Source: Methanocella arvoryzae MRE50 | GTDB taxonomy: Archaea; Halobacteriota; Methanocellia; Methanocellales; Methanocellaceae | NCBI RefSeq assembly: GCF_000063445.1 | Contig: NC_009464.1 | Coordinates: 1,612,001-1,676,000 of the forward strand | DNA: 64,000 bases | Direction: 5' to 3' | In this document: positions 1 to 64,000 of the stretch, in pieces | Layout: the number at the start of each line of letters is the position of its first letter | Numbering within the stretch: the stretch's first letter is position 1 | The notes under the pieces: generated by a model | Told to the model about the DNA's origin: nothing | What the model saw: the letters and a program-made list of their open reading frames with translations, nothing else | Database searches by the model: none | Made by a program: the position numbers and the translations under genes

Positions 1-1098
1 GGCTACGACGCTCCACAGGAAGTGGCGCTCGACCTTTCTCCGGCCGTTCCTGCCATATGCGGCGGCGCGGGAAGGATCGCTCAGCACGTAGTTGATACCC
101 CAGGCGATGGAGGCGGGATCCAGGTACACTTTCACGCCGTCGGTAAAGTTGGTGACGTTCTCCGAAAGGCCGCCCACGTCAGCGACGACCGGGCACCTTC
201 TGGCGCTCCACGCTTCGAGTAAAACCAGGCCGAAGGGCTCGTTTCTGCTGGGGATCACCACCGCGTCCGACGCGTTCAACAGCCGCACGTACTCGGAGTC
301 CGGGATGTAGCCGGGGAACTGGACCGGAAGGCCGGCGAGCATCTGCTGCAGTTCATACTTCATCGTGCCCTGGCCGGCCATGATGAACCTGGCATCCCAC
401 CTGTGCCTCAAGACCAGCGGAACCGCTCTGGCCAGCAGGTCGGGGCCTTTCTGGTACTCCATCCGGCCTACGAACAGCACCAGCGGCGCGTAAGGATGAA
501 TACCGTAGGCCTCTTTCACCCGGCCGGGGTCGATTATCGCCTCGTAGACCTCCGGGTAGATGCCGTTGCTCACCACGTCGATCTTCTCGAAAGGTATGTT
601 ATACAGCCACATGATCTCGTTCTTGAGGACGTGGGAAACAGCGGTGATGCGCCTGGCGGTGAGCGCGGCGTACCACTCTTTGCCGGAGATCTCCTTCGCT
701 TCCCACCACTGGCCGATCTGGTTCCCCGCCCGGCCGTACTCGGTGGAGTGAAAGGTGAAGATAGTGGTCCGGTCTTTGAGCTGGTGCAGCGCCTCGGTCA
801 CGTGCCAGTCGTGAAAGTGCAGGATGTCGAAAGCCGGGGCGTCGAAGTCCCGGAACCGCCGGACCATCAGGTCGCTCATGCTCTTCGAATAGTCCACGAT
901 GTTGTTGGCGAAGGGCTGCACGTAGTGGTACTGGACTCCTTTGATCGTCCGGTCCGCGCTGCCACGGGTGAAGAAATGGACCTCATGGCCCTTAGCCGCG
1001 AGAGATTCTGCGAGGTAGGTGGCTCCCGGGGAGAGCCCTCCGATGCGCTCTGAGTAGATGGACTCCCAGCAGAAGAAGGCTATCTTGAGCGACTCCAC
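1..1098 (-). CDS. GT-B glycosyltransferase, glycogen synthase-like (C-terminus beyond window)
   Basis: Reading the minus strand from a GTG at 1098 gives 366 uninterrupted codons running off the left edge, so the C-terminus is missing. The N-terminal Rossmann half has GGLSPGATYLAE (from residue 20), the usual sugar-nucleotide loop of glycogen synthases. The second half shows VLFVGRMEYQKG and the retaining GT-B signature EPFGLVLLEAW (about residue 287), with its E-x7-E donor-binding pair. It probably elongates an alpha-glucan from NDP-glucose in the cytoplasm. GGAGG lies 4 nt before the GTG. It overlaps the end of the GH57 gene by 19 bp, so the two form one operon. A GT4 sucrose/trehalose-type synthase is the main alternative. 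Confidence 0.82.
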   Translation of the reverse strand, partial: MESLKIAFFCWESIYSERIGGLSPGATYLAESLAAKGHEVHFFTRGSADRTIKGVQYHYVQPFANNIVDYSKSMSDLMVRRFRDFDAPAFDILHFHDWHVTEALHQLKDRTTIFTFHSTEYGRAGNQIGQWWEAKEISGKEWYAALTARRITAVSHVLKNEIMWLYNIPFEKIDVVSNGIYPEVYEAIIDPGRVKEAYGIHPYAPLVLFVGRMEYQKGPDLLARAVPLVLRHRWDARFIMAGQGTMKYELQQMLAGLPVQFPGYIPDSEYVRLLNASDAVVIPSRNEPFGLVLLEAWSARRCPVVADVGGLSENVTNFTDGVKVYLDPASIAWGINYVLSDPSRAAAYGRNGRRKVERHFLWSVVA

Positions 1099-2585
1099 AC
1101 TTCCTCCCTCCGCCGCTCCGCCGGTCCTGCCCCCTTCAGGCGGCTCCACAGTTCCTTTCTCCTCCGGTCTGTCACCTCTAAAAGCTCAATGCGGTTCCCG
1201 CACTTCGACACGTCCTCGGCCAGCCCCGGATCGTTCAGCACGTCCCTGATCCAGGAAGAGTAGTCGTCCCGGCTCAGGTGGTACTGCAGCGAGTCCTCAG
1301 GCACGAAGTTCAGCAGGTCGGCGAAATCGTCCAGGCTATAAGCTGAAAAGCCCGTGTACGCCCGGGGAGTGCGGAACCTGAAAGCCTGCTCGGGAGGCAG
1401 GCACCTCAGCTCCATCGCCACCTGCTTCGGCTTCATCTTCTGCGCCGCCCGCAGCTCGAAATCGGAGAGCACCCGCATGTACATGTCGAACGCCTCGATG
1501 TTGGTGCAGGCCTCCGGGCTGAAGTACGAGTGCACGTCCCCGCACGACCCGAACTTGGAGGCCATATAATAGAAGTGATCGCTGGTCTGCAGGAGCCGCC
1601 AGGTCTTTTTATCGCTGGCGAAAGCCTCGCCCCTCTGGACCTCCTTGATCGCCATGTGCTGCATCGTGTTGCCCAGCCACGCCGAGATGTCCTTCTCCAC
1701 GTCCGCCCAGGACACCGTCTCCTCGACGTTCAGCGCCTCCGCCGCCGGCAAAGAGGCGATCTCCGAGGGCTTCCAGAACTCGACACCACGGGCTTTACAC
1801 TCCCGGGGCAGCCACCGGAGGAACTCGAAGATGCCTGTGTCCTCCCACTGGTGCTCCCCGAACGTCTCGTAGTCGATGAAGACGTTCACGTAATCCCCTG
1901 GCGTCGCCGCCAGCCAGGACGCGTACTTGTCCGCCGTCAGCGGCCACTCCGGCCACTGCCTGTTAGTAAAGCGGAACGCGATGTCGTCCGACAGCTGATA
2001 ATTTCTCAATAGCAGATTTATGCCCCGACAGGAGTACACGTAGTTCGGGCTTCGCCAGCCCAGCAGCCGCTCCACGCCCTCGGAGTAGATCGCCTTGAAG
2101 CCGAGACGCTTTGCCGACTCTGCTATGGCGTTGTTGAAGAGGAACTCAGTGTTCTCCATCACTGCAGGCGTGACGCCGAACGCGTCTCTCATTAACTGCC
2201 TGTGCAGCCTCACCTGCTCCTCAAATTCAGAGGGGTCGTCGAACAGGCTGGCCACGCTGTGGTAATACGTCTGGCACAACATTTCGGCGTTCCGGTGCCG
2301 GGCGACCTCCTCGAACAGCCCCAGCGTGTCCGGCTCCCATTTCTCAAGCTGCTCTACCAGCGTCCCCGAAAGGCTGAACGCGCACTTGAAGCCCTGATCC
2401 AGCAGCTCCAGCACCAGCGCAGTGGCGGGATTATAGCACTTCCGGCAGACCCGCTCAAGGATCTCCCTGTTGATGCCGCTAAAGTAAGCCTCCTCAGGGC
2501 TTTTCCCGCCGTAGTTCCCCGGCCGGAATCCCGAGTTCAGCCGGTACGGCTGGTGGACCTCAAATCCAATGCAAAGCCTCGTCAT
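1080..2585 (-). CDS. Glycoside hydrolase family 57 (alpha-amylase-like)
   Basis: This 501-residue protein begins with the GH57 hallmark FEVHQPYRL (residues 8-16). NTEFLFN (145-151) and DYETFGEHQ (238-246) match the conserved GH57 blocks that carry catalytic acidic residues, although which residues are catalytic here is inferred. Family members hydrolyse or rearrange alpha-1,4/1,6-glucans. Archaeal relatives of this size are annotated alpha-amylase and often sit beside a glycogen synthase, as here. There is no signal peptide, so it should act on intracellular glycogen. It is the first gene of a two-gene operon with the glycosyltransferase. Upstream lie a TATA-like element and two tandem palindromes, suggesting regulated expression. 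Confidence 0.88.
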   Translation of the reverse strand: MTRLCIGFEVHQPYRLNSGFRPGNYGGKSPEEAYFSGINREILERVCRKCYNPATALVLELLDQGFKCAFSLSGTLVEQLEKWEPDTLGLFEEVARHRNAEMLCQTYYHSVASLFDDPSEFEEQVRLHRQLMRDAFGVTPAVMENTEFLFNNAIAESAKRLGFKAIYSEGVERLLGWRSPNYVYSCRGINLLLRNYQLSDDIAFRFTNRQWPEWPLTADKYASWLAATPGDYVNVFIDYETFGEHQWEDTGIFEFLRWLPRECKARGVEFWKPSEIASLPAAEALNVEETVSWADVEKDISAWLGNTMQHMAIKEVQRGEAFASDKKTWRLLQTSDHFYYMASKFGSCGDVHSYFSPEACTNIEAFDMYMRVLSDFELRAAQKMKPKQVAMELRCLPPEQAFRFRTPRAYTGFSAYSLDDFADLLNFVPEDSLQYHLSRDDYSSWIRDVLNDPGLAEDVSKCGNRIELLEVTDRRRKELWSRLKGAGPAERRREEVWSRSR

Positions 2586-2651
2586 CGTAATCCCAACTGA
2601 TCAAGTAAGGCGGCCGGCCTCGACGCCGAAAGCGCTCCCCGGGCACCGTCG

Positions 2652-2693
2652 TCTATATGACGTGAGTACACTCACTAATGTGAGTGCACTCAC
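2652..2693 (-). promoter_or_regulatory. Promoter of the GH57 operon with two tandem 14-bp palindromes
   Basis: GTGAGTACACTCAC (2662-2675) and GTGAGTGCACTCAC (2680-2693) are separated by TAAT, giving an 18-bp period. The second is a perfect palindrome and the first has the same arms around a 2-nt centre. On the minus strand they lie directly upstream of a TATA-like CATATAGA (2652-2660), where BRE or activator contacts would fall. The GH57 start is at 2585. A dimeric sugar-responsive regulator is inferred; none is encoded beside it. Confidence 0.7.
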
Positions 2694-2811
2694 CATCTCA
2701 ATAAAATCTGGGCAAAATAAAAAACACAGGGGAGGATACCAGCGATTTTTTCCGCAGGCAGGGCCTGAATAAAGCGGCCTCAGGCCGGCTGATGCCGGCA
2801 GAATTTACTAT

Positions 2812-3066
2812 TAACCACAGAGACGCACAGAGTACGGTTTTACCACAGAGTCCACAGAGACGCACAGAGAAACGGTCAACCACAGAGACACAGAGATGCA
2901 CAGAGTTTTTTGATAGAAGGATGGCCTTATAACGAATAATAAAGAAAGCCTCTGTGCGTCTCTGTGCCTCTGTGGACTCTGTGGTAAATAGTACTCTGTG
3001 AACCTCTGTGCATCTCTGTGTCTCTGTGGTAACCAGTCGCTATGTGAGCCTCTGTGGTAAAAAGCC
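2812..3066. repeat. CACAGAG-family mirrored repeat element (largest copy)
   Basis: The left half holds about eight units of the type CACAGAG plus 2-4 nt (for example ACCACAGAGACGCACAGAG). An AT-rich spacer follows (about 2908-2945). The right half holds the same units in reverse complement (CTCTGTGCGTCTCTGTG). A transcript could fold into a long, slightly imperfect hairpin. It fills the gap between galT and the GH57 promoter. No convincing coding potential is seen: the open frames here are a by-product of the repeats. Confidence 0.85.
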
Positions 3067-3090
3067 TCCCACATTAGCGGATTATTAGTT

Positions 3091-4065
3091 TCACAAGGTC
3101 ACGTCGTGCAGGCTCTTTGCCGCCTCTTCCGGCGGCACGGAGTTGATGTTGATCCCGGTGTTGAGCTCGAAGCCAGCCTCGATGCCGAGCTTGGGGTATA
3201 TCCTGAGGTGCATGTGCAGCGGGTCTGAGAGCGACTGGATGAAGCCGTAGTTGTAGGGCGGGTCAGCGAGCAGGGCTTTGACGCGCTTGAGCAGGTCTCT
3301 GGTCACGACGGCGAGGTCGTCCCGCTCTTCGTCGGTCAGCTCCAGGATGTTCTTGCAGTGCCGGCGAGGGAAGATCCAGGTCTCGTAAGAGTATGCCGAG
3401 GCATAGGGGGTAAAAGCGACCGCGTGTTTCGACGCCTGCACCAGGCGGGCTGAGTGTTCCTCCCGGGCGATGACCTCGGAGTAGTCAAAGCCGTACTGCT
3501 CTTTGATGACCCGGGGCACGACCGGGACGGCGATGATCTGTGAGTGGGGGTGTGCGAGGGAGGCCCCGGCATCCTTGCCGTAGTTGCGGAACTCCGAGAT
3601 ATATTTGATATAGGGCAGCTTCGAGATGTCCTCGAACCGGTCCCTGTAGACCTTGAAAAGCAACTTGATCTCGTCGTCCGACATAGCCTGCGGCTGCTTA
3701 TAGTGGTCGGGCGACTCGACCAGCACCTCGTGAACTCCGGAGGCGGTCATAAGCTGGTCTGAGTGGACTTCGGGGGGCCGGGCCTGCGTCGCCGGGAACA
3801 GGTTGGGGATGATGCGGGCGGCCCACGAGGAGCGGCGGGCCTGGCCTTCGACGTCGGGCTCGTGTTTGAGAATGTCGTTCTCGAAGAAGTATGTCGCCTT
3901 GCTGGGAGGGGTGAGGTGCTCGTGGCCCTCGCAGAAGGGACAGGACTCGAGGTTCTGGGGCTGTTCCGGCGTTCCGGGCCTGACGAAATCGGTCGGCCGC
4001 TTTGCCCGCTCCGTGGCGACGATCACCCGGCGATCGGTAAAATAGTCCCGGCGTAGCTCGTTCAT
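3091..4065 (-). CDS. galT: Galactose-1-phosphate uridylyltransferase family (GalT)
   Basis: The 324-residue protein has the two-lobed HIT-like GalT layout. CPFC at residues 42-45 is the typical zinc pair, and HPHSQ in the middle of the protein contains the nucleotidylated active-site histidine. GalT exchanges UMP between UDP-glucose and galactose-1-phosphate. Archaeal and plant homologues can instead be ADP-glucose phosphorylases, which would fit the neighbouring glucan genes, and sequence alone does not separate the two. The start shown is the first methionine of a family-like N-terminus (MNELRRDYFTDRRVIVA). It precedes the GH57 operon on the same strand but is separated from it by a 255-bp repeat element. 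Confidence 0.87.
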   Translation of the reverse strand: MNELRRDYFTDRRVIVATERAKRPTDFVRPGTPEQPQNLESCPFCEGHEHLTPPSKATYFFENDILKHEPDVEGQARRSSWAARIIPNLFPATQARPPEVHSDQLMTASGVHEVLVESPDHYKQPQAMSDDEIKLLFKVYRDRFEDISKLPYIKYISEFRNYGKDAGASLAHPHSQIIAVPVVPRVIKEQYGFDYSEVIAREEHSARLVQASKHAVAFTPYASAYSYETWIFPRRHCKNILELTDEERDDLAVVTRDLLKRVKALLADPPYNYGFIQSLSDPLHMHLRIYPKLGIEAGFELNTGININSVPPEEAAKSLHDVTL

Positions 4066-4127
4066 AGTTTAGAGATAGGGGGTTGTCACGGATAAAACTT
4101 TTTAAAAGACGCAGAAGATTTGTCAGC

Positions 4128-4448
4128 AGAAAACCCAATAATACTAAAGCCCTCCGCGGGTCGACGCACGTACTTGCTTCGCCGCACATGCTCCTCGGGA
4201 TTTTCCGGTGCTCCGCCGTCGGGGCTGGTGGGAGGGGTGCCAAGCCCTTCGGCTCGAAGATCGCACCCTCGCAACGAAAACCCGGCAGGCGCTACGCTGC
4301 CGCCGGTCCACATTGCTTCGCAAGTCCTAAGCGACGCCACTTCGTAGGCGACGACTGTCGTGGGCAGTCGTCCATTACCCCGCGGCCTCCGCACCCCTCG
4401 CTAACGCTCGGGGCTATGCCAGAAAACCCCTCGCCGACCGCTAATAAA
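4128..4448 (+). repeat. Repeat X, copy 1, left boundary of the restriction island
   Basis: The stretch from about 4128 to 4448 recurs in reverse complement at 12236-12476. The best-matched part runs from about 4263 to 4393 and includes CGCAACGAAAACCCGGC and GCAAGTCCTAAGCGACGCCA. Both copies end in related inverted termini containing AGCGGTCGRCG-type sequence. Several short stems are visible, such as TTGCTTCGCAA and CGCC...GGCG. This copy also carries an extra perfect stem, GACGACTG/CAGTCGTC (about 4348-4371), that copy 2 lacks. No open frame is shared by both copies. It may be a MITE-like element or a structured RNA. Confidence 0.75.
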
Positions 4449-4584
4449 CCAAGTATTTTTTCATTATGATGAATTAAAGTGTAATAGCGAAGACTTAAAG
4501 TATAACATTTTAAATATCTTTTTCCGGACTATTAATGGCTCGTAACAAAGAGCAGTAGATAGAATCTTGGTGTTGGTAATCGGG

Positions 4585-7335
4585 ATGGAGCCGGAGCGAG
4601 AGGCGCGGAAGAATATCGACAGGCTGCTGGAGGCCGCAGGGTGGAAGGTCCAGGACCATGACAAGCTGGACCTCGGGGCCGGGCCGGGCATTGCCGTGAG
4701 AGAGTTTACCCTCGATAACGGCGAGGCAGACTACCTGCTCTTCGTTGACCGGAAAGCGGTCGGTGTTATCGAGGCGAAGCCCGAAGGGACGACACTGAGT
4801 GGCGTAGCAGAGCAGACGCAGAAGTACCTGAACGGCATCCCCAAGTGCATCGGGCAGGTGAAGAATCCGCCCTTCGCTTACGAGTCGACTGGCGTCGAGA
4901 CCTACTTCCGGGATATGAGGGACCCGGACGCCCGGTCCAGAAGCATTTTCGCATTCCACAGGCCTGAGACTATCAGGGAGTGGCTGTCGGACGAAGAGAC
5001 ACTCAGGTCGAGGTTGAAGAACTTACCACCATTGCGGACTGAGGGTCTCCGGGACTGCCAGACAGAGGCAATCACGAAGCTGGAAAAATCCTTCGCAGAA
5101 TCCAGGCCGAGGGCGCTGATCCAGATGGCCACGGGCAGCGGCAAGACCTTCACTTCAGTCAGCTTCATCTACAGGCTCATCAAGCATGCCCACGCAAAAA
5201 AGATCTTGTTCCTGGTGGACCGGAGCAACCTGGGCAGGCAAACGCTGAGGGAGTTCCAGCAGTACACTACGCCGGACGACGGGCGCAAGTTTACCGATCT
5301 TTACAATGTGCAGCACCTGACCTCGAACAGCATCGATCCCGTCAGCAAGGTCTGCATCACTACAATACAGCGCTTATACTCAATGCTCCGGGGGGAGGCA
5401 GAGTTCGAGGAGGGCAACGAAGAGCGCTCCGGGTTCGACACGGGCGTTACCGACGAGCGACCTAAAGAGGTGGCCTATAACCCAAACATCCCGATCGAGG
5501 AGTTCGACTTCATCGTAGTGGACGAGTGCCACCGCTCCATATATCACGTCTGGCGGCAGGCGCTTCTCTATTTCGACGCGTTCATCGTCGGCCTGACAGC
5601 CACGCCCTCCAAGCAGACGATCGGCTTCTTCAACAAAAATCTGGTCATGGAGTACAACCACGAGCGGGCAGTTGCCGACGGCGTCAACGTGGGCTACGAG
5701 GTCTACCGGATCAAGACGGAAATAACGGAGAAGGGAAGCAAGATCGAGGCCGGCGAGTACGTGGACAAGCGCAGCAAGCTCACAAGGCAGAAGCGGCATG
5801 AGATGCTGGACGAGGAACTGGTCTACGACCCCAACAGGCTCGACCGTGACGTGGTCGCCCCGGACCAGATCCGCACTGTCATCAGGACGTTCAGAGACAG
5901 GCTGTTCACAGAAATATTCCCCGGCAGGAAGGAAGTGCCCAAGACACTCGTCTTCGCCAAGGACGACTCCCACGCCGAGGACATCGTCAACATCATCCGG
6001 GAAGAGTTCGCCGCCGGCAACGAGTTCTGCAAGAAGATCACATACAGGACGACCGGGGAGAAGCCGGAAGAGCTGCTCCAGAGCTTCAGGAACTCGTATT
6101 ATCCCAGGATAGCGGTCACCGTAGACATGATCTCCACCGGCACCGACATCAAGCCCTTAGAGTGCCTCATCTTCATGCGCAACGTGCGCTCCGGCGTCTA
6201 CTTCGAACAGATGAAGGGCCGTGGCACCCGGACCATCTCGCCCACGGACTTGAAGGCCGTCTCCAGCGACGCCCACCACAAGACACACTTCGTGATCGTC
6301 GACGCCGTAGGCGTCTGCGAGCGGGACAAGACCGACTCCCGCCCGCTGGAGAGAAAGAAGAGCGTAGCATTCAAGGATTTACTGTACTCGATCGCCGTAG
6401 GCAAGAGGGACGAGGATACCATTACATCGCTGATCTCCAGGCTGACGAGGCTCGACAGGGAGATCGGTGAAAAAGAAAGAAAGGAGATCGAGAATGTCTC
6501 CGGCGGCGTTCAGTTAAAAACGATCATCAACAAGCTCGTCGACGCCATAGACGCCGACTCACAGGAAGCCAGGGCGAAGCAGATGTTCAAGACAGACAGC
6601 CCGACGCGGGAGCAGTTGGAGAAAGCTAAAGAAGCTCTGACAGATGAAGCCTGCAAGCCCTTCGACAAGCCCGCCCTGAGGGACACGCTGGTAGAGGTCA
6701 AGACCAGAAGCGAGCAGATCATCGACGAGGGCAGCATCGATAATCTCATATCGGCCGGCTTCGACGACGGCGCCAAGGAAAAGGCCCGGGCAGTAGTGAC
6801 CTCTTTCAAGGAGTTCATCGAGGCCAACAAGGACGAGCTGACAGCGCTGCAGATCATCTACAGCCAGCCCTACGCGAAGCGGCACTTAGCCTTCAAGGAC
6901 ATCAAAGACCTGGCCGAGGCCATCCAGAAGCCTCCGAGAAACCTGACGCCAGAGAGGGTATGGCAGGCCTACGAGATCCTGGAGAGGTCTAAGGTGAAAG
7001 GCGCGGGAGCCCAGAAGCTGCTGACCAACATTATCTCGCTTGTGAGGTTTACCGAGGGCCAGAGCGACGTGCTTGAGCCGTTCCCGGAGACGGTAGATTC
7101 AAGGTTCAGGAAGTGGGTGGAGGAGCAGGAGAAGCTCGGCCGGAAGTTCACGGCGGAGCAGATGGAATGGCTTAATATGATCAAGGAGCATATTGGGGCG
7201 TCGCTGGAGATAAGCGTAGAGGATCTGGAGTTGACGCCGTTTGATCAGAAGGGCGGGCCGGTCAGGGCGTATCGGGTGTTTGGGTCGGAGTTGAACTGGA
7301 TGCTGGAAGAGTTGAATGAAGTGCTGGTTGCATGA
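4585..7335 (+). CDS. hsdR: Type I restriction enzyme, R (translocase/endonuclease) subunit
   Basis: HsdR pairs with HsdM and HsdS to cut unmodified DNA after ATP-driven translocation. Numbered from the ATG at 4585, residues 45-65 hold the nuclease core (D49, then E63-A-K65 in GVIEAK). ATGSGKT (182-188) is Walker A and DECH (313-316) is motif II. The helicase C-lobe includes the GTDIKPLECLIFMR and QMKGRGTRT segments, followed by a helical C-terminus. About 916 residues is normal for the family. An in-frame TTG at 4567 is an alternative start, but homologues usually begin close to MEPERxARxNID. The next gene, hsdS, overlaps its stop by 4 bp. Confidence 0.93.
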   Translation: MEPEREARKNIDRLLEAAGWKVQDHDKLDLGAGPGIAVREFTLDNGEADYLLFVDRKAVGVIEAKPEGTTLSGVAEQTQKYLNGIPKCIGQVKNPPFAYESTGVETYFRDMRDPDARSRSIFAFHRPETIREWLSDEETLRSRLKNLPPLRTEGLRDCQTEAITKLEKSFAESRPRALIQMATGSGKTFTSVSFIYRLIKHAHAKKILFLVDRSNLGRQTLREFQQYTTPDDGRKFTDLYNVQHLTSNSIDPVSKVCITTIQRLYSMLRGEAEFEEGNEERSGFDTGVTDERPKEVAYNPNIPIEEFDFIVVDECHRSIYHVWRQALLYFDAFIVGLTATPSKQTIGFFNKNLVMEYNHERAVADGVNVGYEVYRIKTEITEKGSKIEAGEYVDKRSKLTRQKRHEMLDEELVYDPNRLDRDVVAPDQIRTVIRTFRDRLFTEIFPGRKEVPKTLVFAKDDSHAEDIVNIIREEFAAGNEFCKKITYRTTGEKPEELLQSFRNSYYPRIAVTVDMISTGTDIKPLECLIFMRNVRSGVYFEQMKGRGTRTISPTDLKAVSSDAHHKTHFVIVDAVGVCERDKTDSRPLERKKSVAFKDLLYSIAVGKRDEDTITSLISRLTRLDREIGEKERKEIENVSGGVQLKTIINKLVDAIDADSQEARAKQMFKTDSPTREQLEKAKEALTDEACKPFDKPALRDTLVEVKTRSEQIIDEGSIDNLISAGFDDGAKEKARAVVTSFKEFIEANKDELTALQIIYSQPYAKRHLAFKDIKDLAEAIQKPPRNLTPERVWQAYEILERSKVKGAGAQKLLTNIISLVRFTEGQSDVLEPFPETVDSRFRKWVEEQEKLGRKFTAEQMEWLNMIKEHIGASLEISVEDLELTPFDQKGGPVRAYRVFGSELNWMLEELNEVLVA

Positions 7336-8786
7336 TAGAAAAAAATGAACTACCTACAGGATGGTGTTCGACTGATTTAGGGGACATCATCTCACCGTCG
7401 AAAGAAAAAATCGAGCCAGTAAAAACAGAGTCTATTCCTTATATCGGCCTAGAACATATTGAAAAGGATACTGGCAAACTATTATCGTTCGGAAATTCAA
7501 CAGAAGTAACTAGCACAAAGACCGTTTTTCACAAAGGCGACCTACTATATGGGAAATTAAGGCCATACTTAAATAAAGTATGTGTAACAGAGATTGATGG
7601 AATATGTTCAACAGATATATTAGTCTTCAACGAACAGCGATTTCTGTCTAATAAACTTTTAAAGTACAGGATGCTTTGTCCAGATTTTGTTAGATATGCA
7701 AATCAAAATGCAACTGGCGTGAATCACCCAAGGGTTGACTTTAAGAAAATTGCCTCATTTGAAATAGCACTACCTCCCCTTGCCGAGCAGCACCGTATCG
7801 TCGCCAAAATCGAGGAGCTTTTCACGCAGTTAGACGCAGGCGTGGAGGCGCTGAAGAAGGCGAAGGAACAGATAAAACAGTATAGGCAGGCTGTATTGGA
7901 AAGCGCGTTTAATGGTAAATTAACGGAAAAATGGCGCTTATCGAGTAAAGAGTATATTGCACCAATATCGGAATTCATTAGTAATGTTCAAAAAACAAGA
8001 AGTACGGATGGAAAAACGGTTTGTGATCAATTAGAATCCACATTGGAAATGCCAAATGGATGGTTAGGTGTTCTACTCTATCAAATTGCAGATATCGGCA
8101 CCGGTGCAACACCACTTCGAAGTAATAAAAATTATTACGAAAATGGCACTATCCCATGGATCACAAGTAGTGCAGTAAATAGTCAATACATAACCAAAGC
8201 TGACGAATTTATTACGGAGCTTGCAATAAAAGAAACAAACGCGAAGATATTTCCGAAAAATAGTTTAATTATTGCTTTGTACGGAGAAGGAAAAACCAGA
8301 GGGAAAGTGTCTGAGTTATTAATTGAGGCCGCAACGAATCAAGCTTGTGCTGCAATTATTTTTAATGATCAAACAGTAGTTTTAAAGCCGTTTATAAAAT
8401 TATATTTCCAGAAGAACTATGAAGATTTAAGAAAGTTGGCGTCGGGTGGTGTTCAACCGAATTTAAACCTTGGGATAATAAAATCAACTTTGATTCCGCT
8501 ACCACCTCTGGCAGAGCAAGAAATTATCGTTGGAGAAATCGAAAAGAAATTTCCGATCATGGAAGACATAGAAAAAACAATCGACCAAAGCCTCTCCTAC
8601 TCAGAAACCCTCCGCCAGTCCATCTTAAGTCAAGCTTTCTCCGGCAAGCTCGTCCCCCAGAACCCGAACGACGAGCCGGCCGAGAAACTCTTAGAACGCA
8701 TCAGGGCAGAGCGTTTGAATCAGGCAGCAGGAAAGCCCCAGAACTCTGGCCCCAGAAGGACCCGGAAGCAGGCGACGCTGGCCTGA
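7332..8786 (+). CDS. hsdS: Type I restriction-modification specificity subunit
   Basis: HsdS carries two target recognition domains (TRDs) separated by conserved helical spacers, and each TRD reads half of a split DNA target. The spacer motif PPLAEQ occurs twice, near residues 148 and 391. Each copy is followed by a long helix and an AFxGKL segment (SAFNGKL, QAFSGKL). The TRD-coding DNA (about 7340-7760 and 7920-8500) is markedly AT-rich, while the spacers match the GC-rich neighbours, so the TRDs look imported. ATGA overlap with hsdR implies translational coupling. The C-terminal tail is basic (GPRRTRKQ). The protein is 484 residues with no frameshift. Confidence 0.93.
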   Translation: MIEKNELPTGWCSTDLGDIISPSKEKIEPVKTESIPYIGLEHIEKDTGKLLSFGNSTEVTSTKTVFHKGDLLYGKLRPYLNKVCVTEIDGICSTDILVFNEQRFLSNKLLKYRMLCPDFVRYANQNATGVNHPRVDFKKIASFEIALPPLAEQHRIVAKIEELFTQLDAGVEALKKAKEQIKQYRQAVLESAFNGKLTEKWRLSSKEYIAPISEFISNVQKTRSTDGKTVCDQLESTLEMPNGWLGVLLYQIADIGTGATPLRSNKNYYENGTIPWITSSAVNSQYITKADEFITELAIKETNAKIFPKNSLIIALYGEGKTRGKVSELLIEAATNQACAAIIFNDQTVVLKPFIKLYFQKNYEDLRKLASGGVQPNLNLGIIKSTLIPLPPLAEQEIIVGEIEKKFPIMEDIEKTIDQSLSYSETLRQSILSQAFSGKLVPQNPNDEPAEKLLERIRAERLNQAAGKPQNSGPRRTRKQATLA

Positions 8787-9000
8787 TTGAGAGAAGAGGT
8801 CTCGTTTCAGGTAGTATTGAACTCATTGATAATCTTTTTGTGCATCACGATATGGCGTTTTATGATACACAAATTGTTTTGTGATGCAGATGATGTGCAA
8901 CCACCAACCTATATCACTGATAATCTTCAAGATATCAGTTAATAATGACATATATCAGTGATAAGTATTAATATTATCAGTAAATACTGATATCTAAGAT
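8787..9000 (+). promoter_or_regulatory. AT-rich promoter region of the AbiE-like pair with an operator cluster
   Basis: At least three palindromic sites share the half-site TATCA: TATCACTGATA (8912-8922), TATCAGTGATA (8953-8963) and TATCAGTAAATACTGATA (8975-8992). A degenerate copy lies at 8933. The last site ends 8 bp before the ATG at 9001 and overlaps where transcription should start from a TATA-like AGTATTAATATTA (about 8964-8974). A separate inverted pair, TGCATCAC (8841-8848) and GTGATGCA (8881-8888), lies upstream. The layout suits autorepression by the downstream AbiEi-like protein. Confidence 0.7.
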
Positions 9001-10014
9001 ATGAGAGACGAAGATCAGGTTTATCGTGAAATTCGTAACTTCATGGTACATCAATTTGGGCTCCGTAGCGATACAAATATGATCGTAGAGCAGGAGATCG
9101 GCGAGGATACCGGTCCTGTCCGCCCCGATTTGATACTTGACGACGGATGCCGACGTTACTATGTGGAAATTGCCCCTAAGTCGGGCTTGAACAAAGTATC
9201 ACAGCTAGCCCTTTTCAAGGAACTGCTCAAGGCAGATAACAATTACCGTGAAAATGATCGGTTTATCTTGCTTTATAAAACGATGTCCAGTAAAGTTGAG
9301 GACATCGCCGAAAAAGTCGGGATCACCCCTGTAAGGGCCCCGCTTGATCTTAAGTTATCTGTGTTTGAGCGCTCTGGCTCTTCCCAAAAGGTAAAAATGA
9401 CGACGAGAGGGTCATGGAAGGTCATTTACTACTTGTTGCGGCATGGTCCTGCATCGATTAAGCAGGTTTCGAAATGCACGGGAGTCTCCTATGGCTGGGC
9501 ACACGCGGTGATCACCGGTCTGGCGGATCAGGGACTGGCGGTAAAAGAGTACGATTCTGCCAGAATCACTGATCAGACCAAGCTGTTTAACGGTATTGCA
9601 TGGGAAAGACCTTTGGAATCGTTAAAAATCGCCGAAGTAGCCGTAGTTTACGACAAACCATATACAGCTGCCCGGGAGATCAGTCATAACTTGAAAGATT
9701 ACGGTATCAAATGCGCCTTTAACAGCTTTACCGCCGGTGGCTTATACACAGGCAGGGTCATCCGGCATGACATGGCTTATATGTATTTAAAAAAGGACGA
9801 CCTGGCGCATTTCAAAGATATGTTCGCTAGAAATTATGGTGGTGGACTAAAAGTAAAGATCTATACCCCTGACCGGGATGTCTTTTCGGATGCGACAGAA
9901 CTGGAATCGGTCACGGTTACCTCTCCCGAGCAAACACTTCTTGACCTGGCCGGCATCGGCTATGGCAGCGTTGAGTTGACTAAGGCGATGGCAGAGTATC
10001 ATGAGACCCAGTAG
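9001..10014 (+). CDS. AbiEi-like regulator/antitoxin with an N-terminal nuclease-fold-like domain
   Basis: The 337-residue protein has two parts. Residues 10-110 resemble a PD-(D/E)xK fold (RPDLIL, then YYVEIAPK), but the expected E-x-K reads E-I-A, so it is probably inactive. Residues about 135-337 resemble AbiEi-type regulators: a winged helix (GSWKVIYYLLRHGPASIKQV and following) and a C-terminal domain with the typical TSPEQTLLDL motif. AbiEi proteins neutralise AbiEii toxins and repress their own operon by binding inverted repeats. Such repeats sit just upstream. The start codon is immediately after the operators, so the mRNA is probably leaderless. It overlaps the toxin-like gene by 14 bp. 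Confidence 0.72.
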   Translation: MRDEDQVYREIRNFMVHQFGLRSDTNMIVEQEIGEDTGPVRPDLILDDGCRRYYVEIAPKSGLNKVSQLALFKELLKADNNYRENDRFILLYKTMSSKVEDIAEKVGITPVRAPLDLKLSVFERSGSSQKVKMTTRGSWKVIYYLLRHGPASIKQVSKCTGVSYGWAHAVITGLADQGLAVKEYDSARITDQTKLFNGIAWERPLESLKIAEVAVVYDKPYTAAREISHNLKDYGIKCAFNSFTAGGLYTGRVIRHDMAYMYLKKDDLAHFKDMFARNYGGGLKVKIYTPDRDVFSDATELESVTVTSPEQTLLDLAGIGYGSVELTKAMAEYHETQ

Positions 10015-10759
10015 AGATGATCAGGAGATCATCCGCCTATCCCTAGCTGAGATTGAGGCAATAGGAGTATGGGTAAAGCAGAGACTAACCAGACATCCGA
10101 CCCAAAAGTTGTGCCTCATCGGCGGCTGGGCCGTATATCTATACAACCCCTGGCTCGGATCGATCGATATAGATCTTGTGACAGGTAGCGATCTGAGACA
10201 CAGTCTTAGCCAGTATCTAGTGGAAGAAAGGGGCTATCAGCGCAGGGATGAAGACGGGATTAAGTTTCTGGAGAAAAGGACTGAAAGAGGGGAGATTATA
10301 ATCGATTTCGTCACCACATCCGACCCCTGGGAGTTTTATGGTACAGGGGTCAATTTGGGCTTTGGCCATCTTGATATACCTGATCTTACAGTCGCGAAAA
10401 AAATCGGTGAGGCTGAAGTGCTCATACCGACACGATCATTGCTCTTGATTTACAAGTTAAAAGCATCCTGGGACCGAACGAAAAGATGCCTGGAAGGTAA
10501 ATCTACCAGACAACGATGGGAAGAGGATAAAGCAATAAAGGATGGGGCAGACGTCCTGGCCTTGATAGATCCTGAAAATGGTGGTACAGACCTGGATCTT
10601 GGCTTCCTCGGAAAAGCATTCTCGCAGTACCACTTTTTAAAGGACCATCTAGTGGAAATTTGTCACGACGCAAGAATAATAAGCGAGTATGGTAGAATGG
10701 ATGAGAAGACAGCTTCCGAGGTTTGCGAGAGGCTGTTAATGCTGATAGAGCTTATTTAG
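10001..10759 (+). CDS. AbiEii/MenT-like nucleotidyltransferase (putative toxin)
   Basis: The 252-residue protein has the nucleotidyltransferase core: LIGGWAVYLY followed by GSIDIDLV, with the paired metal-binding aspartates. A third acidic residue lies in IIIDFV. Downstream, LLIYKLKASWDR and KAIKDGADVLAL match the KD-x-x-D region of AbiEii-type toxins. Such enzymes transfer NMP to tRNA or protein targets and stop growth, for example during phage infection. The target here is unknown. The ATG lies inside the end of the AbiEi-like gene, typical of coupled pairs. hsdM begins only 17 bp after its stop with no visible promoter, so toxin and methylase are probably on one mRNA. Confidence 0.8.
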   Translation: MRPSRDDQEIIRLSLAEIEAIGVWVKQRLTRHPTQKLCLIGGWAVYLYNPWLGSIDIDLVTGSDLRHSLSQYLVEERGYQRRDEDGIKFLEKRTERGEIIIDFVTTSDPWEFYGTGVNLGFGHLDIPDLTVAKKIGEAEVLIPTRSLLLIYKLKASWDRTKRCLEGKSTRQRWEEDKAIKDGADVLALIDPENGGTDLDLGFLGKAFSQYHFLKDHLVEICHDARIISEYGRMDEKTASEVCERLLMLIELI

Positions 10760-10776
10760 TCGGGTAGAGTATTGAA

Positions 10777-12234
10777 ATGGCCACCGAATCCTCAACAATC
10801 GTCCAGCGCCTCTGGAATTACTGCAACGTCCTCCGGGACGACGGCGTCAGCTATGGAGACTATGTCGAGCAGCTTACCTACATGCTCTTCCTGAAGATGG
10901 CGGATGAACAATCTAAGCCGCCGTTCAACAAGCCTTCCACCATACCCGCGGGCTACGACTGGTCCAGTTTATTATCAAAAGACGGCGTCGAGCTGGAAAC
11001 GCACTACATCGACACCCTGAAGAAGCTCGGCCAGGAAAAGGGCATGCTTGGAGTCATATTCCGCAAGTCCCAGAACAAGATCCAGGACCCGGCCAAGCTG
11101 AAACGTTTAATCGACCTCATCAACGGCGAGACCTGGACAGGCCTTGACATCGATGTGAAGGGCGAGATCTACGAAGGCCTGCTGCAGAAGAACGCAGAAG
11201 ACACCAAGAGTGGCGCCGGCCAGTACTTCACACCCAGGCCGCTGATCAAGGCGATGGTCGACGTGATCAGGCCCCAGCCCGGCGAGACGATCTGCGACCC
11301 GGCGTGTGGCACCGGCGGCTTCCTGCTCGCCGCCCACGATTACATCTCTAAGAAGTACCAGCTCGACAGGGACCAGAAGAAGTTCCTCAAGCTCAACACG
11401 TTCAAGGGCAAAGACATCGTCGACAACGTCGCCCGGCTGTGCGTGATGAATTTATACTTGCATGGCATCGGCGGCGACGAGAGCCCCGTTGACGTGGGCG
11501 ATGCGCTGGTCGCCGACCCGGGAGACAGGTTCGACATCATCCTCACCAACCCGCCGTTCGGTAAGAAGAGCAGCATTACAATAGTAAATGGCGACGGCAA
11601 GGGGGATCGTGAAGCGCTCGTCTACGAGAGGCAGGACTTCTGGGCTACCACGTCCAACAAGCAGCTCAACTTCCTCCAGCACGTCAAAACTCTGCTGAAG
11701 ATCAACGGCAAATGTGCCATCGTCGTCCCGGACAACGTGCTCTTCGAAGGCGGCGCCGGCGAGACTGTGAGGCACAAGCTACTCATGGAATGCGATGTCC
11801 ACACATTGCTGAGACTGCCGACCGGCATCTTCTACGCTCAGGGCGTCAAGGCCAATGTGCTATTCTTCGACCGCAGGCCTGCAAGCAAAGACCCCCAGAC
11901 GCAGAAGCTCTGGATTTATGACCTGCGTACCAACATGCACTTCACGCTTAAGACGAACCCGCTAAAGTACGATGATTTGCAGGACTTCATCCAGTGCTAT
12001 AACCCCGAAAACCGCCACGAGCGGAAAGAGACGGAGCGGTTTAAGGCGTTCACCTATGACCAGCTTATGCAGCGGGATAAAGTGAGCCTGGACATCTTCT
12101 GGCTAAAGGATGAGAGCCTGGAAGATTCGGAGAACCTGCCGGCCCCGGAAGTTATCGCGAGGGAGATTGTGGAAAACTTGGAGGCGGCACTGGAGCAGTT
12201 CAGGGGTATCGAGGAAGAGCTGAGCGGGAAATAA
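10777..12234 (+). CDS. hsdM: Type I restriction-modification N6-adenine methylase subunit
   Basis: HsdM methylates adenine in the sequence chosen by HsdS and is also needed for restriction. The 485-residue protein begins with the HsdM N-terminal helical domain (VSYGDYVEQLTYMLFLKMAD). It then shows SAM-binding motif I DPACGTGGFLL (from residue 174) and catalytic motif IV NPPFGKK (about residue 258). It is full length. The position is unusual: normally next to hsdS, here it lies downstream of the AbiE-like pair, so its expression may depend on the AbiE promoter. Codon use and GC content return to the genome norm here, unlike the AT-rich TRDs of hsdS. Confidence 0.94.
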   Translation: MATESSTIVQRLWNYCNVLRDDGVSYGDYVEQLTYMLFLKMADEQSKPPFNKPSTIPAGYDWSSLLSKDGVELETHYIDTLKKLGQEKGMLGVIFRKSQNKIQDPAKLKRLIDLINGETWTGLDIDVKGEIYEGLLQKNAEDTKSGAGQYFTPRPLIKAMVDVIRPQPGETICDPACGTGGFLLAAHDYISKKYQLDRDQKKFLKLNTFKGKDIVDNVARLCVMNLYLHGIGGDESPVDVGDALVADPGDRFDIILTNPPFGKKSSITIVNGDGKGDREALVYERQDFWATTSNKQLNFLQHVKTLLKINGKCAIVVPDNVLFEGGAGETVRHKLLMECDVHTLLRLPTGIFYAQGVKANVLFFDRRPASKDPQTQKLWIYDLRTNMHFTLKTNPLKYDDLQDFIQCYNPENRHERKETERFKAFTYDQLMQRDKVSLDIFWLKDESLEDSENLPAPEVIAREIVENLEAALEQFRGIEEELSGK

Positions 12235-12235
12235 C

Positions 12236-12476
12236 ACTAATAGCGGTCGACGGAGGTTTTTCGGGCTTGTCCGGCATCAGCCGGATGCGGAGGCGGCAGG
12301 GCAATGGACGCCTACGATAGTGGCGTCGCTTAGGACTTGCTAAGCAACGTAAACCGGCGGCTGCGTAGCGCCCGCCGGGTTTTCGTTGCGAGGGTGCGAG
12401 TCCGGCCCTGACGGCGTAGCACCCGAAAAACCGTAGTAGGACGCCTCTCAGGGCGGACGTCGACCCGCTAAGATGG
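12236..12476 (-). repeat. Repeat X, copy 2, right boundary of the restriction island
   Basis: This is the inverted partner of the element at 4128-4448. It starts one base after the hsdM stop with AATAGCGGTCGACGG and ends with GTCGACCCGCTAAG, so its own ends form imperfect terminal inverted repeats. Read on the minus strand, the core (about 12298-12395) contains CGCAACGAAAACCCGGC and GCAAGTCCTAAGCGACGCCA, as in copy 1. It lacks the extra 23-bp hairpin of copy 1. No gene is seen in it. Confidence 0.75.
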
Positions 12477-12600
12477 TTTAGTGGCAGATTTTTCGAGCGT
12501 AAAAGACCAGGGAATTATTACTAACAATGAACTCTTACCAGAAGCTGCCATATCTTTAATACCGCCTGCATCCATCTTTTAATTAGAATAGTACAACGTA

Positions 12601-12633
12601 AGGCTTATATGCAATATGCTATCATATAGCATA
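12601..12633 (+). promoter_or_regulatory. Promoter of the shikimate kinase operon with a palindromic operator
   Basis: A TATA-like GGCTTATATGC (12602-12612) is followed directly by an inverted repeat with arms TATGCTAT and ATAGCATA around CAT (12615-12633). Transcription should start near the downstream arm, so a bound dimer would block initiation. GGAG (12651-12654) serves as ribosome binding site for the ATG at 12664. The 120 bp between repeat X and this promoter hold nothing else recognisable. Confidence 0.65.
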
Positions 12634-12663
12634 CATACCCAGAATGACCCGGAGTTTTAACCA

Positions 12664-13536
12664 ATGAAATCCCACGGCACCGCCTACGGCGCAGGCACTA
12701 TCATCAACGCCATCGCAGTCTGGAAAGGCTCAGCCTTCGCCATCGACCTCAAAACCCACGCAACAGTAGAGCTCCGTGGCGATCTCATAGAGGGAGAGAT
12801 CGAGGGCGGCGGCGACAGTCGCCTGATAGAGCGGGCCTGCGAGCTGACACTCGATAAGCTAGGAGTGGACTCCGGCGCAAAAATCAGGACGACCAGCGAG
12901 ATCCCGATCGCCAGCGGCCTGAAATCGTCGAGCGCTGCGGCCAACGCCACGATCATCGCCACGTGCAGGGCGGCCAGGCAGAGCGTTGACCCGCTGGAGA
13001 TGGTCCGGATCGGGGTGCAGGCGGCGCTGGACGTGGGCGTATCAGTAACAGGCGCCTTCGACGACGCGTGTGCCTCGATGCTGGGCGGGGTGGTGCTCAC
13101 GGACAACAGGGAAAAAGCGCTGCTGAAGCGGGAAGTCCTGGAGTCGAAGGTCGTAGTCTATGCGCCGGATAAGAAGGCTTTCTCGGCGCAGACAGACGTG
13201 AAAAAATCCAGGCTGATCGCCCCGTGGGTGGAGACTGCTTTCGACATCGCCATGAGAGGCGATTACAGGAAGGCTATGGCGCTGAACGGTTTCCTCTACT
13301 GCAGCGCGCTGGGCTTTTCCGCTGAGCCGATACTGGCGGCGCTGGAGCTGGGCGTCACCGGGGTCAGCCTGTCGGGCACCGGGCCTTCGTATGTGGCGCT
13401 GGTTTCGGAGGAAGGTGAAGAGGCGGACCGGCTGAAGAAGGCCTGGTCGGCTTACCCGGGGCGGGTATTTGTGACTGAAGTGATCAACGAGGGCGCTTTT
13501 CTGCTGGAGGGCGAAGAATGTCGCTGGAACACATAA
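12664..13536 (+). CDS. aroK: Archaeal shikimate kinase (GHMP kinase family)
   Basis: The enzyme phosphorylates shikimate to shikimate-3-phosphate, step five of the shikimate pathway. Archaea use a GHMP-superfamily protein rather than bacterial AroK. The GHMP ATP-binding motif is visible as IPIASGLKSSSAAANA (about residues 80-95). The N-terminus (HGTAYGAGTIINAIA) and the C-terminal GVSLSGTGPSYVAL glycine loop are typical. At 290 residues it is full length. Chorismate mutase starts 19 bp before its stop, so the two are coupled. An upstream palindrome suggests repression, perhaps in response to aromatic amino acids. Confidence 0.93.
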   Translation: MKSHGTAYGAGTIINAIAVWKGSAFAIDLKTHATVELRGDLIEGEIEGGGDSRLIERACELTLDKLGVDSGAKIRTTSEIPIASGLKSSSAAANATIIATCRAARQSVDPLEMVRIGVQAALDVGVSVTGAFDDACASMLGGVVLTDNREKALLKREVLESKVVVYAPDKKAFSAQTDVKKSRLIAPWVETAFDIAMRGDYRKAMALNGFLYCSALGFSAEPILAALELGVTGVSLSGTGPSYVALVSEEGEEADRLKKAWSAYPGRVFVTEVINEGAFLLEGEECRWNT

Positions 13537-13799
13537 GAATGGACATCGCGAGGGTCGACGACGACATCATAAGACTGCTGGCCAGGCGTATGGAGCTGGC
13601 CGAGCTGGTGCTGAAGGAGAAGAAGCGGCTGGGCCTGCCCATCAACGACGACAGGCAGAACGCCCTGGTACTAAAGAGGGCGATGGAAAAAGCGACGGAA
13701 CTCAACGTAGACACAGCCGCTGTCAGGGAAGTATTCTCCATCCTTATCAGGATGAGCATCGACCGGCAGCACGAGATGTCGGGCGAGGGAAACCTGTAG
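13518..13799 (+). CDS. aroQ: Chorismate mutase, AroQ fold
   Basis: This 93-residue all-helical protein converts chorismate to prephenate, the branch point to tyrosine and phenylalanine. The AroQ pattern is clear: R-x2-I-D-x3-D-I-I-R-L-L-A-R-R-M at the N-terminus, K-x-x-K in the first loop, and the C-terminal helix VREVFSILIRMSIDRQ. It is a stand-alone archaeal-type mutase with no fused domain. It starts inside the end of shikimate kinase. Its stop is 2 bp from the stop of the converging prephenate dehydrogenase gene. Confidence 0.92.
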   Translation: MSLEHIRMDIARVDDDIIRLLARRMELAELVLKEKKRLGLPINDDRQNALVLKRAMEKATELNVDTAAVREVFSILIRMSIDRQHEMSGEGNL

Positions 13800-13801
13800 T
13801 A

Positions 13802-15097
13802 TTATTTTACCTCGTACCCCAGGCCCCAGATGGTAGCCAGCACCCGCTGCAGTGTATCCTCAGACCTCTCAGGGCGGACGCCCACGGTGAGCCGGTAGAG
13901 GACGTGGTCGGGGCCCATGGCGTTGCGGGTCTCATGGCTGACGCCGGTGACGCCGTCGATCCGGGTTAGCACCCAGCCCAGCACTCTCACGTCTGCGCCG
14001 ATGGGCAGCTTCACCAGGATGTCCCTGCCGACGGACGGCGAGCCGTCTTTGAGGCTGCTCAGGCCTTCCGGGCCCAGCATGGAGACTGCGTCGTACCGCA
14101 GCACCAGCGTCTCGGAGGGCGTTTCCAGGGTGAAGTCCTCCCTCTGCAACTCTTTGACCGTGCCGTAGACCTTCCGGCCTCCGGGAAGCACAAAGGCGCG
14201 CTCCAGGCCTGCTGATTTCTTGATCGCCGCCAGTTCGCCCTGCCCCAGGCGGACGATGCGCTCCGACCTCTCCTTAGCGCCCTCCAGGTCCCCGTAATGG
14301 GCGGCAGCAGCGGAGAACGTGCCCTTGAAAGTTTCGAGGTCTCCAGCGTCTATCATGGCCGCGAGCTCTGTGCACGCCTCGATGAAGGCCTTTCGCACCG
14401 GGGCTACGTCATGCCCTGACTGGATGAGGGCGTACAGCTCCGGGTTCTGGGCCAGCACACGGCCGGCCATGGTCTCGGTGACGCCGTAGACCGGAGTTCG
14501 GTAGGCTTCCAGGTCCCTGAGATCGACGTCCATCCACTGGATCGCCCTGCCCCAGGAGATGTACAGAAAGTGGGTCAGGCCCTGCACGATCGCCATTTTA
14601 CGATCATGCTCCCCGGGGGTGGAGATCTCGACGGCTGCGCCCGCTGTCTCGAACACGTCCCTCATGACTGACAGCCACCGGCCTGATCTGCCGGTAGGGA
14701 CCAGCACGATGGTCCGGCCTTCCAGCGTCTCCAGCCCCGGGCCGAACAGGGGGTGGGCCCCGATGACCTCGACGCTCTCGGGAGCGTATTTGAGCATCGC
14801 CTCGACCGGGCCCGTTTTCAGGGACGACAGGTCCATGAGCAGCGACCCCGGCTTCATCCTCGGGCCCACCTGCGCCGCGATGCCCTCGATCGCGTCGATG
14901 GGCACCGAGAGGACGACCACGTCGAACTGGCCGGCATAGTCCACGCTGGCTACGCCCGCCCCCAGGGACTCCGCTATAGCCATGATGTCAGGCCTCCGGG
15001 AGCTGATAGATACCTCGAAGCCGGACTGCTTCAGCAGCCGGGAGCACCACCGCCCCATGTCGCCGGCGCCTCCGACAACCAGTGCTTTAAAGGGCAT
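13802..15097 (-). CDS. tyrA: Prephenate dehydrogenase with C-terminal ACT-like regulatory domain
   Basis: The enzyme oxidatively decarboxylates prephenate to 4-hydroxyphenylpyruvate for tyrosine synthesis. Residues 5-30 form the NAD(P) Rossmann motif (VVGGAGDMGRWCSRLLKQSG). LSSLKTGPVEAM and GAHPLFGPG belong to the catalytic domain, the latter holding the conserved histidine. The C-terminal about 90 residues (ILVKLPIGADVRVLGWVL onward) read as an ACT-like domain, probably for feedback by tyrosine. The stretch between (about 290-340) is a small insert of unclear role. The 431-residue length fits the archaeal long form. It overlaps aroE by 11 bp in one operon. Confidence 0.9.
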   Translation of the reverse strand: MPFKALVVGGAGDMGRWCSRLLKQSGFEVSISSRRPDIMAIAESLGAGVASVDYAGQFDVVVLSVPIDAIEGIAAQVGPRMKPGSLLMDLSSLKTGPVEAMLKYAPESVEVIGAHPLFGPGLETLEGRTIVLVPTGRSGRWLSVMRDVFETAGAAVEISTPGEHDRKMAIVQGLTHFLYISWGRAIQWMDVDLRDLEAYRTPVYGVTETMAGRVLAQNPELYALIQSGHDVAPVRKAFIEACTELAAMIDAGDLETFKGTFSAAAAHYGDLEGAKERSERIVRLGQGELAAIKKSAGLERAFVLPGGRKVYGTVKELQREDFTLETPSETLVLRYDAVSMLGPEGLSSLKDGSPSVGRDILVKLPIGADVRVLGWVLTRIDGVTGVSHETRNAMGPDHVLYRLTVGVRPERSEDTLQRVLATIWGLGYEVK

Positions 15098-15896
15098 CCC
15101 TCGCGCTCCGCTCCATCACGTCCACCGGGGGCTTTACGCCGGTCCATATCTCGAAGGACTTCGCCCCCTGCCGGGCCAGCATGGAGATGCCGTCGATCGT
15201 CTTCGCCCCCGCCGCCCGGGCCTCCCGGAGCAGAGGGGTTTCCACCGGCCGGTACACGAGGTCGAACACGGCCTGGCTACGGTCGAGCATGTCCCGGGTG
15301 ACAAGGGGCTTATCTTCCCAGCCCATGCCAATGGGCGTGGTGTTGATGACTATGTCCACAGCCCTTACCTTCTCCCCCAGGCTGTCCAGGCTGGTGCCGA
15401 AGACAGAGCCGAAGCTGCGCATGTAGGCTGCCAGGTCTGCGGCCTTCGCAGTAGTTCGATTGGCGATAGTCACAGTGGCTCCTTCCTTAACCAGCCCGTA
15501 TACCACCGCCCTCGCCGCCCCGCCCGCGCCCAGCACCAGCACGCCCTTGTTCTCCAGTTCCACGCCGCCGTCCCGCAGGGCATCGATAGCCCCTGCGGCA
15601 TCCGTGTTGAACGCCCGCATCTGCTTAAAATCCAGAGTGTTGGCGGCGCCTATCTCCAGCGCGGTCCGGTCGGGCTCCATGATCCGGAGGGCTGCTTCCT
15701 TGTGAGGGATAGTCACGTTCAGGCCCCCGAAGCCCAGGTACCTCGCGCCCAGGATAGCGTCCTTCAGGTGCTCTCCCTTCACCTCGAACTTGTGGTAAGC
15801 GCAGTCCATGTCCAGCGCCTTGAACGCAGCATTATGCATCACAGGGGAAAGGCTGTGCTCGACCGGGTATCCGACGACGCCATAAATAGTCATCAT
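15087..15896 (-). CDS. aroE: Shikimate dehydrogenase
   Basis: The protein reduces 3-dehydroshikimate to shikimate with NADPH. At 269 residues it is the normal length. The substrate domain starts YGVVGYPVEHSLSPVMHNAA, which holds the S-x-S shikimate-binding serines, and FGGLNVTIPHKEAA contains the catalytic lysine. The cofactor domain shows GAGGAARAV and ANRTTAKA, the latter typical of NADP preference. It is the first gene of an operon with tyrA. Together with the converging shikimate kinase and chorismate mutase genes it forms a partial aromatic cluster; 3-dehydroquinate and EPSP/chorismate synthase genes are not in the window. Confidence 0.95.
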   Translation of the reverse strand: MMTIYGVVGYPVEHSLSPVMHNAAFKALDMDCAYHKFEVKGEHLKDAILGARYLGFGGLNVTIPHKEAALRIMEPDRTALEIGAANTLDFKQMRAFNTDAAGAIDALRDGGVELENKGVLVLGAGGAARAVVYGLVKEGATVTIANRTTAKAADLAAYMRSFGSVFGTSLDSLGEKVRAVDIVINTTPIGMGWEDKPLVTRDMLDRSQAVFDLVYRPVETPLLREARAAGAKTIDGISMLARQGAKSFEIWTGVKPPVDVMERSARDAL

Positions 15897-15999
15897 ATGC
15901 TTAGAGGTTGGAGTTGAAAGTTGATAAAGGTGATGATGAAAAAGGCCGGGCTGTACGCTTTTTAGGGTGGAAAGGAGTAGAAAGGCAAGCGCAGTCCCC

Positions 16000-16098
16000 G
16001 GCCCCGGGAGGCCTCGGTCCTAAATCGCAAAGGCGCAAAGAATTATCTGAAAAAACTTTGCGCCCTTGCGAACTAAATACAAGGCGGTCAGGCGCCGG
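16000..16098. repeat. CGCAAAG-family repeat element, short complete copy
   Basis: The left terminus GGCCCCGGGAGGCCTCGG is followed by units CGCAAAGG-CGCAAAG, a 15-nt spacer, then the mirrored CTTTGCGCCCTTGCG. The right terminus is AAGGCGGTCAGGCGCCGG. Both termini recur at 33.9/34.5 kb and 55.2/55.3 kb, so they mark element ends. It occupies the gap between the tmk stop and the aroE start. Confidence 0.8.
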
Positions 16099-16100
16099 AC

Positions 16101-16658
16101 TCATCGCTGCAGCCCGTCAAGGATGCGCTGGAAGACCTGCTCCGGCGGCCCGTTGCCGTCGATGACCTTCCAGCCTTTTGTGATAAGCAGGGCTCTCCCG
16201 CGCACTTTTTCCATGTGAGGCAATGTCTCGAACATCTCCTCTGCTTCGCCCCGGGCCTTGACTCTGCGGAGCGCCTCTTCGGGGGCGACGTCTAAAAAGA
16301 ACATCTCGTCCGAGGTGGGCAGCACCCTGCTGACGATTGCGTAGACAGGCTTGATGATGGGCCGGGGCAGGTAGGCGGAGGCCATGATGTACCTGACGAA
16401 GATAACAGTGTTATCGCCCTTGCAGTAGAGGAGGATCGATCGAATGACATCGAAGCCGTAAAATAGGGTGGCGACCATACGCATGAGCTGGCCATGACTC
16501 ATCAGCGCCTTTTTTGAGATTCTGCCGAGGCAGTTGTCCTGGGCAGGATGGGCCCGGATAACTATATGATTGCCACTTTTGGCCAGGTACTCCTTCAGCA
16601 GCCTGGCCTGGGTATCCTTTCCTGAGCCGTCCAGGCCGTCGATGACGATGAAGCGCAT
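16101..16658 (-). CDS. tmk: Thymidylate kinase
   Basis: The enzyme phosphorylates dTMP to dTDP. The P-loop is visible at the N-terminus (DGLDGSGKDTQA, residues 8-19), with a downstream lid-like arginine-rich segment (RRVKARGEAEEMFE). DVAPEEALRR is typical of the dTMP-kinase fold. At 185 residues it is slightly shorter than bacterial Tmk but normal for archaeal homologues. FVRYIMASAYLPRP occupies the place of the DR(Y/H) motif, so the substrate could differ, and a more general nucleoside monophosphate kinase role is possible. It starts 4 bp after the stop of the upstream DUF362 gene, implying one operon. Confidence 0.8.
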   Translation of the reverse strand: MRFIVIDGLDGSGKDTQARLLKEYLAKSGNHIVIRAHPAQDNCLGRISKKALMSHGQLMRMVATLFYGFDVIRSILLYCKGDNTVIFVRYIMASAYLPRPIIKPVYAIVSRVLPTSDEMFFLDVAPEEALRRVKARGEAEEMFETLPHMEKVRGRALLITKGWKVIDGNGPPEQVFQRILDGLQR

Positions 16659-16662
16659 GGTA

Positions 16663-17820
16663 TCACTGAGATTTTCTCTCGATAGCTAAAGCCCCGTCGG
16701 GGCAGATCTCCACACAGATGAAGCATTTGATGCACTTGTTCCCTAAGATTGGCCGGCTGCCGGAGAGGGTGATGTTCTTGACCGGGCACGCGCTGGTGCA
16801 CAGGCCGCAGCGTTTGCAGGCCCCGGCTACGACGATGTTCGCGGGATCGGCCCGGTCCATCTCGTGACGGGCGTCCTCGAGGGTGACCACGTCATCGCCG
16901 TACATGCGCCTTACCAGAGGGTGGGAAATCCGGTTCAGCCGCTCGCTGGACCAGGCGTCCTGGGCGTAGGGCAGGATACGCCCGAGGGGTGATCTCTTTA
17001 TCCGCAGGGTGGCTCCCCGGGCGTTGCCGATGGTCTGGGGGTTCATGGTGCCGAGGCCCCGGCCGGCTGCGAGGCGGACCATTTCCACGGCTTCCGGGTC
17101 TACCCGGATCATCCTGGCTGCAGTGGCATCCAGCGCTACCGCGTCCCGGCTGACGGCGATCATGTTGAGCTTTGTGACAGAACGTGCTGCGGTAGGCCCG
17201 TAGTAGGGGCCGGAGGGCCTTACTGACTGTGCTATGCAGGTGGCGTCGAGGACGTTGAGCGCCACTTTGGGGCGGAGGAACTCGTATAAGTCCACTAACG
17301 GCTCGTCCAGCCCGAGCACGTGGACCAGGGGGCGGAAGTCGGGCTCGACCACTCCGAACAGGTTTTTCATCGCACCGGAGATGTGGGTGAAGAAGTGGTG
17401 CTTCAGCACGGGCACGTTGATGATGTAGTCCGCCTCGATGGCTGGCCGGGCGATCCGGACCTTCTTCAGGACACCGGCTTCCTGGAGCTGGATTTCCACG
17501 TGGTTGTTCCGCCAGTCTATGAACTCTCCGCCGGCTTTCTCGATCTCCCTGATGCCCGTCGTGTCGAAAACAGCGTCCGCATCCCACCCGAGGATGGGCA
17601 GATCGCCCACGATCGGCCTTGCGCCCCGGGCTGCCACCATCTCGACCACCGCCTTGACGACCTCGACGTTGGTGACCAGGCCGCTGCCCGAAGGCCGGGC
17701 GCAGCTAAGGTTAGGCTTGACGAGCACGGTGCCTTTTACATCCAGGCCGCCGATGAGCTCTACTGCGTCCTTGAGAGCTCTGGCCGGGTCGGCGTTTTTA
17801 ACTATAGAGACGATCGTCAT
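16663..17820 (-). CDS. DUF362 protein with C-terminal 2x[4Fe-4S] ferredoxin domain
   Basis: Residues about 1-310 are a DUF362 domain (KPNLSCARPSGSGLVTN, VLKHHFFTHISGAMKNLFG). The C-terminal part carries two cysteine clusters, CKRCGLCTSACP and CIKCFICVEICP, which should bind two [4Fe-4S] clusters. Family members are common in methanogens and clostridia, and their reaction is not established. The ferredoxin tail points to an electron-transfer role in the cytoplasm. At 385 residues it is full length. It is cotranscribed with tmk, 4 bp downstream, but I see no functional link. The upstream 140 bp contain no clear gene. Confidence 0.85.
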   Translation of the reverse strand: MTIVSIVKNADPARALKDAVELIGGLDVKGTVLVKPNLSCARPSGSGLVTNVEVVKAVVEMVAARGARPIVGDLPILGWDADAVFDTTGIREIEKAGGEFIDWRNNHVEIQLQEAGVLKKVRIARPAIEADYIINVPVLKHHFFTHISGAMKNLFGVVEPDFRPLVHVLGLDEPLVDLYEFLRPKVALNVLDATCIAQSVRPSGPYYGPTAARSVTKLNMIAVSRDAVALDATAARMIRVDPEAVEMVRLAAGRGLGTMNPQTIGNARGATLRIKRSPLGRILPYAQDAWSSERLNRISHPLVRRMYGDDVVTLEDARHEMDRADPANIVVAGACKRCGLCTSACPVKNITLSGSRPILGNKCIKCFICVEICPDGALAIERKSQ

Positions 17821-17960
17821 AAATTACCAGCGTTAACGCTTTTCTGCTTATTTAACGGTCGTGAGATTATAAAATCCTTCGGTAACGGAAAAGGATGGAT
17901 GATAAGAGTAGAAGAAGAAATGAAAACAGGAAGAAATAGATTGGAAAAACTACAGACGGC

Positions 17961-18209
17961 CTAAGCCGTGTGCTCTACACTCCAGGTGGTGCTCTTGGAG
18001 TAGCTCCACTTCTCGATCTTCAGGTCCTGGCATTCGTCAGACAGGATCTTCATGTTGGTGCCCACCTCTTTGGGGCTCATGCCCAGGTCGCGGGCGATGT
18101 ACTTGGACTTGAAGAAGCGCTTGCCCTCCTTGATACCGTTCTTGAGGTACTCGATGATGGCTTCCTGACTGTGGTTGTACTGGTCTTTCAGCGTTATTTT
18201 CTTCAACAT
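17961..18209 (-). CDS. Small archaeal winged-helix-like protein
   Basis: The likely start is the ATG at 18209, because GAGGGGA lies 9 nt upstream. The frame is open to 18272 but the extra residues are hydrophobic and untypical. The 82-residue product (MLKKITLKDQYNHSQ...) contains a helix-turn-helix-like stretch: EYLKNGIKEGKRFFKSKYIA, then RDLGMSPKEVGTNMKIL, then a beta-wing ending in TWSVEHTA. It resembles a conserved small euryarchaeal family with no assigned function. DNA binding is inferred from the fold only. It is monocistronic, between the DUF362 gene and secF. Confidence 0.6.
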   Translation of the reverse strand: MLKKITLKDQYNHSQEAIIEYLKNGIKEGKRFFKSKYIARDLGMSPKEVGTNMKILSDECQDLKIEKWSYSKSTTWSVEHTA

Positions 18210-18419
18210 AATATACTTCCCCTCTGAATACCATATATGCACCATCAAGTATTTAAAGACTTCGCTTCTCACAGAATTTTTTCAACTTAACTTAAGCAAT
18301 AAGGAATTATCATGTTCCATCATATTTAAATTAAAAGGATTAATTGGAAGCCAGCACGGGGCGCGACTGTCGCACAAAAGCTTTTTCAAGCACTAACGTG
18401 TAAGAGATAGTTGATTTAG

Positions 18420-19382
18420 ATGAAGGCGGATAACATAAACAAGCCTAAAGCCCCGGCGACGAAAAAGGAGGATATTGAGCCCTCCCCGCCACAAAAGGGG
18501 CTGTTATCGAAGCTTCGTTTCCCGGAGCTTCCCACGAAGCAGGCGATCGGCCTGCCACTGGCAATCATGTTCGTATCATTGCTCATCATCGGATACACGT
18601 TCGCGACCACCGGAACCCCGCTGCACCTGGGGCTGGAATTCCAGGGCGGCACGCTGATCACGCTCAATACTGACAAGTCAGACCAGCAGCTGCAGGAGGA
18701 GTTCTCTAAGTACCCTCTCAAGATCATCACTACGGGCAACGACGGCACTAAGTCCCTTCAGTTCGCCACGATGGGCGATGATCAGCTCAGAGAGCTGACC
18801 AGCTACGTGAGCGCGAATTACGGCAACACGCCGATCGAGCAGGTGGGCGGAGTGTTCAGCGAGGCCAACCAGAGCCAGGCAGTCCTCGCCGTGATCGTGG
18901 CCTTTATAGGAATGGCAATCACGGTCTTCATCATCTTCCGCAGCGTTATACCGTCAATCGCCATTATCACCGCCGGCTTCGCGGACATCATGTTCGCCAT
19001 GGCCATGATGAACCTGATCGGCATCGAGCTGACGTTCGGCACTTTCGCCGCGCTCCTCATGCTCATCGGCTACGCGGTTGACACGAACATTCTCCTTACG
19101 ACCAAGGTGCTTGGCGAGAGGAAGTACATCGACAAGAAGATCAGATCAACCAGGGCCACTGGCCTGACCATGACTATCGCGGCTATCGTCGCTTTCCTGG
19201 TCATGTACCTGTTCTCGACCTTCTCCTTCCTGGTCGGCTTTGCGGCGATCCCGACCCTGTCAGCCATGGCCATGGTCCTGATCTTCGGCCTGATCGCAGA
19301 CGTCATGAATACCTGGTTCCTGAACGTGGGAGTGCTCAAATGGTACATGGAATCTCCTCAGGGGAGGGCGAAATATGGCTGA
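18420..19382 (+). CDS. secF: Protein-export membrane protein SecF
   Basis: SecF works with SecD on the outer face of the Sec translocon and supports protein release during export. The 320-residue protein has one N-terminal membrane segment (about 42-62, AIGLPLAIMFVSLLIIGYTF). The SecD/F signature LEFQGGT follows. After a short extracytoplasmic domain come five further membrane segments that include the SecF motif GYAVDTNILLTTKVL. The first 40 residues are a lysine/proline-rich cytoplasmic tail. It overlaps secD by 8 bp. Order F-then-D is the usual archaeal arrangement, and archaea lack SecA. Confidence 0.94.
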   Translation: MKADNINKPKAPATKKEDIEPSPPQKGLLSKLRFPELPTKQAIGLPLAIMFVSLLIIGYTFATTGTPLHLGLEFQGGTLITLNTDKSDQQLQEEFSKYPLKIITTGNDGTKSLQFATMGDDQLRELTSYVSANYGNTPIEQVGGVFSEANQSQAVLAVIVAFIGMAITVFIIFRSVIPSIAIITAGFADIMFAMAMMNLIGIELTFGTFAALLMLIGYAVDTNILLTTKVLGERKYIDKKIRSTRATGLTMTIAAIVAFLVMYLFSTFSFLVGFAAIPTLSAMAMVLIFGLIADVMNTWFLNVGVLKWYMESPQGRAKYG

Positions 19383-20673
19383 GAAAGGCGAGAGCTTCTG
19401 GGTGAAAATCCTCACCGACTACCGCGTCATCGCGTTAATCATATGCCTGCTGCTGTCGACGATCTTCATCTGGCCCACCTTTACCGACGGCCAGTTCACC
19501 ACGAACCTCAAGTTCGGGCTGGACTTCGAAGGCGGCTCCCAGCTGAAGCTGAAGCTGATCAACCAGAGCGGCAGCAATAACACGATTACAGACCAGCAGC
19601 TGGAGCTGACCAAGGGAGTCATGGAGACTAAGGTTAACGCCTTCGGCCTCAAGAACATCCCGATTACGACGGTTAGAGACGGCGATAACAACGCCTACAT
19701 GCTCATCGACTTCGCCGGGATCAACTACACCGAAGCTATGGACATCCTGGGCACACCCGGCCAGTTCGAGATGAGGATTCAGTCAGGCCCCGGCAACGAG
19801 TCCGAGCACATCCTCTATGGTGACAGCGTTTCAGGAGTGTCCGTAATAAGCCAGACCGACGGATCACACGGCGTATCGTTCCGCCTCAACGCTGAGGGCG
19901 CCCAGAAGTTCCACGAGGTCGCCAGCAAGTACGACATCCTGCGCAACCCTCAGAACCACCAGGTCATGATGATCCTGGACGGCAAAGAGTTCCACCGGGC
20001 ACCCATAGAATCACGCCTTGCCCAGAGCCTGCTCGCTGGGCCTGTAGACCAGGCTGTGGCATCTACGGGATCTGGCGACGAAGGCCTGGAGGAAGCCAAG
20101 AAGGTCTACGTCCACATGAGCGCCGGCGCGCTGCCCTTCGGCGTAGAGGTCGTCAGCTCAGGCCAGGTACCCGCAGAGCAGGGTGCCCAGTTCAAGACCG
20201 TGGCCATCATCGCCATGATCCTGGCCCAGCTGGCCATCGGCGGCATCATGTACCTCAGGTATAAAGAGCCGAGGATCATCGCCCCGATGTTCCTGACCTC
20301 GCTGTTCGAAGTCTTCATCCTGCTGGGCTTCGCCACCATGCCGTTCGTCCGGTGGGAGATCGACCTGCCCTCCGTGGCTGCCATCATCGCGGTCATCGGC
20401 ACTGGTATAGATCAACTGATCATCATCACCGACGAGGTGATGACCACCGGCAGAGCGCCCACGACGAAGAAGATCCTGCAGAAGATGTCGCAGGCCTTCA
20501 AGATCATATTCTCGTCCGCGGCGACCGTCGTAGTGGCCATGATCCCGCTGTACTTCATGGGCTTCGGCGCACTCAGGGGCTTCGCCCTGACGACCATCGT
20601 CGGCGTGGCCATAGGGATATTCATCACCAGGCCCGCTTACGGCAAGATCATCAGCGAGATATTGAACAAATAA
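19375..20673 (+). CDS. secD: Protein-export membrane protein SecD
   Basis: This 432-residue partner of SecF has one N-terminal membrane segment (about 17-35). The LDFEGGSQLKLKL signature and a large extracytoplasmic domain (about 45-265) follow, then five C-terminal membrane segments. The conserved GTGIDQLIIITDEV of the membrane core corresponds to the proton-path region of bacterial SecD. ATG at 19375 overlaps the secF stop, so the two are translationally coupled. A hairpin plus T-run after the stop marks the operon end. Confidence 0.94.
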   Translation: MAEKGESFWVKILTDYRVIALIICLLLSTIFIWPTFTDGQFTTNLKFGLDFEGGSQLKLKLINQSGSNNTITDQQLELTKGVMETKVNAFGLKNIPITTVRDGDNNAYMLIDFAGINYTEAMDILGTPGQFEMRIQSGPGNESEHILYGDSVSGVSVISQTDGSHGVSFRLNAEGAQKFHEVASKYDILRNPQNHQVMMILDGKEFHRAPIESRLAQSLLAGPVDQAVASTGSGDEGLEEAKKVYVHMSAGALPFGVEVVSSGQVPAEQGAQFKTVAIIAMILAQLAIGGIMYLRYKEPRIIAPMFLTSLFEVFILLGFATMPFVRWEIDLPSVAAIIAVIGTGIDQLIIITDEVMTTGRAPTTKKILQKMSQAFKIIFSSAATVVVAMIPLYFMGFGALRGFALTTIVGVAIGIFITRPAYGKIISEILNK

Positions 20674-20685
20674 GTAAGACGTGGA

Positions 20686-20722
20686 GCCTGCCCTAAAACG
20701 GCGGGCGCCTTTTCTATTTTTA
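20686..20722 (+). terminator. Terminator after secFD
   Basis: GCCTGCC (20686-20692) pairs with GGCGGGC (20700-20706) with one G-U pair and a 7-nt loop. TTTTCTATTTTT follows (20710-20721). It lies 13 bp after the secD stop on the plus strand. Confidence 0.65.
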
Positions 20723-20756
20723 TAGCATCATGCACTTTCGAGATACTTAATAAGTG

Positions 20757-20812
20757 ACTCACGACTAACGCTACGCTGCGCTAACCTTACAGATATAGCA
20801 CGGGTTGTCGTA
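20757..20812. repeat. Remnant of an ACAGATT-family (D) element
   Basis: ACGACTAACGCTACGCTGCGC and a following ACAGAT are decayed versions of the GACGAACGCTGCGCTGTGC terminus seen at 24.2, 34.1 and 51.6 kb. GCACGGGTTGTCG resembles the mirrored right end. The element is nearly deleted. Confidence 0.45.
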
Positions 20813-20822
20813 TTTTAAAATA

Positions 20823-21446
20823 TCAGGCTTTCTGCTCTTTGATCTCTTTCAGCCCCGGACAGAAGTCGTACTCTAAAAGCTTAGGATCAGTAAACTTCCC
20901 GATGTAGTACGGGAACTTGTCGCACACCCGGGGCTTGGTGTCGTGGATGATGCAGCAGTTGCTTTCCACGGAGAAGAAGATGCACCGGTTGTCTTCCCTG
21001 GCGGTGTAGACGGCGCTCTCCACCAGGTCTGTGACGTACAGCACCTGGGTGACGTGGCGCCTGAGGTTTTCGTCGATTTCCTGGCCTTCCAGGGCGGCCG
21101 CGGCGCTGGCCCGGGCTCTGGCGATGGATTCCTTGCCCCAGATGGCCATCAGCGGGGTCCTGGTGCGGTCGACTACAACCTGGTTGAGGATGTCCCACCT
21201 CTTCTGGGCTACCCAGCGCAGCACGTCGGCGTGGCAGACGGGTATAAACCTGACCGTGGCGCAGCAGGTTCCGCATCGCCGGCACTCGAACCGGCTGGCC
21301 TCTACGGCTTCCTCCTCCCTGAGGAGGCGTACCTGATCCGGGTACAGCTCGTAGATCCTGCGCAGCTGATCTAAGTCGTCTTCACAGGCTGCCGCATAGA
21401 TGCCGGGATTCTGCCTGAAAAATTCCTCGATTTCTGCGTGAGACAA
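20823..21446 (-). CDS. YkgJ-family Cys-rich (putative Zn/Fe-chelating) protein
   Basis: The protein has the cysteine pattern of the YkgJ/UPF0153 family: CRRCGTCCATVRF near residue 55, and later NCCIIHDTKPRVCDKFP near 168-184. Together these are predicted to bind zinc or an Fe-S cluster. The N-terminal 45 residues are a helical extension (MSHAEIEEFFRQNPGIYAAA). At 207 residues it is longer than the minimal domain. Function is unknown; some relatives are proposed metal or flagellin-associated proteins. It is monocistronic. Its stop faces the secD terminator. Confidence 0.8.
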   Translation of the reverse strand: MSHAEIEEFFRQNPGIYAAACEDDLDQLRRIYELYPDQVRLLREEEAVEASRFECRRCGTCCATVRFIPVCHADVLRWVAQKRWDILNQVVVDRTRTPLMAIWGKESIARARASAAAALEGQEIDENLRRHVTQVLYVTDLVESAVYTAREDNRCIFFSVESNCCIIHDTKPRVCDKFPYYIGKFTDPKLLEYDFCPGLKEIKEQKA

Positions 21447-21606
21447 TCTACCACCGTTACTTAGCGCTCCGTTACAAATTACTCCTTTAACATATTAGCT
21501 TTGCGCTTGGGTTGCAATTCATTAAAACAAGGATGGATAATCCTTGAAATGAAAAATGGGCGGGGCAGGGCAGCGCGTTCGGCTGGCCTGCCGGCGCATG
21601 TGTAGC

Positions 21607-22272
21607 TTATTGCATCCTGTTCCCGCACTCGCCGCAGAACCTGGTGCCGATGGCGACTCTGGCTCCGCATTTCGGGCACTGGAGGAGGCCGAGCGGGGCG
21701 CCGCAGTTGTTGCAGAACTTGCCTTCGCCCGTGGGCTTGCCGCACTCCGGGCACACGGTCGTCCGGCGCTCGATCTGGCCGGTGAAGACGCTGGCCTGCT
21801 GGGCTTTCTCCTGGATCTCGTCCTTCATGCGCTGGGCCCTCGCCTTCGTGACCTCTACGTTCTCCCTCGGGGCGCACTCCACGCACATGCTGTCCTCTTC
21901 GTTCCAGTCAGCGTCGCACACGTAGTTCCGGCAGCTCGGGCAGCGGTGGAAGTGGCCCATGGCCTCGTTCTGGGCCAGCATGAACGCCTTCTCGTACTCC
22001 TTGTGCCATTCGGGGGTCATGCCCTGGTGGCGGCGGTTGATGATGTCGGTGCCGCGCTCGAAGGCGTCGCCGATACGGTTCATGCCGGCTACGTCGGCGG
22101 CCAGGCCGATTCCCCTGCCGATGGTGTCGAAAAGGCCTCTTTTCCGGTACGTTTTCGACTCGATGAACTTGGTCTTGTACCCGTCCCCGCAGAGGTCGCA
22201 CTTGAACACGAACTGGAAGCCGGCCTCGGTGCAAAGGTCATCGTAATTCTTGGTAAAAGCTTGCATTTCCAT
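21607..22272 (-). CDS. Zinc-ribbon protein of unknown function
   Basis: The ATG at 22272 follows GAGTGG closely and is preferred over a GTG at 22281. The protein has several treble-clef or zinc-ribbon knuckles: CDLCGDGY, then CPSCRNYVC with a partner CVEC, and two C-terminal double zinc ribbons (CPECGKPTGEGKFCNNCG and CPKCGARVAIGTRFCGECG). The middle (about 50-90) is helical with GIGLAADVAGMNRIGDAFER, which could be a membrane-associating helix. It shares an operon with another zinc-ribbon gene, 12-20 bp upstream, and the duplicated-domain gene at 22670. A scaffold or nucleic-acid role is only a guess. Confidence 0.72.
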   Translation of the reverse strand: MEMQAFTKNYDDLCTEAGFQFVFKCDLCGDGYKTKFIESKTYRKRGLFDTIGRGIGLAADVAGMNRIGDAFERGTDIINRRHQGMTPEWHKEYEKAFMLAQNEAMGHFHRCPSCRNYVCDADWNEEDSMCVECAPRENVEVTKARAQRMKDEIQEKAQQASVFTGQIERRTTVCPECGKPTGEGKFCNNCGAPLGLLQCPKCGARVAIGTRFCGECGNRMQ

Positions 22273-22292
22273 AATATCCACTCATTTTTTAT

Positions 22293-22634
22293 TTACTTCT
22301 TAGGAGCGTTGAGCGGTTTTCCGCATTTCACGCAGTTCTCACCGGTAGGAGGCTGCTCAAACCCGCACTTCGGATTGGGGCACTTGACTTTGAGCGAGCC
22401 GCCGCAGGCGTCGCACTGGGCCCCGAAGAACGTGGGCTTGCCGCACTTAGGACAGGTGAGCTGTAGCTGTAGTCCGCAGTGGGGGCACACCTTGAACCCC
22501 GGCTCTACCGTCGCACGGCACTTCGGGCACTTCATGGGCCCGTTTGGATCCGCCCGTGCACAGTAAGGGCATATGTTGGAGTCCGGTGGTACCAGCTTGC
22601 CGCAGTACTTGCACGGTTGCTTATATCCAGCCAT
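22293..22634 (-). CDS. Small protein built of repeated zinc ribbons
   Basis: The 113-residue protein contains five CxxC knuckles in a row: CKYCGK, CPYCAR, CPKCRATVEPGFKVCPHCG, CPKCGKPTFFGAQCDACG and CPNPKCG...CVKCGK. The pattern is that of double zinc-ribbon (DZANK-like) proteins and nothing else is recognisable. It lies between the 224-residue zinc-ribbon gene (gap 12-20 bp) and the duplicated-domain gene (gap 35 bp), all on the minus strand, so the three are probably one operon acting together. No signal peptide or membrane segment is seen. Confidence 0.75.
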   Translation of the reverse strand: MAGYKQPCKYCGKLVPPDSNICPYCARADPNGPMKCPKCRATVEPGFKVCPHCGLQLQLTCPKCGKPTFFGAQCDACGGSLKVKCPNPKCGFEQPPTGENCVKCGKPLNAPKK

Positions 22635-22669
22635 AATTGTCTGTTTTATACGCCTAAACTATTAAAACT

Positions 22670-24082
22670 TTAAGCCTTGCTCCACCTTACACTATCGTCG
22701 GCTGTGCCGACGTTGAAGGCCAGCAGCGCGCTCAGGTCCTTCTTCCACTTCTCCTTGCCGGCGTGTGCCACTCTGCCCACGAACCGCTCCCGCAGGTACC
22801 TCAGCTCGGGCAGCCGCTGCACCGAGTACAGGTACTGCAGGTTGGCCGGCTCCCGGAGCTTCTCGTCAGAGAGGAAGATCGGCTCCCGGCGGAAGTTGAT
22901 GGCGATCATGCAGTCGTTCAGGGTCCGCACCGCTTCCTCCGCAGCCCGGTCGAGGTCTGCCTTGCTCATGCCGGGATAGTCCTTCCTGCTGACGATCCTG
23001 AACACGTAGGTCGCCTTGCCGATCGACTTCTGCCCGTCCTCAGTTACCTCTTCCTCAGCCTCCGGCTCCGCCGGCTCCTCTTCCTCGGGCGTTTCGCCCG
23101 GAGCTATGGATACCGCCTCCATGATCAGCGCGTTCCCCGGCTTGCCTCCCTCCCCGTAGACGGGGGTCAGGTACCAGACGTACTCCACGTTAGGATCTGC
23201 GGGCAGGCCTTTCTTGACGCCGATGCACATGCGGTCAGCCTGGCCGATAGATTTGAGGTAGCGGTACTCCTCGAAGACGCCCGCCGCTTCCAGCTTCTTC
23301 TCCATCTCCGGCCAGATCCTGGGGGAGACCGCGTCCAGGTCCTTCTTCATCGCCGCCCGGCCGTCCTTCGCGTGGCGGGCCGCCTTCCGCACCATGGAGG
23401 AGTCGGCCAGCGGCACGAGTTCCTTGAACGTGGCCTGTGCTTTCAGGGAGAGAGCGTTCATGGCATCGTTCAGCGCTCTGGTGAGCGGGTCGAACTCCCG
23501 CCCCAGCATGGACAGGACCAGCGTCTGGCCGCGCTCGGTGGTCACCGTCAGCCGGTAGTCCTGGGCCTGGGCGGAGGAGATGAAGCTGAACGGCAGCCTG
23601 AACGGGTCGGAGGCCTCCGGCAGCACGAGCAGCCCCGTCTCGTACACCCGGACCTCGCAGGGGCCGGACCTTGAGACCTGCTCCCCTTCGGACAGCGAGT
23701 ACGTTCCCTTGACGCTCTGCTTCAGGACTTTCTCCTCCATGAGCATGTCTTTCAGCAGGATCTCGTTCCGGGCCTTCACCAGCTCCCGGACGAAGTCGTC
23801 GAACCTCCTGCCCAGGTTGAAAAAAGCCAGCTTCTCGCCTGAGGAGAGCACGATCTCCAGCCGGTAGTCCGCGGCGTTCAGCGCTGTGATCTCCCGCAGC
23901 GACAGCAGCAGCGGCTCCCCCATCCTCGGGCTCACAGAGAGGCTCTCCGCGTTAATACTGGCGCTCGCCTCGCCGCCTGCCAGAGGCTCGCCCTTCTCGT
24001 CCGCCATCGAGTAGTTCAGCTGGCTGCATTCGATGATCGTCGGCAGCGCTTCCGCATTATCGTCGGCCATTCCGGGACACAT
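22670..24082 (-). CDS. Uncharacterised protein with an internally duplicated PH-like domain
   Basis: I do not recognise a named family. Two similar blocks lie in tandem at about residues 45-110 and 145-210. Each runs basic/aromatic beta strands, then ADYRLEIVLSSGEKLAFFNLG or QDYRLTVTTERGQTLVLSMLG, then F-D followed by a helix ending in a run like LVKARNEI or LNDAMNAL. This resembles a PH-like barrel plus helix. The C-terminal half (about 230-470) is mixed alpha/beta with an acidic linker (PEEEEPAEPEAEEE, about 335-348). The start may be the second methionine (24070). It heads an operon with two zinc-ribbon genes. Confidence 0.7.
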   Translation of the reverse strand: MCPGMADDNAEALPTIIECSQLNYSMADEKGEPLAGGEASASINAESLSVSPRMGEPLLLSLREITALNAADYRLEIVLSSGEKLAFFNLGRRFDDFVRELVKARNEILLKDMLMEEKVLKQSVKGTYSLSEGEQVSRSGPCEVRVYETGLLVLPEASDPFRLPFSFISSAQAQDYRLTVTTERGQTLVLSMLGREFDPLTRALNDAMNALSLKAQATFKELVPLADSSMVRKAARHAKDGRAAMKKDLDAVSPRIWPEMEKKLEAAGVFEEYRYLKSIGQADRMCIGVKKGLPADPNVEYVWYLTPVYGEGGKPGNALIMEAVSIAPGETPEEEEPAEPEAEEEVTEDGQKSIGKATYVFRIVSRKDYPGMSKADLDRAAEEAVRTLNDCMIAINFRREPIFLSDEKLREPANLQYLYSVQRLPELRYLRERFVGRVAHAGKEKWKKDLSALLAFNVGTADDSVRWSKA

Positions 24083-24175
24083 AAGCCTGTTGTACTACGG
24101 ATAGAGTATTAAAGCTGTTGATTTAGGGCAGACAATCTATTAGAATAACAGATAAACAAGTTGTCTCTATGCCAG

Positions 24176-24476
24176 TGAACGATAACGAACGCTGCGCTGT
24201 GCCAAACCACACAGATGCCACAGATTGAAACAGAATCCACAGATTACGATCGATTGCACAGATGACGCAGAATCTGATGATTCTGACCGATTCCACAGAT
24301 AATTAAAATGTTCTGATAGATTGTATTCTTATGATTGCTGTCGGTGATCTAATATTATCGTACTTACTCCATCTGTGATATCGTGTAATAATCTGTGGAT
24401 TCAGCAGAGAAATCTGTGGAATCAATCGGAATCTGTGGCATCTGTGAGGAATAGCACAGCGCAGCGTTCGTCTTGC
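24176..24476. repeat. ACAGATT-family (D) element, full copy 1
   Basis: Terminal inverted repeats ACGAACGCTGCGCTGTGCC (about 24185-24203) and GCACAGCGCAGCGTTCGTC (24454-24472) flank runs of CACAGAT(T) units. These are sense on the left and reverse complement on the right, around an AT-rich core. Read in reverse complement, the whole element including the core (ATCATAAGAATACAATCTATC) closely matches 51697-51966. It fills the space between the TPR gene and the duplicated-domain gene, both on the minus strand. Confidence 0.85.
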
Positions 24477-24503
24477 TTGCTATTGGAAGCCAATACAATC
24501 AGG

Positions 24504-25436
24504 TTACTCGAAATGGTAGTAGTACGCCCGCTGCATGTTTTCGGGCTCTTCGGCTTCGGCCGCCAGTTCGAGGACGATCCCGTCGTCGGGCGACAGGCCA
24601 ATGAGGTCTGCCAGTCTGCTTTCGACGTCCTTGTTGCCGAGCCGGCTGAGCAGGCCGGCGTAGGACAGGCATGCGTCCCGGTCGTCGGGGCAAAGCCTGA
24701 CGGCAGTGGCATAGTGATCGAGAGCTTCGTCGAATCGGCCGGTGCGCTCTAAGAGGAGGCCGTACCGGTAGTGGGCGGTCGGGAGCGAGGGCTCCACAGA
24801 GAGGAGTCGTCTGAGCCTGGCTTCGGTATCCGCGTAGCGGCCCTGGTCTTCGAGTATTTTGCCGTAGGTGCATGCCGCTGCCAGATCCCCGGGGTCCTGG
24901 ATGGCGGCCATCCGGAGTTCCTCTTCCGCTCCCCGGGCGTCGCCATTTTCCAGCAGCAGCATCCCCAGATCGAAGTGCACGGCGTGGTTGTCGTCGTCAG
25001 AGAGAAGTGCCTCTGCGTAGCAGGCTGCGGCTTCATGGGGGTGGCCGCACTGTTCCTGCAGCCTGCCGTAGGCGTGCAGCAACGTGGGGCTGTCAGGCTC
25101 CCGGCGGAGGCAGTGAAACACTTCGGCCAGTGCTCGGTCATACATCCCGTACCTTTCCAGGGCCTGGGACAGGTTTAGCCGGGCAGTAATGTTGCCGGGC
25201 TCAAGGTCGAGGATGCGCTCGAACTCGGAGACGGCTGCCTCAAGGCGGCCGGTATGCGCGAGGAAAGCGCCGTACCTCACGCGGATCGCCATGTTCCACG
25301 GGTCCATGGACACGGCCTTCATAAAAGATTCTTCCGCCCGGTCATGATACCCCATTTCCCGCAGTACTTCTGCGACCACCATGTGATACATGGCCTCGCA
25401 GTCCTCGAGCGGGTCACCCTCCTCTTTCTCGGACAT
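24504..25436 (-). CDS. TPR-repeat protein
   Basis: The start is the ATG at 25436 (MSEKEEGDPLEDCEAM). The frame is open upstream, but the added residues are hydrophobic and a TATA-like CTTTATATCC (about 25465-25475) lies within them, which supports a leaderless mRNA from 25436. The 310-residue product consists of about eight tetratricopeptide repeats (A-E-E-S-F-x-K-A-x-x-x-D-P, L-x-Y-G-x-x-L, and so on). TPRs form a superhelix for protein-protein contacts. No catalytic domain, signal peptide or membrane segment is present. The partner is unknown and the gene stands alone. Confidence 0.85.
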   Translation of the reverse strand: MSEKEEGDPLEDCEAMYHMVVAEVLREMGYHDRAEESFMKAVSMDPWNMAIRVRYGAFLAHTGRLEAAVSEFERILDLEPGNITARLNLSQALERYGMYDRALAEVFHCLRREPDSPTLLHAYGRLQEQCGHPHEAAACYAEALLSDDDNHAVHFDLGMLLLENGDARGAEEELRMAAIQDPGDLAAACTYGKILEDQGRYADTEARLRRLLSVEPSLPTAHYRYGLLLERTGRFDEALDHYATAVRLCPDDRDACLSYAGLLSRLGNKDVESRLADLIGLSPDDGIVLELAAEAEEPENMQRAYYYHFE

Positions 25437-25665
25437 AAGTATATGGAAATTTGAGGATGTGGATATAAAGTGATAATTGCATTTTTTAAGTGTATTTAAC
25501 CATAATAAGCAGTTAAATAGCAAAATGTGGATATGTATGGATTTATTACTGTGAGTCTAAAACTTTCAGCTGACATAATATCTCCGGAAAATCTCATAGT
25601 ACACACGCCGGGTTTCCGGGTTCATGAGGTAAAATGAGAAAAGAAAAAGGCGAGACACTGCGCTA

Positions 25666-26892
25666 TTATTCCGTGCGCAGCGCCTCTATCGGGTCCAGTT
25701 TTGCGGCCTGGCTGGCGGGGTAGACGCCGGCGATGGTGGTGGCGAGGCACCCGAATGCGATGCCGATCGCGGCGTTGGTCAGGGAGACTCCCATGTTCAT
25801 GCCGATGACGCTGCTGACGATCAGCATGACGACGAAGGCCAGCGCCAGGCCTATCAGTCCGCTGATGAAGCCGAGGGACATGGATTCGATCAGGAAGAGG
25901 TTCCTTACGTTGGCCGTGGTCGCCCCGACCGCCTTCATGAGGCCGATCTCTTTAGTGCGCTCTTTGACGGTGAGCAGCATGACGTTCATGATGCCGATGC
26001 CTCCGACGACGAGGGAGATGCCGGCGATGCCTCCGAGCAGGTACTTGATGTAGTCGAAGATGGCCGTGATGGCCTGGGAGAACGACTTCATGGTCACGAA
26101 GTCGAAGGCCTCGTTGCGGTGGGTCTTAGCCAGGTTTTCCTTCACGGCGGCCGCGATCTCATCCACCCGGTCAGGAGATTCGCAGGTGATGTAGATTATG
26201 TCGTAATAGTCCTGGGTGGCGAACCCGGAGATGCCTGCCTGAGTCATGTATATGTAGCTGTTGGGGTTGCCCGTAACGATGGAGCCGTTGCTCTCCTTGA
26301 GGATGCCTACCACAGTGTAGTCCTGCGATTTGCCGGTCATCTGGTTGTAGATGGTGAGTGTGGATCCGGTGCGGATGTTTTTAGGGAAGGTTCCGTTGGC
26401 TATCTTGCTGCCTATCACCACGGAGTACCTGTCCGAAGGGGACAGGAAGCGGCCCTTGTCCAGGGTCGCCGCCAGCTTTTTCTCGTTCTGGGGGCTGATG
26501 CCCTGGATGGACAGGCTCCGGTTCTCGGAGAGGTAGCTGACGGTGCCGTACGCTTCGATCTTCGGGTTTACCTCGACGACGCCCGGCGTGCTCAGGATGG
26601 TCTGGATGTCCCGGTCGGTGAACCTGGCAGGGGGCTTGCTGGTCTGGGCGATGCCGTAGCTCATGCCCATGCCGCCGCTCTGGTCTTCCAGGCTCTGGGG
26701 GAGCAGGATGATCTGGTTCAGGTCGAGGTCGCCGAACTCGGCGGACACGCCGCTGAACACGCCGTCGCTGATGCTCATCATGGCCACGATGGCCATGACG
26801 CCGATGATGATGCCCAGGCTGGACATCAGCGTCTTGAACTTGTTGCTGTTGAAGTCCGCGAGCGCGTACTCGACTACGTCTGTTGCCTTCAT
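25666..26892 (-). CDS. ABC transporter permease, MacB/FtsX type (second copy)
   Basis: The 408-residue protein has the MacB permease layout: a membrane segment at 20-42 (SSLGIIIGVMAIVAMMSI), a large extracytoplasmic MacB_PCD domain (45-285), and three C-terminal membrane segments of the FtsX domain. It ends DPIEALRTE, the usual terminus of these permeases. It closely parallels the upstream gene (26899-28101), so the pair arose by duplication and probably forms a heterodimer with the ATPase at 29181. Substrates of such exporters include peptides, lipoproteins or drugs, and none can be assigned here. The gap to the upstream gene is 6 bp. Confidence 0.9.
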   Translation of the reverse strand: MKATDVVEYALADFNSNKFKTLMSSLGIIIGVMAIVAMMSISDGVFSGVSAEFGDLDLNQIILLPQSLEDQSGGMGMSYGIAQTSKPPARFTDRDIQTILSTPGVVEVNPKIEAYGTVSYLSENRSLSIQGISPQNEKKLAATLDKGRFLSPSDRYSVVIGSKIANGTFPKNIRTGSTLTIYNQMTGKSQDYTVVGILKESNGSIVTGNPNSYIYMTQAGISGFATQDYYDIIYITCESPDRVDEIAAAVKENLAKTHRNEAFDFVTMKSFSQAITAIFDYIKYLLGGIAGISLVVGGIGIMNVMLLTVKERTKEIGLMKAVGATTANVRNLFLIESMSLGFISGLIGLALAFVVMLIVSSVIGMNMGVSLTNAAIGIAFGCLATTIAGVYPASQAAKLDPIEALRTE

Positions 26893-26898
26893 GGTTGG

Positions 26899-28101
26899 TT
26901 ACTCCGTCCTCAGCGCGTCTATCGGGTCGAGCTTCGATGCCTGACTGGCGGGGTAAACGCCCGCGACAGTCGTCATGATTACGCCGAACGCGATGCCTAT
27001 CAGCGCGTTGGTCAGGGAGACTGTGAGGGTCATGTTGATATATTCACCTATGGCCCATGCGGCGATCATCGTGACCACCACGCCTGCGATGCCGCTGAGC
27101 AGGCCCAGCGCCAGGGCTTCGGTGAGGAAGATCACCCTGACGTCGGTGGAGGTCGCTCCCACGGCTTTCATCAGGCCTATCTCTTTAACCCGTTCCCGGA
27201 CTGTCAGCATCATGACGTTGGCGATGCCGATGCCGCCCACTACAAGGGAGATCGCCCCGATGCCGGCGAGCGCTGTCTTGATGATGCTGAAGACCTGGTT
27301 GATCGCGTCCACGAACATCTTCTGAGTCAGCACCATGTAAGCCTCGTTCCGGTGGATGGACTTGAGAGCTTTGTCCACGTTGCTCGCGGTCATGTCCGCC
27401 CCCTCGACGGTATCTGCCCTGATCGCGATGTAGCTGTAGGTGTCCTGGTCCGTCAGCGCTTTGATGCCTGCCTTCGTCATGTAGACCGCTGTGTTGGGGT
27501 CGCCGGCCAGAATCGAGCCGTTCCGCTCATTCATGATGCCTACGACCACGTAGTCCTGGGATTTGCCGGTATACGGGTTGGTCAGGGTCATGTAGGAGCC
27601 TGTGGGAATCTTCCGCCCGAAGGTACCGTTAGCAACCTTGCTGCCGAGCACTACCGAGTATTTGTCGGACTGGGTCAGGTACCGGCCTTTGTCGACCTGG
27701 GAAGCGTATGATCCCATATACTGGGGTACGATCCCGCTGACCGCCACAGTCCGGTTTTCGCCCTTGTACTGGGCCATGGCGCTCGTGCTTATTTCGGGGT
27801 AGACCTCTTTGACGCCCGACGTGCCCCTGATTATGTTGACGTCGCGGTCGGTGAACTTGGCAGGGGGTTTCTGGACCTGCATGCCTGTATTCATGTCGAT
27901 GCCGATGGGTAGCAGGATCATGGTATCCAGCTCCAGGGTACCGAACTGCGAGCTCACGCCGCTGTACAGGGCATCGCCGAACGTGAGCATGGCTACGATG
28001 GCCAGGACGCCTATGATGATGCCCAGGCTGGAGAGCAGGGTCTTGAACTTGTTGCTTGTGAAGTCTACGACCACGTACTCCAGCACGTCAGAGAATTTCA
28101 C
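26899..28101 (-). CDS. ABC transporter permease, MacB/FtsX type (first copy)
   Basis: The 400-residue paralogue of the next gene has the same N-terminal membrane anchor (SSLGIIIGVLAIVAMLTF). Its extracytoplasmic MacB_PCD domain has a GRYLTQSDKYSVVLGSKVAN core. The C-terminal FtsX domain contains ISLVVGGIGIANVMMLTVRE and KEIGLMKAVGA, the cytoplasmic coupling region that touches the ATPase. It also ends DPIDALRTE. ATGA overlap with the upstream surface-protein gene indicates tight coupling. The duplicated permease genes differ mainly in the extracytoplasmic part, which suggests asymmetric substrate handling. Confidence 0.9.
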   Translation of the reverse strand: MKFSDVLEYVVVDFTSNKFKTLLSSLGIIIGVLAIVAMLTFGDALYSGVSSQFGTLELDTMILLPIGIDMNTGMQVQKPPAKFTDRDVNIIRGTSGVKEVYPEISTSAMAQYKGENRTVAVSGIVPQYMGSYASQVDKGRYLTQSDKYSVVLGSKVANGTFGRKIPTGSYMTLTNPYTGKSQDYVVVGIMNERNGSILAGDPNTAVYMTKAGIKALTDQDTYSYIAIRADTVEGADMTASNVDKALKSIHRNEAYMVLTQKMFVDAINQVFSIIKTALAGIGAISLVVGGIGIANVMMLTVRERVKEIGLMKAVGATSTDVRVIFLTEALALGLLSGIAGVVVTMIAAWAIGEYINMTLTVSLTNALIGIAFGVIMTTVAGVYPASQASKLDPIDALRTE

Positions 28102-29117
28102 TTCTTTGACCTCTGGCTTCTCATGAAGAGGTATACGCCGCCGATCAGTACGAGCACGACGAGGATGACGCCGCCGAGGATGAGCAGGGTGTTGTCGCCG
28201 CCGCCGTTGCCGGCTGCTGCCGCGTCAGTCTTAGGTTCCATGCCCACTACGAGGGGGGCGGTCTGGTGCCAGTTGTCGCCGTTCTTGTACTTGAGCACGA
28301 AGGACGGGTTGCCGGTGTAGGTCGCGTTCTTGCTCGAGGTCTCGAAGGTCACGGTGTACATTTCTCCCGCGCCGATGCTGCCGACGGTGTACTCTGCCCG
28401 GGGCTTGAAGGTAAACTCGGCGCCCTCCGGGATTACGCTCGCAGAGTTGATGCCGCTGGACCGGTAGTTGACCACGTCGATGATGATGTTACCCCTGGAG
28501 GTGCCCAGCTTCGACGGGGCGTCATTGAGGACCAGCCGGGGCTGGGTGCTGTCGATCACGACGGGCACGACCTGGTTGACATAGCACTCGTCGTTGTCGG
28601 TCTTCACTTTCAGGGGCAGGTAGTACTTGCCGTCTGCAGCGGAGTCGTCGACCTTGATGGTGAACTGGAACTGGGCGCTGTCGCCGAGGCCCAGGTAGCC
28701 GACATCGGTGTACGCGGCGTTCTGCACATGGATGGGGCCTTCGGAGAGCAGGTTCACGAACTTGAGTTCACAGGCGCCGGAGGAACCGTCGCTGGAACTG
28801 GTCTGGGTTTGCCTGGTCGTGGTTATTCCAGACCCGGCGGTCGGTGGATAAACGTTCTGGTGAGATTCGGTGATCACGGTCGTATTACCCGTGCCGGGCG
28901 ACTTGAGCGTGTTGGTGAGGGTCACCACGACGGTGCCCGTGTCGCCTGGCATCAGCGGGGCGGTGGCGGTGGTCGGAGTCACGGAGGCCACCGGGGCGAC
29001 CGTGGTGCCGGTCACGGAGAGCACGGGGTTCGTCGTGGCGGCGAACGCCGGCGTCGTTATTGTTAGCAGCAACACCAGCATCAGACAAATGCTGGCCAGT
29101 TTTACGGATATTCTCAT
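28098..29117 (-). CDS. Secreted, membrane-anchored COG1361-type protein of the ABC operon
   Basis: A signal peptide (residues 1-27, MLVLLLTITTPAFA before the cut) is followed by a Thr/Val-rich linker and immunoglobulin-like NEW3/COG1361 domains. The latter show the typical YLGLGDSAQFQFTIKVDD and ADGKYYLPLKVKT strands. A C-terminal membrane segment (about 310-332) and the basic tail RSQRSKK complete it. At 339 residues it is anchored outside the cell. It lies between ATPase and permease genes and overlaps the first permease by 4 bp, so it is probably an extracytoplasmic accessory of the exporter. Confidence 0.82.
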   Translation of the reverse strand: MRISVKLASICLMLVLLLTITTPAFAATTNPVLSVTGTTVAPVASVTPTTATAPLMPGDTGTVVVTLTNTLKSPGTGNTTVITESHQNVYPPTAGSGITTTRQTQTSSSDGSSGACELKFVNLLSEGPIHVQNAAYTDVGYLGLGDSAQFQFTIKVDDSAADGKYYLPLKVKTDNDECYVNQVVPVVIDSTQPRLVLNDAPSKLGTSRGNIIIDVVNYRSSGINSASVIPEGAEFTFKPRAEYTVGSIGAGEMYTVTFETSSKNATYTGNPSFVLKYKNGDNWHQTAPLVVGMEPKTDAAAAGNGGGDNTLLILGGVILVVLVLIGGVYLFMRSQRSKK

Positions 29118-29180
29118 TTCTGGTTCTCCTTGTATCGTATAGTATAGTAATCTGGTAAGTTAGTTGGTGATTGTCATTCG

Positions 29181-29876
29181 TTACTTTCTGTCATCGCCTA
29201 CGATGACCCCGTCACGGATACGGATGATCCGGTCGCCGTACTCGGCGAGATCGGGCTCGTGGGTGACCATGACGATGGTCCTGCCATTTTTGTTCAGGTC
29301 CAGGAACAGCTGCATGATCTCCTCGCCCGTCTTTGTGTCGAGGTTGCCGGTGGGCTCGTCTGCCAGCAGGATCGCGGGGTCATTGACCAGCGCCCGGGCG
29401 ATGGCGACTCTCTGCCTCTGGCCGCCCGACAGTTCGTTGGGCCGGTGGGTCATGCGATCGGAGAGGCCGACCTCTTCGAGGTACTTCTTCGCGATCTCGG
29501 TGCGCTTATGCTTGGCGGTCTCCTGGAAGATCATGGGCAGCTCCACGTTTTTCAGCGCGCTCAGCCGGGAAACCAGGTTGAACGACTGGAAGATGAAGCC
29601 GATCTCCCTGCCGCGAAGTGACGACAGCTCCACGTCGTTGAGCTTGCTGATCGGGTGTCCGTTGATGGAGATCTCGCCCGACGTGGGCCGGTCGAGAAGT
29701 CCGATCAGGTTCATGAGGGTCGACTTGCCGGAGCCTGAAGGGCCCATGATGCTGACGAACTCGCCGCGTCTTATGGTCGCGTTGACGCCCTTGAGCACCT
29801 CAAGCTCGTTCTTGCCCATCATGTAGGACTTGCGGACGCCGGCGATATCGACGACGGCGTCGGCGACTGAATTCAT
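29181..29876 (-). CDS. ABC transporter ATP-binding protein, MacB/LolD type
   Basis: The start is the ATG at 29876 (MNSVADAVVDIAGVRKSYMM), which overlaps the upstream stop by 4 bp. The frame is open further, but those residues are out-of-frame readings of the upstream gene. The 231-residue protein has Walker A GPSGSGKST, the Q-loop in FIFQSFNLVSRLS, the ABC signature LSGGQRQRVAIARAL, Walker B ILLADEPTGNLD and the H-loop VMVTHEP. This is the MacB/LolD class, which powers mechanotransmission rather than classical import. The permeases are encoded immediately downstream. Confidence 0.94.
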   Translation of the reverse strand: MNSVADAVVDIAGVRKSYMMGKNELEVLKGVNATIRRGEFVSIMGPSGSGKSTLMNLIGLLDRPTSGEISINGHPISKLNDVELSSLRGREIGFIFQSFNLVSRLSALKNVELPMIFQETAKHKRTEIAKKYLEEVGLSDRMTHRPNELSGGQRQRVAIARALVNDPAILLADEPTGNLDTKTGEEIMQLFLDLNKNGRTIVMVTHEPDLAEYGDRIIRIRDGVIVGDDRK

Positions 29877-30631
29877 GCTTTTTCCTCCTTCTTGTGCTTG
29901 TGGACTACGATAGTCCGGGCGATCTTGTCGAAGCCGCGCTGGCGGTCTTTCCTGAACAGGAGGACCATCAGCAGCGCGTCCAGCGCGAGGACCGAGAAGC
30001 TGCCCAGCAGCTTCGGCATGTTTCTTAGCAGGGAATCGACGTAGCCGATCCGGGTGCCGTCGTCCTTCAGCACCCTCAGCCTGAGCAGCCACTTGCCGGG
30101 CGTGTACCCGAACCGGCCCTCCAGCACCACGAAGTAGAAGATCATGGTCACGAGGGAGCCGAGGCCCCAGACTATCGTGAAGACCATGGCGGCCAGATCG
30201 CTGGCGAAGGTCAGGTTCAGCTCGCCGTTGGCGAGAGTCTCGACCAGGATAGCGCCAGGGAAGAACGGCAGCAGCGGCAGGCTCAGGAGCGCGACCGCGA
30301 TAACGGTCGCCACCAGCGCCAGGATCAGATCGATGAGGAACGCTACTGATCGGCTGACTATGCCTGCCCGGCCCAGCGAGTCCACGTAGGTCTTCATGTA
30401 GGCCGTGGCGATCTCCTTCGGATCTTCCGAGTCGGCCAGCACTGCCTCCACGTCGTCCTTCTCGATCGTCCTCGATCCTCTGGACTGGGCACGCATCATG
30501 GACGCGTCGTAGAAGTGGGACGTCAGCTCGCGAACGATCTCCTGTTTATCTGTCTCATAGATGTCGATGTCCCCGACTATGCGGGCCACACGGTTGTCGA
30601 GCCTCGCCTTTGCATCCTTACTTATTTCCAC
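29873..30631 (-). CDS. RDD-family membrane protein with N-terminal HAAS-like helical domain
   Basis: Residues 1-80 form a helical, charged segment (ARLDNRVARIVGDIDIYETD, KEIATAYMKT) like the HAAS/DUF1700 domain that often follows PadR regulators. Residues 90-235 form an RDD domain: AFLIDLILA, further hydrophobic segments, and TPGKWLLRLRV near the end. About three membrane helices are expected. The start is a GTG at 30631, overlapping the PadR stop by 14 bp, after a G-rich Shine-Dalgarno. HAAS domains are thought to sit in PadR-HAAS pairs that control membrane functions. The gene links regulator and transporter. Confidence 0.82.
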   Translation of the reverse strand: MEISKDAKARLDNRVARIVGDIDIYETDKQEIVRELTSHFYDASMMRAQSRGSRTIEKDDVEAVLADSEDPKEIATAYMKTYVDSLGRAGIVSRSVAFLIDLILALVATVIAVALLSLPLLPFFPGAILVETLANGELNLTFASDLAAMVFTIVWGLGSLVTMIFYFVVLEGRFGYTPGKWLLRLRVLKDDGTRIGYVDSLLRNMPKLLGSFSVLALDALLMVLLFRKDRQRGFDKIARTIVVHKHKKEEKA

Positions 30632-30977
30632 TCCCGTCCCCCCAGATATCGTCCATCGCTTTCACATACCGTTTCCACTCCCTGATCATCCCCTCGAGGA
30701 ACTCTCTTCCCCGGGGCGTGATCCGGTAGTATTTGCGGGGTGGTATGCCTTCCCCCGTCTCCTTCCAGTAGCTTTCCACGAGCCCGTCGCCCTCCATGGT
30801 GTGCAGGGCAGGATAGGCGTTGCTCTCCTTGATAATGATTATGCCTCCACTGCGCACCTCCAGCTCATGTATCAGCTCGTAGCCGTACTTATCGCCAGAC
30901 CGGAGCAAGGATAATATGGAGAGCTTGGTGCTACCCTTTTTGAGCTCTTTCAGCCACTTGTCGATATCTTCCTGCAT
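30618..30977 (-). CDS. PadR-family transcriptional regulator
   Basis: The 119-residue winged-helix protein has the PadR layout: LSILSLLRSGDKYGYELIHEL for the first helices, ESNAYPALHTMEGDGLVESY for the recognition helix and wing, and a C-terminal helix for dimerisation. PadR proteins repress membrane transporter genes until they bind a small-molecule ligand. It is first in a six-gene operon with the HAAS/RDD protein and the ABC exporter, so the exporter is its probable target. GAGGT lies 5 nt before the ATG. Confidence 0.92.
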   Translation of the reverse strand: MQEDIDKWLKELKKGSTKLSILSLLRSGDKYGYELIHELEVRSGGIIIIKESNAYPALHTMEGDGLVESYWKETGEGIPPRKYYRITPRGREFLEGMIREWKRYVKAMDDIWGDGSGNK

Positions 30978-30984
30978 TGATACC

Positions 30985-31038
30985 TCTAGAATTTATACAC
31001 TTTTGCTCGATATACACATAATTCTTATATGTACATAT
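30985..31038 (-). promoter_or_regulatory. Promoter and candidate PadR operator
   Basis: A perfect 12-bp palindrome ATATGTACATAT lies at 31027-31038. On the minus strand a TATA-like TGTATATCG follows at about 31007-31015, about 30-38 bp before the PadR ATG at 30977. Autoregulation by the PadR protein is inferred from position. The rest of the 263-bp gap to 31240 holds the divergent promoter of the histidine kinase (TATA-like AAGTATATAG, about 31204-31213). Confidence 0.6.
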
Positions 31039-31240
31039 TATGCATAGGTACAGAGTGATGCCGAGAATATAAAGGTTTTGGTTTACTATACGTTATGAGA
31101 CAGCTGGAACTGCATGTTTATGGCGGCCTGGCTTAGTTCTTCAGAGGGCATTGCCGGCAGGCTCTTCAATTACTTCTCCTTTCAATTATATAACACAAAG
31201 GATAAGTATATAGAAATCGACCAGTTTTTCTGGAATTTTT

Positions 31241-32740
31241 GTGCCCGGCCCCAAAAGTAATCTGATAGATCTGGAGATACTGGATGGTATGCCTGATGGC
31301 ATAGCCCTCGTCCGTGTCGACGGATCGATCATACACATGAACGCAGCCCTCAGGCATATGTGCGGAGTCCCGGACGAGCCTGGCGAGCCGTTGAAGCTGG
31401 AGAGCCTGGCAGTGCCCGATAATATAGCCCAGTGGAGGCGTTTTTTCACGCACGCGGCAGAGGATGGCGGGCCGATGAGCTTCGACGCCACCATTTCCAG
31501 GGCTTCAGATAAGTTCACGTTCTACGCGGAAGTCTCGTTTCACCGGAAGAGCCTGCACGGCGAGCCCGTCATCGTCGCGACCATCAGGAACATGAGCCGG
31601 CACCGAAAGATCGAGGAGGCGCTGAGGCTGGAGGAATCCAGGCTGGAAGCTCTCCTCAGGCTCAACCAGATGACCGGCGAGCCGATCAACCGGATCTGCG
31701 ACTTCGCGCTCGAGGAGGCGGTCCGGCTCACCGGCAGCAGGATCGGCTACCTGGCCTTCTACGACGAAGAGCAGGAAAAGCTGACCATGCACGCGTGGTC
31801 GGCGCAGGGCGTGAAAGAGTGCAGGATCTCTAACCGGACAATCGAGTACCCGATAAAAAACACGGGCCTCTGGGGAGAGGCGGTCCGGCAGCGCAGGCCG
31901 GTGATCACCAACGACTACAATGCTCCGAGCCCATATAAGAAAGGCCTGCCCCCGGGGCATGTCCGGTTAGAGAGGCACATGAACGTCCCTATCATGGACG
32001 ACGGCCGGATCGTGGTCGTCGCCGGAGTGGGCAACAAGCCCGAGCCATACGACATACGGGACGTCAGGGAACTGGTGCTGCTCATGGAGGGCATGTGGAG
32101 GCTGCTGCAGCGCAAGCAGTCGGAAGATCAGCTGAAGATGTCCCTGGCGGAGAAAGAGGTGCTCTTAAAAGAAATTCACCACAGGGTGAAGAACAACCTC
32201 CAGATCGTCTCCAGCCTCATCAGCCTCCAGTCCGAGGTCGCCACCCCGGAGAACATGACCGCCGCGTTCAAGGAAAGCCAGGACCGGATCCGGTCGATGG
32301 CGATGATCCACGAAAGGCTGTACAGGGCCAGAGACCTCGCCAAGGTGGACTTCGGGGAGTACCTGCGGAATCTGACCAGCTACCTGAAGTCGTCGTACCA
32401 GCCCCGGACGGCCGAAGTGCAGATCGATGTGCAGAACATCATGCTGGACATCGACCGCGCCATACCCTGCGGCCTCATCGTCAACGAGCTGGTCAGCAAC
32501 GCGTTCAAGTACGCTTTCCCGGACGGCAGGCGGGGAACCCTGGAGATCAGCATGCGGAAGGATGAAAACGGAATTCTCCTCGTCGTCGCGGACGACGGCC
32601 CCGGGCTGCCGCCGGGGATAGACGTGAGTAATACGCCCACTCTGGGCCTTCAGCTGGTCCACGCCCTGGTCGGGCAGCTCGACGGGGAGCTGGCGCTGCA
32701 CAGGGAAAAAGGCGCCCGGTTCGAGATCCGGTTCAAATAG
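31241..32740 (+). CDS. Soluble PAS-GAF sensor histidine kinase (HisKA_2 type)
   Basis: Domains in order are: PAS at about 10-125, GAF at about 150-290 ([20 protein letters not shown] is typical), then HisKA_2 with the phospho-acceptor in [13 protein letters not shown] (about 305-320). The HATPase comes last, with N-box [18 protein letters not shown] and G-box DDGPGLPPG. No membrane segments are present, so it senses a cytoplasmic signal. The start is a GTG, about 28-35 bp downstream of a TATA box, so the message may be leaderless. No response regulator gene is nearby, as is frequent in methanogens. Confidence 0.9.
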
Positions 32741-32808
32741 CTAAACAATCGGCGGCAAGGTATTATACAGCCGGCAACAGATAACTATTTTCGAGAACGG
32801 GGGCATAC

Positions 32809-33039
32809 ATCACGGCCGAGAAGGAAGTCGTACTCAGGCGCTCTGTCAGGAACAGAGTCGAAAAGCTGGAGTTCGAGCGGGAGGATGGCACATGGAGGGC
32901 AGTCCTCTCGCGCCCAGGAGCCACTCAGGAGATGAGGCCGGCAGAGATCATCAAAAAATATTCCAGCACTGAGGAAGCATGGAAAGACGTAGCCGCGTAC
33001 ATAAGCCAGGGCTACAAGATCCTGTACTACGTAGAATGA
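32809..33039 (+). CDS. Small conserved-looking protein with an unclear start
   Basis: An open frame from 32785 to the TGA at 33039 encodes ITAEKEVVLRRSVRNRVEKL and onward, ending in AAYISQGYKILYYVE. The composition and third-position GC look like real coding sequence. No ATG, GTG or TTG occurs in frame before an internal ATG (codon 43 from 32809). GGGGG lies 7 nt before an ATC codon at 32809, so a rare ATC start is possible, and a sequencing error is equally possible. It ends 18 bp before the methyltransferase gene. Function is unknown. Confidence 0.45.
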   Translation: MTAEKEVVLRRSVRNRVEKLEFEREDGTWRAVLSRPGATQEMRPAEIIKKYSSTEEAWKDVAAYISQGYKILYYVE

Positions 33040-33057
33040 CCGATCAAAGGTGATGCC

Positions 33058-33858
33058 GTGACCCTGAAGGAAGACGCGGGCGGCTGCGCCCCGGACGCCG
33101 TCATCGCCGCCCTGCCCGACGGCTACGACGTGATCGGCGACGCCGCCATCCTGGCCTTGCCACAAGAAGCCAGAGCTTACGGAGAGGCGATCGCCACGGG
33201 CATCCTCGCCCGCCGCTCCCACGTGAAAAAGGTATTGAATAAGGTCTCGATGGTCGAAGGCGACCGCCGGGTAGCCCGGTACGAGGTGCTCGCCGGCGAA
33301 GGCACCGTGACAGTCCACAGGGAACACGGCTTCTTTTACCGGCTCGACCTCCGGGAGACATTTTTCAACCCCCGGCTCGGGGAAGAGCGACAACGGGTCG
33401 CCTCGCAGGTGACCGGCCGGGAAAGGGTGCTGATGCCCTTCGCAGGAGTCGGCCCCTTCGCGATCCCCGCCGCAGCCAGGGGCGCCACGGTTACAGCGAT
33501 AGAAAAGAACCCCGCTGCCTGCCATCTCCTCATGGAAAATGCAAGGATCAACAAGGTCCGGGACAGGATAGCGATCATCAACGGAGACGCGTTCGATCTG
33601 GGACGAATGCTCAAAGCCGTTTATGACCGGGCTATCGTGCCCACGCCCTACGGGATGGACAGCATACTGGAGACATTGCTCCCGGTAGTAAAAGAAGGCG
33701 GGCTGATCCATTTTTACACTTTCAGAAAAAAGGCGCAGATACCGGGCCTGATCGAAGAGTACCGGAAGCTCGGCCTCGAAACGGTCCTGTACAGGCGGTG
33801 CGGCAACGTCGCCCCCGGAGTCAGCCGGTGGTCGTTCGACCTGCTGAAGATTAGGTAA
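33058..33858 (+). CDS. Trm5/Tyw2-family SAM-dependent (tRNA) methyltransferase
   Basis: The 266-residue protein has the Trm5/Tyw2 layout: an N-terminal region with LARRSHVKKVLNKVS, then RLDLRETFFNPRLGEERQRV, the family signature before the Rossmann domain. SAM motif I is VLMPFAGVGPFAIPAA, followed by AIEKNPAACHLLMENARIN and the catalytic-loop position VPTPYGMDS. Trm5 makes m1G37, and Tyw2-like enzymes transfer aminocarboxypropyl for wyosine. The TPY loop in place of NPP/NLP leaves the exact activity open. The start is a GTG. It is probably cotranscribed with the small ORF before it. Confidence 0.85.
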   Translation: MTLKEDAGGCAPDAVIAALPDGYDVIGDAAILALPQEARAYGEAIATGILARRSHVKKVLNKVSMVEGDRRVARYEVLAGEGTVTVHREHGFFYRLDLRETFFNPRLGEERQRVASQVTGRERVLMPFAGVGPFAIPAAARGATVTAIEKNPAACHLLMENARINKVRDRIAIINGDAFDLGRMLKAVYDRAIVPTPYGMDSILETLLPVVKEGGLIHFYTFRKKAQIPGLIEEYRKLGLETVLYRRCGNVAPGVSRWSFDLLKIR

Positions 33859-33866
33859 GTCTACTC

Positions 33867-34495
33867 GGCCCCGGGAGGCCCCGATTTTAAATCGCGAGGG
33901 CGCAAAGATGCAAAGACGCTAAGCAGGCTGTCTCATAATTCATTGCGATTGCCTGTTAAGATAATCTGCTACCCACATGTACAATTGTATCCTTTCAGGA
34001 TGTTCGCCTTTTGAACGCCTGCCATGGCAGGCGTTCTCGAAGGCGATCCTCACACCATCGCTGCGCTGTGTGTTCTATGGTTGCCCGGGTTCAGTGAGAC
34101 AGCAAGACGATCGCTGCGCTGTGCTGGGACACAGATTTAACAGATTGTACAGATTGCACAGATGAACACAATAGATAAAACAGGTAAGGGTCGCTGTTAC
34201 CAGTCCGATTCGATGATCATCTGTGCAATCTGTATCATCTGTACAATCTGTGACCCTGGCACAGCGCAGCGATCGTCATCGCATCGCCCGCATCGGACGC
34301 CTGCCATGGCAGGCGGCCTGGCGGGCGAACATAGGGAATAAACATACGGATTCTCTAAAAAGGATACATATCTCCTTATTGTATAACGAACACGAATTAT
34401 GGGACAGCCCGTAAGTCGCAAAGTTTTATTGATATCTCCTGGCGCCTTTGCGACCTGGCGCCTTTGCGAACCAAGAACAAGGCGGCCTGGCGCCG
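33867..34495. repeat. Composite repeat: CGCAAAG-family ends enclosing a D-type element
   Basis: The left end carries GGCCCCGGGAGGCC and CGCAAAGATGCAAAGACG (33867-33925). The right end carries CCTTTGCGA units and AAGGCGGCCTGGCGCCG (about 34430-34495). Inside lie a D-type element at 34106-34277 (GACGATCGCTGCGCTGTGC with its mirrored partner, plus ACAGATT units) and two palindromes around CCTGCCATGGCAGG: a 24-bp perfect one at 34013-34036 and an 18-bp one at 34298-34315. The arrangement is that of a B element split by insertion of a D element. No gene is seen in 33859-34537. Confidence 0.75.
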
Positions 34496-34537
34496 AATAC
34501 CACTTCCATTTTCCTGCGAATAATGCTATTACTCACA

Positions 34538-34786
34538 TTAGTATCCTGGCAGAAAATAGCCCGCGACTGCTATTGCGAGGCCGATGAGGAAGATGATGAG
34601 CAGCGACTCGTCCGGCCTCCAGGCGAAGATACCCCCGGCCATCGGGGGAACTACTAAAATCAATGCGTAGTACAGGAGCCAGATCACTGCCGCTATACCT
34701 CCTATGACGATGCCCAGGAGAACGATCTTTCTGTTGGCCGTAGTCTCGCCTCGCTCTGAAAGTATATGTTTTTCATGATGATAAAT
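34538..34786 (-). CDS. Possible small two-helix membrane protein, start unclear
   Basis: On the minus strand an open frame ending in TAA at 34538 encodes a product with two strong membrane helices: VLLGIVIGGIAAVIWLLYYA, then SLLIIFLIGLAIAVAGYFLP. No ATG, GTG or TTG start lies in frame upstream of the first helix. GGGGGAAG precedes an ATT codon at 34786, which would give 82 residues. An ATG at 34775 is out of frame, so a frameshift is the alternative. The codon bias looks coding. Function is unknown and the gene stands alone. Confidence 0.4.
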   Translation of the reverse strand: MYHHEKHILSERGETTANRKIVLLGIVIGGIAAVIWLLYYALILVVPPMAGGIFAWRPDESLLIIFLIGLAIAVAGYFLPGY

Positions 34787-34907
34787 CCGCAGCTTCCCCC
34801 GATATTACTAAACGGTGTCGCAGAAGGGATTTAACAGGCCAGCGCGATTACAGTACAGACTTGCCCGTATATGAATATCCGTAGACGGGCTGAGAGACGT
34901 GAAGACC

Positions 34908-36176
34908 ATGGATAAACGGATACTGTTGAGAGCGCTGGAAAGCGAGATCGAGCGGACGACCGGCTGCACTGATCCGGGGGCTGTATGTCTCGCCGTCCGG
35001 GCCGCTGCCATTGAGCTCGGAGTCGATCCGGAAAAGATAGTCGTCACCGTCAGCCCGAATATCTACAAAAACGGGATCAACGTCGGTGTGCCTGGCACGG
35101 GCATGAGAGGCCTACATATAGCAGCCGGACTGGGGGCAGTTATAAAAAGCACGAGCTCCGGTCTGGCGCTGCTGGACGCGGTCGACCCGGCGGACGTCGA
35201 GCGTGCAGTGCAGCTTGTCAACAACGGCAGAGTGACTATTACTCACGCCGAGACTACGAGCGCTCTTTACATCAAGGCCGAAGTGTTCTCAGGAGCACAT
35301 TATGCCCACGCGGTCATCAGGGACGACTATACCAGCATAGTGGAAGTCGGCCTCGACGGAAAAAAGGTATCGTCTCCACGCGGTATGCCAGTAAAAACGA
35401 AGCACGAATCGCTGAAAGGCTACACGCTGGAAGAGCTGTTCACGTCCATCGATACTATGACGGTAGAGGAGCTGACCTTTCTCCGGGATGCAGCGGAGGT
35501 GAACCGCAAAGCTGCCGAGGCGGGGCTGGAAAGCGGGCCCTGCCCGCTGGGCAAGGCGCTATACTCTGGCCTGGCCGGGGCTGGCGTCAGGCACATGGCC
35601 GCCGCCAGGGCGCAGGCGCTGACCGCGGCGGCGTGCGAGGCAAGGATGTCCGGCATGCAGGTGCCCATCATCGCGATTGCAGGCAGCGGCAACCACGGGA
35701 TTGCCAGCTTCCTTGGGATACTGGCGGTGGCCGAAACCCTGGCCAGCCCGGAAGAGAAGCTACTCAAAGCGCTGGCCATCAGCTCGACGGTGACCGTTGC
35801 GATCAAAGAGCACTCGACGAAGCTTTCGGCGTTCTGCGGCTGTGCCGTCGCAGCTTCGACAGGCGTGGCCGCCGGTACCGTCTACCTGCTCGGGGGCAGC
35901 TACGAGGAGATTACCCACGCCATGCAGTCCGTCATCGGCACCCTCGCCGGCATGGTCTGCGACGGCGCCAAGGAATCCTGCGCCTTCAAGCTCAGCTCGT
36001 CCGTAGCGTTAGCCATCCAGTTCGGCCACCTATCGCTGGAAGACGCCTATATCAAGGAAGGCATGGGCATCGTCAGCCAGAGCATTGAGAAGACATTCGA
36101 GAACCTCGGCCGGCTCAACAACCCCGGCATGGTCACCGCAGATAAGCTCATGCTCCAGATGATCTCTGGCCATTAA
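34908..36176 (+). CDS. L-cysteine desulfidase / UPF0597 (serine dehydratase alpha-like) family protein
   Basis: The protein matches the UPF0597 family, which includes methanogen L-cysteine desulfidase (cysteine to pyruvate, ammonia and sulfide, with an oxygen-labile [4Fe-4S] cluster). Visible family features are EIERTTGCTDPGAVCLA near the start, SPNIYKNGINVGVPGTG, FCGCAVAASTGVAAG, and VCDGAKESCAFKL near the C-terminus. The cysteines in the first and the last two segments could hold the cluster. An in-frame GTG at 34899 is an alternative start, and I prefer ATG 34908. About 422 residues is full length. It is monocistronic. Confidence 0.85.
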   Translation: MDKRILLRALESEIERTTGCTDPGAVCLAVRAAAIELGVDPEKIVVTVSPNIYKNGINVGVPGTGMRGLHIAAGLGAVIKSTSSGLALLDAVDPADVERAVQLVNNGRVTITHAETTSALYIKAEVFSGAHYAHAVIRDDYTSIVEVGLDGKKVSSPRGMPVKTKHESLKGYTLEELFTSIDTMTVEELTFLRDAAEVNRKAAEAGLESGPCPLGKALYSGLAGAGVRHMAAARAQALTAAACEARMSGMQVPIIAIAGSGNHGIASFLGILAVAETLASPEEKLLKALAISSTVTVAIKEHSTKLSAFCGCAVAASTGVAAGTVYLLGGSYEEITHAMQSVIGTLAGMVCDGAKESCAFKLSSSVALAIQFGHLSLEDAYIKEGMGIVSQSIEKTFENLGRLNNPGMVTADKLMLQMISGH

Positions 36177-36179
36177 AAA

Positions 36180-36392
36180 TCCACCACACAGGGCACAGCG
36201 CGCTTGTTTTACCACAGAGGCACAGAGACGCACAGAGAACGGTTCACCACAGAGTCACAGAGACGCACAGAGATTTACTTAATAAGTGATTACTATCAGA
36301 TGATCTATAGAAAAACCTCTGTGCGTCTCTGTGTTCTCTGTGCCTCTGTGGTAAAACCTCTGTGCGTCTCTGTGTTCTCTGTGGTGAATTAC
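36180..36392. repeat. CACAGAG-family mirrored repeat element
   Basis: Units such as ACCACAGAGGCACAGAGACG run from about 36211 to 36271. A spacer of about 45 nt follows, then mirrored units (CCTCTGTGCGTCTCTGTG) from about 36316 to 36390. The preceding GGGCACAGCGCGCTTG resembles a decayed D terminus. It separates the desulfidase gene from the convergent LLM gene. No coding content is seen. Confidence 0.85.
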
Positions 36393-36431
36393 CAATCTAC
36401 AGTCGTGATAATTATTGATCGCAAGGCAGTT

Positions 36432-37448
36432 CTACGCTACTGCCTCGGCCCTCTGACGGTTTCGCTCTCGAATCCGGGGCAGCACTTCCCGTCCATAGGC
36501 GTTGATGAACTCATACTGGTCGAGGCTGACGTCGTGGAAGCAGAGCCGGTCGAAGCCTGCGTCGATGAAGCGCTGGGCGTACCGGGCATGCTCATCTGGA
36601 TCAGTAGAGATGCACATGTGGCCCCGGATGGTGTCCCGGCCGGCGATGGCGCCGTTGGTGGCCGACATTGTGGGCGTGTACAGGTTCTGGGTGTACATGG
36701 CGTGGACCATGGTGCCGGCCCAGTACTGCCTGAAGATGTCGATCGCCGCATCCTCGTCGTCCGTCCAGGCCACGAAGAACTCCACCTGCTTCGGCAGCTG
36801 TGCCGGGTCTTTGCCCGACTCCCGGGCGCCTTCCTCGAAGTTCTTCAGGATCTGGCGCATGATCTCCGGCGGGTTTGCCCCGGTGATCAGGCCGTCGCCG
36901 TAGTATCCGGCAAAGAAGGCGCTCTCTGGCACGATCGAGGACACGTAGATCGGGATATGCCGCTCCGGGGCGGTGTACAGCTTCGCCTTCTTCGTCGTGT
37001 AGTACTCCCCGTCGAAGGTGACCGTGTCGCCGGTCCACAGAGCCCTTGTGAGCTCGATGGACTCCCGCAGCATGTCCTGCCGCATCCGGTAGTCTGGCCA
37101 CAGGCCTGTGACAGGATACTCGTTCAGCGCCTCCCCGGTGCCGACTCCCAGGTACACGCGGCCCTTGTTCAGCCGCTCGACGGTTGCGGCCGCCTGCGCG
37201 ATGATCGAAGGGTTATAACGGAGAATGGGACATGTGACGCCGGTGCCGATCTCGATGCCGTTCAGCCTCGCCGCGGCTGCACCAAGCCACGACCAGGTAT
37301 AGCACGCCTGGCCGGATTCGTCCCACGGGTGAAAGTGATCGGACATGTTTATGCTCTCAAAACCCGCCTTCTCCGCGGCTACCGCCTGGCTGAGCAGCTC
37401 GACCGGATCGTACTGCTCAGGGCCTGCCTTCCATCCCAGCATCACCAT
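36432..37448 (-). CDS. F420-dependent LLM-class oxidoreductase (FGD-like)
   Basis: The 338-residue TIM-barrel protein belongs to the luciferase-like monooxygenase class. SINMSDHFHPWDESGQACYTW is typical of F420-dependent glucose-6-phosphate dehydrogenase and methylene-H4MPT reductase relatives. So are GTGVTCPILRYNPSIIAQAA and RVYLGVGTGEALNEYP, where the glycines contact F420 phosphate. It most resembles the FGD/alcohol dehydrogenase (Adf) branch, and methanogens normally lack FGD activity, so a secondary alcohol or other substrate is more likely than glucose-6-phosphate. GGAGG lies 9 nt before the ATG. It is monocistronic. Confidence 0.87.
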   Translation of the reverse strand: MVMLGWKAGPEQYDPVELLSQAVAAEKAGFESINMSDHFHPWDESGQACYTWSWLGAAAARLNGIEIGTGVTCPILRYNPSIIAQAAATVERLNKGRVYLGVGTGEALNEYPVTGLWPDYRMRQDMLRESIELTRALWTGDTVTFDGEYYTTKKAKLYTAPERHIPIYVSSIVPESAFFAGYYGDGLITGANPPEIMRQILKNFEEGARESGKDPAQLPKQVEFFVAWTDDEDAAIDIFRQYWAGTMVHAMYTQNLYTPTMSATNGAIAGRDTIRGHMCISTDPDEHARYAQRFIDAGFDRLCFHDVSLDQYEFINAYGREVLPRIRERNRQRAEAVA

Positions 37449-37576
37449 GACAAAGAACCTCCGAGATACTAGATATGTTCAGCCTCCGGCTGCGGAACTG
37501 AAAAAAGATGCCGCCGGAATTCGCGCGTGGAGATCAAACAAACTGTTACTCTTCACAAATGCAGAAGACGAGATGA

Positions 37577-38134
37577 TTATGTTGCTCCGCTCGCCTGAAG
37601 ATTAGACGTATTATTCAGGATAAATTTCGAACATAAGCCTCCGCCGATCAGCGCGAGAGCGGTGCCCACGAATAGAAATGCGGCACTGTAGCAGCCGATG
37701 TTGACCACGATGAACTGCCCTGCGACGCCGAGCAGGCTTTCTGAGACATCAGGTCTCACGAGCCCAATGTAAAAGAACTGCAGCAGGGCCACGGTGATCT
37801 GTGCATTGCAGGCAACCCACATGAGGCTGGCTAATGCGCCTGAAAAGGCCGCCTGTTTCAGGGCGTTCGAAGGGTCGTGCAGCGGCTCTCTGGCCAGCCA
37901 CGCGGCCACGGCTCCGGTGAGCAGCAGGATTACCCCGTACAGGCCAAGGCAGAGCATGGTGAACGCGTTAGGATACGGCGAAAAGATGCCAGGGCCGAAA
38001 GATATCGCGCCATTGTCCGGAGACATGATTGGCTTAGTAGCCTCGTAGAGCCACGTGTGCAGCATCAGCACTGCTGAAACGGCCAGACCGCCTGCAATAC
38101 CGGCAAGAATGCCTTTTATGTGAACGGGTTTCAT
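37577..38134 (-). CDS. Predicted four-helix membrane protein, unknown function
   Basis: The 185-residue protein has four hydrophobic segments at about 8-30, 58-80, 92-118 and 140-168. KPVHIKGILAGIAGG at the N-terminus and a loop containing SPDNGAISFGPGIFSPYPNA lie between or near them. The glycine-rich first helix and the short loops fit a small integral membrane protein, and no family is recognised. It stands alone between the LLM gene and a short remnant ORF. Its start ATG is the only one near the N-terminus. Confidence 0.6.
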   Translation of the reverse strand: MKPVHIKGILAGIAGGLAVSAVLMLHTWLYEATKPIMSPDNGAISFGPGIFSPYPNAFTMLCLGLYGVILLLTGAVAAWLAREPLHDPSNALKQAAFSGALASLMWVACNAQITVALLQFFYIGLVRPDVSESLLGVAGQFIVVNIGCYSAAFLFVGTALALIGGGLCSKFILNNTSNLQASGAT

Positions 38135-38218
38135 AGCAAGCCCTTGAACTATAAGATGTACGGTGACTATATATTAATATTTTTAATACAAGTGTGAAAT
38201 CTGCAGAGGTCAGAGAGG

Positions 38219-38392
38219 GTGCTTGAAAAGCTGGACGTGTGCCGGCACGACGTCGAAAAGGCCGCTGATACCAGGCTGGGAGAAAATCGGCACCTGTACG
38301 ATGGTGAAGATGCTATAGCCTTGGTGTTACCGCAACCCCGAAGTCAATATTCAATGATTTGTGTATGTTCTTTCGCGGCCTCGACGCAGTAG
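38219..38392 (+). pseudogene. Short ORF, possible gene remnant
   Basis: A GTG at 38219 after AGAGG opens 57 codons (VLEKLDVCRHDVEKAADTRL and onward) ending in a TAG inside the tail of the opposite-strand DUF4332 gene. The first 40 residues look like a normal soluble domain start; the rest reads antisense to the neighbour. A truncated gene whose 3' part was lost is the simplest reading. No family is identified. Confidence 0.25.
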
Positions 38393-39024
38393 GCGACGTC
38401 CCGGACCGTGAAAGACCCTTTTGTCAGCTTTAGTCGGCTGTTCACCGCTACCAGCCTCGCATAGAGGTCTTCGGGCTGATTTGCGGCCAGCGTTTTCAGG
38501 CTGTCGACGCCGGCCTCGTACATCAGGCGGGCGAAGATCGGGCCTACGTAGCCCACGCGTGCGATGTCGGACATGCGGACGAGCTCTAACAGCACTTTCC
38601 CAGGCACGTTCGCCTGCGAGGAGAGCGCGGCCCGATCGGCAGGAGTCACCGACCTCTCGAAGAGCTGTTTCGCATTTTTAACTCCGAGCGCGGCCAGCCC
38701 GTTGACGTAAGCCGGATCAACGCCCGGGATGTCCTTCAGCGACAGTGGCATCGGAGTCAGGCTCCGGGCGTGGCGGGAGAGGACGGTAAGGTAGTCGACG
38801 GGTAATCCTGACTCTGCGGCAAATTTCTTCAACCGATCTGCAGTTTTCAGCCTGTCGATCAGCATCCCGAGATTAGAGATGCCCAGGGACTCCAGCACAG
38901 AGAAACGCTCCTGAAGCTTCTCTTTCAGGATACGCCTGCCCGGCGATAGCTCCTGCGACTCGATCAGTCGCCGGAATTTATCAAGGCTGTACTGCCCCGT
39001 ATCCAGGTGGTATTGGCCGGCCAT
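38344..39024 (-). CDS. DUF4332 (helix-hairpin-helix-like) protein
   Basis: The product has tandem helix-hairpin-helix-like units: LKDIPGVDPAYVNGLAALGV, then MSDIARVGYVGPIFARLMYEAGVDSL, as in DUF4332 proteins. An earlier unit (FSVLESLGISNLGMLIDRL) suggests three or four repeats. HhH units usually bind DNA backbone non-specifically, but the function of DUF4332 is unknown. I prefer the ATG at 39024, because GAGGG lies 9 nt upstream; the frame is open to an ATG at 39066. It is monocistronic, with a 325-bp upstream gap holding a hairpin and the promoter of the DUF4143 gene. Confidence 0.7.
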   Translation of the reverse strand: MAGQYHLDTGQYSLDKFRRLIESQELSPGRRILKEKLQERFSVLESLGISNLGMLIDRLKTADRLKKFAAESGLPVDYLTVLSRHARSLTPMPLSLKDIPGVDPAYVNGLAALGVKNAKQLFERSVTPADRAALSSQANVPGKVLLELVRMSDIARVGYVGPIFARLMYEAGVDSLKTLAANQPEDLYARLVAVNSRLKLTKGSFTVRDVAYCVEAAKEHTQIIEY

Positions 39025-39198
39025 ATATGACATCCCTCTTATCTGACTACAATGGGCCTCCAGCATTAAGATTTATCGTACGTGCGCCCTGAATGTAATG
39101 GTCTCTCCCGCAGTTTCAATACCTATGCTAGTTATGGTATCATCGGACGATATCTGACTTGCAATGGCGTTAAAGTCATTCTATAAGCATATTGTACA

Positions 39199-39230
39199 GT
39201 CCGGCAGAGGTTACATACTACCTGCCGGAC
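39199..39230. other. Perfect 9-bp inverted repeat in the intergenic region
   Basis: GTCCGGCAG (39199-39207) and CTGCCGGAC (39222-39230) enclose a 14-nt loop. AATAAAAAA follows on the plus strand. It has no T-run in either reading direction, so it is not a standard terminator. It lies between divergent genes (starts at 39024 and 39392). Confidence 0.45.
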
Positions 39231-39306
39231 AATAAAAAATGTCAAGCATGACTATTGCACGGTATCGAGCCTGTTTTCTGCACATATTAAAACTGTTTAT
39301 CCAGGG

Positions 39307-39370
39307 TAAACAATCTTATTTATTACAGATAAACAATTTTGTTTATTACTAATACACAAATGATATATAG
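39307..39370 (+). promoter_or_regulatory. Promoter of the DUF4143 ATPase with a tandem operator
   Basis: Two copies of TAAACAATYTTRTTTATTAC lie at 39307-39326 and 39330-39349, a 23-bp period. The second contains the palindrome ATAAACAATTTTGTTTAT. A TATA-like TGATATATAG (39361-39370) follows, 22 bp before the ATG at 39392, consistent with a leaderless mRNA. Two dimers bound two helical turns apart could repress or activate. Confidence 0.6.
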
Positions 39371-39391
39371 TGCCAGAGCATTGTAGTTTCT

Positions 39392-40612
39392 ATGCTTTCC
39401 GAGCAGGCGATAAAAGAGATAGCCAGACTGCAGGAGAAAAATTTTCGAAGTCAGGCGGCCGGCGTCGGGAGAGATCTGCTCAACCGCATCAATACGGATG
39501 TTCCACACGCCATCATCATATCGGGCATCCGAAGATGCGGTAAAAGCACGCTGCTCAAGCAGCTGATGCAAAGGGCAGGCGAGTGTAACTTTTTTAATTT
39601 CGACGACAGCAGGGCAGATGGTTTTGATCTGGGCGATTTTGAGAAGCTGGATACCGTGTTCCGGGAGATCCATGGCGAGCTGGGCTGCTACTACTTCGAT
39701 GAGGTCCAGTTAGTCCCCGGGTGGGAGCGATATGTCCGGGGAGAGCTGGACCTGGGCAAGAAATTCGTGATCACAGGCTCGAACGCCTCCATGTTAAGCA
39801 GGGAGCTCGGAACCCGGCTTACCGGCAGGCACCTGACTTATGAGCTTTTCCCGTTCTCGTATTCGGAGGCGCTGAGAGCGAAAGACCAGTCTCCTTCGCT
39901 CTCCTCCTTCAGCGAATACGTTGAAAGAGGCGGGTTCCCGGAATACGTCAGGATAGGTACTCAGGATATCCTGCAACAGCTCTTTAAAGACATCATCGCG
40001 AGGGATGTCGTGGTCAGGTATGGCCTGAGAAATGCAGCCATGGTGCAGAGCCTGGCATCATATCTCCTGTCTAACGTGGGATCGGAGTTCTCGTACTCGA
40101 AACTGGCGAAGACGTTCGGCGTCACGACCAAGAGCATAACGGAGTACGTGTCATACTTCGAAGCTAGCTACATGCTTTTCACAGTGCCGATGTTTTCCTG
40201 CTCGTACAGGAAGACGCTGGTGAACCCCAAGAAGGTCTATGGCATCGATCCGGGCTTTATCAAAGCCAACACAGTGTCGTTCACGAACAATAACGGCAGC
40301 CTGCTCGAAAACATCGTGTACCTGCACCTCAGGAGATCGCACCCGAGCGGCTCGATATTCTATTATAAGGGCAAGCGTGAGTGCGATTTCATCGTAGTAG
40401 AGAAGAACAGGCCGGTGCAGGCTATACAGGTCTGCCACAAGCTGACTAAAGACAACCTGCAGAGAGAGATCGGTGGAGTAACAGAGGCCATGGACGAGCT
40501 CAAGATCGGGAAAGGGCTCATTATCACCATGGACGAGACGGATAAGTTCGATGGAGTGAATGTCCTTCCTGCATGGAAATGGTTAACCTCCGGGCCGGAA
40601 GAACAGGAGTGA
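39392..40612 (+). CDS. AAA-type ATPase with DUF4143 C-terminal domain
   Basis: The 406-residue protein has Walker A GIRRCGKST (about 48-56), Walker B with the YYFDEVQLVPGWE segment, a sensor-like ITGSNASML, and then ELFPFSYSEAL. This order is the signature of the AAA_14/DUF4143 group of archaeal and bacterial ATPases. The C-terminal DUF4143 half has a winged-helix stretch (YSKLAKTFGVTTKSITEYV) and a PD-(D/E)xK-like end (GKRECDFIVVEKNRPVQAIQ). These genes are numerous and mobile in archaea, and their role is not settled. The promoter carries a tandem operator. The gene is followed by a tiny truncated ORF. Confidence 0.85.
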   Translation: MLSEQAIKEIARLQEKNFRSQAAGVGRDLLNRINTDVPHAIIISGIRRCGKSTLLKQLMQRAGECNFFNFDDSRADGFDLGDFEKLDTVFREIHGELGCYYFDEVQLVPGWERYVRGELDLGKKFVITGSNASMLSRELGTRLTGRHLTYELFPFSYSEALRAKDQSPSLSSFSEYVERGGFPEYVRIGTQDILQQLFKDIIARDVVVRYGLRNAAMVQSLASYLLSNVGSEFSYSKLAKTFGVTTKSITEYVSYFEASYMLFTVPMFSCSYRKTLVNPKKVYGIDPGFIKANTVSFTNNNGSLLENIVYLHLRRSHPSGSIFYYKGKRECDFIVVEKNRPVQAIQVCHKLTKDNLQREIGGVTEAMDELKIGKGLIITMDETDKFDGVNVLPAWKWLTSGPEEQE

Positions 40613-40617
40613 GAGAT

Positions 40618-40668
40618 ATGGCAGCTAAAGCGAAGAGGTCGTGGCGGGAGAAGCTTATAGAGCTGTAG
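40618..40668 (+). pseudogene. Truncated 16-codon ORF, likely 5' remnant of a gene
   Basis: ATG at 40618, preceded by GAGTGAGA, opens MAAKAKRSWREKLIEL and then TAG. The basic W-R-E-K-L start resembles the first residues of some archaeal MGMT-like DNA-repair proteins, but this is a weak memory-based match. It begins 5 bp after the DUF4143 stop, with a good ribosome site, so it looks like a cut-off operon partner. Confidence 0.25.
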
Positions 40669-40704
40669 CCCGAAAAGGTGCTATGGCCGTGAACAACTTT
40701 CAGC

Positions 40705-41817
40705 TCAGGACTCGTTCACGGCGGCCGGCAGCATGACCACGAATCTGGCGCCTCTGGTGTGATCCCCTATCACCCGGTCCCCGACCGATACCTTGCCGCC
40801 ATAGCCCTCAACCAGCGATTTTACTATGTATAAGCCCAGGCCCATACCGTGGGATGTGCTCTTGCCAATCCGGTAGAAGACCGCGTCCTTGGCTTCGTCA
40901 GGTATGCCCGGCCCGTTGTCCTCGACGATCACCCGGCAACACCGCTTTCCGTTCTCTTCTATTACGTCCATGTCGACGATGATCTCGGCGCGTTCGCCGG
41001 CATACTTGACCGCGTTGCCGACAAGGTTGGCGAAGACGTCGTGGAGCAGCTCGTTGGCCCGGGCGTAGCAGTGCTGGTGGCCGTTGAGGTTGAGAGTGAT
41101 CCTCCGGCCGGTGGCGGCTTCAAATTCGCCCTGTACTCCTGCGAGGACCGCCGGGACGTCCACGGCGGCGGTCCGGAGCTCGCCCTTGTGGAGTTTTTGC
41201 AGTTTCCGCACGTTCTGGATGAGCTGGGAGCTGCGCTGCAGTACCTCTATGGACTTGTCGAGGAATTCGTTCCGCCCGGGATCGGGGCCGGTATACCGAC
41301 AGCGGGCCAGCTCCATGTAGCCGAGGGCGATCTGATGCATGTTGTTGATGTCGTGGCCCATCAGGTCAAGGTAGAGCTCGGCCTGAAGCTTGGCTTTGAG
41401 AAGTTCTTCATCTGATCTAATGTACTCAGTGAGGTCCCGGTTGATCGTCACCACCCCGCTCACAGCCCCGTTCGGGCCCTTGACCGGATAGCCCTGGATC
41501 AGCCACTCTTTCCCGTCTGAAGTCATGACCAGTGCCTTGCGCATCTCTCCCGTCTGGAGGGCCTCGATGGCAGGGCAGCCATGGCATGGAGTATTTTTCT
41601 GGTGCCAGACCTTCCAGCAGTATTCGCCTATCACGGGTCCCGCGGTCCGGCTCTCCGAAAGCTCTACCGCCCGGTTAACCCAGAGAATCTTCATGTCCGG
41701 GCCGTGATAGAGGACGTAATCGTCGATGCTGCCAAGGATCAGGGATATATCCAGGCCTGACAGCAGGGCCGAATCGCCCAACCCTTTCTGGAGATCAGTG
41801 CTACCATTATTGTCCAT
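40705..41817 (-). CDS. PAS-domain sensor histidine kinase
   Basis: The start is the ATG at 41817 (MDNNGSTDLQKG); the open frame continues 29 codons further without support. Residues 15-120 form a PAS domain with an unusual cysteine set: CWKVWHQKNTPCHGC. The phospho-acceptor helix follows (LMGHDINNMHQIALGY), then a HATPase with N-box DVFANLVGNAVKYAG, G1-box DNGPGIPDEA and G2-box GMGLGLYIVKSLV. No membrane segment is present, so it is cytoplasmic. The cysteines could bind heme, a metal or Fe-S, or form a redox switch. It is monocistronic with no response regulator nearby. Confidence 0.9.
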   Translation of the reverse strand: MDNNGSTDLQKGLGDSALLSGLDISLILGSIDDYVLYHGPDMKILWVNRAVELSESRTAGPVIGEYCWKVWHQKNTPCHGCPAIEALQTGEMRKALVMTSDGKEWLIQGYPVKGPNGAVSGVVTINRDLTEYIRSDEELLKAKLQAELYLDLMGHDINNMHQIALGYMELARCRYTGPDPGRNEFLDKSIEVLQRSSQLIQNVRKLQKLHKGELRTAAVDVPAVLAGVQGEFEAATGRRITLNLNGHQHCYARANELLHDVFANLVGNAVKYAGERAEIIVDMDVIEENGKRCCRVIVEDNGPGIPDEAKDAVFYRIGKSTSHGMGLGLYIVKSLVEGYGGKVSVGDRVIGDHTRGARFVVMLPAAVNES

Positions 41818-41991
41818 AAAACACCCACGAATAAAAGTGTAAGCGATTACTGTGCGAAATATGTTTTTATGGGCTATAGATAGGAATCTGAGATAACTAT
41901 TCAACAGGGTGTCTGCTACAAGGGTTTAAAAGATCAGAAATGCAGCAGGCAGGGAAGGAGTTTTGAGAGCGTCAGTAAAAGTGTTAGTTTT

Positions 41992-42068
41992 TGGCGGGCC
42001 CGATGGGATTTGAACCCATGGCATGCGGATTAAGAGTCCGCCGCTCTGCCTGACTGAGCCACGGGCCC
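41992..42068 (-). tRNA. tRNA-Lys (anticodon CTT), CCA encoded
   Basis: On the minus strand the acceptor arm GGGCCCG (42068-42062) pairs with CGGGCCC (42002-41996), followed by discriminator G and encoded CCA (41994-41992). The D arm is GGCTCAGTCAGGC. The anticodon arm GCGGA-CTCTTAA-TCCGC gives CTT for lysine. The T loop has GGTTCAAATCC. There is no intron. It lies alone between a kinase gene and the RCK-DHH gene. Confidence 0.97.
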
Positions 42069-42273
42069 ACGCCGAATACAATTATGCGCCTGCGACGGCT
42101 TTGTCTTGTGACTTGTCACGCCGCTGCGAACCTTGTATAAGTCACGTCTAACATATATAGATTACGGTCGTTCGACCTCAGTTGTGCTCTTTATACGGTG
42201 CTCTTGCGCCTGGTTACCATGCATAGCGTTGATAACTTATATAACAGGCAGGACTAATCTATATTTGTTCCTT

Positions 42274-43752
42274 ATGGAAGAGCAGCAGAAAGAAGTCCGG
42301 AGCATCAGAGCGCCCAAGCGACAGAAGTACTCGTACGTCATTCTTGGCGGGGGGAGCATCGGCCTCGCCGTCGCCAAAGAGCTGGCCAAGCTGAAGAAAG
42401 TGTTTTTGATCATCGATAAGGATAAATCGAGGGTGGGAGCGCTGCGGGACCAGAACTACGAGGCGCTGGAGGGAGACATCTCTACTGACAAGACTCTGGA
42501 GGAGTTACCCCTCGAGGGGTCTGACGGCATTTTCATCCTCACCTCCGACTACCAGGCGAACCTCAAGGCGCTGCGCTTCGTCAAGGAGAAGTCGCCCCGG
42601 TCCTTCGCCATGGTCAGGGCCATCGATCTCGTGACTGCGGAGGAACTCTACTCTAACGGCGCTGACATCCTGCTGCACCCGCCCAGCATCGTGGCGGACA
42701 AGGCGCTGACAGAACTGCAGAAGATAGAGCTTCGGGGCGCTGCATGGCAGTTGATGACCTACCTGAAGTCGCTCGGCCCGGAGAGCCGGATCGGCATCGT
42801 CGTCCACGATAACCCGGACCCGGACTCCATCGCCAGCGCGCTCGCCCTCAAAAACCTGGCCGAGTCCGTGGGCAAGGTGGCCGAGATCCTGTACTTCGGC
42901 ACCATCGGGCACCAGGAGACCCGGGCGTTCATCAACCTCCTCAGCGTTCCCATCCGGCAGATCAACAGCGGGATGCTGGAAGAGTACAACGTGCTCGCCA
43001 TGGTCGACTGCAACACCCCCGGCCGGAACAATTCCCTGCCCCCGGACACGAAGATCAACATTATCATAGACCATCACGCGCCCCAGGAGTCCTTCGACAT
43101 CAACGTGGACTTCATAGACATCCGCCCCGACGTGGGCGCCACCTCCACGATCATGACCAGATACGTGCAGGAGCTCGACTTTGAGATTTCCAGCAACCTG
43201 GCGACGGCGCTGCTGTACGGCATCAGGACCGACACCAGCGAGTTCAAGCGGAATACCTCCGCCGTCGACATGACCAGCGCCGCGTTCCTCTACGCTTTTG
43301 CCGAGCAGGACGTGCTGGCGCAGATCGAGACGCCGTCCATGTCCGCCGAAACCATGGACGTGCTCGGCGAGGCCATACGGAATAAAAAGATCGAGGGCAG
43401 CTACCTGATCTCCAACGTGGGCTTCGTCCACGACCGGGACACCCTCCCCCAGGCCGCCGACCACCTCCTGAAACTGGAGGGCATCTCCACTGTGCTCGTC
43501 TTCGGCATGACGGAGGACAAGATCCACCTGTCCGCGAGGAGCAAGGACATCCGCGTCAACATTGGCGACATCATCAGCCGGGCCTTCAGCGACATCGGTT
43601 CCGCCGGCGGCCACCAGCGCACCGCAGCCGCCCAGATACCCCTCGGCATCTTCATGGGAGTCAAAGATAAAAACCTGCTACTAAAGCTGGCTGACGAGGC
43701 CGTCAGGCGCCGGTTCCTCACCGCGGTCGGCGTCGACGAAGAGCCGGCCTGA
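42274..43752 (+). CDS. RCK_N-DHH-DHHA1 phosphoesterase fusion
   Basis: The start is the ATG at 42274, shortly after a TATA-like CTTATATAA (about 42233-42241); upstream residues in the open frame are not protein-like. Residues 20-140 form a TrkA/RCK nucleotide-binding domain (YVILGGGSIGLAVAKELAKL). Residues 170-330 are a DHH domain with HDNPDPDSIASA and IIIDHHAPQ. The C-terminal DHHA1 has GSAGGHQRTAAAQ, used for nucleotide contact. DHH-DHHA1 proteins hydrolyse small oligonucleotides or cyclic dinucleotides; fused to an RCK domain, NAD(H) or c-di-AMP control is plausible. At 492 residues it is a known archaeal architecture. Confidence 0.9.
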   Translation: MEEQQKEVRSIRAPKRQKYSYVILGGGSIGLAVAKELAKLKKVFLIIDKDKSRVGALRDQNYEALEGDISTDKTLEELPLEGSDGIFILTSDYQANLKALRFVKEKSPRSFAMVRAIDLVTAEELYSNGADILLHPPSIVADKALTELQKIELRGAAWQLMTYLKSLGPESRIGIVVHDNPDPDSIASALALKNLAESVGKVAEILYFGTIGHQETRAFINLLSVPIRQINSGMLEEYNVLAMVDCNTPGRNNSLPPDTKINIIIDHHAPQESFDINVDFIDIRPDVGATSTIMTRYVQELDFEISSNLATALLYGIRTDTSEFKRNTSAVDMTSAAFLYAFAEQDVLAQIETPSMSAETMDVLGEAIRNKKIEGSYLISNVGFVHDRDTLPQAADHLLKLEGISTVLVFGMTEDKIHLSARSKDIRVNIGDIISRAFSDIGSAGGHQRTAAAQIPLGIFMGVKDKNLLLKLADEAVRRRFLTAVGVDEEPA

Positions 43753-43770
43753 AAGGCATAGAGAAACACT

Positions 43771-43867
43771 GGTTACCACAGAGGCACAGAGGAACACAGA
43801 GATCTAATGAAATATGGCCAATTATAAGATATATCTCTGTGTACCTCTGTGCCTCTGTGGTAAACCA
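43771..43867. repeat. CACAGAG-family element, compact copy
   Basis: This is the clearest hairpin of the family. TTACCACAGAGGCACAGAGG and ACACAGAGAT on the left are mirrored by ATCTCTGTGT, then CTCTGTGCCTCTGTGGTAA, on the right, with about 30 nt of AT-rich loop (about 43806-43835). It sits between two convergent genes (stops at 43752 and 43901), so it could also end transcription from both sides. Confidence 0.88.
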
Positions 43868-43900
43868 TCCGCTACGTGAACCTGTGCCAAAAAATAGTGT

Positions 43901-44746
43901 TTACTTTTTCCCGCTCTTGCCTCTGTTATACAGGTCGTAAACGATCATGACGCCGATGATGAGGAGGCACCCGGTCAGGAACCAGAGGCCCCAGTGGTTG
44001 AGCAGGTCGTAAGGAATCAGAGACTGAGCGGCGCCTGTGTCTGCCGGAGGTGCTACGGGCAGTCCGGTCCAGCTGTCTGCGGCACGGCTCGCTGCGTCGC
44101 CTGCGGCTTTTTCGATGCCGGCTGTAGTGTTATCGGCCGCCGCGAAGAAGACTGTCGGCTCCCGGACCATGTCAGAGGCTACCGTCGTCGTCTCGGGCAG
44201 GGGTGGCATGGGAGCGCTGGCGGGCGCCTGGGCAGCGTTGCCGGCGTTGTTGTAGGAGTTGTTCATCGTCGCCATCATCAGGGGGTCTGTGGATTCCCCG
44301 GCCCCGTCGGCCTGGAGCTTGTTGCCCGGCAGGAAACTGGCCCCGTTTTGCAGCAGCATGGCCGCCTCGACGAAGAGGGATGCGATGAGGGCTATGGGCA
44401 GTAATACGAAGTATTTCTTCAGCGCGTCGATGAGTGACTGACTCGTGGCGGTCTTGGGCACCAGCACGATCATGCGCTTGGCTGGCGCGTAGAGCTTGAC
44501 CTCACGGCCTTTTTCGCTGTACTTCGTCTTCTCGATGACGACTAGCCCTGCCTCCATGAGCTTCTCGATGTTGTACTGAGCGGTGGTGAGGGGGATGTCG
44601 AGCTTTTTCGCTATGTTGGAGGTGGACATCGGGCTCTCGGCCAGCAGCTCCAGGATTTTCCTCGCCGTGTCGTTGGCGATGGTCTGGGTGATGATCTTCG
44701 ATTCCTCGCCCAGGGGGACTATGAGCATCTTGTCGTCTTCGGGCAT
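43901..44746 (-). CDS. Membrane-anchored winged-helix regulator
   Basis: Residues about 20-95 are an ArsR/TrmB-like winged helix (DTARKILELLAESPMSTSNI, then AKKLDIPLTTAQYNIEKLME). A membrane helix at about 112-130 (FVLLPIALIASLFVEAAML) follows, then an extracytoplasmic Ala/Pro/Thr-rich domain of about 120 residues and a second membrane helix near 250-272, ending NRGKSGKK. DNA-binding head inside and sensory loop outside is the expected topology. The start is the ATG at 44746; an in-frame TTG at 44749 is adjacent. It lies 140 bp downstream of a surface-protein gene on the same strand. Confidence 0.82.
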   Translation of the reverse strand: MPEDDKMLIVPLGEESKIITQTIANDTARKILELLAESPMSTSNIAKKLDIPLTTAQYNIEKLMEAGLVVIEKTKYSEKGREVKLYAPAKRMIVLVPKTATSQSLIDALKKYFVLLPIALIASLFVEAAMLLQNGASFLPGNKLQADGAGESTDPLMMATMNNSYNNAGNAAQAPASAPMPPLPETTTVASDMVREPTVFFAAADNTTAGIEKAAGDAASRAADSWTGLPVAPPADTGAAQSLIPYDLLNHWGLWFLTGCLLIIGVMIVYDLYNRGKSGKK

Positions 44747-44886
44747 CAAGTAGATGTAATACGGCCTTATTAAAGGCCTTTTCTATAACTACGGATGCGT
44801 TCGTATTGAAAACCAGGTCCGGGGACTCTCTGCAGGATATTGATTAAAAAAATGAGTTTTAAAAGTAGAAAATGGAAGAGAGCGTT

Positions 44887-45735
44887 TTACTCTCTTCTCA
44901 GGTATAGTACTGCGCCTGCGAGAGCTATGAGGGCGATGACGGCCTCGAAGCCCGGTATGCCAAGGAAGCCGCCGTTGCCGGTTGTGGGCGTGCTACCGCC
45001 GGGGCCTATGCCGGGGGTGGGCGTTGCCTTGGGGACGTCGATGTCGGTGATGACGTTCAGGGCGTTCTCCTGCTGGGTGACCCAGAAGTACTGGTCGCCG
45101 TACTTGCCGTTCTTTTCGGCGCGCAGGTAGTATTTACCGTAGGGCAGTGCAGGGAAAGTGTACTGTCCGTCGCTGCCAGTAATCGGTGTGCTGGCGAAGC
45201 TGACCTGTGTCAGGTTGTTGGTGACGGGGTCCACGTTATACAGCGAGACCGTCGCGCCGAGGACACGGGCGAGGTTTTCGCCGACAGGCAGGCCCTGACC
45301 TACGGTGCTCCAGACTGTGACCGTGGTCTGGCCCCTCATGGGCGGTACGTCAGAGGCTACGTCGATGTTGATCCACTGCACTTCTGCAGGCTGGTCCGGG
45401 CCGACCCCGGGCGGGTAGTAGAGGACTAAGGCCCAGGCAGTGTTGCCCTCACGGTCGGCCTTTATAATGTAGGAGACCGGGTTGGCCGGGTCGAACGCGA
45501 CGTTTCTGAAGTTGAACGTGCCGTCGCTGCCGGTGGTCAGGCTGCTGTATTCGGAGCCGGGCTTCTTGCCGTCATAGGAATACAGGGTCACCTTGGCGCC
45601 GGCTGCGGGGAAAGCCTTGTTGTAGACTTTGCCCTGGATGTTTTCGAAGTACATGCCGGTCTGGGCCGAGGCCTGGAGCGGCACGATGAGTGCGAAGAAT
45701 ACGCAGGCGATCAGTATAAGCCTTGTCAGTTTCAC
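44887..45735 (-). CDS. Secreted protein with Cna_B-like domains and PGF-CTERM anchor
   Basis: A signal peptide (residues 1-25) ends near LQASAQ. Two carboxypeptidase-regulatory/Cna_B-like folds follow: GKVYNKAFPAAGAKVTLYSY and later LGATVSLYNVDPVTNN with GQYTFPALPYGKYYLRAEKN. The C-terminus has a Gly/Thr-Pro linker, then PGFEAVIALIALAGAVLYL and an RRE tail. This is the PGF-CTERM signal processed by archaeosortase A, which swaps the tail for a lipid. GTG start with AAGGGGA upstream. At 282 residues it is full length. It is probably an S-layer-associated surface protein. Confidence 0.87.
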   Translation of the reverse strand: MKLTRLILIACVFFALIVPLQASAQTGMYFENIQGKVYNKAFPAAGAKVTLYSYDGKKPGSEYSSLTTGSDGTFNFRNVAFDPANPVSYIIKADREGNTAWALVLYYPPGVGPDQPAEVQWINIDVASDVPPMRGQTTVTVWSTVGQGLPVGENLARVLGATVSLYNVDPVTNNLTQVSFASTPITGSDGQYTFPALPYGKYYLRAEKNGKYGDQYFWVTQQENALNVITDIDVPKATPTPGIGPGGSTPTTGNGGFLGIPGFEAVIALIALAGAVLYLRRE

Positions 45736-45887
45736 GATTTATCCCCTTCCATTTTCCAGGATTATGCGCATATGTGAGGAAAGGCCATATAAAGCTTATC
45801 TCACAATCGCGTGATCACGATCAATTACGTATCTTTTATATAAATTTATTTAAAGAGCTCCGACAGAGGAGAGAATAGCTGGCGGAG

Positions 45888-46898
45888 CTACAGGGAGTCG
45901 TCGTTGACCGCGCACGACAGTTCCGGGAGCGTGATCGACTCTTTCCCGTTCTTGTTCAAAAAGGCCGAGAAGCGCCGGGAGTTGCCTTCCTCCGGGTGGT
46001 AGACCAGCGTCAGCTCCGGGTCGACCGCATACACCATATCTCTCAGCCCTCCGAAATCGAGGTGGTCGCTGATGCAGATGGTGGGGTGATCGTAGTACTT
46101 CTGCCCGGTGAGGACGAACTTTTTGATGCCCGCGGGCAGCCGGTCGAGGTGCCACGGCGAGGTGATGCACATCCGCCCGCCGTATTCGCCGATCTCCGCC
46201 AGCTCGCCTGCAGCATCGCCGAGCAGGTGCCGGGTGATGCGGAGCGAGCTCTTATCCATCTCGATGACGTCGTCGTAGCCGAGCTCCCGGATCATGGACA
46301 CGGCCCGCTGGGCCTTGCCGAAAGCGTAAGCCCCGAAGCCCACCCGCTTATGGGCCATCGCCGCGGCGAACGAGTCGAGGTCGTCGCAGAAAGCGCACCC
46401 CGGATCATCAGGATCGCCGTACGTAGCCTCGGTGACGAGGACGTCGCATTTAGGCAGCCCCCGGAAGTCCTTCACGTCGCCTGTAACGAGGATTCTGACG
46501 CCCTGGTCGTTCTCCCAGTAGAAGGCGGAAGCGCCGATGGAGTGGCCGGTGTCGTAAGTCTTGATCTTGACCCCGTCCACCTCGATGGTCTCCCCGACCT
46601 GGAAGGTGGTGCCTTTAAAATACTGGTCGTGCCTGAGCTGCAGGGTCACCGTGGTCTTGTCCGAGGCTATCGAGCGCTCGGAGAGCATGGCGGACTTACC
46701 ATAGTGATCTGTATGGGCGTGGGTGATCAGAAAGTGCCGGTCGTCCTTCTTGCCGTTGCGGGTGGTATCGATACCGAAGGTCCGCCGCTCTCCCCCGCTC
46801 TTAAACGCTATCGATAAGTGCGGCTTGTAGTTGCCCCCGCTGGTGCGGTAGCGCAGCGGCAGGAAGCCCATGTCGACGAGCCTTTTAGTACCATCCAT
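45888..46898 (-). CDS. MBL-fold nuclease-like protein (exonuclease/Cft2-like)
   Basis: The 336-residue protein has the metallo-beta-lactamase metal site: THAHTDHYG (about 74-82), TYDTGHSIGASAF and VTGDVKDF. These are typical of RNA/DNA-processing MBL proteins (Cft2/exonuclease group). The C-terminal part contains SDHLDFGGLRDMVYAVDPEL and VYHPEEGNSRRFSAFL, matching the end of the family, where the final histidine helps bind metal. The beta-CASP insert is short or missing, so the substrate is uncertain. The ATG at 46898 is followed by an alternative Met at residue 10. It is monocistronic. Confidence 0.83.
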   Translation of the reverse strand: MDGTKRLVDMGFLPLRYRTSGGNYKPHLSIAFKSGGERRTFGIDTTRNGKKDDRHFLITHAHTDHYGKSAMLSERSIASDKTTVTLQLRHDQYFKGTTFQVGETIEVDGVKIKTYDTGHSIGASAFYWENDQGVRILVTGDVKDFRGLPKCDVLVTEATYGDPDDPGCAFCDDLDSFAAAMAHKRVGFGAYAFGKAQRAVSMIRELGYDDVIEMDKSSLRITRHLLGDAAGELAEIGEYGGRMCITSPWHLDRLPAGIKKFVLTGQKYYDHPTICISDHLDFGGLRDMVYAVDPELTLVYHPEEGNSRRFSAFLNKNGKESITLPELSCAVNDDSL

Positions 46899-46965
46899 GC
46901 TGATGCTGCTATACTTGTGAAACTATTTACGCTTTGTGGATTTAGGAACACGCTGCCAGTGCCGT

Positions 46966-46996
46966 GAAAAAAAGAGCGGCTGCCCCGCGGGGCAGC
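46966..46996 (-). terminator. Intrinsic terminator after the thioredoxin-like gene
   Basis: A perfect 18-bp palindrome GCTGCCCCGCGGGGCAGC (46979-46996) is followed on the minus strand by CGCTC and a run of seven T (46967-46973 read in reverse). It lies just after the stop at 47019 of the gene reading from 47378. Confidence 0.75.
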
Positions 46997-47018
46997 AGAG
47001 ATAGATAGTGAAGATGTA

Positions 47019-47378
47019 TTACGCTTTACCTGCTTCCTGCTCTCTTTCCGCCAGCAGGAAGTCGAGGACCTTTCTGACTATGTCCTCGTTCGCCTCTCCG
47101 CCGCAGGAGATGATCTCGCCCTCGATCATGAGGATGGGGATGCGCAGCCCGAACTTTTTCAGGTGCTCGACTACTTCGGGGTAGGCTTTGACTTCCTCTG
47201 AGAAGACGTTGATCAGGGATACCTGGATTCGGTCGCCGTATGTCGAGAGCAGCGAGGCCTTGACGTCGGTGAAGTCCCACTCGTGAGCCTTGCCGCCGCA
47301 GCTGTGGGTATGTTCGCATTTCGTGCAGTTGGCGCCCGGGTAGTAACCGAAGAGCTTCACGTCCAGAGGTGCGTTCAT
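47019..47378 (-). CDS. Thioredoxin-fold-like CxxC protein
   Basis: The 119-residue protein begins with a strand (DVKLFGYYPGA), then N-C-T-K-C-E-H-T-H-S-C with a CxxC-x6-C motif, helix, and the IPILMIEGEIISCGGEAN turn. That turn has the cis-proline position (I-P-I) typical of thioredoxin/glutaredoxin folds. Unlike thioredoxin, WCGPC is replaced by CTKC plus extra Cys, so metal binding or a specialised disulfide role is possible. No signal peptide is present. It stands alone and ends at a strong terminator. Confidence 0.65.
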   Translation of the reverse strand: MNAPLDVKLFGYYPGANCTKCEHTHSCGGKAHEWDFTDVKASLLSTYGDRIQVSLINVFSEEVKAYPEVVEHLKKFGLRIPILMIEGEIISCGGEANEDIVRKVLDFLLAEREQEAGKA

Positions 47379-47508
47379 GATAATCTAGAACGCGTTGCGA
47401 GGCTGCTCCCATAAATACCTTTCCATTATTACCACGGCGCATAAATGCCCGAAAGATCAGGCCTTGTGCAGAAAAATATTAAACATACGATTGGGCTGAT
47501 AGCGCCGA

Positions 47509-47628
47509 CTTATATTTTTATAAGCGACTGGCTCGAATGTAATATACTTTTATGCATTATAAAAAACATGATTTTTTAATCCGGCCGGGATTTGTTTGAA
47601 AAATATTACTATCGCCGGAATATTTAAA
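47509..47628 (+). promoter_or_regulatory. Promoter of the 47653 regulator with AT-rich inverted repeats
   Basis: CTTATATTTTTATAAG (47509-47524) has 6-bp arms around TTTT, and CTTTTATGCATTATAAAAAA (47548-47567) is a near-palindrome. A TATA-like ATATTTAAATCC (about 47619-47630) lies about 25 bp before the ATG at 47653, which fits a leaderless transcript. The inverted repeats are candidate operators for the regulator itself. Confidence 0.5.
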
Positions 47629-47652
47629 TCCAAAAAAATCAGCATATTAACT

Positions 47653-48081
47653 ATGACCAAAAATTCCACTTCTCAGGAATTGGTAGACAACATCAGGACG
47701 TTGTGTGGCGACGAGATAGCCGGCAACTTCGTTAGCATGATGAACCAGGTGAACCAGCCCCGGTTCAGCGCCATCAAGAACACCTTCCGGGACTCGACCT
47801 CGGTGTTCATCCTGGCCTGCGCCAACAGCAACATGCTGTACAAGGACCTCCGCGAGGACGGCCTGAAGCTGGGCATCGCCAGCGTCGAGACCTTCTCCAG
47901 GAGGATCTACGAGATGCGCAGGGCCGGCCTCATCTACACCGAGTCCATGCACAACAAAGGCCCGGGCAGGCCGAAGCTCAGGCTCAGGTTCAACCCGAAC
48001 GCTTTCAAGGAAATGTTCAACGTCGACCCGAGCACCATGCTCTCCGGCGGCCAGACAGAAGAAAGCAAAGTTGTCATCTAA
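47653..48081 (+). CDS. Winged-helix DNA-binding protein
   Basis: The start is the ATG at 47653; the frame is open to 47596 but the TATA box lies between. Residues 1-85 are helical (ELVDNIRTLCGDEIAGNFVS; DSTSVFILACANSNMLYKDL). Residues 60-115 form a helix-turn-helix and wing (GIASVETFSRRIYEMRRAGL and then PGRPKLRLRFNP). The basic GPGRPK hairpin looks like an AT-hook-style minor-groove contact. The C-terminal tail is polar. At 142 residues it resembles small euryarchaeal transcription regulators of unknown target. Possible operators precede it. Confidence 0.68.
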   Translation: MTKNSTSQELVDNIRTLCGDEIAGNFVSMMNQVNQPRFSAIKNTFRDSTSVFILACANSNMLYKDLREDGLKLGIASVETFSRRIYEMRRAGLIYTESMHNKGPGRPKLRLRFNPNAFKEMFNVDPSTMLSGGQTEESKVVI

Positions 48082-48134
48082 GTTTCAGAACCGTCTTACC
48101 AAGATGATCTGAGAAGGTTACGCTGACACCTGCA

Positions 48135-48160
48135 CAGGCGCCCTCGACCCGGGGCGCCTG
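48135..48160. other. GC-rich hairpin after the winged-helix gene
   Basis: CAGGCGCC (48135-48142) pairs with GGCGCCTG (48153-48160) around a 10-nt loop, 54 bp after the stop at 48081. No T-run follows, so termination is possible but unproven. The remaining gap to 48355 shows only a possible glyS leader. Confidence 0.45.
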
Positions 48161-48354
48161 TACGGGGTAACAAGCCGTGATTGTGATACCAGTAGCCGTA
48201 GATAGGCGATAATACCGATAACCTTCGTTCCGGCCGGCAGCGATCCTTCCCTTTTTTACTTCACCTTAAACCGATTGCCTGCCATTCAGTCATAACAAAA
48301 TATATCCCATTATACGCTCTTTTGTTGTGCGTTAACATTCATCGAGGTAACTAA

Positions 48355-50088
48355 ATGGACAAGTATGACAAGGTGTTTGAGCTCGCCAAGAACCGCGGCT
48401 TCATCTGGCCGTCGTTCGAGATCTACGGCGGCGCCTCGGGCTTCTACGACTACGGCCCGCTGGGCGCGACGTTGAAGCGGAAGATCGAGGACGCGTGGCG
48501 GAGGTTCTACTGCGTGGGCGAGGGCTTCTATGAGATAGAGGCGCCGACGATCGGCGTCGAGGCAATCTTCGAGGCGTCGGGCCACGTGGGCGGCTTCGCA
48601 GACCCTATGACCACCTGCCAGAAGTGTAAAGAGTCCTTCCGCGCCGACCACGTGATCAAGGGCGAGATGGAGATCCCGGACGGCCTCAAAAAGGAGCAGA
48701 TGACGGAGATCATCCACCAGCACCACATCAAGTGCCCCGAGTGCGGCGGCGATTTAGGCGACGTCTACGACTTCAACCTGATGTTCTCCACCTGGATCGG
48801 CCCCGGCCAGAAGAAGAAGGGATACATGCGGCCCGAAACGGCGCAGGGCATGTTCGTGGACTTCCCCCGTTTATTAAGGTTCTACAGGGAGAAGCTCCCC
48901 TTCGGCGTCACCCAGATCGGCAAATCGTACAGGAACGAGATCTCCCCGAGGCAGGGCGTCATCCGCCTTCGCGAATTTACGCAGGCCGAGGCAGAGGTGT
49001 TCGTCAACCCCCAGTTTAAAAACAAACACCCCAACTTCGCGGCAGTAAAGGACCTTGTCCTCCCGCTGTACGACGAGGACGCACAGCTGAGCGGCGGCGA
49101 GCCCAAGCCCATGACCGTGGGCGACGCGGTCGCTAAGGGAATTATCGCCAACGAGTATCTCGCTTACTATGTGGCACTGACTTACCAGTTTCTGGTCGGA
49201 GTGGGCATCGACGGCAAGCGCCTGAGGTTCCGCCAGCACATGAAGACGGAGCGCGCCCACTATGCGACGGACTGCTGGGACGCTGAAGTCCTGCTGGACC
49301 GGTTCAAGTGGGTGGAGATCGTGGGCATCGCCGACCGGACGAGCTACGATCTTACGGCGCACCAGAAGCGCAGCGAAGTAGACCTCTCTGTCTTCATCCC
49401 GTTCGACACGCCCATGAAGGTCAAGAAGACCATCGTGACCCCGAACATGGGCGTCATCGGCCCGAAGTTCAAGGGCAAGGCCGGTAAGATCATGGCCGCG
49501 CTAAAGGCGATGAAGCCTGAGGAACTCGACAGGCCGGAGGTGCGTCTGAACATCGACGGCGAGGAGATCGTCATTCCCAGCGACCTGTTCGATCACAAGA
49601 CCGTCGACGTCGAAATCAACGGCGAGAACGTGATCCCCCACGTGGTCGAGCCCTCCTACGGCGTGGACAGAATCCTGTACTCGGTGCTGGAGCATGCCTA
49701 CGACGAGGAGATCGTCGAGGGCGAGGGACGCGTCGTCATGAGGTTCGACCGCACCGTGGCCCCCATCACTGTGGCCGTGCTGCCGCTGCTCAGCAAAGAC
49801 CCGCTGGCCAGCAGGGCTGCCGAGATCGCCCGCGGCCTCAAGGCTGCCGGGTACTTCGTCGAGTACGACGAGTCGGGCACGATAGGCAAGAGGTACCGCC
49901 GCAACGACGAGGCCGGCACCCCGTTCTGTGTCACAGTCGATCACCAGACCATCGAGGACGGCACAGTGACTGTCAGGGACAGGGACAGCATGGCCCAGAT
50001 CAGGTACCCGGCAGACGGCCTCGCAGGCCTGATCAGTGAGCTGCTCTGCACTGGCAAGCCGCTCGAAGGCTACGGTACAAAGGTTTAA
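48355..50088 (+). CDS. glyS: Glycyl-tRNA synthetase, archaeal/eukaryotic dimeric type
   Basis: The enzyme charges tRNA-Gly. It is a class II alpha2 synthetase of 577 residues, the normal archaeal length. Visible features are NRGFIWPSFEIYGGASGFYD at the N-terminus, YDYGPLGATLKRKIE, and a CxxC zinc-like insert (TCQKCKESF, then KCPECGGD). Motif 2 is YRNEISPRQG and motif 3 lies near GVDRILYSVLEHAY. The C-terminal anticodon-binding domain begins at about residue 470 (PITVAVLPLLSKDPLASRA). GAGGT lies 6 nt before the ATG. The polyprenol-kinase-like gene follows after 8 bp. Confidence 0.97.
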   Translation: MDKYDKVFELAKNRGFIWPSFEIYGGASGFYDYGPLGATLKRKIEDAWRRFYCVGEGFYEIEAPTIGVEAIFEASGHVGGFADPMTTCQKCKESFRADHVIKGEMEIPDGLKKEQMTEIIHQHHIKCPECGGDLGDVYDFNLMFSTWIGPGQKKKGYMRPETAQGMFVDFPRLLRFYREKLPFGVTQIGKSYRNEISPRQGVIRLREFTQAEAEVFVNPQFKNKHPNFAAVKDLVLPLYDEDAQLSGGEPKPMTVGDAVAKGIIANEYLAYYVALTYQFLVGVGIDGKRLRFRQHMKTERAHYATDCWDAEVLLDRFKWVEIVGIADRTSYDLTAHQKRSEVDLSVFIPFDTPMKVKKTIVTPNMGVIGPKFKGKAGKIMAALKAMKPEELDRPEVRLNIDGEEIVIPSDLFDHKTVDVEINGENVIPHVVEPSYGVDRILYSVLEHAYDEEIVEGEGRVVMRFDRTVAPITVAVLPLLSKDPLASRAAEIARGLKAAGYFVEYDESGTIGKRYRRNDEAGTPFCVTVDHQTIEDGTVTVRDRDSMAQIRYPADGLAGLISELLCTGKPLEGYGTKV

Positions 50089-50096
50089 AGAGGGCT

Positions 50097-50789
50097 ATGG
50101 CATTCGATCGCTCCCTGTTCTTTAAGGAGCTCGGACGAAAAGCCTTTCACGCGGCAGGGATCGTCATCCCTGCAGCGTACTTCTTTTTCTTATCCAGAGA
50201 ATGGATGCTCGCCGCCCTCGCCATCTGCATCCTGGGCGCCGGCGTGCTCGAATATATGCGGCTCAATGGCAGGAGTCTTTTCGGCTCGCAGTTCATGAGG
50301 CCGTCGGAGGATAAGCGGCTGGGCGGGTACTTCTACGCTGCAGTTTCGCTGTTTCTGGCCGTGCTCCTGTTCGAGAAGACCATCGCGGTTGTCGCGATGC
50401 TGTGCCTCGTCATCGGAGACGCGCTGACCGGGCTCGCGGGAGTTGTGCTGTCCATGTACATGGGCCGTATGACTGCCGACGTCAGGCAGGAGGACACGGC
50501 CAGAAGAGGCATCATATCGAGGGTCGTCGGGGACACAGCGTATGCCCTGAGCCATCCAAAATCCCCGGTGCTGATGCTGGTGATGTTTTCGGTGTGCTCG
50601 GCCATCGGCATGCTGTTCTATCCGGCACTGCCGCTGGCCGTCATCGCTGCCGGCGCGCTTGGGGCGGTGATCGCCGACTGCTTCCCATGGCGGTTCCTCG
50701 GCTTCGTGATCGATGACAACCTCTCCATCCCTCTGGCAGTAGGCATTCTGATGTCGCTGACATTACTGCTCTATAATATTATTCTGTAG
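50097..50789 (+). CDS. Polyprenol/dolichol kinase-like membrane protein
   Basis: The 230-residue protein starts with ELGRKAFHAAGIVIPAAYF, the K-x-x-H motif of the diacylglycerol/polyprenol kinase and CDP-diglyceride synthetase superfamily. About six membrane helices follow. Near the C-terminus DCFPWRFLGFVIDDNLSIPL matches the conserved end of dolichol-kinase-like proteins. These enzymes phosphorylate lipid alcohols using CTP or ATP, which in archaea would feed lipid-carrier or ether-lipid metabolism. ATG at 50097 follows AGAGGG. It is 8 bp after glyS and 16 bp before the methyltransferase gene. Confidence 0.82.
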   Translation: MAFDRSLFFKELGRKAFHAAGIVIPAAYFFFLSREWMLAALAICILGAGVLEYMRLNGRSLFGSQFMRPSEDKRLGGYFYAAVSLFLAVLLFEKTIAVVAMLCLVIGDALTGLAGVVLSMYMGRMTADVRQEDTARRGIISRVVGDTAYALSHPKSPVLMLVMFSVCSAIGMLFYPALPLAVIAAGALGAVIADCFPWRFLGFVIDDNLSIPLAVGILMSLTLLLYNIIL

Positions 50790-50805
50790 CGCCAAAAGCT
50801 GATAC

Positions 50806-51570
50806 ATGGCAGACGGCAGCGGCGACCAGTATTTAGAATCCCTGGAGCGCATGGGCATGACCGGCCATCCCGGTGGCCTGAGAGGCACGAGAAAGCTGCT
50901 CAGGCAGCTCGGCATCCGGCCGGGAGAACTGGCGCTGGACCTCGGCTGCGGGACCGGCTATACTGCCACGCTCATCGCAAAAAAGTACGGCGCCGAAGCC
51001 GTAGCCGCCGATCTCAGGCCCGGAATGCTCGCGCTGACGAAGCAGAGGGCGGCCGGGGATGGCGTGGCAGGCTCGGTGCGCCTCGTAGCCGGCGATGCCC
51101 GGAGGCTGCCGTTTAAGGACAATACTTTCGACGCGGTTATTGTAGAGTCAGTCCTCGTGTTCTGCGACGTGCCCCGTGCAGTTAGTGAGCTGTATAGGGT
51201 GCTGAAGCCGGGTGGCAGGCTGGGCTGCAACGAGGTAACCGCACTGAGGCCAATACCGCCGGATAAGAAGGAGAAGCTGGCAGAGTACTTTGGTTTCAGG
51301 CCGGTCGTGGCGACGGAGGCCGAATGGACAGACGCCTTCAAAGCTGCCGGATTCGCCGGCATCTCCTCGGAAGCCAGGCCTCTCGACTGGCTGGACATAG
51401 CGGTGTTCGCCCCGATCCAGGCGTATGGTATCAGGAAGTACCTTTCGGCGCTGGTAAAGAGCGTGACAGACCCGCAAGTCAGGAAAGCGAGGTGGAAGAA
51501 AAGTAGCTTGACAGCTCCTCGAATGTTAGGCTACCTGGGGTCAGGGCTGTACTGGGCTAAAAAGCCATAA
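50806..51570 (+). CDS. SAM-dependent methyltransferase (UbiE/MenG-like)
   Basis: The 254-residue protein has SAM motif I LALDLGCGTGYTATLIA (about 44-60), motif II AVAADLRPGML, motif III GDARRLPFKDNTFDAVIVES and the post-motif LYRVLKPGGRLG. This is the UbiE-like class I fold that methylates small molecules such as quinones, sterols or arsenite. The substrate here cannot be told. No cysteine pattern of ArsM is present. It follows the polyprenol-kinase-like gene by 16 bp, so a lipid or prenoid substrate is a reasonable guess, but unproven. Confidence 0.88.
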   Translation: MADGSGDQYLESLERMGMTGHPGGLRGTRKLLRQLGIRPGELALDLGCGTGYTATLIAKKYGAEAVAADLRPGMLALTKQRAAGDGVAGSVRLVAGDARRLPFKDNTFDAVIVESVLVFCDVPRAVSELYRVLKPGGRLGCNEVTALRPIPPDKKEKLAEYFGFRPVVATEAEWTDAFKAAGFAGISSEARPLDWLDIAVFAPIQAYGIRKYLSALVKSVTDPQVRKARWKKSSLTAPRMLGYLGSGLYWAKKP

Positions 51571-51584
51571 CGATAATGTGAGAC

Positions 51585-52125
51585 AGCAAGACGAACGCTG
51601 CGCTGTGCCTCACCTGATTGCACAACATCCCCAAGATAGCAGAGCGAACGCTGCACTGCGCCTTACTTGATTGTTTAAGCTTCACGAGACAGCAAAACGA
51701 ACGCTGCGCTGTGCCAATCCTCACAGATTCCACGGATTGCGATTGATTCCACAGATTCCTCTGCTGAATCCACAGATTACTACACGATATCACAGAAGGA
51801 ATACTCTAATACTATTCGAACACTAATAGCAATCATAAGAATACAATCGATCAGAACATTTTTAATTATCTGTGAAATCGAGCGTCATCTGTGCAATCGG
51901 TCGTAATCTGTGGATTCTGTTTCAATCTGTGGCATCTGTGTAGTTTAGCACAGCGCAGCGTTCGACATGCTATCTCACCACACAGGAGCAACCAGAAAAC
52001 GCACAGCGCAGCGTTCGTCATCGTTCACGGGCACAGAGACAACATATTATCGAGAGCCGGAGTAATCAGAAGCCAGCACAGTACCGCATTCGTAATCGTT
52101 CACCTGCACAGAGATAATAGCTATA
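51585..52125. repeat. ACAGATT-family (D) element, full copy 2, with extra nested ends
   Basis: The inner element (51697-51966) is an inverted, close copy of 24176-24476: the same ACGAACGCTGCGCTGTGCC ends, the same ACAGATTCC/AATCTGTGG unit order and the same core. Further ends lie outside: GACGAACGCTGCGCTGTGCC (51590-51609) and GCGAACGCTGCACTGCGCC (about 51643-51661) on the left, and GCACAGCGCAGCGTTCGTC (about 52001-52019) and GCACAGTACCGCATTCG (about 52077-52093) on the right. The gap 51571-52210 holds no gene. A short TATA-like stretch precedes hef. Confidence 0.85.
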
Positions 52126-52210
52126 TTGATTAGATCAAAATTTGATAGCTAATATTTTCACGCTGCTCTAGCAACTTATATATCTCCTCGCCATTCAAAC
52201 TTCCACACAC

Positions 52211-54589
52211 ATGTCCGGGGACTTTGTCAGCCATCCGCTGCTGGTGCCGAACACGGTTTCGAGCCGCTCCTACCAGGAGACTCTGTCGCAGAAGGCGCTG
52301 GAAAAGTCGAGCCTGATCGTCCTGCCTACTGGCCTGGGGAAGACGATCATAGCCCTGCTGGTCATCTTGAACAGGCTGCAGGCCGGAGGGCCTGGAGCAA
52401 AAGTCCTCATGCTCTCCCCCACGAAGCCCCTGGTAGAGCAGCACGCCTCATTCTTTAGAAAGGCCATGGCCATCGACCCGGAGAAGATCGTCGTCTTCAC
52501 CGGCAGCACGCCTCCCGAGGAGCGTGCCGACCTCTGGGATAAGGCCACCGTTATCGTGTCTACTCCGCAGGTGATCGAGAACGACCTGCTGTGCAGGCGA
52601 TTCACTCTGGAAGACGTGACAGTGGTCGTGTTCGACGAGGCCCACCGGGCAACTGGTAACTACGCTTACGTATACATCGCGAAGCGGTATATGGAGCAGG
52701 CAAGGAGCCCTCTGGTCCTGGGCATCACCGCATCCCCGGGCAGCACCCCGGAGAAGATCAACGAGGTCCGGGAGAGCCTGGCGATCGAGCGGGTAGAGGT
52801 GAAGACCGAGAACGACCCCGACGTAGCCCCTTATATCTACGACAAGGACGTGGAGTGGATCCGGGTCAACGTGCCGGACAAGGCCAACGAGATCCGCATT
52901 TTACTGGAGGCGATCGTGGAGGACCGGGCGAAGAAGCTGTTCGAGATGGGCGTTATCTACTCCAAGAACATCGTCCTGAACAAGAAGGAATTATTACTCT
53001 TACAGCAGCGACTCCAGGCCGCCATTGCCCGAGGCAGCAGCCCCGAGAGCTACAAGGCGATCTCCGTGGTGGCGGAGATCATGAAGGTCGGCCATGCCAT
53101 CGACCTCATCCAGACGCAGGGCGTGCTCCCGCTGCGCCGCTATTTTGAGAGGATGAAGGAAGAGGCCAGTACGAAGGGCGGAAGCAAGGCAACCCGAAGG
53201 CTGTTCGAGGACGCCCGGCTGCAGCACGCGATGCGAGTCACGAACGAGACTGACGAGGTCAACCCCAAGACTGAGAAGGTCGCAGAGATCGTGCTGGAGC
53301 AGCTCCAGGCGAATCCGGCCTCGAAAGTGATCGTCTTCACCAACTACCGGGACACCGCTGATGTGGTGGCGAAGCGGCTGGCCGAGGTAGAGGGTATAAA
53401 GCCCGTACGGTTCGTCGGCCAGGCCTCGAAGCTGAACGACAAAGGGCTGAGCCAGAAGAAGCAGGTGGAGATCCTCGACAGGTTCCGGGCGGGGGAGTAC
53501 AACACTCTTATCGCGACGTCAGTCGCAGAGGAAGGGCTGGACATCCCGTCCACTGATCTAGTTCTATTCTACGAGCCGGTGCCCTCCGAAATAAGGAGCA
53601 TCCAGCGCCGGGGCCGGACCGGGAGGAACACGGTCGGCCGGGTGGTGGTGCTGATCTCCAAAGGCACGAGGGACGAGGCTGCCTACAGGTCGAGCCAGAG
53701 CAAGGAGCGGAAGATGTACAAGACCATGCAGAACATGAAGGACGGAGAGGCCATGGCCGGCATGCTGGAGCACAATTCGGAGTTTTCACAGGCTACTATT
53801 GACGACATCGCAGAGGAGCCGCCCGTGGAGGATGCCGCCGTGATGACGGGAGGCAGCAGCACGGTCAGCCTGCAGCCCCCGTCACCTGCATCTGCGAGCC
53901 AGGCGAAGCTGGAGCTGTTCGCCGCCCGGGATAATGGCGTTACCGTGCTCACGGACACCAGGGAGATGCGCTCCCAGGTCGTCAAAAAGCTTGAGGAGCA
54001 CGGAGCGAAGCTGGACTTCAGGACGCTTGAGGTCGGGGACTATGTACTGTCAGACAGGGTCTGCATCGAGCGGAAGACCACAGACGATTTCCTGAGCACG
54101 ATTTTCGACGCCAACAGAAACATGTTTGAGCAGATCATCAACATGAAACACGAGTTCCTCCGGCCCATGCTGATCATCGAAGGCTCAGGCCTGTATACGA
54201 AGCGCCGCATCAGCCCCGCCGCCATCCAGGGCATCATCGCCTCCATCACCATCGACTACGGCGTCCCAGTCCTGTTCACGGCGGACGAGGCGGAAACGGC
54301 GTCGTACATCTACAGCATCGCCCGCCGGGAGCAGGTGGACCGCAAGAGGAGCGTCCACCCCCACGCTACCAAAGCCAGCCAGACTTTGCCCGAGCGGCAG
54401 GAGTACCTTGTTTCGGCGATATCCGAAGTAGGCCCGGTCATCGCGAAAAATTTATTGCGGCACTTCGGCAGCGTCAAAAAGATAGCGGAAGCTTCGGCCG
54501 AAGAGCTGACCGCTGTCGAGCGAGTCGGGCCCAAGACCGCCGCCCGCATCCGGGAGATCATGGATGCCGAGTACAGGCCAAGGGAATGA
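52211..54589 (+). CDS. hef: Hef: archaeal XPF-type helicase/nuclease
   Basis: Hef processes stalled replication forks and branched DNA. The 792-residue protein has the SF2 helicase with Walker A LPTGLGKT (39-46), DEAH in VVFDEAHRATG (about 142), a FANCM-like insert, and motif VI QRRGRTGR. The ERCC4 nuclease follows (about 575-700) with VLTDTRE, GDYVLSD and IERKTTDDF, the metal site. Two helix-hairpin-helix motifs end the protein (SEVGPVIAKNLLRHFGSVKK, VERVGPKTAARI). Both helicase and nuclease motifs are intact, as in euryarchaeal Hef. Confidence 0.96.
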   Translation: MSGDFVSHPLLVPNTVSSRSYQETLSQKALEKSSLIVLPTGLGKTIIALLVILNRLQAGGPGAKVLMLSPTKPLVEQHASFFRKAMAIDPEKIVVFTGSTPPEERADLWDKATVIVSTPQVIENDLLCRRFTLEDVTVVVFDEAHRATGNYAYVYIAKRYMEQARSPLVLGITASPGSTPEKINEVRESLAIERVEVKTENDPDVAPYIYDKDVEWIRVNVPDKANEIRILLEAIVEDRAKKLFEMGVIYSKNIVLNKKELLLLQQRLQAAIARGSSPESYKAISVVAEIMKVGHAIDLIQTQGVLPLRRYFERMKEEASTKGGSKATRRLFEDARLQHAMRVTNETDEVNPKTEKVAEIVLEQLQANPASKVIVFTNYRDTADVVAKRLAEVEGIKPVRFVGQASKLNDKGLSQKKQVEILDRFRAGEYNTLIATSVAEEGLDIPSTDLVLFYEPVPSEIRSIQRRGRTGRNTVGRVVVLISKGTRDEAAYRSSQSKERKMYKTMQNMKDGEAMAGMLEHNSEFSQATIDDIAEEPPVEDAAVMTGGSSTVSLQPPSPASASQAKLELFAARDNGVTVLTDTREMRSQVVKKLEEHGAKLDFRTLEVGDYVLSDRVCIERKTTDDFLSTIFDANRNMFEQIINMKHEFLRPMLIIEGSGLYTKRRISPAAIQGIIASITIDYGVPVLFTADEAETASYIYSIARREQVDRKRSVHPHATKASQTLPERQEYLVSAISEVGPVIAKNLLRHFGSVKKIAEASAEELTAVERVGPKTAARIREIMDAEYRPRE

Positions 54590-54599
54590 AGATTTTTCC

Positions 54600-55615
54600 A
54601 GGATTCCAACCTGGTTTCGGCGCCAGGCCGCCTCGTATTTAGTTCGCAAAAAATCAGGTGATGATCGGAGCCTTGATCAGGCATAGGTGATGAAAAACTG
54701 GCGGTTCTCAGTTTCTGCGCTAGTAAAGCCGCCAAGCACTCGCCTCATGAAAACTGGTTTTTCAAGTAAAGCCGATGAAAAACTCCTGGAGGTTGGGGAG
54801 TTCCCGGGAGGTCTAGGAGGATTTTCAGGCTGGGAGGTTGGGGAGGGTGGAGAGGTCTGAGAGGAGGATTGGGAGTGTGGAAAGGTTTGGGAGGATTTTT
54901 TAAAGATATTCTCTCTGACCTCCGGGTACTTACATAACCTCCTCTCTGACCTCCATGACCTCCTTGACCTCCCAGCTTGAACGTTCTCTCTATACTCCGT
55001 GAACCTCTCCGACCTCCCCTCCGACCTCTCAACACCTCCCGGACCCAGATTTTTCATGGAACGCCAAGGGGCCAAGCTCGCCAAGGGGCCAAGCACTCGC
55101 TAATGAAAGGTGTGTTTTCAAGTAGAGGAATTGAAAAATAGAAATAGCTCGGCCCCGGGAGGCCTCGGTTTTAAATCGCAATCAGCACGGTTCGACCCTT
55201 CGGTCGCGACGGCGCAACGACGCAAAGACGCCAAGTTTTTCCTGTTATTCCTTTGCGTCGTTGCGCCCTTGCGCCTTAGCGATCTAAGAACAAGGCGGCC
55301 TGGCGCCGACGATATCCATATTTTTCATAGAACGCCAAGTAGCCAAGCACGCCAAGCTATAATTTTATTGATCGGCGCTGTTCCGATCGAAAAAGTCCCT
55401 GGCGTGCCCGGCCTCTTGGCGTTCCGTGAAAAATTAGCTCTTGGCGAGCTTGGCACCTTGGCGCTCTTGGCGGTATTTTCGACTCACACAGGGCCAACTT
55501 ACAATTTTTCACAGCTTCTACCTGAATATCCATTTTTCATAAGGCGAGTGCTTGGCGACCTTGCGTCTTTGCGCCCTTGCGAACTAAAATCAATAAATCG
55601 AGCGTTTACGGTTTA
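54600..55615. repeat. 1-kb mosaic of several mirrored repeat families
   Basis: In order: an inverted CGCAAAG-type end (TTCGGCGCCAGGCCGCC, about 54616-54632); CGCCAAG units with GCACTCGCCTCATGAAAA; a GGAGGT family block (54784-55046) with GGAGGTTGGGGAG on the left and mirrored TGACCTCC units on the right; more CGCCAAG units (55060-55105); a complete CGCAAAG-type element (55150-55309); and CGCCAAG units both ways (55325-55470). A module (55460-55560) recurs inverted at about 60455-60560, and a last CGCAAAG half lies at 55560-55590. Reading frames here are repeat artefacts; no gene is seen. Confidence 0.8.
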
Positions 55616-55628
55616 AGGCTACTTATAA

Positions 55629-56564
55629 CTACTCTTCCAGCTCCAGCACATACTGGTCGAAGATCGACGTCTGCCTGAACCCCATTTTCCTGTACAGTCC
55701 AATGGCAGGCTCGTTATCCAGCGTTACGGCGAGCACGATCTGCCTGCGGCCGAGCATGGCGCTTTTACTGATCAGGTTCTCCAGCATTTTGCCGCCGATC
55801 CCTTTTCCCCTGTGTGAGCTGTCGACGGCGATGTCGAGGATGAGGACGCTGCCGTCCGCGATCTGGGAGGAGAGGAGTAAGCCGACTACCTGATCGTCGA
55901 TGGTCGCCACGAGGGACAGCTCGGGCAGGAACAATCCGTGGCGGTCCTGCAGGATGCTGAGGAGCAGGGTGCGGCAGCCTTCGGGAGAGCCGAACAGCGG
56001 ATAGACGGCCCGGTCGAAGGCTTCGGACGCCTCGTACATGAGCCGGCAGACGTCCTCAAAATAGCTGGTGCTCCAGGGCAGGACGTTAACGCCGGGGTCG
56101 GGCTTGTACAGGAAAATTTCAGCCTCGTCCACACTTCTGGTCATGCTCATGCGGGGCACTTTCCGGAAGCCCATATCTATCGCCGCGACGGCAAACCGGT
56201 CTGCCCCGGGCCCTGAGAAGCCGCTGCGCACTGCCCGGACGGCCTGATCAGACAGGACATCCAGAATGTGGAGCAGGAAAACCCGTTCCAGGCCTTCGCT
56301 GCCGGGCTCGAGGCACCCGTACACAAGCTCCGCTTCGAGGTCGACGCTGCGGTAGCAAAAGATGCCGATCGGTTCCCGGCCCTTCAGGAGCGTGACCACG
56401 CCGAGCTCCCCCCTGCGCACCCGATCGGGAAGGCTCAGGACGTACCTGCGATCGATTTCGCCCGTGGGCGGGATGCGTGCCGCCGACTCGACGAGCAGGC
56501 GCTCCGCGGCATCAGTCAGTTCGCTGCCAGTCTCCAGCGTGAAGCCTTGCGGGGACAGGACCAT
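55629..56564 (-). CDS. GNAT-family N-acetyltransferase (two-domain)
   Basis: The 311-residue protein ends in a canonical GNAT domain: VLILDIAVDSSHRGKGIGGK is motif A with the acetyl-CoA loop, then QIVLAVTLDNEPAIGLYRKM and GFRQTSIFDQYVLELEE for motif B and the last strand. The N-terminal half (about 1-160) also folds like a degenerate GNAT (REPIGIFCYRSVDLEAELVY), giving a tandem arrangement. The acceptor may be a protein N-terminus, an amine or an antibiotic; nothing in the sequence decides. It is monocistronic, with the mosaic repeat at its 3' side. Confidence 0.87.
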   Translation of the reverse strand: MVLSPQGFTLETGSELTDAAERLLVESAARIPPTGEIDRRYVLSLPDRVRRGELGVVTLLKGREPIGIFCYRSVDLEAELVYGCLEPGSEGLERVFLLHILDVLSDQAVRAVRSGFSGPGADRFAVAAIDMGFRKVPRMSMTRSVDEAEIFLYKPDPGVNVLPWSTSYFEDVCRLMYEASEAFDRAVYPLFGSPEGCRTLLLSILQDRHGLFLPELSLVATIDDQVVGLLLSSQIADGSVLILDIAVDSSHRGKGIGGKMLENLISKSAMLGRRQIVLAVTLDNEPAIGLYRKMGFRQTSIFDQYVLELEE

Positions 56565-56710
56565 AACAACCGTATGTTGCTTCCCATGGAATTAAAGGTT
56601 TGGTCTTTCGAAGAGGCAAAAATCCCCGAATATTCCGCCGTATTTTACATTGACAACACTTGGTAAGCATGCGCTGTAAGCGCCTGTTTCACACCATACA
56701 ACCACTCTCT

Positions 56711-56729
56711 GGCCGGCGGAACGCCGGCC
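56711..56729. other. Strong short hairpin before the GT4 gene
   Basis: GGCCGGCG and CGCCGGCC enclose a 3-nt GAA loop, followed by further GGCCGGCC and then GAAAAATCTTTTA. It lies 46 bp before the glycosyltransferase ATG (56775). It may be a leader structure or a terminator of upstream transcription (the A/T run following is mixed). Confidence 0.45.
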
Positions 56730-56774
56730 GGCCGGCCGAAAAATCTTTTACGGTTCGGGCGTGTAGTGTACTCC

Positions 56775-57956
56775 ATGCGCATATGCCTGGTCAACGCCCT
56801 GTTCCACCCCTTCTCGGGGGGAGTGGAGAAGCACATGTACGAACTCTCTCGTGAGCTCGTGAAGCAGGGCGTGGACGTGACGATCGTTACGGCGAGGCTG
56901 AGCGGGCTGCCGGCCTACGAGGAGATCGACGGTGTTAGAGTGCACCGGGTCCCCTGCCTGGAGATCAGAGTGCCGGGCCTGTACCCGCCCCCGTACATCG
57001 TGTCGCCGCTCTTTTCCTTTTATCTCAGGAAGCTGGACAAACAGTATAATTTCGATATTATCCACCTGCAGAACCGGTTCTTCCCGGACTTCGATACCGC
57101 GGCCATCTACGCCAGGCTTGCAAAAAAGCCGTTCATGATGACGATCCACAACGCCCGTCCTGTAGGAATCGCCCCGCAAATCACGGTGTTCGGCCTCGCG
57201 TACGACTGGCTGATCGGCCGGTGGCCGTTCGCTCTCGCCGACAGGATCATCGCAGTGTCGGAGTGGGTCAGGGGCGACATCGCGAAGTACTGGATCAACA
57301 AGGACAAGATCATACCGGTCCATAATGGCATCAACGTCAAGGATTTCCGGCCTACGGATGCCATGCGTGTAAGAACACAGTACGGGATAGGTAAAGACCC
57401 TATGCTGCTGTTCGTCGGCAGGATGATCACCCAGAAAGGAATACCTTACCTGATCGACGCCATGCCTGCCGTACTAGAAAAGCACCCTGACGTAAAGCTG
57501 TTCCTCGTCGGCCGGGGCAACGCCCTGCCGGGCTTGAAGAAGAAAGTCGCACAGATGGGCCTGGAAAAGAGCGTTTTATTCTCCGGCTACCTGAGCGAAG
57601 AGCAGCTGAAAGAGACGTACGGCACCTGCGACATTTTCGTTTTGCCGTCGGTGTGGGAAGTTCTCCCGATCGCCATTCTGGAGGCGATGTCCTCGGCGAA
57701 GCCCGTCGTCTGCACCACCGCGGGCGGAAACAGGGAGCTCGTGAGAGATGGGGTCAACGGCTACGTTGTGCCCATGCGCGATCCCGGGGCCCTCGCTGCG
57801 AAGATCAACGAGCTGCTCTCAGATAAGGTGAAGATGGCTGAGATGGGCCGGCAGAGCCGGGCCATCGCGGAGGCCGAGTTCGACTGGAAGCTCATCGCCG
57901 CGAAGACGAAGAAAGTCTACGAGGATCTGCTGAGGCAGAAAAGGCGGACCCCTTAA
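56775..57956 (+). CDS. Glycosyltransferase family 4
   Basis: The ATG at 56775 gives MRICLVNALFHPFSGGVEKH, a typical GT4 start with the G-G-V-E acceptor-side loop. Later motifs are VPVHNGINVKDFRPT-like (IIPVHNGINVKDFRP), LLFVGRMITQKGIPYLIDAM, and the C-terminal donor-binding VLPSVWEVLPIAILEAMSSA with E-x7-E. Such enzymes transfer hexoses from NDP- or lipid-linked donors to lipids or polysaccharides. It lies 38 bp before tatC on the same strand. The exact substrate is unknown. At 393 residues it is full length with no signal peptide. Confidence 0.9.
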   Translation: MRICLVNALFHPFSGGVEKHMYELSRELVKQGVDVTIVTARLSGLPAYEEIDGVRVHRVPCLEIRVPGLYPPPYIVSPLFSFYLRKLDKQYNFDIIHLQNRFFPDFDTAAIYARLAKKPFMMTIHNARPVGIAPQITVFGLAYDWLIGRWPFALADRIIAVSEWVRGDIAKYWINKDKIIPVHNGINVKDFRPTDAMRVRTQYGIGKDPMLLFVGRMITQKGIPYLIDAMPAVLEKHPDVKLFLVGRGNALPGLKKKVAQMGLEKSVLFSGYLSEEQLKETYGTCDIFVLPSVWEVLPIAILEAMSSAKPVVCTTAGGNRELVRDGVNGYVVPMRDPGALAAKINELLSDKVKMAEMGRQSRAIAEAEFDWKLIAAKTKKVYEDLLRQKRRTP

Positions 57957-57994
57957 GTATTTATTTTTAAAGAGTAGAGTGATGGACGATAGCC

Positions 57995-58768
57995 GTGCCG
58001 CTTCTGCAAGACTTCGCCGCCCTGTTCGTCAGGTTCAGGAAAAACCTCCTATATCTGGGATTGTATATCCTGCTGGTCTCGGTCATCGCTTTTCCGTTCA
58101 CCGGCGACGTCATCATGCGCATGAGCAATGACCTGCTACCGCAGCAGAAGTACTCGGGCGAGCTTTACCAGCTGATCCAGACCCAGCCGCTGGAGCTCAT
58201 GATGCTGGAGCTGAAACTGTCAGTGATCGCCGGAGTAATCGCTGCCCTGCCGGTCGTCTTCTTCTACGCGTACAGGTTCCTCGCCGGCAGGCAGTTCGGA
58301 GACCGCTTCAGGATCAGCGGTCCGAAACTGCTTCTGGCCACCGCCGTCGGGCTGGTACTTTTCATCGTAGGCTGCCTGTACTCGTACTGGCTGATGCTGC
58401 CCCTGGTGTTCGAATATTTACTGACCAGCTCCCTCGCCGCTGGTGTAGCCAACAGCTGGAAGGTCTCGGACTTCGTCAACTTCGCTGTGATGACCACCGC
58501 CGTCTTCGGCCTGGTCTTCGAGCTCCCCCTGGCCATGACCGTCCTCGCCCGCGCCCGGATCGTGCCGGCGTGGGTGTTCCGGAAATACCGGCGCCACATG
58601 TACATCGTCATCCTCATCGTGGCCGCCCTCGTCACCAGCCCCGACGTCCTCACCCAGATCATGGTGGGCATACCCCTCATCATATTCTACGAACTCAGCC
58701 TGCTGATCTTGAGATTTACGGCTCCGGACAACAGGCCTCCTGCGGAGGAAAAGGCGAGCGGACAGTAA
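57995..58768 (+). CDS. tatC: Twin-arginine translocase subunit TatC
   Basis: The 257-residue protein has six hydrophobic segments. FGLVFELPLAMTVLARARIV, with the conserved F-x-x-E glutamate region, and RKYRRHMYIVILIVAALVTS, then PDVLTQIMVGIPLIIFYELS, match the C-terminal half of TatC. The N-terminal half is more divergent (FRKNLLYLGLYILLVSVIAF in place of the usual H-L-x-E-L-R-x-R). TatC recognises twin-arginine signal peptides of folded proteins. The start is a GTG. No tatA gene is adjacent; it must lie elsewhere. A GT4 gene is upstream on the same strand. Confidence 0.85.
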   Translation: MPLLQDFAALFVRFRKNLLYLGLYILLVSVIAFPFTGDVIMRMSNDLLPQQKYSGELYQLIQTQPLELMMLELKLSVIAGVIAALPVVFFYAYRFLAGRQFGDRFRISGPKLLLATAVGLVLFIVGCLYSYWLMLPLVFEYLLTSSLAAGVANSWKVSDFVNFAVMTTAVFGLVFELPLAMTVLARARIVPAWVFRKYRRHMYIVILIVAALVTSPDVLTQIMVGIPLIIFYELSLLILRFTAPDNRPPAEEKASGQ

Positions 58769-58796
58769 GCTCGTGATATTTTAGAACTACAAAGGC

Positions 58797-58881
58797 TCAC
58801 AGGGACTTACATATTAGATGGTCGCTATCCAATCGTCTATAGAAATATCTCTGTGCGTCTCTGTGCCTCTGTGGTGACCAG
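58797..58881. repeat. CACAGAG-family element, partly decayed
   Basis: The right arm CTCTGTGCGTCTCTGTGCC (about 58849-58867) is intact. The left arm (GGCTCACAGGGACTTACAT) is degenerate. The ISL3-family insertion sequence begins a few bases after the right arm. Confidence 0.6.
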
Positions 58882-58892
58882 TAGATATTTTT

Positions 58893-60205
58893 GGCTCTTC
58901 TCCATTTTTAGGATGAGGGTTTCCGGCAGATTGTTAATATTTTAAGCATAAAATACTCCAGGTCCTGGAGGCCGTAACTTCTTCTTTTGATGATATTGAT
59001 CTTGGTGTTGAAACCTTCGCTACCGGCATTAGTGATATGATGTTTGAAGAGGGCGGTCACACCGTACATGTAACGATCCAATGTCCTTACCAGAGCTTGG
59101 AACTCCTCCAATCCGCTACTCTCCACGTTCTCTTTCCATGTCTGCAACCGGAGCATTGCATGGTTCTGATATCGGGCGTCCAGGATGTCCAGGAGTTGTT
59201 CTTTCAACAGGTATGCCTTGTACAAGGGTTGGTTCAGCTCCAATAGTTCCTGAAGAGTCTCCCTCTTTTCACTGGGGAGGTTCTTCTCTCTGCTGAGGAT
59301 GAGAAACCGTTTATCCTTCCAGTGTTTTCGTTCAGCTTTGCCTGCACCCCTGAATTCTCGTCTACGGATACTGTCTATGCATTCCCCTGCTTTCTTAGCG
59401 ATATGGAACTTATCGAACACGATCTCCGCCCTCGTGTTTTTACGGACGCTGGCAATATATGGATCCCACATATCCATGACCACCGCTTTAACGTTCATGC
59501 TTTTCTCGTATCCTAGAATGGCGAAGAACAGGTCGAGTGTCACCTCTTTTCTCCCAATGCCCGTCCAGAGAACACAGCCCTTTTCAACATCCCGGACTAC
59601 TGTGAGGTATTTATGGCCTTTCTCATAAGCGATCTCATCCACGCCGATCACCCGGGGATTACTGGAATCCAACGGGACAAGGGATTCTCTCATCGTATTC
59701 TTATCAATACTCTTCACAGTCTTCCAGTCTAACCCTACGACCTGGGCGGCTTCTTTAATGCTCATATGCTTACAGAGAACCGAGACATGCTTTTCCAGTC
59801 TCTTCGTGCATCTCGAGTACTCCCTTACAAACTCCAGTTTCTCATGACCCCTGTGGCCACACCGGCAAAAGATCTTGTATTGAGGGAACTGCACATAACA
59901 ACGCAGACACCCCAAATCCAGGTCCCTGACCACTCGGACATACTCATCCTCAACACGTTTAACACGCCTGCCACAACGAGGACACAGAGAAGGCCTCCCT
60001 GATCTCTCTAACTCGACAAGAAGCCGTTCATCATCATGACTGATACCAGCAATCTTAAATCCCTTAAAATTAAACTGGCTCTTGAATACTAACGAGTATT
60101 TACACCGCTTACCCATGATATTGTGCCAACATTACAAGGGCAAGCGGTGGCTTAAAATCACCCATTACAACTAGCAGTTCCTCACCCGACAATCGGAGAA
60201 GAGCC
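58893..60205 (-). mobile_element. ISL3-family insertion sequence, complete, with 8-bp target duplication
   Basis: The ends match: GGCTCTTCTCC at 58893-58903, and the same sequence in reverse complement (GGAGAAGAGCC) at 60195-60205. Similarity continues inward (AGGATGAGG versus CGGGTGAGG). The direct repeat ATATTTTT flanks both sides (58885-58892 and 60206-60213), the usual 8-bp duplication of the family. Total length is 1313 bp. With intact ends, duplication and transposase it is a recent and possibly active insertion. Confidence 0.9.
58908..60116 (-). CDS. ISL3-family transposase
   Basis: The 402-residue protein has N-terminal zinc-binding cysteines (CPRCGRR at 45-51, CLRC at 70-73, CRCGHRGHE near 84) and a helix-turn-helix (SIKEAAQVVGLDWKTVKSID, 119-138). 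The DDE nuclease follows: D160 in VIGVDEIAY, D215 in AVVMDMWDPY, then E367 in NAGSEGFNTK. NAGSEGFNTKI is diagnostic for ISL3. The reading frame is intact. Codon use resembles a lower-GC source than its neighbours. It occupies almost the whole insertion sequence. Confidence 0.93.
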   Translation of the reverse strand: MGKRCKYSLVFKSQFNFKGFKIAGISHDDERLLVELERSGRPSLCPRCGRRVKRVEDEYVRVVRDLDLGCLRCYVQFPQYKIFCRCGHRGHEKLEFVREYSRCTKRLEKHVSVLCKHMSIKEAAQVVGLDWKTVKSIDKNTMRESLVPLDSSNPRVIGVDEIAYEKGHKYLTVVRDVEKGCVLWTGIGRKEVTLDLFFAILGYEKSMNVKAVVMDMWDPYIASVRKNTRAEIVFDKFHIAKKAGECIDSIRRREFRGAGKAERKHWKDKRFLILSREKNLPSEKRETLQELLELNQPLYKAYLLKEQLLDILDARYQNHAMLRLQTWKENVESSGLEEFQALVRTLDRYMYGVTALFKHHITNAGSEGFNTKINIIKRRSYGLQDLEYFMLKILTICRKPSS

Positions 60206-60233
60206 ATATTTTTAAAGCTTTTAGGACAGTCAG

Positions 60234-60356
60234 GTACCGTTTACACGAAGTACGCAAGGTACACGAAGTACGCGAAGTTTTACGATAAAATCATATTACA
60301 GCATGCCGTTTTTACTGTACTTCGAGTACTTCGGGTACTTCGTGTAAATGGTACGG
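60234..60356. repeat. CACGAAGT-family mirrored repeat element
   Basis: The left arm GTACCGTTTACACGAAGTAC is followed by CAAGGTACACGAAGTACG. The right arm is TACTTCGGGTACTTCGTGTA followed by AATGGTAC, so the outer ends are near-perfect inverted repeats. A spacer of about 35 nt lies between. Period 12 and unit CACGAAGTACG differ from the other families in the window, but the architecture is the same. It starts 20 bp after the IS target duplication. Confidence 0.75.
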
Positions 60357-60394
60357 GCGCTCGTACGAAACATTTCAGTAAAGACTCATGGATG

Positions 60395-60740
60395 AAAAGG
60401 GTATTGTCAAGTAGGGGTACGAAAAATTGAAAGTAGCCCTGAATAGGTCGAAAATACCGCCAAGCACTCGCCTTATGAAAAATGTGGTATTCAGGTAGAG
60501 GCTATGAAAAATTAATAGTTGGCCCTGTGTGAGTCGAAAATACCGCCAAGTCCGCCAAGGAGCCAAGAGCGCCAAGAGCTAATTTTTCATGGAACGCCAA
60601 GAAGCCAAGCTCGCCAAGAGCAAATTTTTTCATGGAACGCCAAGGAGCCAAGAGCGCCAAGATTTTTTGGCGATATCTTCTGATCCTGATCACAATGTCC
60701 TTGGCGAGCTTGGCCTCTTGGCGGGCTTGGCGGCCTTATA
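60395..60740. repeat. CGCCAAG-family mirrored repeat element
   Basis: Left part: CCGCCAAGCACTCGCC, then CGCCAAGTCCGCCAAGGAGC and two further blocks (AACGCCAAGAAGCCAAGC; AACGCCAAGGAGCCAAG). Right part (about 60699-60738): CCTTGGCGAGCTTGGCC, then CTTGGCGGGCTTGGCGG. A short module (about 60455-60560, with GTAGAGGCTATGAAAAATT) recurs inverted at 55460-55560. No coding content is seen in 60206-60859. Confidence 0.8.
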
Positions 60741-60774
60741 ACCATAGCCGATATAACACATTTTTCATAAGACT

Positions 60775-60848
60775 ATACTCTGTGAACCTCTGTGCGTCTC
60801 CGTGCCTCTGTGGTAAAATCTCCGTGCGTCTCTGTGGTAAATTATTAG
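60775..60848. repeat. CACAGAG-family element, right half only
   Basis: Only mirrored units are present: CTCTGTGAACCTCTGTGCG, TCTCCGTGCCTCTGTGGTA, then CCGTGCGTCTCTGTGGTA. The corresponding left half is missing. The array lies just after the stop of the DUF72 gene, so it may be a truncated element. Confidence 0.7.
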
Positions 60849-60859
60849 AGGACAATTGC

Positions 60860-61720
60860 TTATTCGTCGAAGAACCTTAACAGCCCGGTCTGCCTCTGTG
60901 TCGGGAGGGGCATGGTTTCTTCGGGTTCGGGCCCGAGCATGGTTTCGAAGAGCTTAGCGTTCTTGACGGCGTTCGCCCGGGGGTGGTTGTTGAAGTACGC
61001 CCGTATAGTCCCGGGCATGGCCTCTATGGCAGTGGCCCATGGCTGTAGCTGTTCCCGGGTGTAGGAGTAGTCGTAGCGGTTCATCCTGCCTTCGGAGTCT
61101 GCCTTTTTTGAGAACCAGAGGTCGGGGTTGCGTCCGTGGAATCTCAGGTAGGAGTGCCGGCCGGTGTTTTCTATTATAGCGGGCATGGAAGGCCCGTCTA
61201 TGGCGCACAGTGCCACCTCGAACTTCCGCAGGACTGCCAGCACGTCGGGGATTACCTCCTTCTTGTTTTGCAGCCAGGAGCTGTGCCGCAGCTCTACGGC
61301 GTAGTCGATGGCCGTGGTGTCGAGCGTTTCCAGCAGTGCCTCCAGCCTATCGAGGTGGTCGGGATAGCGGACGTATGGCGATATCTGCAGGAGGACTGCG
61401 CCGAGCGCTCCGGCCGCTTTGAGCGGTGAGAGCACTTTTGCCTCGAAGTCCAGCGCAGTCTGCACGTCCAGCAGTAGCGAGTCGTGGGTCACTTTACCGG
61501 GCATCTTGAGGGAGAACTCGAAGCCGTTCAGGGAAGAGGCTTTCCGGATCCATTCCTGGACTACTAAGGGCGCGGGAAACGTGTAGAAAGAGCTGTTGAT
61601 CTCCGTTGTATGGAAGTATCTGCCGTAGTAGCTCAGCCACGCCTGTTTCGGCAGGCCTGGGGGGTAGAAGGCTCCCGCCCAGTCGTCGTAGGACCAGCCT
61701 GAGGTGCCGACGCGGATCAT
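60860..61720 (-). CDS. DUF72 protein (YecE-like)
   Basis: The start is the ATG at 61720, which gives MIRVGTSGWSYDDWAGAFYP, the hallmark beginning of DUF72; an upstream ATG at 61762 adds 14 untypical residues. YYGRYFHTTEINSSFYTFPA, FEFSLKMPGKVTH, and DYAVELRHSSWLQNK continue the TIM-barrel family pattern. The C-terminal AYFNNHPRANAVKNAKLF is also typical. Family function is unknown, with a phosphatase or nuclease-like TIM barrel suggested for some. It is the likely last gene of a run on the minus strand (CBS gene upstream). Confidence 0.85.
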   Translation of the reverse strand: MIRVGTSGWSYDDWAGAFYPPGLPKQAWLSYYGRYFHTTEINSSFYTFPAPLVVQEWIRKASSLNGFEFSLKMPGKVTHDSLLLDVQTALDFEAKVLSPLKAAGALGAVLLQISPYVRYPDHLDRLEALLETLDTTAIDYAVELRHSSWLQNKKEVIPDVLAVLRKFEVALCAIDGPSMPAIIENTGRHSYLRFHGRNPDLWFSKKADSEGRMNRYDYSYTREQLQPWATAIEAMPGTIRAYFNNHPRANAVKNAKLFETMLGPEPEETMPLPTQRQTGLLRFFDE

Positions 61721-61787
61721 CCGATTAAGGTAGGTGTTCCGGACGCTTAATCCTGCCGGCACAGGTGGCAGCCGGTTATGGTTAATT

Positions 61788-62204
61788 CTACCTTGACGAC
61801 TTGGTGATCTCGTCGAACATGCTGTCCATGCCCGATCGCATCTCCCGGGCGATGTCGGAGATGGAGACGATGCCTACCAGCTGAGAGTTGTCATTGACTA
61901 CTGGCAGCCTTCTGACCTTGTTCTCGCCCATGGTCTTGAGGGCGTCGAAGATGTCGTCGTTCTCTCTGCACCCGACTATGTCTTTGGTCATGATGTCGGA
62001 TACAGGCGTGTTCTTTGGGTCTTTCTTCTCGGCCACAGCCTTGATCGCTATCTGCCGGTCGGTCACGATTCCTTTGACGCTGTCCCCGTCTACGACGATA
62101 ACTGTGCCGGTGTTCTGGTTCTTCATCTTCGCCGCGGCGTCCGCCGCCGTGGACTTCGTGTCCACGCACGCGATCTCGCTTGTCATAACGTCCTTGATTT
62201 TCAT
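61788..62204 (-). CDS. CBS-domain pair protein
   Basis: The start is the ATG at 62204 (MKIKDVMTSEIACVDTKSTA), because GGGG lies 6 nt upstream; an ATG at 62210 is also in frame. Two CBS motifs fill the 138 residues: KIKDVMTSEIACVDTK with TGTVIVVDGDSVKGIVTDRQ, and VSDIMTKDIVGCRENDDI with RRLPVVNDNSQLVGIVSISD. CBS pairs bind adenine nucleotides or SAM and regulate partner enzymes or channels. It is stand-alone. Neighbours are the DUF72 gene and a MinD-like ATPase, with no obvious functional link. Confidence 0.92.
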   Translation of the reverse strand: MKIKDVMTSEIACVDTKSTAADAAAKMKNQNTGTVIVVDGDSVKGIVTDRQIAIKAVAEKKDPKNTPVSDIMTKDIVGCRENDDIFDALKTMGENKVRRLPVVNDNSQLVGIVSISDIAREMRSGMDSMFDEITKSSR

Positions 62205-62311
62205 GAACATCCCCTACTGTAAGTTCTGAATCAGGTATCTGCCCGCGTGAATATTAGGCTATTTCGAGTTTCGGGCAACATCCGGGGCTGGTCATGACAA
62301 ATGTGCTGCTG

Positions 62312-63565
62312 CTACTGTTTGAACAGGGCTTCCATGAGCCTTGTCGCAAAAGGCTTTGCGACCGGCTGCGTGTCTCGCTTGCGGCCGGAGATGGTTTCGG
62401 CGACGTGGTAGATCTCTTTCGACGTTTTAGAGCAGGGGCTGGCGAGGATGGCGGGCACCTTATCTTTCCGGCGCATATCCCCGTCCTCGGGCAGCATGGC
62501 GATCACCGGGGTGCCGAAGTACTGCTCGATCTGGGACCGGCTGTACTGGTGGCCGGTCATGTCGTATCGGTTTAAGACGATGCCGGGCACCCGGACGTCC
62601 AGGATGCGGGCCATCTCCTGCACCTTCAGGCCGTCGATCATGCTGCCCTCGTCAGGATTGAGCACGAGGAGCAGGTAGTCGGAAGCATACAGGGACAGGG
62701 CAACTTCTTTGTTGTAGCCCGCAGGGGTGTCGATCACGATGAAGTCGGCATCCCTGGAAAAGTGGCTTATGACGTCGCCGAGCAGATTCCGGTCCATGCC
62801 CAGGAAGCCCGCGATGGACAGCCCGCTGGGCACTATGCGAAGCCTGTTGTTGAAAGCCCGGTAGACGGCTTTGTCAGGCTCCGCTTTGCCGGACAGGACT
62901 TCGTGCAGCGTGGCTTTCATGCACTGGACATCGATGCCCATGTACGAGGCCATGTTGCTCATGCTGGTGTCGGCGTCGAGCAGGACTGTGTCGAAGCCCA
63001 TTTCGGCGAGCGCGATGCCGAGGTTGATGGAAAAGGTGGTCTTGCCCGTGCCGCCTTTGCCTGCGCCGACTGAGATAACGACAGCTGCCTTTTCAGCTGC
63101 AGGAAGCTCCCTGGCGGGTTCTTCTCCGGCCGGGGGCTGCTCCGGGGAAGGCGCCGGGATTTCCGGCGGGGGAATTTTCGCGATGGGATCGATGGCCGTG
63201 TCCTCGAAGATCAGTCTGGGAGGGAGGCCGCCCATGGTGGAGAGAAGGGCGGCATCCCGGTCAGTCGGCCGTTTTTTCGAGGATGGGTCCCGCAGGGTCT
63301 CCCGGGGCAGAGAGGTGTAAACGAGTTCCCGCACTTCCCCGGGCTTCAGGCCTGCCACCCGCCAGGTGATCTTTCCGGCAGAGGCAGTGGCGGCAGGAAC
63401 GATACCGCCCGATTTAGCGAAGCATAACAGGCCGGAGATATCCGCCGGATAGGCATCCTCGACAGTGGCCTGGCAAACCGACTGGCCGTTGTTTCTGACG
63501 ATGATCACCATGCGGCCGCCGGCCGCGTCCCAGTATTTCCTGACCTCGATGCCTGACTGTTCCAT
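62312..63565 (-). CDS. MinD/ParA-type ATPase with N-terminal extension
   Basis: The N-terminal 110 residues are a beta-rich domain (YWDAAGGRMVIIVRNNGQSV, PGEVRELVYTSLP) like those in surface or gas-vesicle-associated proteins. A Pro/Glu-rich linker (about 130-155) follows. Then comes a deviant Walker A ATPase: GAGKGGTGKTTFSINLG (about 172-188), DADTSMSNMASYMG and FIVIDTPAGYNKEVALSLY. MinD/ParA proteins position cell structures or assemble on membranes. No C-terminal amphipathic helix is obvious. The N-terminal fusion is unusual. Confidence 0.85.
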   Translation of the reverse strand: MEQSGIEVRKYWDAAGGRMVIIVRNNGQSVCQATVEDAYPADISGLLCFAKSGGIVPAATASAGKITWRVAGLKPGEVRELVYTSLPRETLRDPSSKKRPTDRDAALLSTMGGLPPRLIFEDTAIDPIAKIPPPEIPAPSPEQPPAGEEPARELPAAEKAAVVISVGAGKGGTGKTTFSINLGIALAEMGFDTVLLDADTSMSNMASYMGIDVQCMKATLHEVLSGKAEPDKAVYRAFNNRLRIVPSGLSIAGFLGMDRNLLGDVISHFSRDADFIVIDTPAGYNKEVALSLYASDYLLLVLNPDEGSMIDGLKVQEMARILDVRVPGIVLNRYDMTGHQYSRSQIEQYFGTPVIAMLPEDGDMRRKDKVPAILASPCSKTSKEIYHVAETISGRKRDTQPVAKPFATRLMEALFKQ

Positions 63566-63699
63566 AGGAGCACCAATGACTTATTTACAATATCTTGCAT
63601 ATAATGCTTTCTGGCCTGTGCCTGGCCTGACCATCACCAGCCCCATAGTAGCGCATGGCCTTCATACAGTTGGTTCTAGCAGGTCACAGCGAGGCGTTC

Positions 63700-63764
63700 T
63701 CGGAGATTTTTATATAAGCGCTGGCTACGAAGGGTTTTAATACGTAAAAGTCAATAGGCACATG
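63700..63764 (+). promoter_or_regulatory. Promoter of the prenyl diphosphate synthase gene
   Basis: TTTTTATATAAGCG (63706-63719) is a strong TATA element; transcription should start near 63740-63745. Two in-frame ATGs at 63762 and 63771 follow. No good Shine-Dalgarno is seen. Confidence 0.6.
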
Positions 63765-64000
63765 AACACTATGGCAATCCCGGTCATCTCTATCCTTGAA
63801 AGCTATTCAGTTTACACGAACCAGGAGATCAAGAGAATCCTAGACAGCCGCAGGAAAGTCGGGCTGCTCGGAGACATGATGATGTATCACCTGGGATGGA
63901 GGGATGAGGAGTTGAACCCGTGCGAGGCCAAGGGCGGAAAACAGCTCAGGTCCACCATGTGCCTGCTGGCCTGCGAGGCGATCAGCGGCAAGTTCGACAA
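63762..64000 (+). CDS. Polyprenyl (geranylgeranyl) diphosphate synthase, N-terminal part
   Basis: The frame runs off the right edge after about 79 codons. The N-terminal region matches trans-prenyl synthases: EIKRILDSRRKVGLLGDMMM, and then GGKQLRSTMCLLACEAISG, corresponding to the conserved G-G-K-x-x-R-P motif that binds isopentenyl diphosphate. The two Asp-rich motifs would lie beyond the edge. The enzyme makes C15-C25 prenyl chains for ether lipids in archaea. ATG 63771 is an alternative start. Confidence 0.82.
   Translation, partial: MNTMAIPVISILESYSVYTNQEIKRILDSRRKVGLLGDMMMYHLGWRDEELNPCEAKGGKQLRSTMCLLACEAISGKFD

Follow-up and report, generated by a model that had tools for sequence, protein, structure and literature searches.

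Two inverted near-copies in the genome of Methanocella arvoryzae MRE50 belong to a family of palindromic elements, here named D, which comprises roughly a hundred scattered copies; one irregular copy among them has an intact gene of the GxxExxY family between its ends. This arrangement, in which long inverted repeats made up of short repeats enclose a single GxxExxY gene, recurs in archaea and bacteria and is not specific to D. We give roughly even credence to the reading that the D copies described here are the gene-less form of a palindromic mobile element that encodes GxxExxY, with the palindrome plus a nuclease as its basic mobile unit.

Two palindromic near-copies in opposite orientation

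The analyzed stretch of DNA (here referred to as the window) has a length of 64,000 nucleotides and contains two D elements of 285 bp (copy 1) and 267 bp (copy 2), whose refined coordinates are given in Table 1. Alignment from TIR to TIR in reverse complement yielded 287 columns with 243 identical positions and 22 gap columns, i.e., an identity of 91.7% of aligned columns from end to end. The loop region (~24305 to 24358) was 87% identical on its own, and there was no drop of identity in the core. This confirms the preliminary description of the pair, made from the DNA letters alone, as near-copies in opposite orientation that match along their ends, repeat units, and nonrepetitive core. Duplicated flanks, named there as a sign of segmental duplication, were not observed when 300 bp outside the elements were compared: the sole match on one side was 33 bp of element end sequence, which in copy 2 is displaced outward by one half-unit, and the opposite side gave a match of 19 bp.

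The TIR of 17 bp (CGAACGCTGCGCTGTGC) is present with 0 mismatches at all four ends of the two copies. The region enclosed by the TIRs consists of a short loop and, in opposite orientation on its two sides, arms of degenerate ACAGATT-like repeats. Folding of copy 1 as single-stranded DNA (24165 to 24485) gave -75.1 kcal/mol (z = -10.5), and 0 of 100 shuffled sequences folded as well. Across the window, 11 matches to the TIR were found at up to 3 mismatches, compared to 0.35 expected, which greatly exceeds chance. Both copies are located between ORFs and not within a 23S rRNA gene; a search of the window against Rfam found tRNA alone and no Rfam family for D.

Table 1. Positions of D elements and their outer units in the window
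Feature	Position	Strand	Basis
D copy 1, imperfect palindrome, TIR to TIR	24186..24470	+	Alignment; DNA fold
Left 17-bp TIR (CGAACGCTGCGCTGTGC) of D copy 1	24186..24202	+	0 mismatches
Right 17-bp TIR of D copy 1	24454..24470	-	0 mismatches
B-type outer end (...GTTGTCTCTATGCCAGTGAACGATAA), common to the outer unit of copy 2	24155..24185	+	Pairwise match
D copy 2, TIR to TIR, 267 bp	51698..51964	-	Alignment
Two outer TIR half-units with 53-bp spacing, low side of copy 2 (51592-51608, 51645-51661)	51592..51661	+	TIR match; TRF period 53 at 51580-51715
Outer TIR half-units, high side of copy 2 (52001-52017; a degenerate one at ~52076-52092)	52001..52092	-	TIR match
Third, more diverged D copy of the CGATCG subfamily (TIRs 34108-34124, 34259-34275; outer TIR 34055-34071)	~34055..34275	+	Nested between other palindromes

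Several other repeats were seen in the window. Palindromes of the CACAGAG type, which contain no gene in the window, are located at 2804 to 3057, 36209 to 36383, 43773 to 43863, 58789 to 58882, and 60776 to 60841. Palindromes of the CGCCAAG type, a repeat also present on both sides of a GxxExxY gene at another genomic locus (L163), are located at 55049 to 55562 and 60422 to 60662. An ISL3-type IS at 58893 to 60205, with a 402-amino-acid transposase (PF01610) and a perfect 8-bp duplication (ATATTTTT), has a CACAGAG palindrome on one side and a TACACGAAG element on the other. At 33866 to 34500, palindromes are nested, with CGGCCCCGGGAGGCC / CGCAAAG outside, followed by GCCTGCCATGGCAGGC hairpins and D innermost. 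An 81-bp inverted near-copy of 93% identity, 8 kb apart at 4261 to 4341 and 12319 to 12399, is not D.

A dispersed and mosaic family

A blastn search of the M. arvoryzae genome (3,179,916 bp) with copy 1 produced 127 matches, and the best 40 of 106 candidate places were scored. The TIR occurs 128 times in forward and 128 times in reverse orientation across the whole genome at up to 2 mismatches, while the reversed control pattern gave 0 and 0. A paired TIR was present in 66 of the 75 D loci read, and the cores of 28 aligned copies have TIRs, arms, and loop in common. The many copies and their unrelated flanks support the earlier suggestion that an entire noncoding element was copied. Outside the species, D gave no match in any of three other genomes of the same taxonomic family, and the exact TIR was found in 64 stretches of the GTDB contig collection (possibly excluding records near the M. 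arvoryzae genome) with one match each, which is chance-like.

D is not one fixed unit. Many copies carry extra outer half-units of 53 bp (A type) or 73 to 76 bp (B type), each ending in a TIR, which occur on either side of the element with up to six in tandem, and this looks like the outcome of local recombination or slippage. At ~526.9 to 527.5 kb (L016/L078), six almost identical 75-bp half-units adjoin one D copy in tandem, apparently a recent expansion. Nesting with other palindromes and MITEs was seen for some D copies, and interruption of the D copy itself for some. Other palindrome families (CGCAAAG/CGCCAAG and GGAGGTC) were seen as nested insertions inside D end pairs at 1994 kb (L060) and 1135 kb (L048). 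In addition, four near-identical copies of a 1393-bp IS at ~238, 951, 1860, and 2123 kb (L143, L144, L146, and L147), which were found via D and represent D-associated copies, all lie inside D palindromes; this IS encodes a DDE_Tnp_1 transposase of 373 amino acids and is flanked by 5-bp direct repeats (GATTA, ATTTA, and GAATC) at three of the four copies.

The target-site duplications for which a check had been proposed were not found at D ends beyond the cross-pair level in 66 loci: the longest shared direct word reached at least 8 at 17 of the 66, compared to ~20% of cross-pairs. Since D arms are 80 to 90% identical, old target duplications could have decayed or their position been misjudged. 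Three recent D copies that are 98.8% identical (L042, L044, and L058) lie between TATAGT...ACTATA ends inside TACACGAAG arrays. Judged by eye, removal of the insert together with one TA restores the TACACGAAG host array, as is also the case at L320 and as would be expected of an element that duplicates TA. TATAGT ends are absent from the window copies. In 13 stretches, visual inspection of the ORFs of 120 amino acids or more recognized no transposase gene adjoining TATAGT ends.

An intact GxxExxY gene between D ends

The genome contains three full genes and one remnant matching PF13366 (PDDEXK_3). One intact gene, encoding 133 amino acids, is located between D ends at ~1.9378 to 1.9388 Mb (L161; D locus L149). 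The order of this irregular D copy is TIR, complete D palindrome, gene, second right arm, and TIR, and pairing between its outer arms reaches 80% over 128 columns. A second gene (L163) is enclosed by the two arms of a CGCCAAG palindrome, whereas L164, the remnant, adjoins CGCCAAG-type repeats, as judged by eye; the third gene (L162) has no flanking inverted repeats. The preliminary description had advised looking for a transposase gene with matching inverted ends. A gene in this position does exist at 1.938 Mb and encodes a predicted nuclease, but the D loci examined yielded no classical transposase between the ends, and among the TIR places read GxxExxY alone was seen there. A putative gene remnant in the D loop, considered by eye, was rejected on account of its unsuitable strand and position.

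The L161 protein scored 140.3 bits against TIGR04256 (cutoff, 35) and 144.8 bits against PF13366 (cutoff, 22). Its D...ExK catalytic pattern is intact, with D77 and K89 invariant and E87 nearly so in an alignment of 61 sequences. The predicted structure, a confident model (mean pLDDT, 95.1), has an alpha-beta core resembling PD-(D/E)XK enzymes. Its best solved structural match is 4ic1 (SSO0001; Z, 9.5; rmsd, 4.3; 100 aligned), which we take to be a Cas4. The archaeal Hjc Holliday junction resolvase 1gef reached a Z of 6.9 and was tied with many others, which does not prove a junction resolvase role. The loop protein is a predicted PD-(D/E)XK nuclease. The two open-access papers found to name the curated family describe no role for GxxExxY.

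GxxExxY and S23p genes between inverted repeats in other genomes

Matches to GxxExxY numbered more than 100, were spread over 41 of the 246 genomes, and included many short fragments. For the flank test, the best inverted repeat between the upstream and downstream flanks of a gene was scored, with a score of at least 45 taken as positive, and control ORFs were drawn from the same loci away from the gene (for the archaeal set, with a central block excluded). The archaeal set, from the phylum of M. arvoryzae, consisted of 52 loci (L161 to L163 and L165 to L213), and 45 genes were retained after L171 (stop inside) and L187, L188, L189, L190, L191, and L193 (partial) were dropped. Inverted repeats flanked 21 of the 45 genes at 250-bp flanks and 23 at 500 bp, with positives in 9 genomes of three families, and none of 69 control ORFs was positive (maximum, 42). 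In one archaeal family (f6), 0 of 18 GxxExxY genes had flanking inverted repeats; together with L162, this indicates that the gene also exists outside palindromes. Genomes of the same family, e.g., G183 and G203, contain many truncated GxxExxY fragments (13 and 11 matches, respectively), and matches in G178, G213, G193, and G173 lie in open frames of 386 to 398 amino acids, possibly fusions.

In bacteria, 10 of 42 genomes have the gene. Thirty loci were collected, of which L228 (stop inside) and L223, L229, L230, and L243 (partial) were dropped, and 7 of the remaining 25 genes were positive, six of them independent since L238 and L241 represent the same tandem region. S23p genes (PF05635, the type found in 23S rRNA intervening sequences [IVSs]) were positive in 5 of 29 cases, and 13 of 29 scored above all shuffles (30 loci; L269 dropped for a short flank). 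The control ORFs for the bacterial and S23p tests gave 0 of 81 (maximum, 25). The palindrome arms around these genes are built from differing short repeats, including CACAGAG, CGCGAAG, CACGAAG, CGCCAAG, CACGGAA, CGCGAAT, and others.

Copying with and without target duplication in a sister genus

In the genome of a member of the sister genus (G001; 2,957,635 bp), one arm flanking a GxxExxY gene has 77 matches, and 3 gene-bearing places were present among the best 40 of 92 candidates, which were scored. A 17-nucleotide word directly 5' of the gene in these three copies was retained, with no more than 3 mismatches (shuffles, 5 to 8), by all 36 gene-less loci. Many gene-less copies have the outer ends GGTTCTTGTGCGTTTTTGGGAT and GACTCTTC(C/T)GCGGTTTTGGGAT. 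Of 39 loci examined for target duplications, 22 exceeded the end-score threshold at both outer ends; 15 of these 22 had a duplication matching at 8 of 8 positions and 19 at 7 or more, compared to 7 and 61, respectively, of 462 cross-pairs. Gene-less palindromes of this genome were transposed with an 8-bp duplication. ISL3 copies of M. arvoryzae have ends (GGTTCTTCTCCCTGTTTGGGAT) that resemble those of the sister genus, together with 8-bp duplications; no ISL3 transposase (PF01610) was found in G001. One gene-bearing palindrome (L203) retains MITE ends in degenerate form, so that the gene and DDE-type ends can travel together. Two further gene-bearing palindromes with another arm type (L205 and L206) are 98.75% identical over 641 bp and have sharp ends, unrelated flanks, and no target duplication. 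This 641-bp unit, gene included, was recently copied without target duplication.

Discussion

D is dispersed in the genome, and GxxExxY and S23p genes are associated with palindromes. The preliminary description held that an enzyme or recombination must mobilize the element; copying is borne out, but "must" is too strong for any single enzyme. We infer that GxxExxY itself moves D. In the mechanism we propose, a palindrome and the nuclease encoded in its loop would form the basic mobile unit. The nuclease would recognize the extruded hairpin or cruciform and make a cut that allows the palindrome to be copied, and it could act in trans on gene-less copies as well, such as those in the window. 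Gene-less copies would then depend for their movement on the nuclease or on DDE transposases. A second, partly demonstrated route would be hitchhiking inside MITEs moved by DDE transposases, as indicated by the 8-bp duplications in the sister genus and the TA-flanked MITEs in M. arvoryzae. The well-proven transposition, i.e., that with 8-bp duplications, points to a DDE transposase and not to GxxExxY.

It is a real possibility, if one we rate somewhat below even, that GxxExxY is a passenger gene and that D, like its relatives, is an ordinary MITE for which DDE transposases acting in trans provide mobility by recognizing outer terminal repeats. The duplications in the sister genus (8 of 8 positions in 15 and at least 7 in 19 of 22 palindromes, against 7 of 462 cross-pairs for 8 of 8), the likeness of GGTTCTTGTGCGTTTTTGGGAT to the ISL3 ends GGTTCTTCTCCCTGTTTGGGAT with their own 8-bp duplications, and the TATAGT-ended copies, whose removal with one TA restores the array, all fit such an origin. 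It accounts less well for the window copies, which have no TATAGT ends, for the 66 D loci without duplication beyond the cross-pair level, and for the gene-bearing L205/L206 unit, which moved without duplication; moreover, the ISL3 transposase was not found in G001, and what accompanies the gene constantly from genome to genome is the palindrome and not a terminal repeat of any kind.

Recombination does act on D, as the tandem outer half-units demonstrate (e.g., six 75-bp units at L016), and segmental duplication or ectopic gene conversion between preexisting palindromes might be invoked. With unrelated flanks, whole cores including the loop common to 28 aligned copies, and the inability of conversion to place a first copy at a new site, we consider this improbable. 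A REP/BIME-like repeat spread by a Y1 HUH (RAYT) transposase would also be intergenic, palindromic, high in copy number, mosaic, and nested, but PF01797 has 0 matches in M. arvoryzae and 0 in G001 (1 each in G002 and G003), and D is ~10 times the size of a REP. This origin is contradicted for the present genomes, and we regard it as very improbable even allowing for a possible loss of the enzyme. Slippage or template switching that expanded simple repeats independently at each site, against which the preliminary description had already argued, would produce imperfect palindromes with arms of short degenerate repeats such as those of D; it is contradicted by the nonrepetitive TIR and loop sequence common to the copies and hardly deserves credence.

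MITEs, IVSs, and hairpin-targeted transposition are already known. Like the MITEs portrayed in a review (PMC10969869), D is short, gene-less, dispersed, and present in high copy number with inverted ends, and the palindromes of the sister genus also have TIRs and 8-bp target duplications. D differs from these MITEs in having no target duplication and in its middle, where short repeats form a long palindrome; in some copies this palindrome holds GxxExxY instead of a transposase gene. IVSs of 23S rRNA, such as the 428-nucleotide IVS of Coxiella, are described in PMC4990558 as selfish elements of unclear origin with inverted-repeat ends and one small S23p ORF, preceded in Coxiella by the heptamer repeats GACAGAT. 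Short tandem repeats and a single small ORF enclosed by inverted ends are likewise found in D at L149 and in the CGCCAAG palindrome at L163, and S23p-family genes elsewhere also lie in short-repeat palindromes (5 of 29). In contrast to IVSs, D is intergenic and not located in rRNA, and its gene is GxxExxY; S23p genes (PF05635) gave 0 matches in the four Methanocellaceae genomes searched (G000 to G003). The inverted-repeat-replacing transposition of IS1272, as outlined in PMC5678879, offers a precedent for hairpin-targeted movement without target duplication, but IS1272 is an IS that encodes a transposase, a gene not seen between the ends of the D loci examined. REP/BIME sequences with RAYT resemble D as intergenic palindromes in mosaic arrays, whereas D is much larger and its genome has no Y1 transposase. 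Eukaryotic Foldback-type elements have very long inverted repeats composed of short tandem repeats, as does D, which resides in another host domain; we know of no sequence shared between the two.

A search of open-access papers found none that links GxxExxY to palindromes or describes it in the loop of a palindromic element from which gene-less derivatives arise, and none on S23p together with palindromes. A broader proposal, which we put forward tentatively and consider rather doubtful, is that GxxExxY is the mobility enzyme of a widespread and unnamed class of palindromic transposons of archaea and bacteria that move without target duplication. Its PD-(D/E)XK loop nuclease would be structure specific and act on its own hairpin or cruciform, would move both gene-bearing and gene-less palindromes including D, and would favor insertion near palindromes, giving rise to nested arrays; the S23p-containing IVSs of 23S rRNA would represent a sister branch whose loop gene is a different one. 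The reading of GxxExxY palindromes as mobile units is directly testable, as L205 and L206 are 98.75% identical in one complete genome.

Tying GxxExxY to palindromes gives this protein family a testable function. The link also offers an origin for intergenic repeats of the CACAGAG, CACGAAG, and CGCCAAG types at the archaeal and bacterial loci described here and connects them with the intervening sequences of 23S rRNA. Our findings suggest that D and its relatives of the same build in other microbes are a little-noticed kind of mobile DNA.
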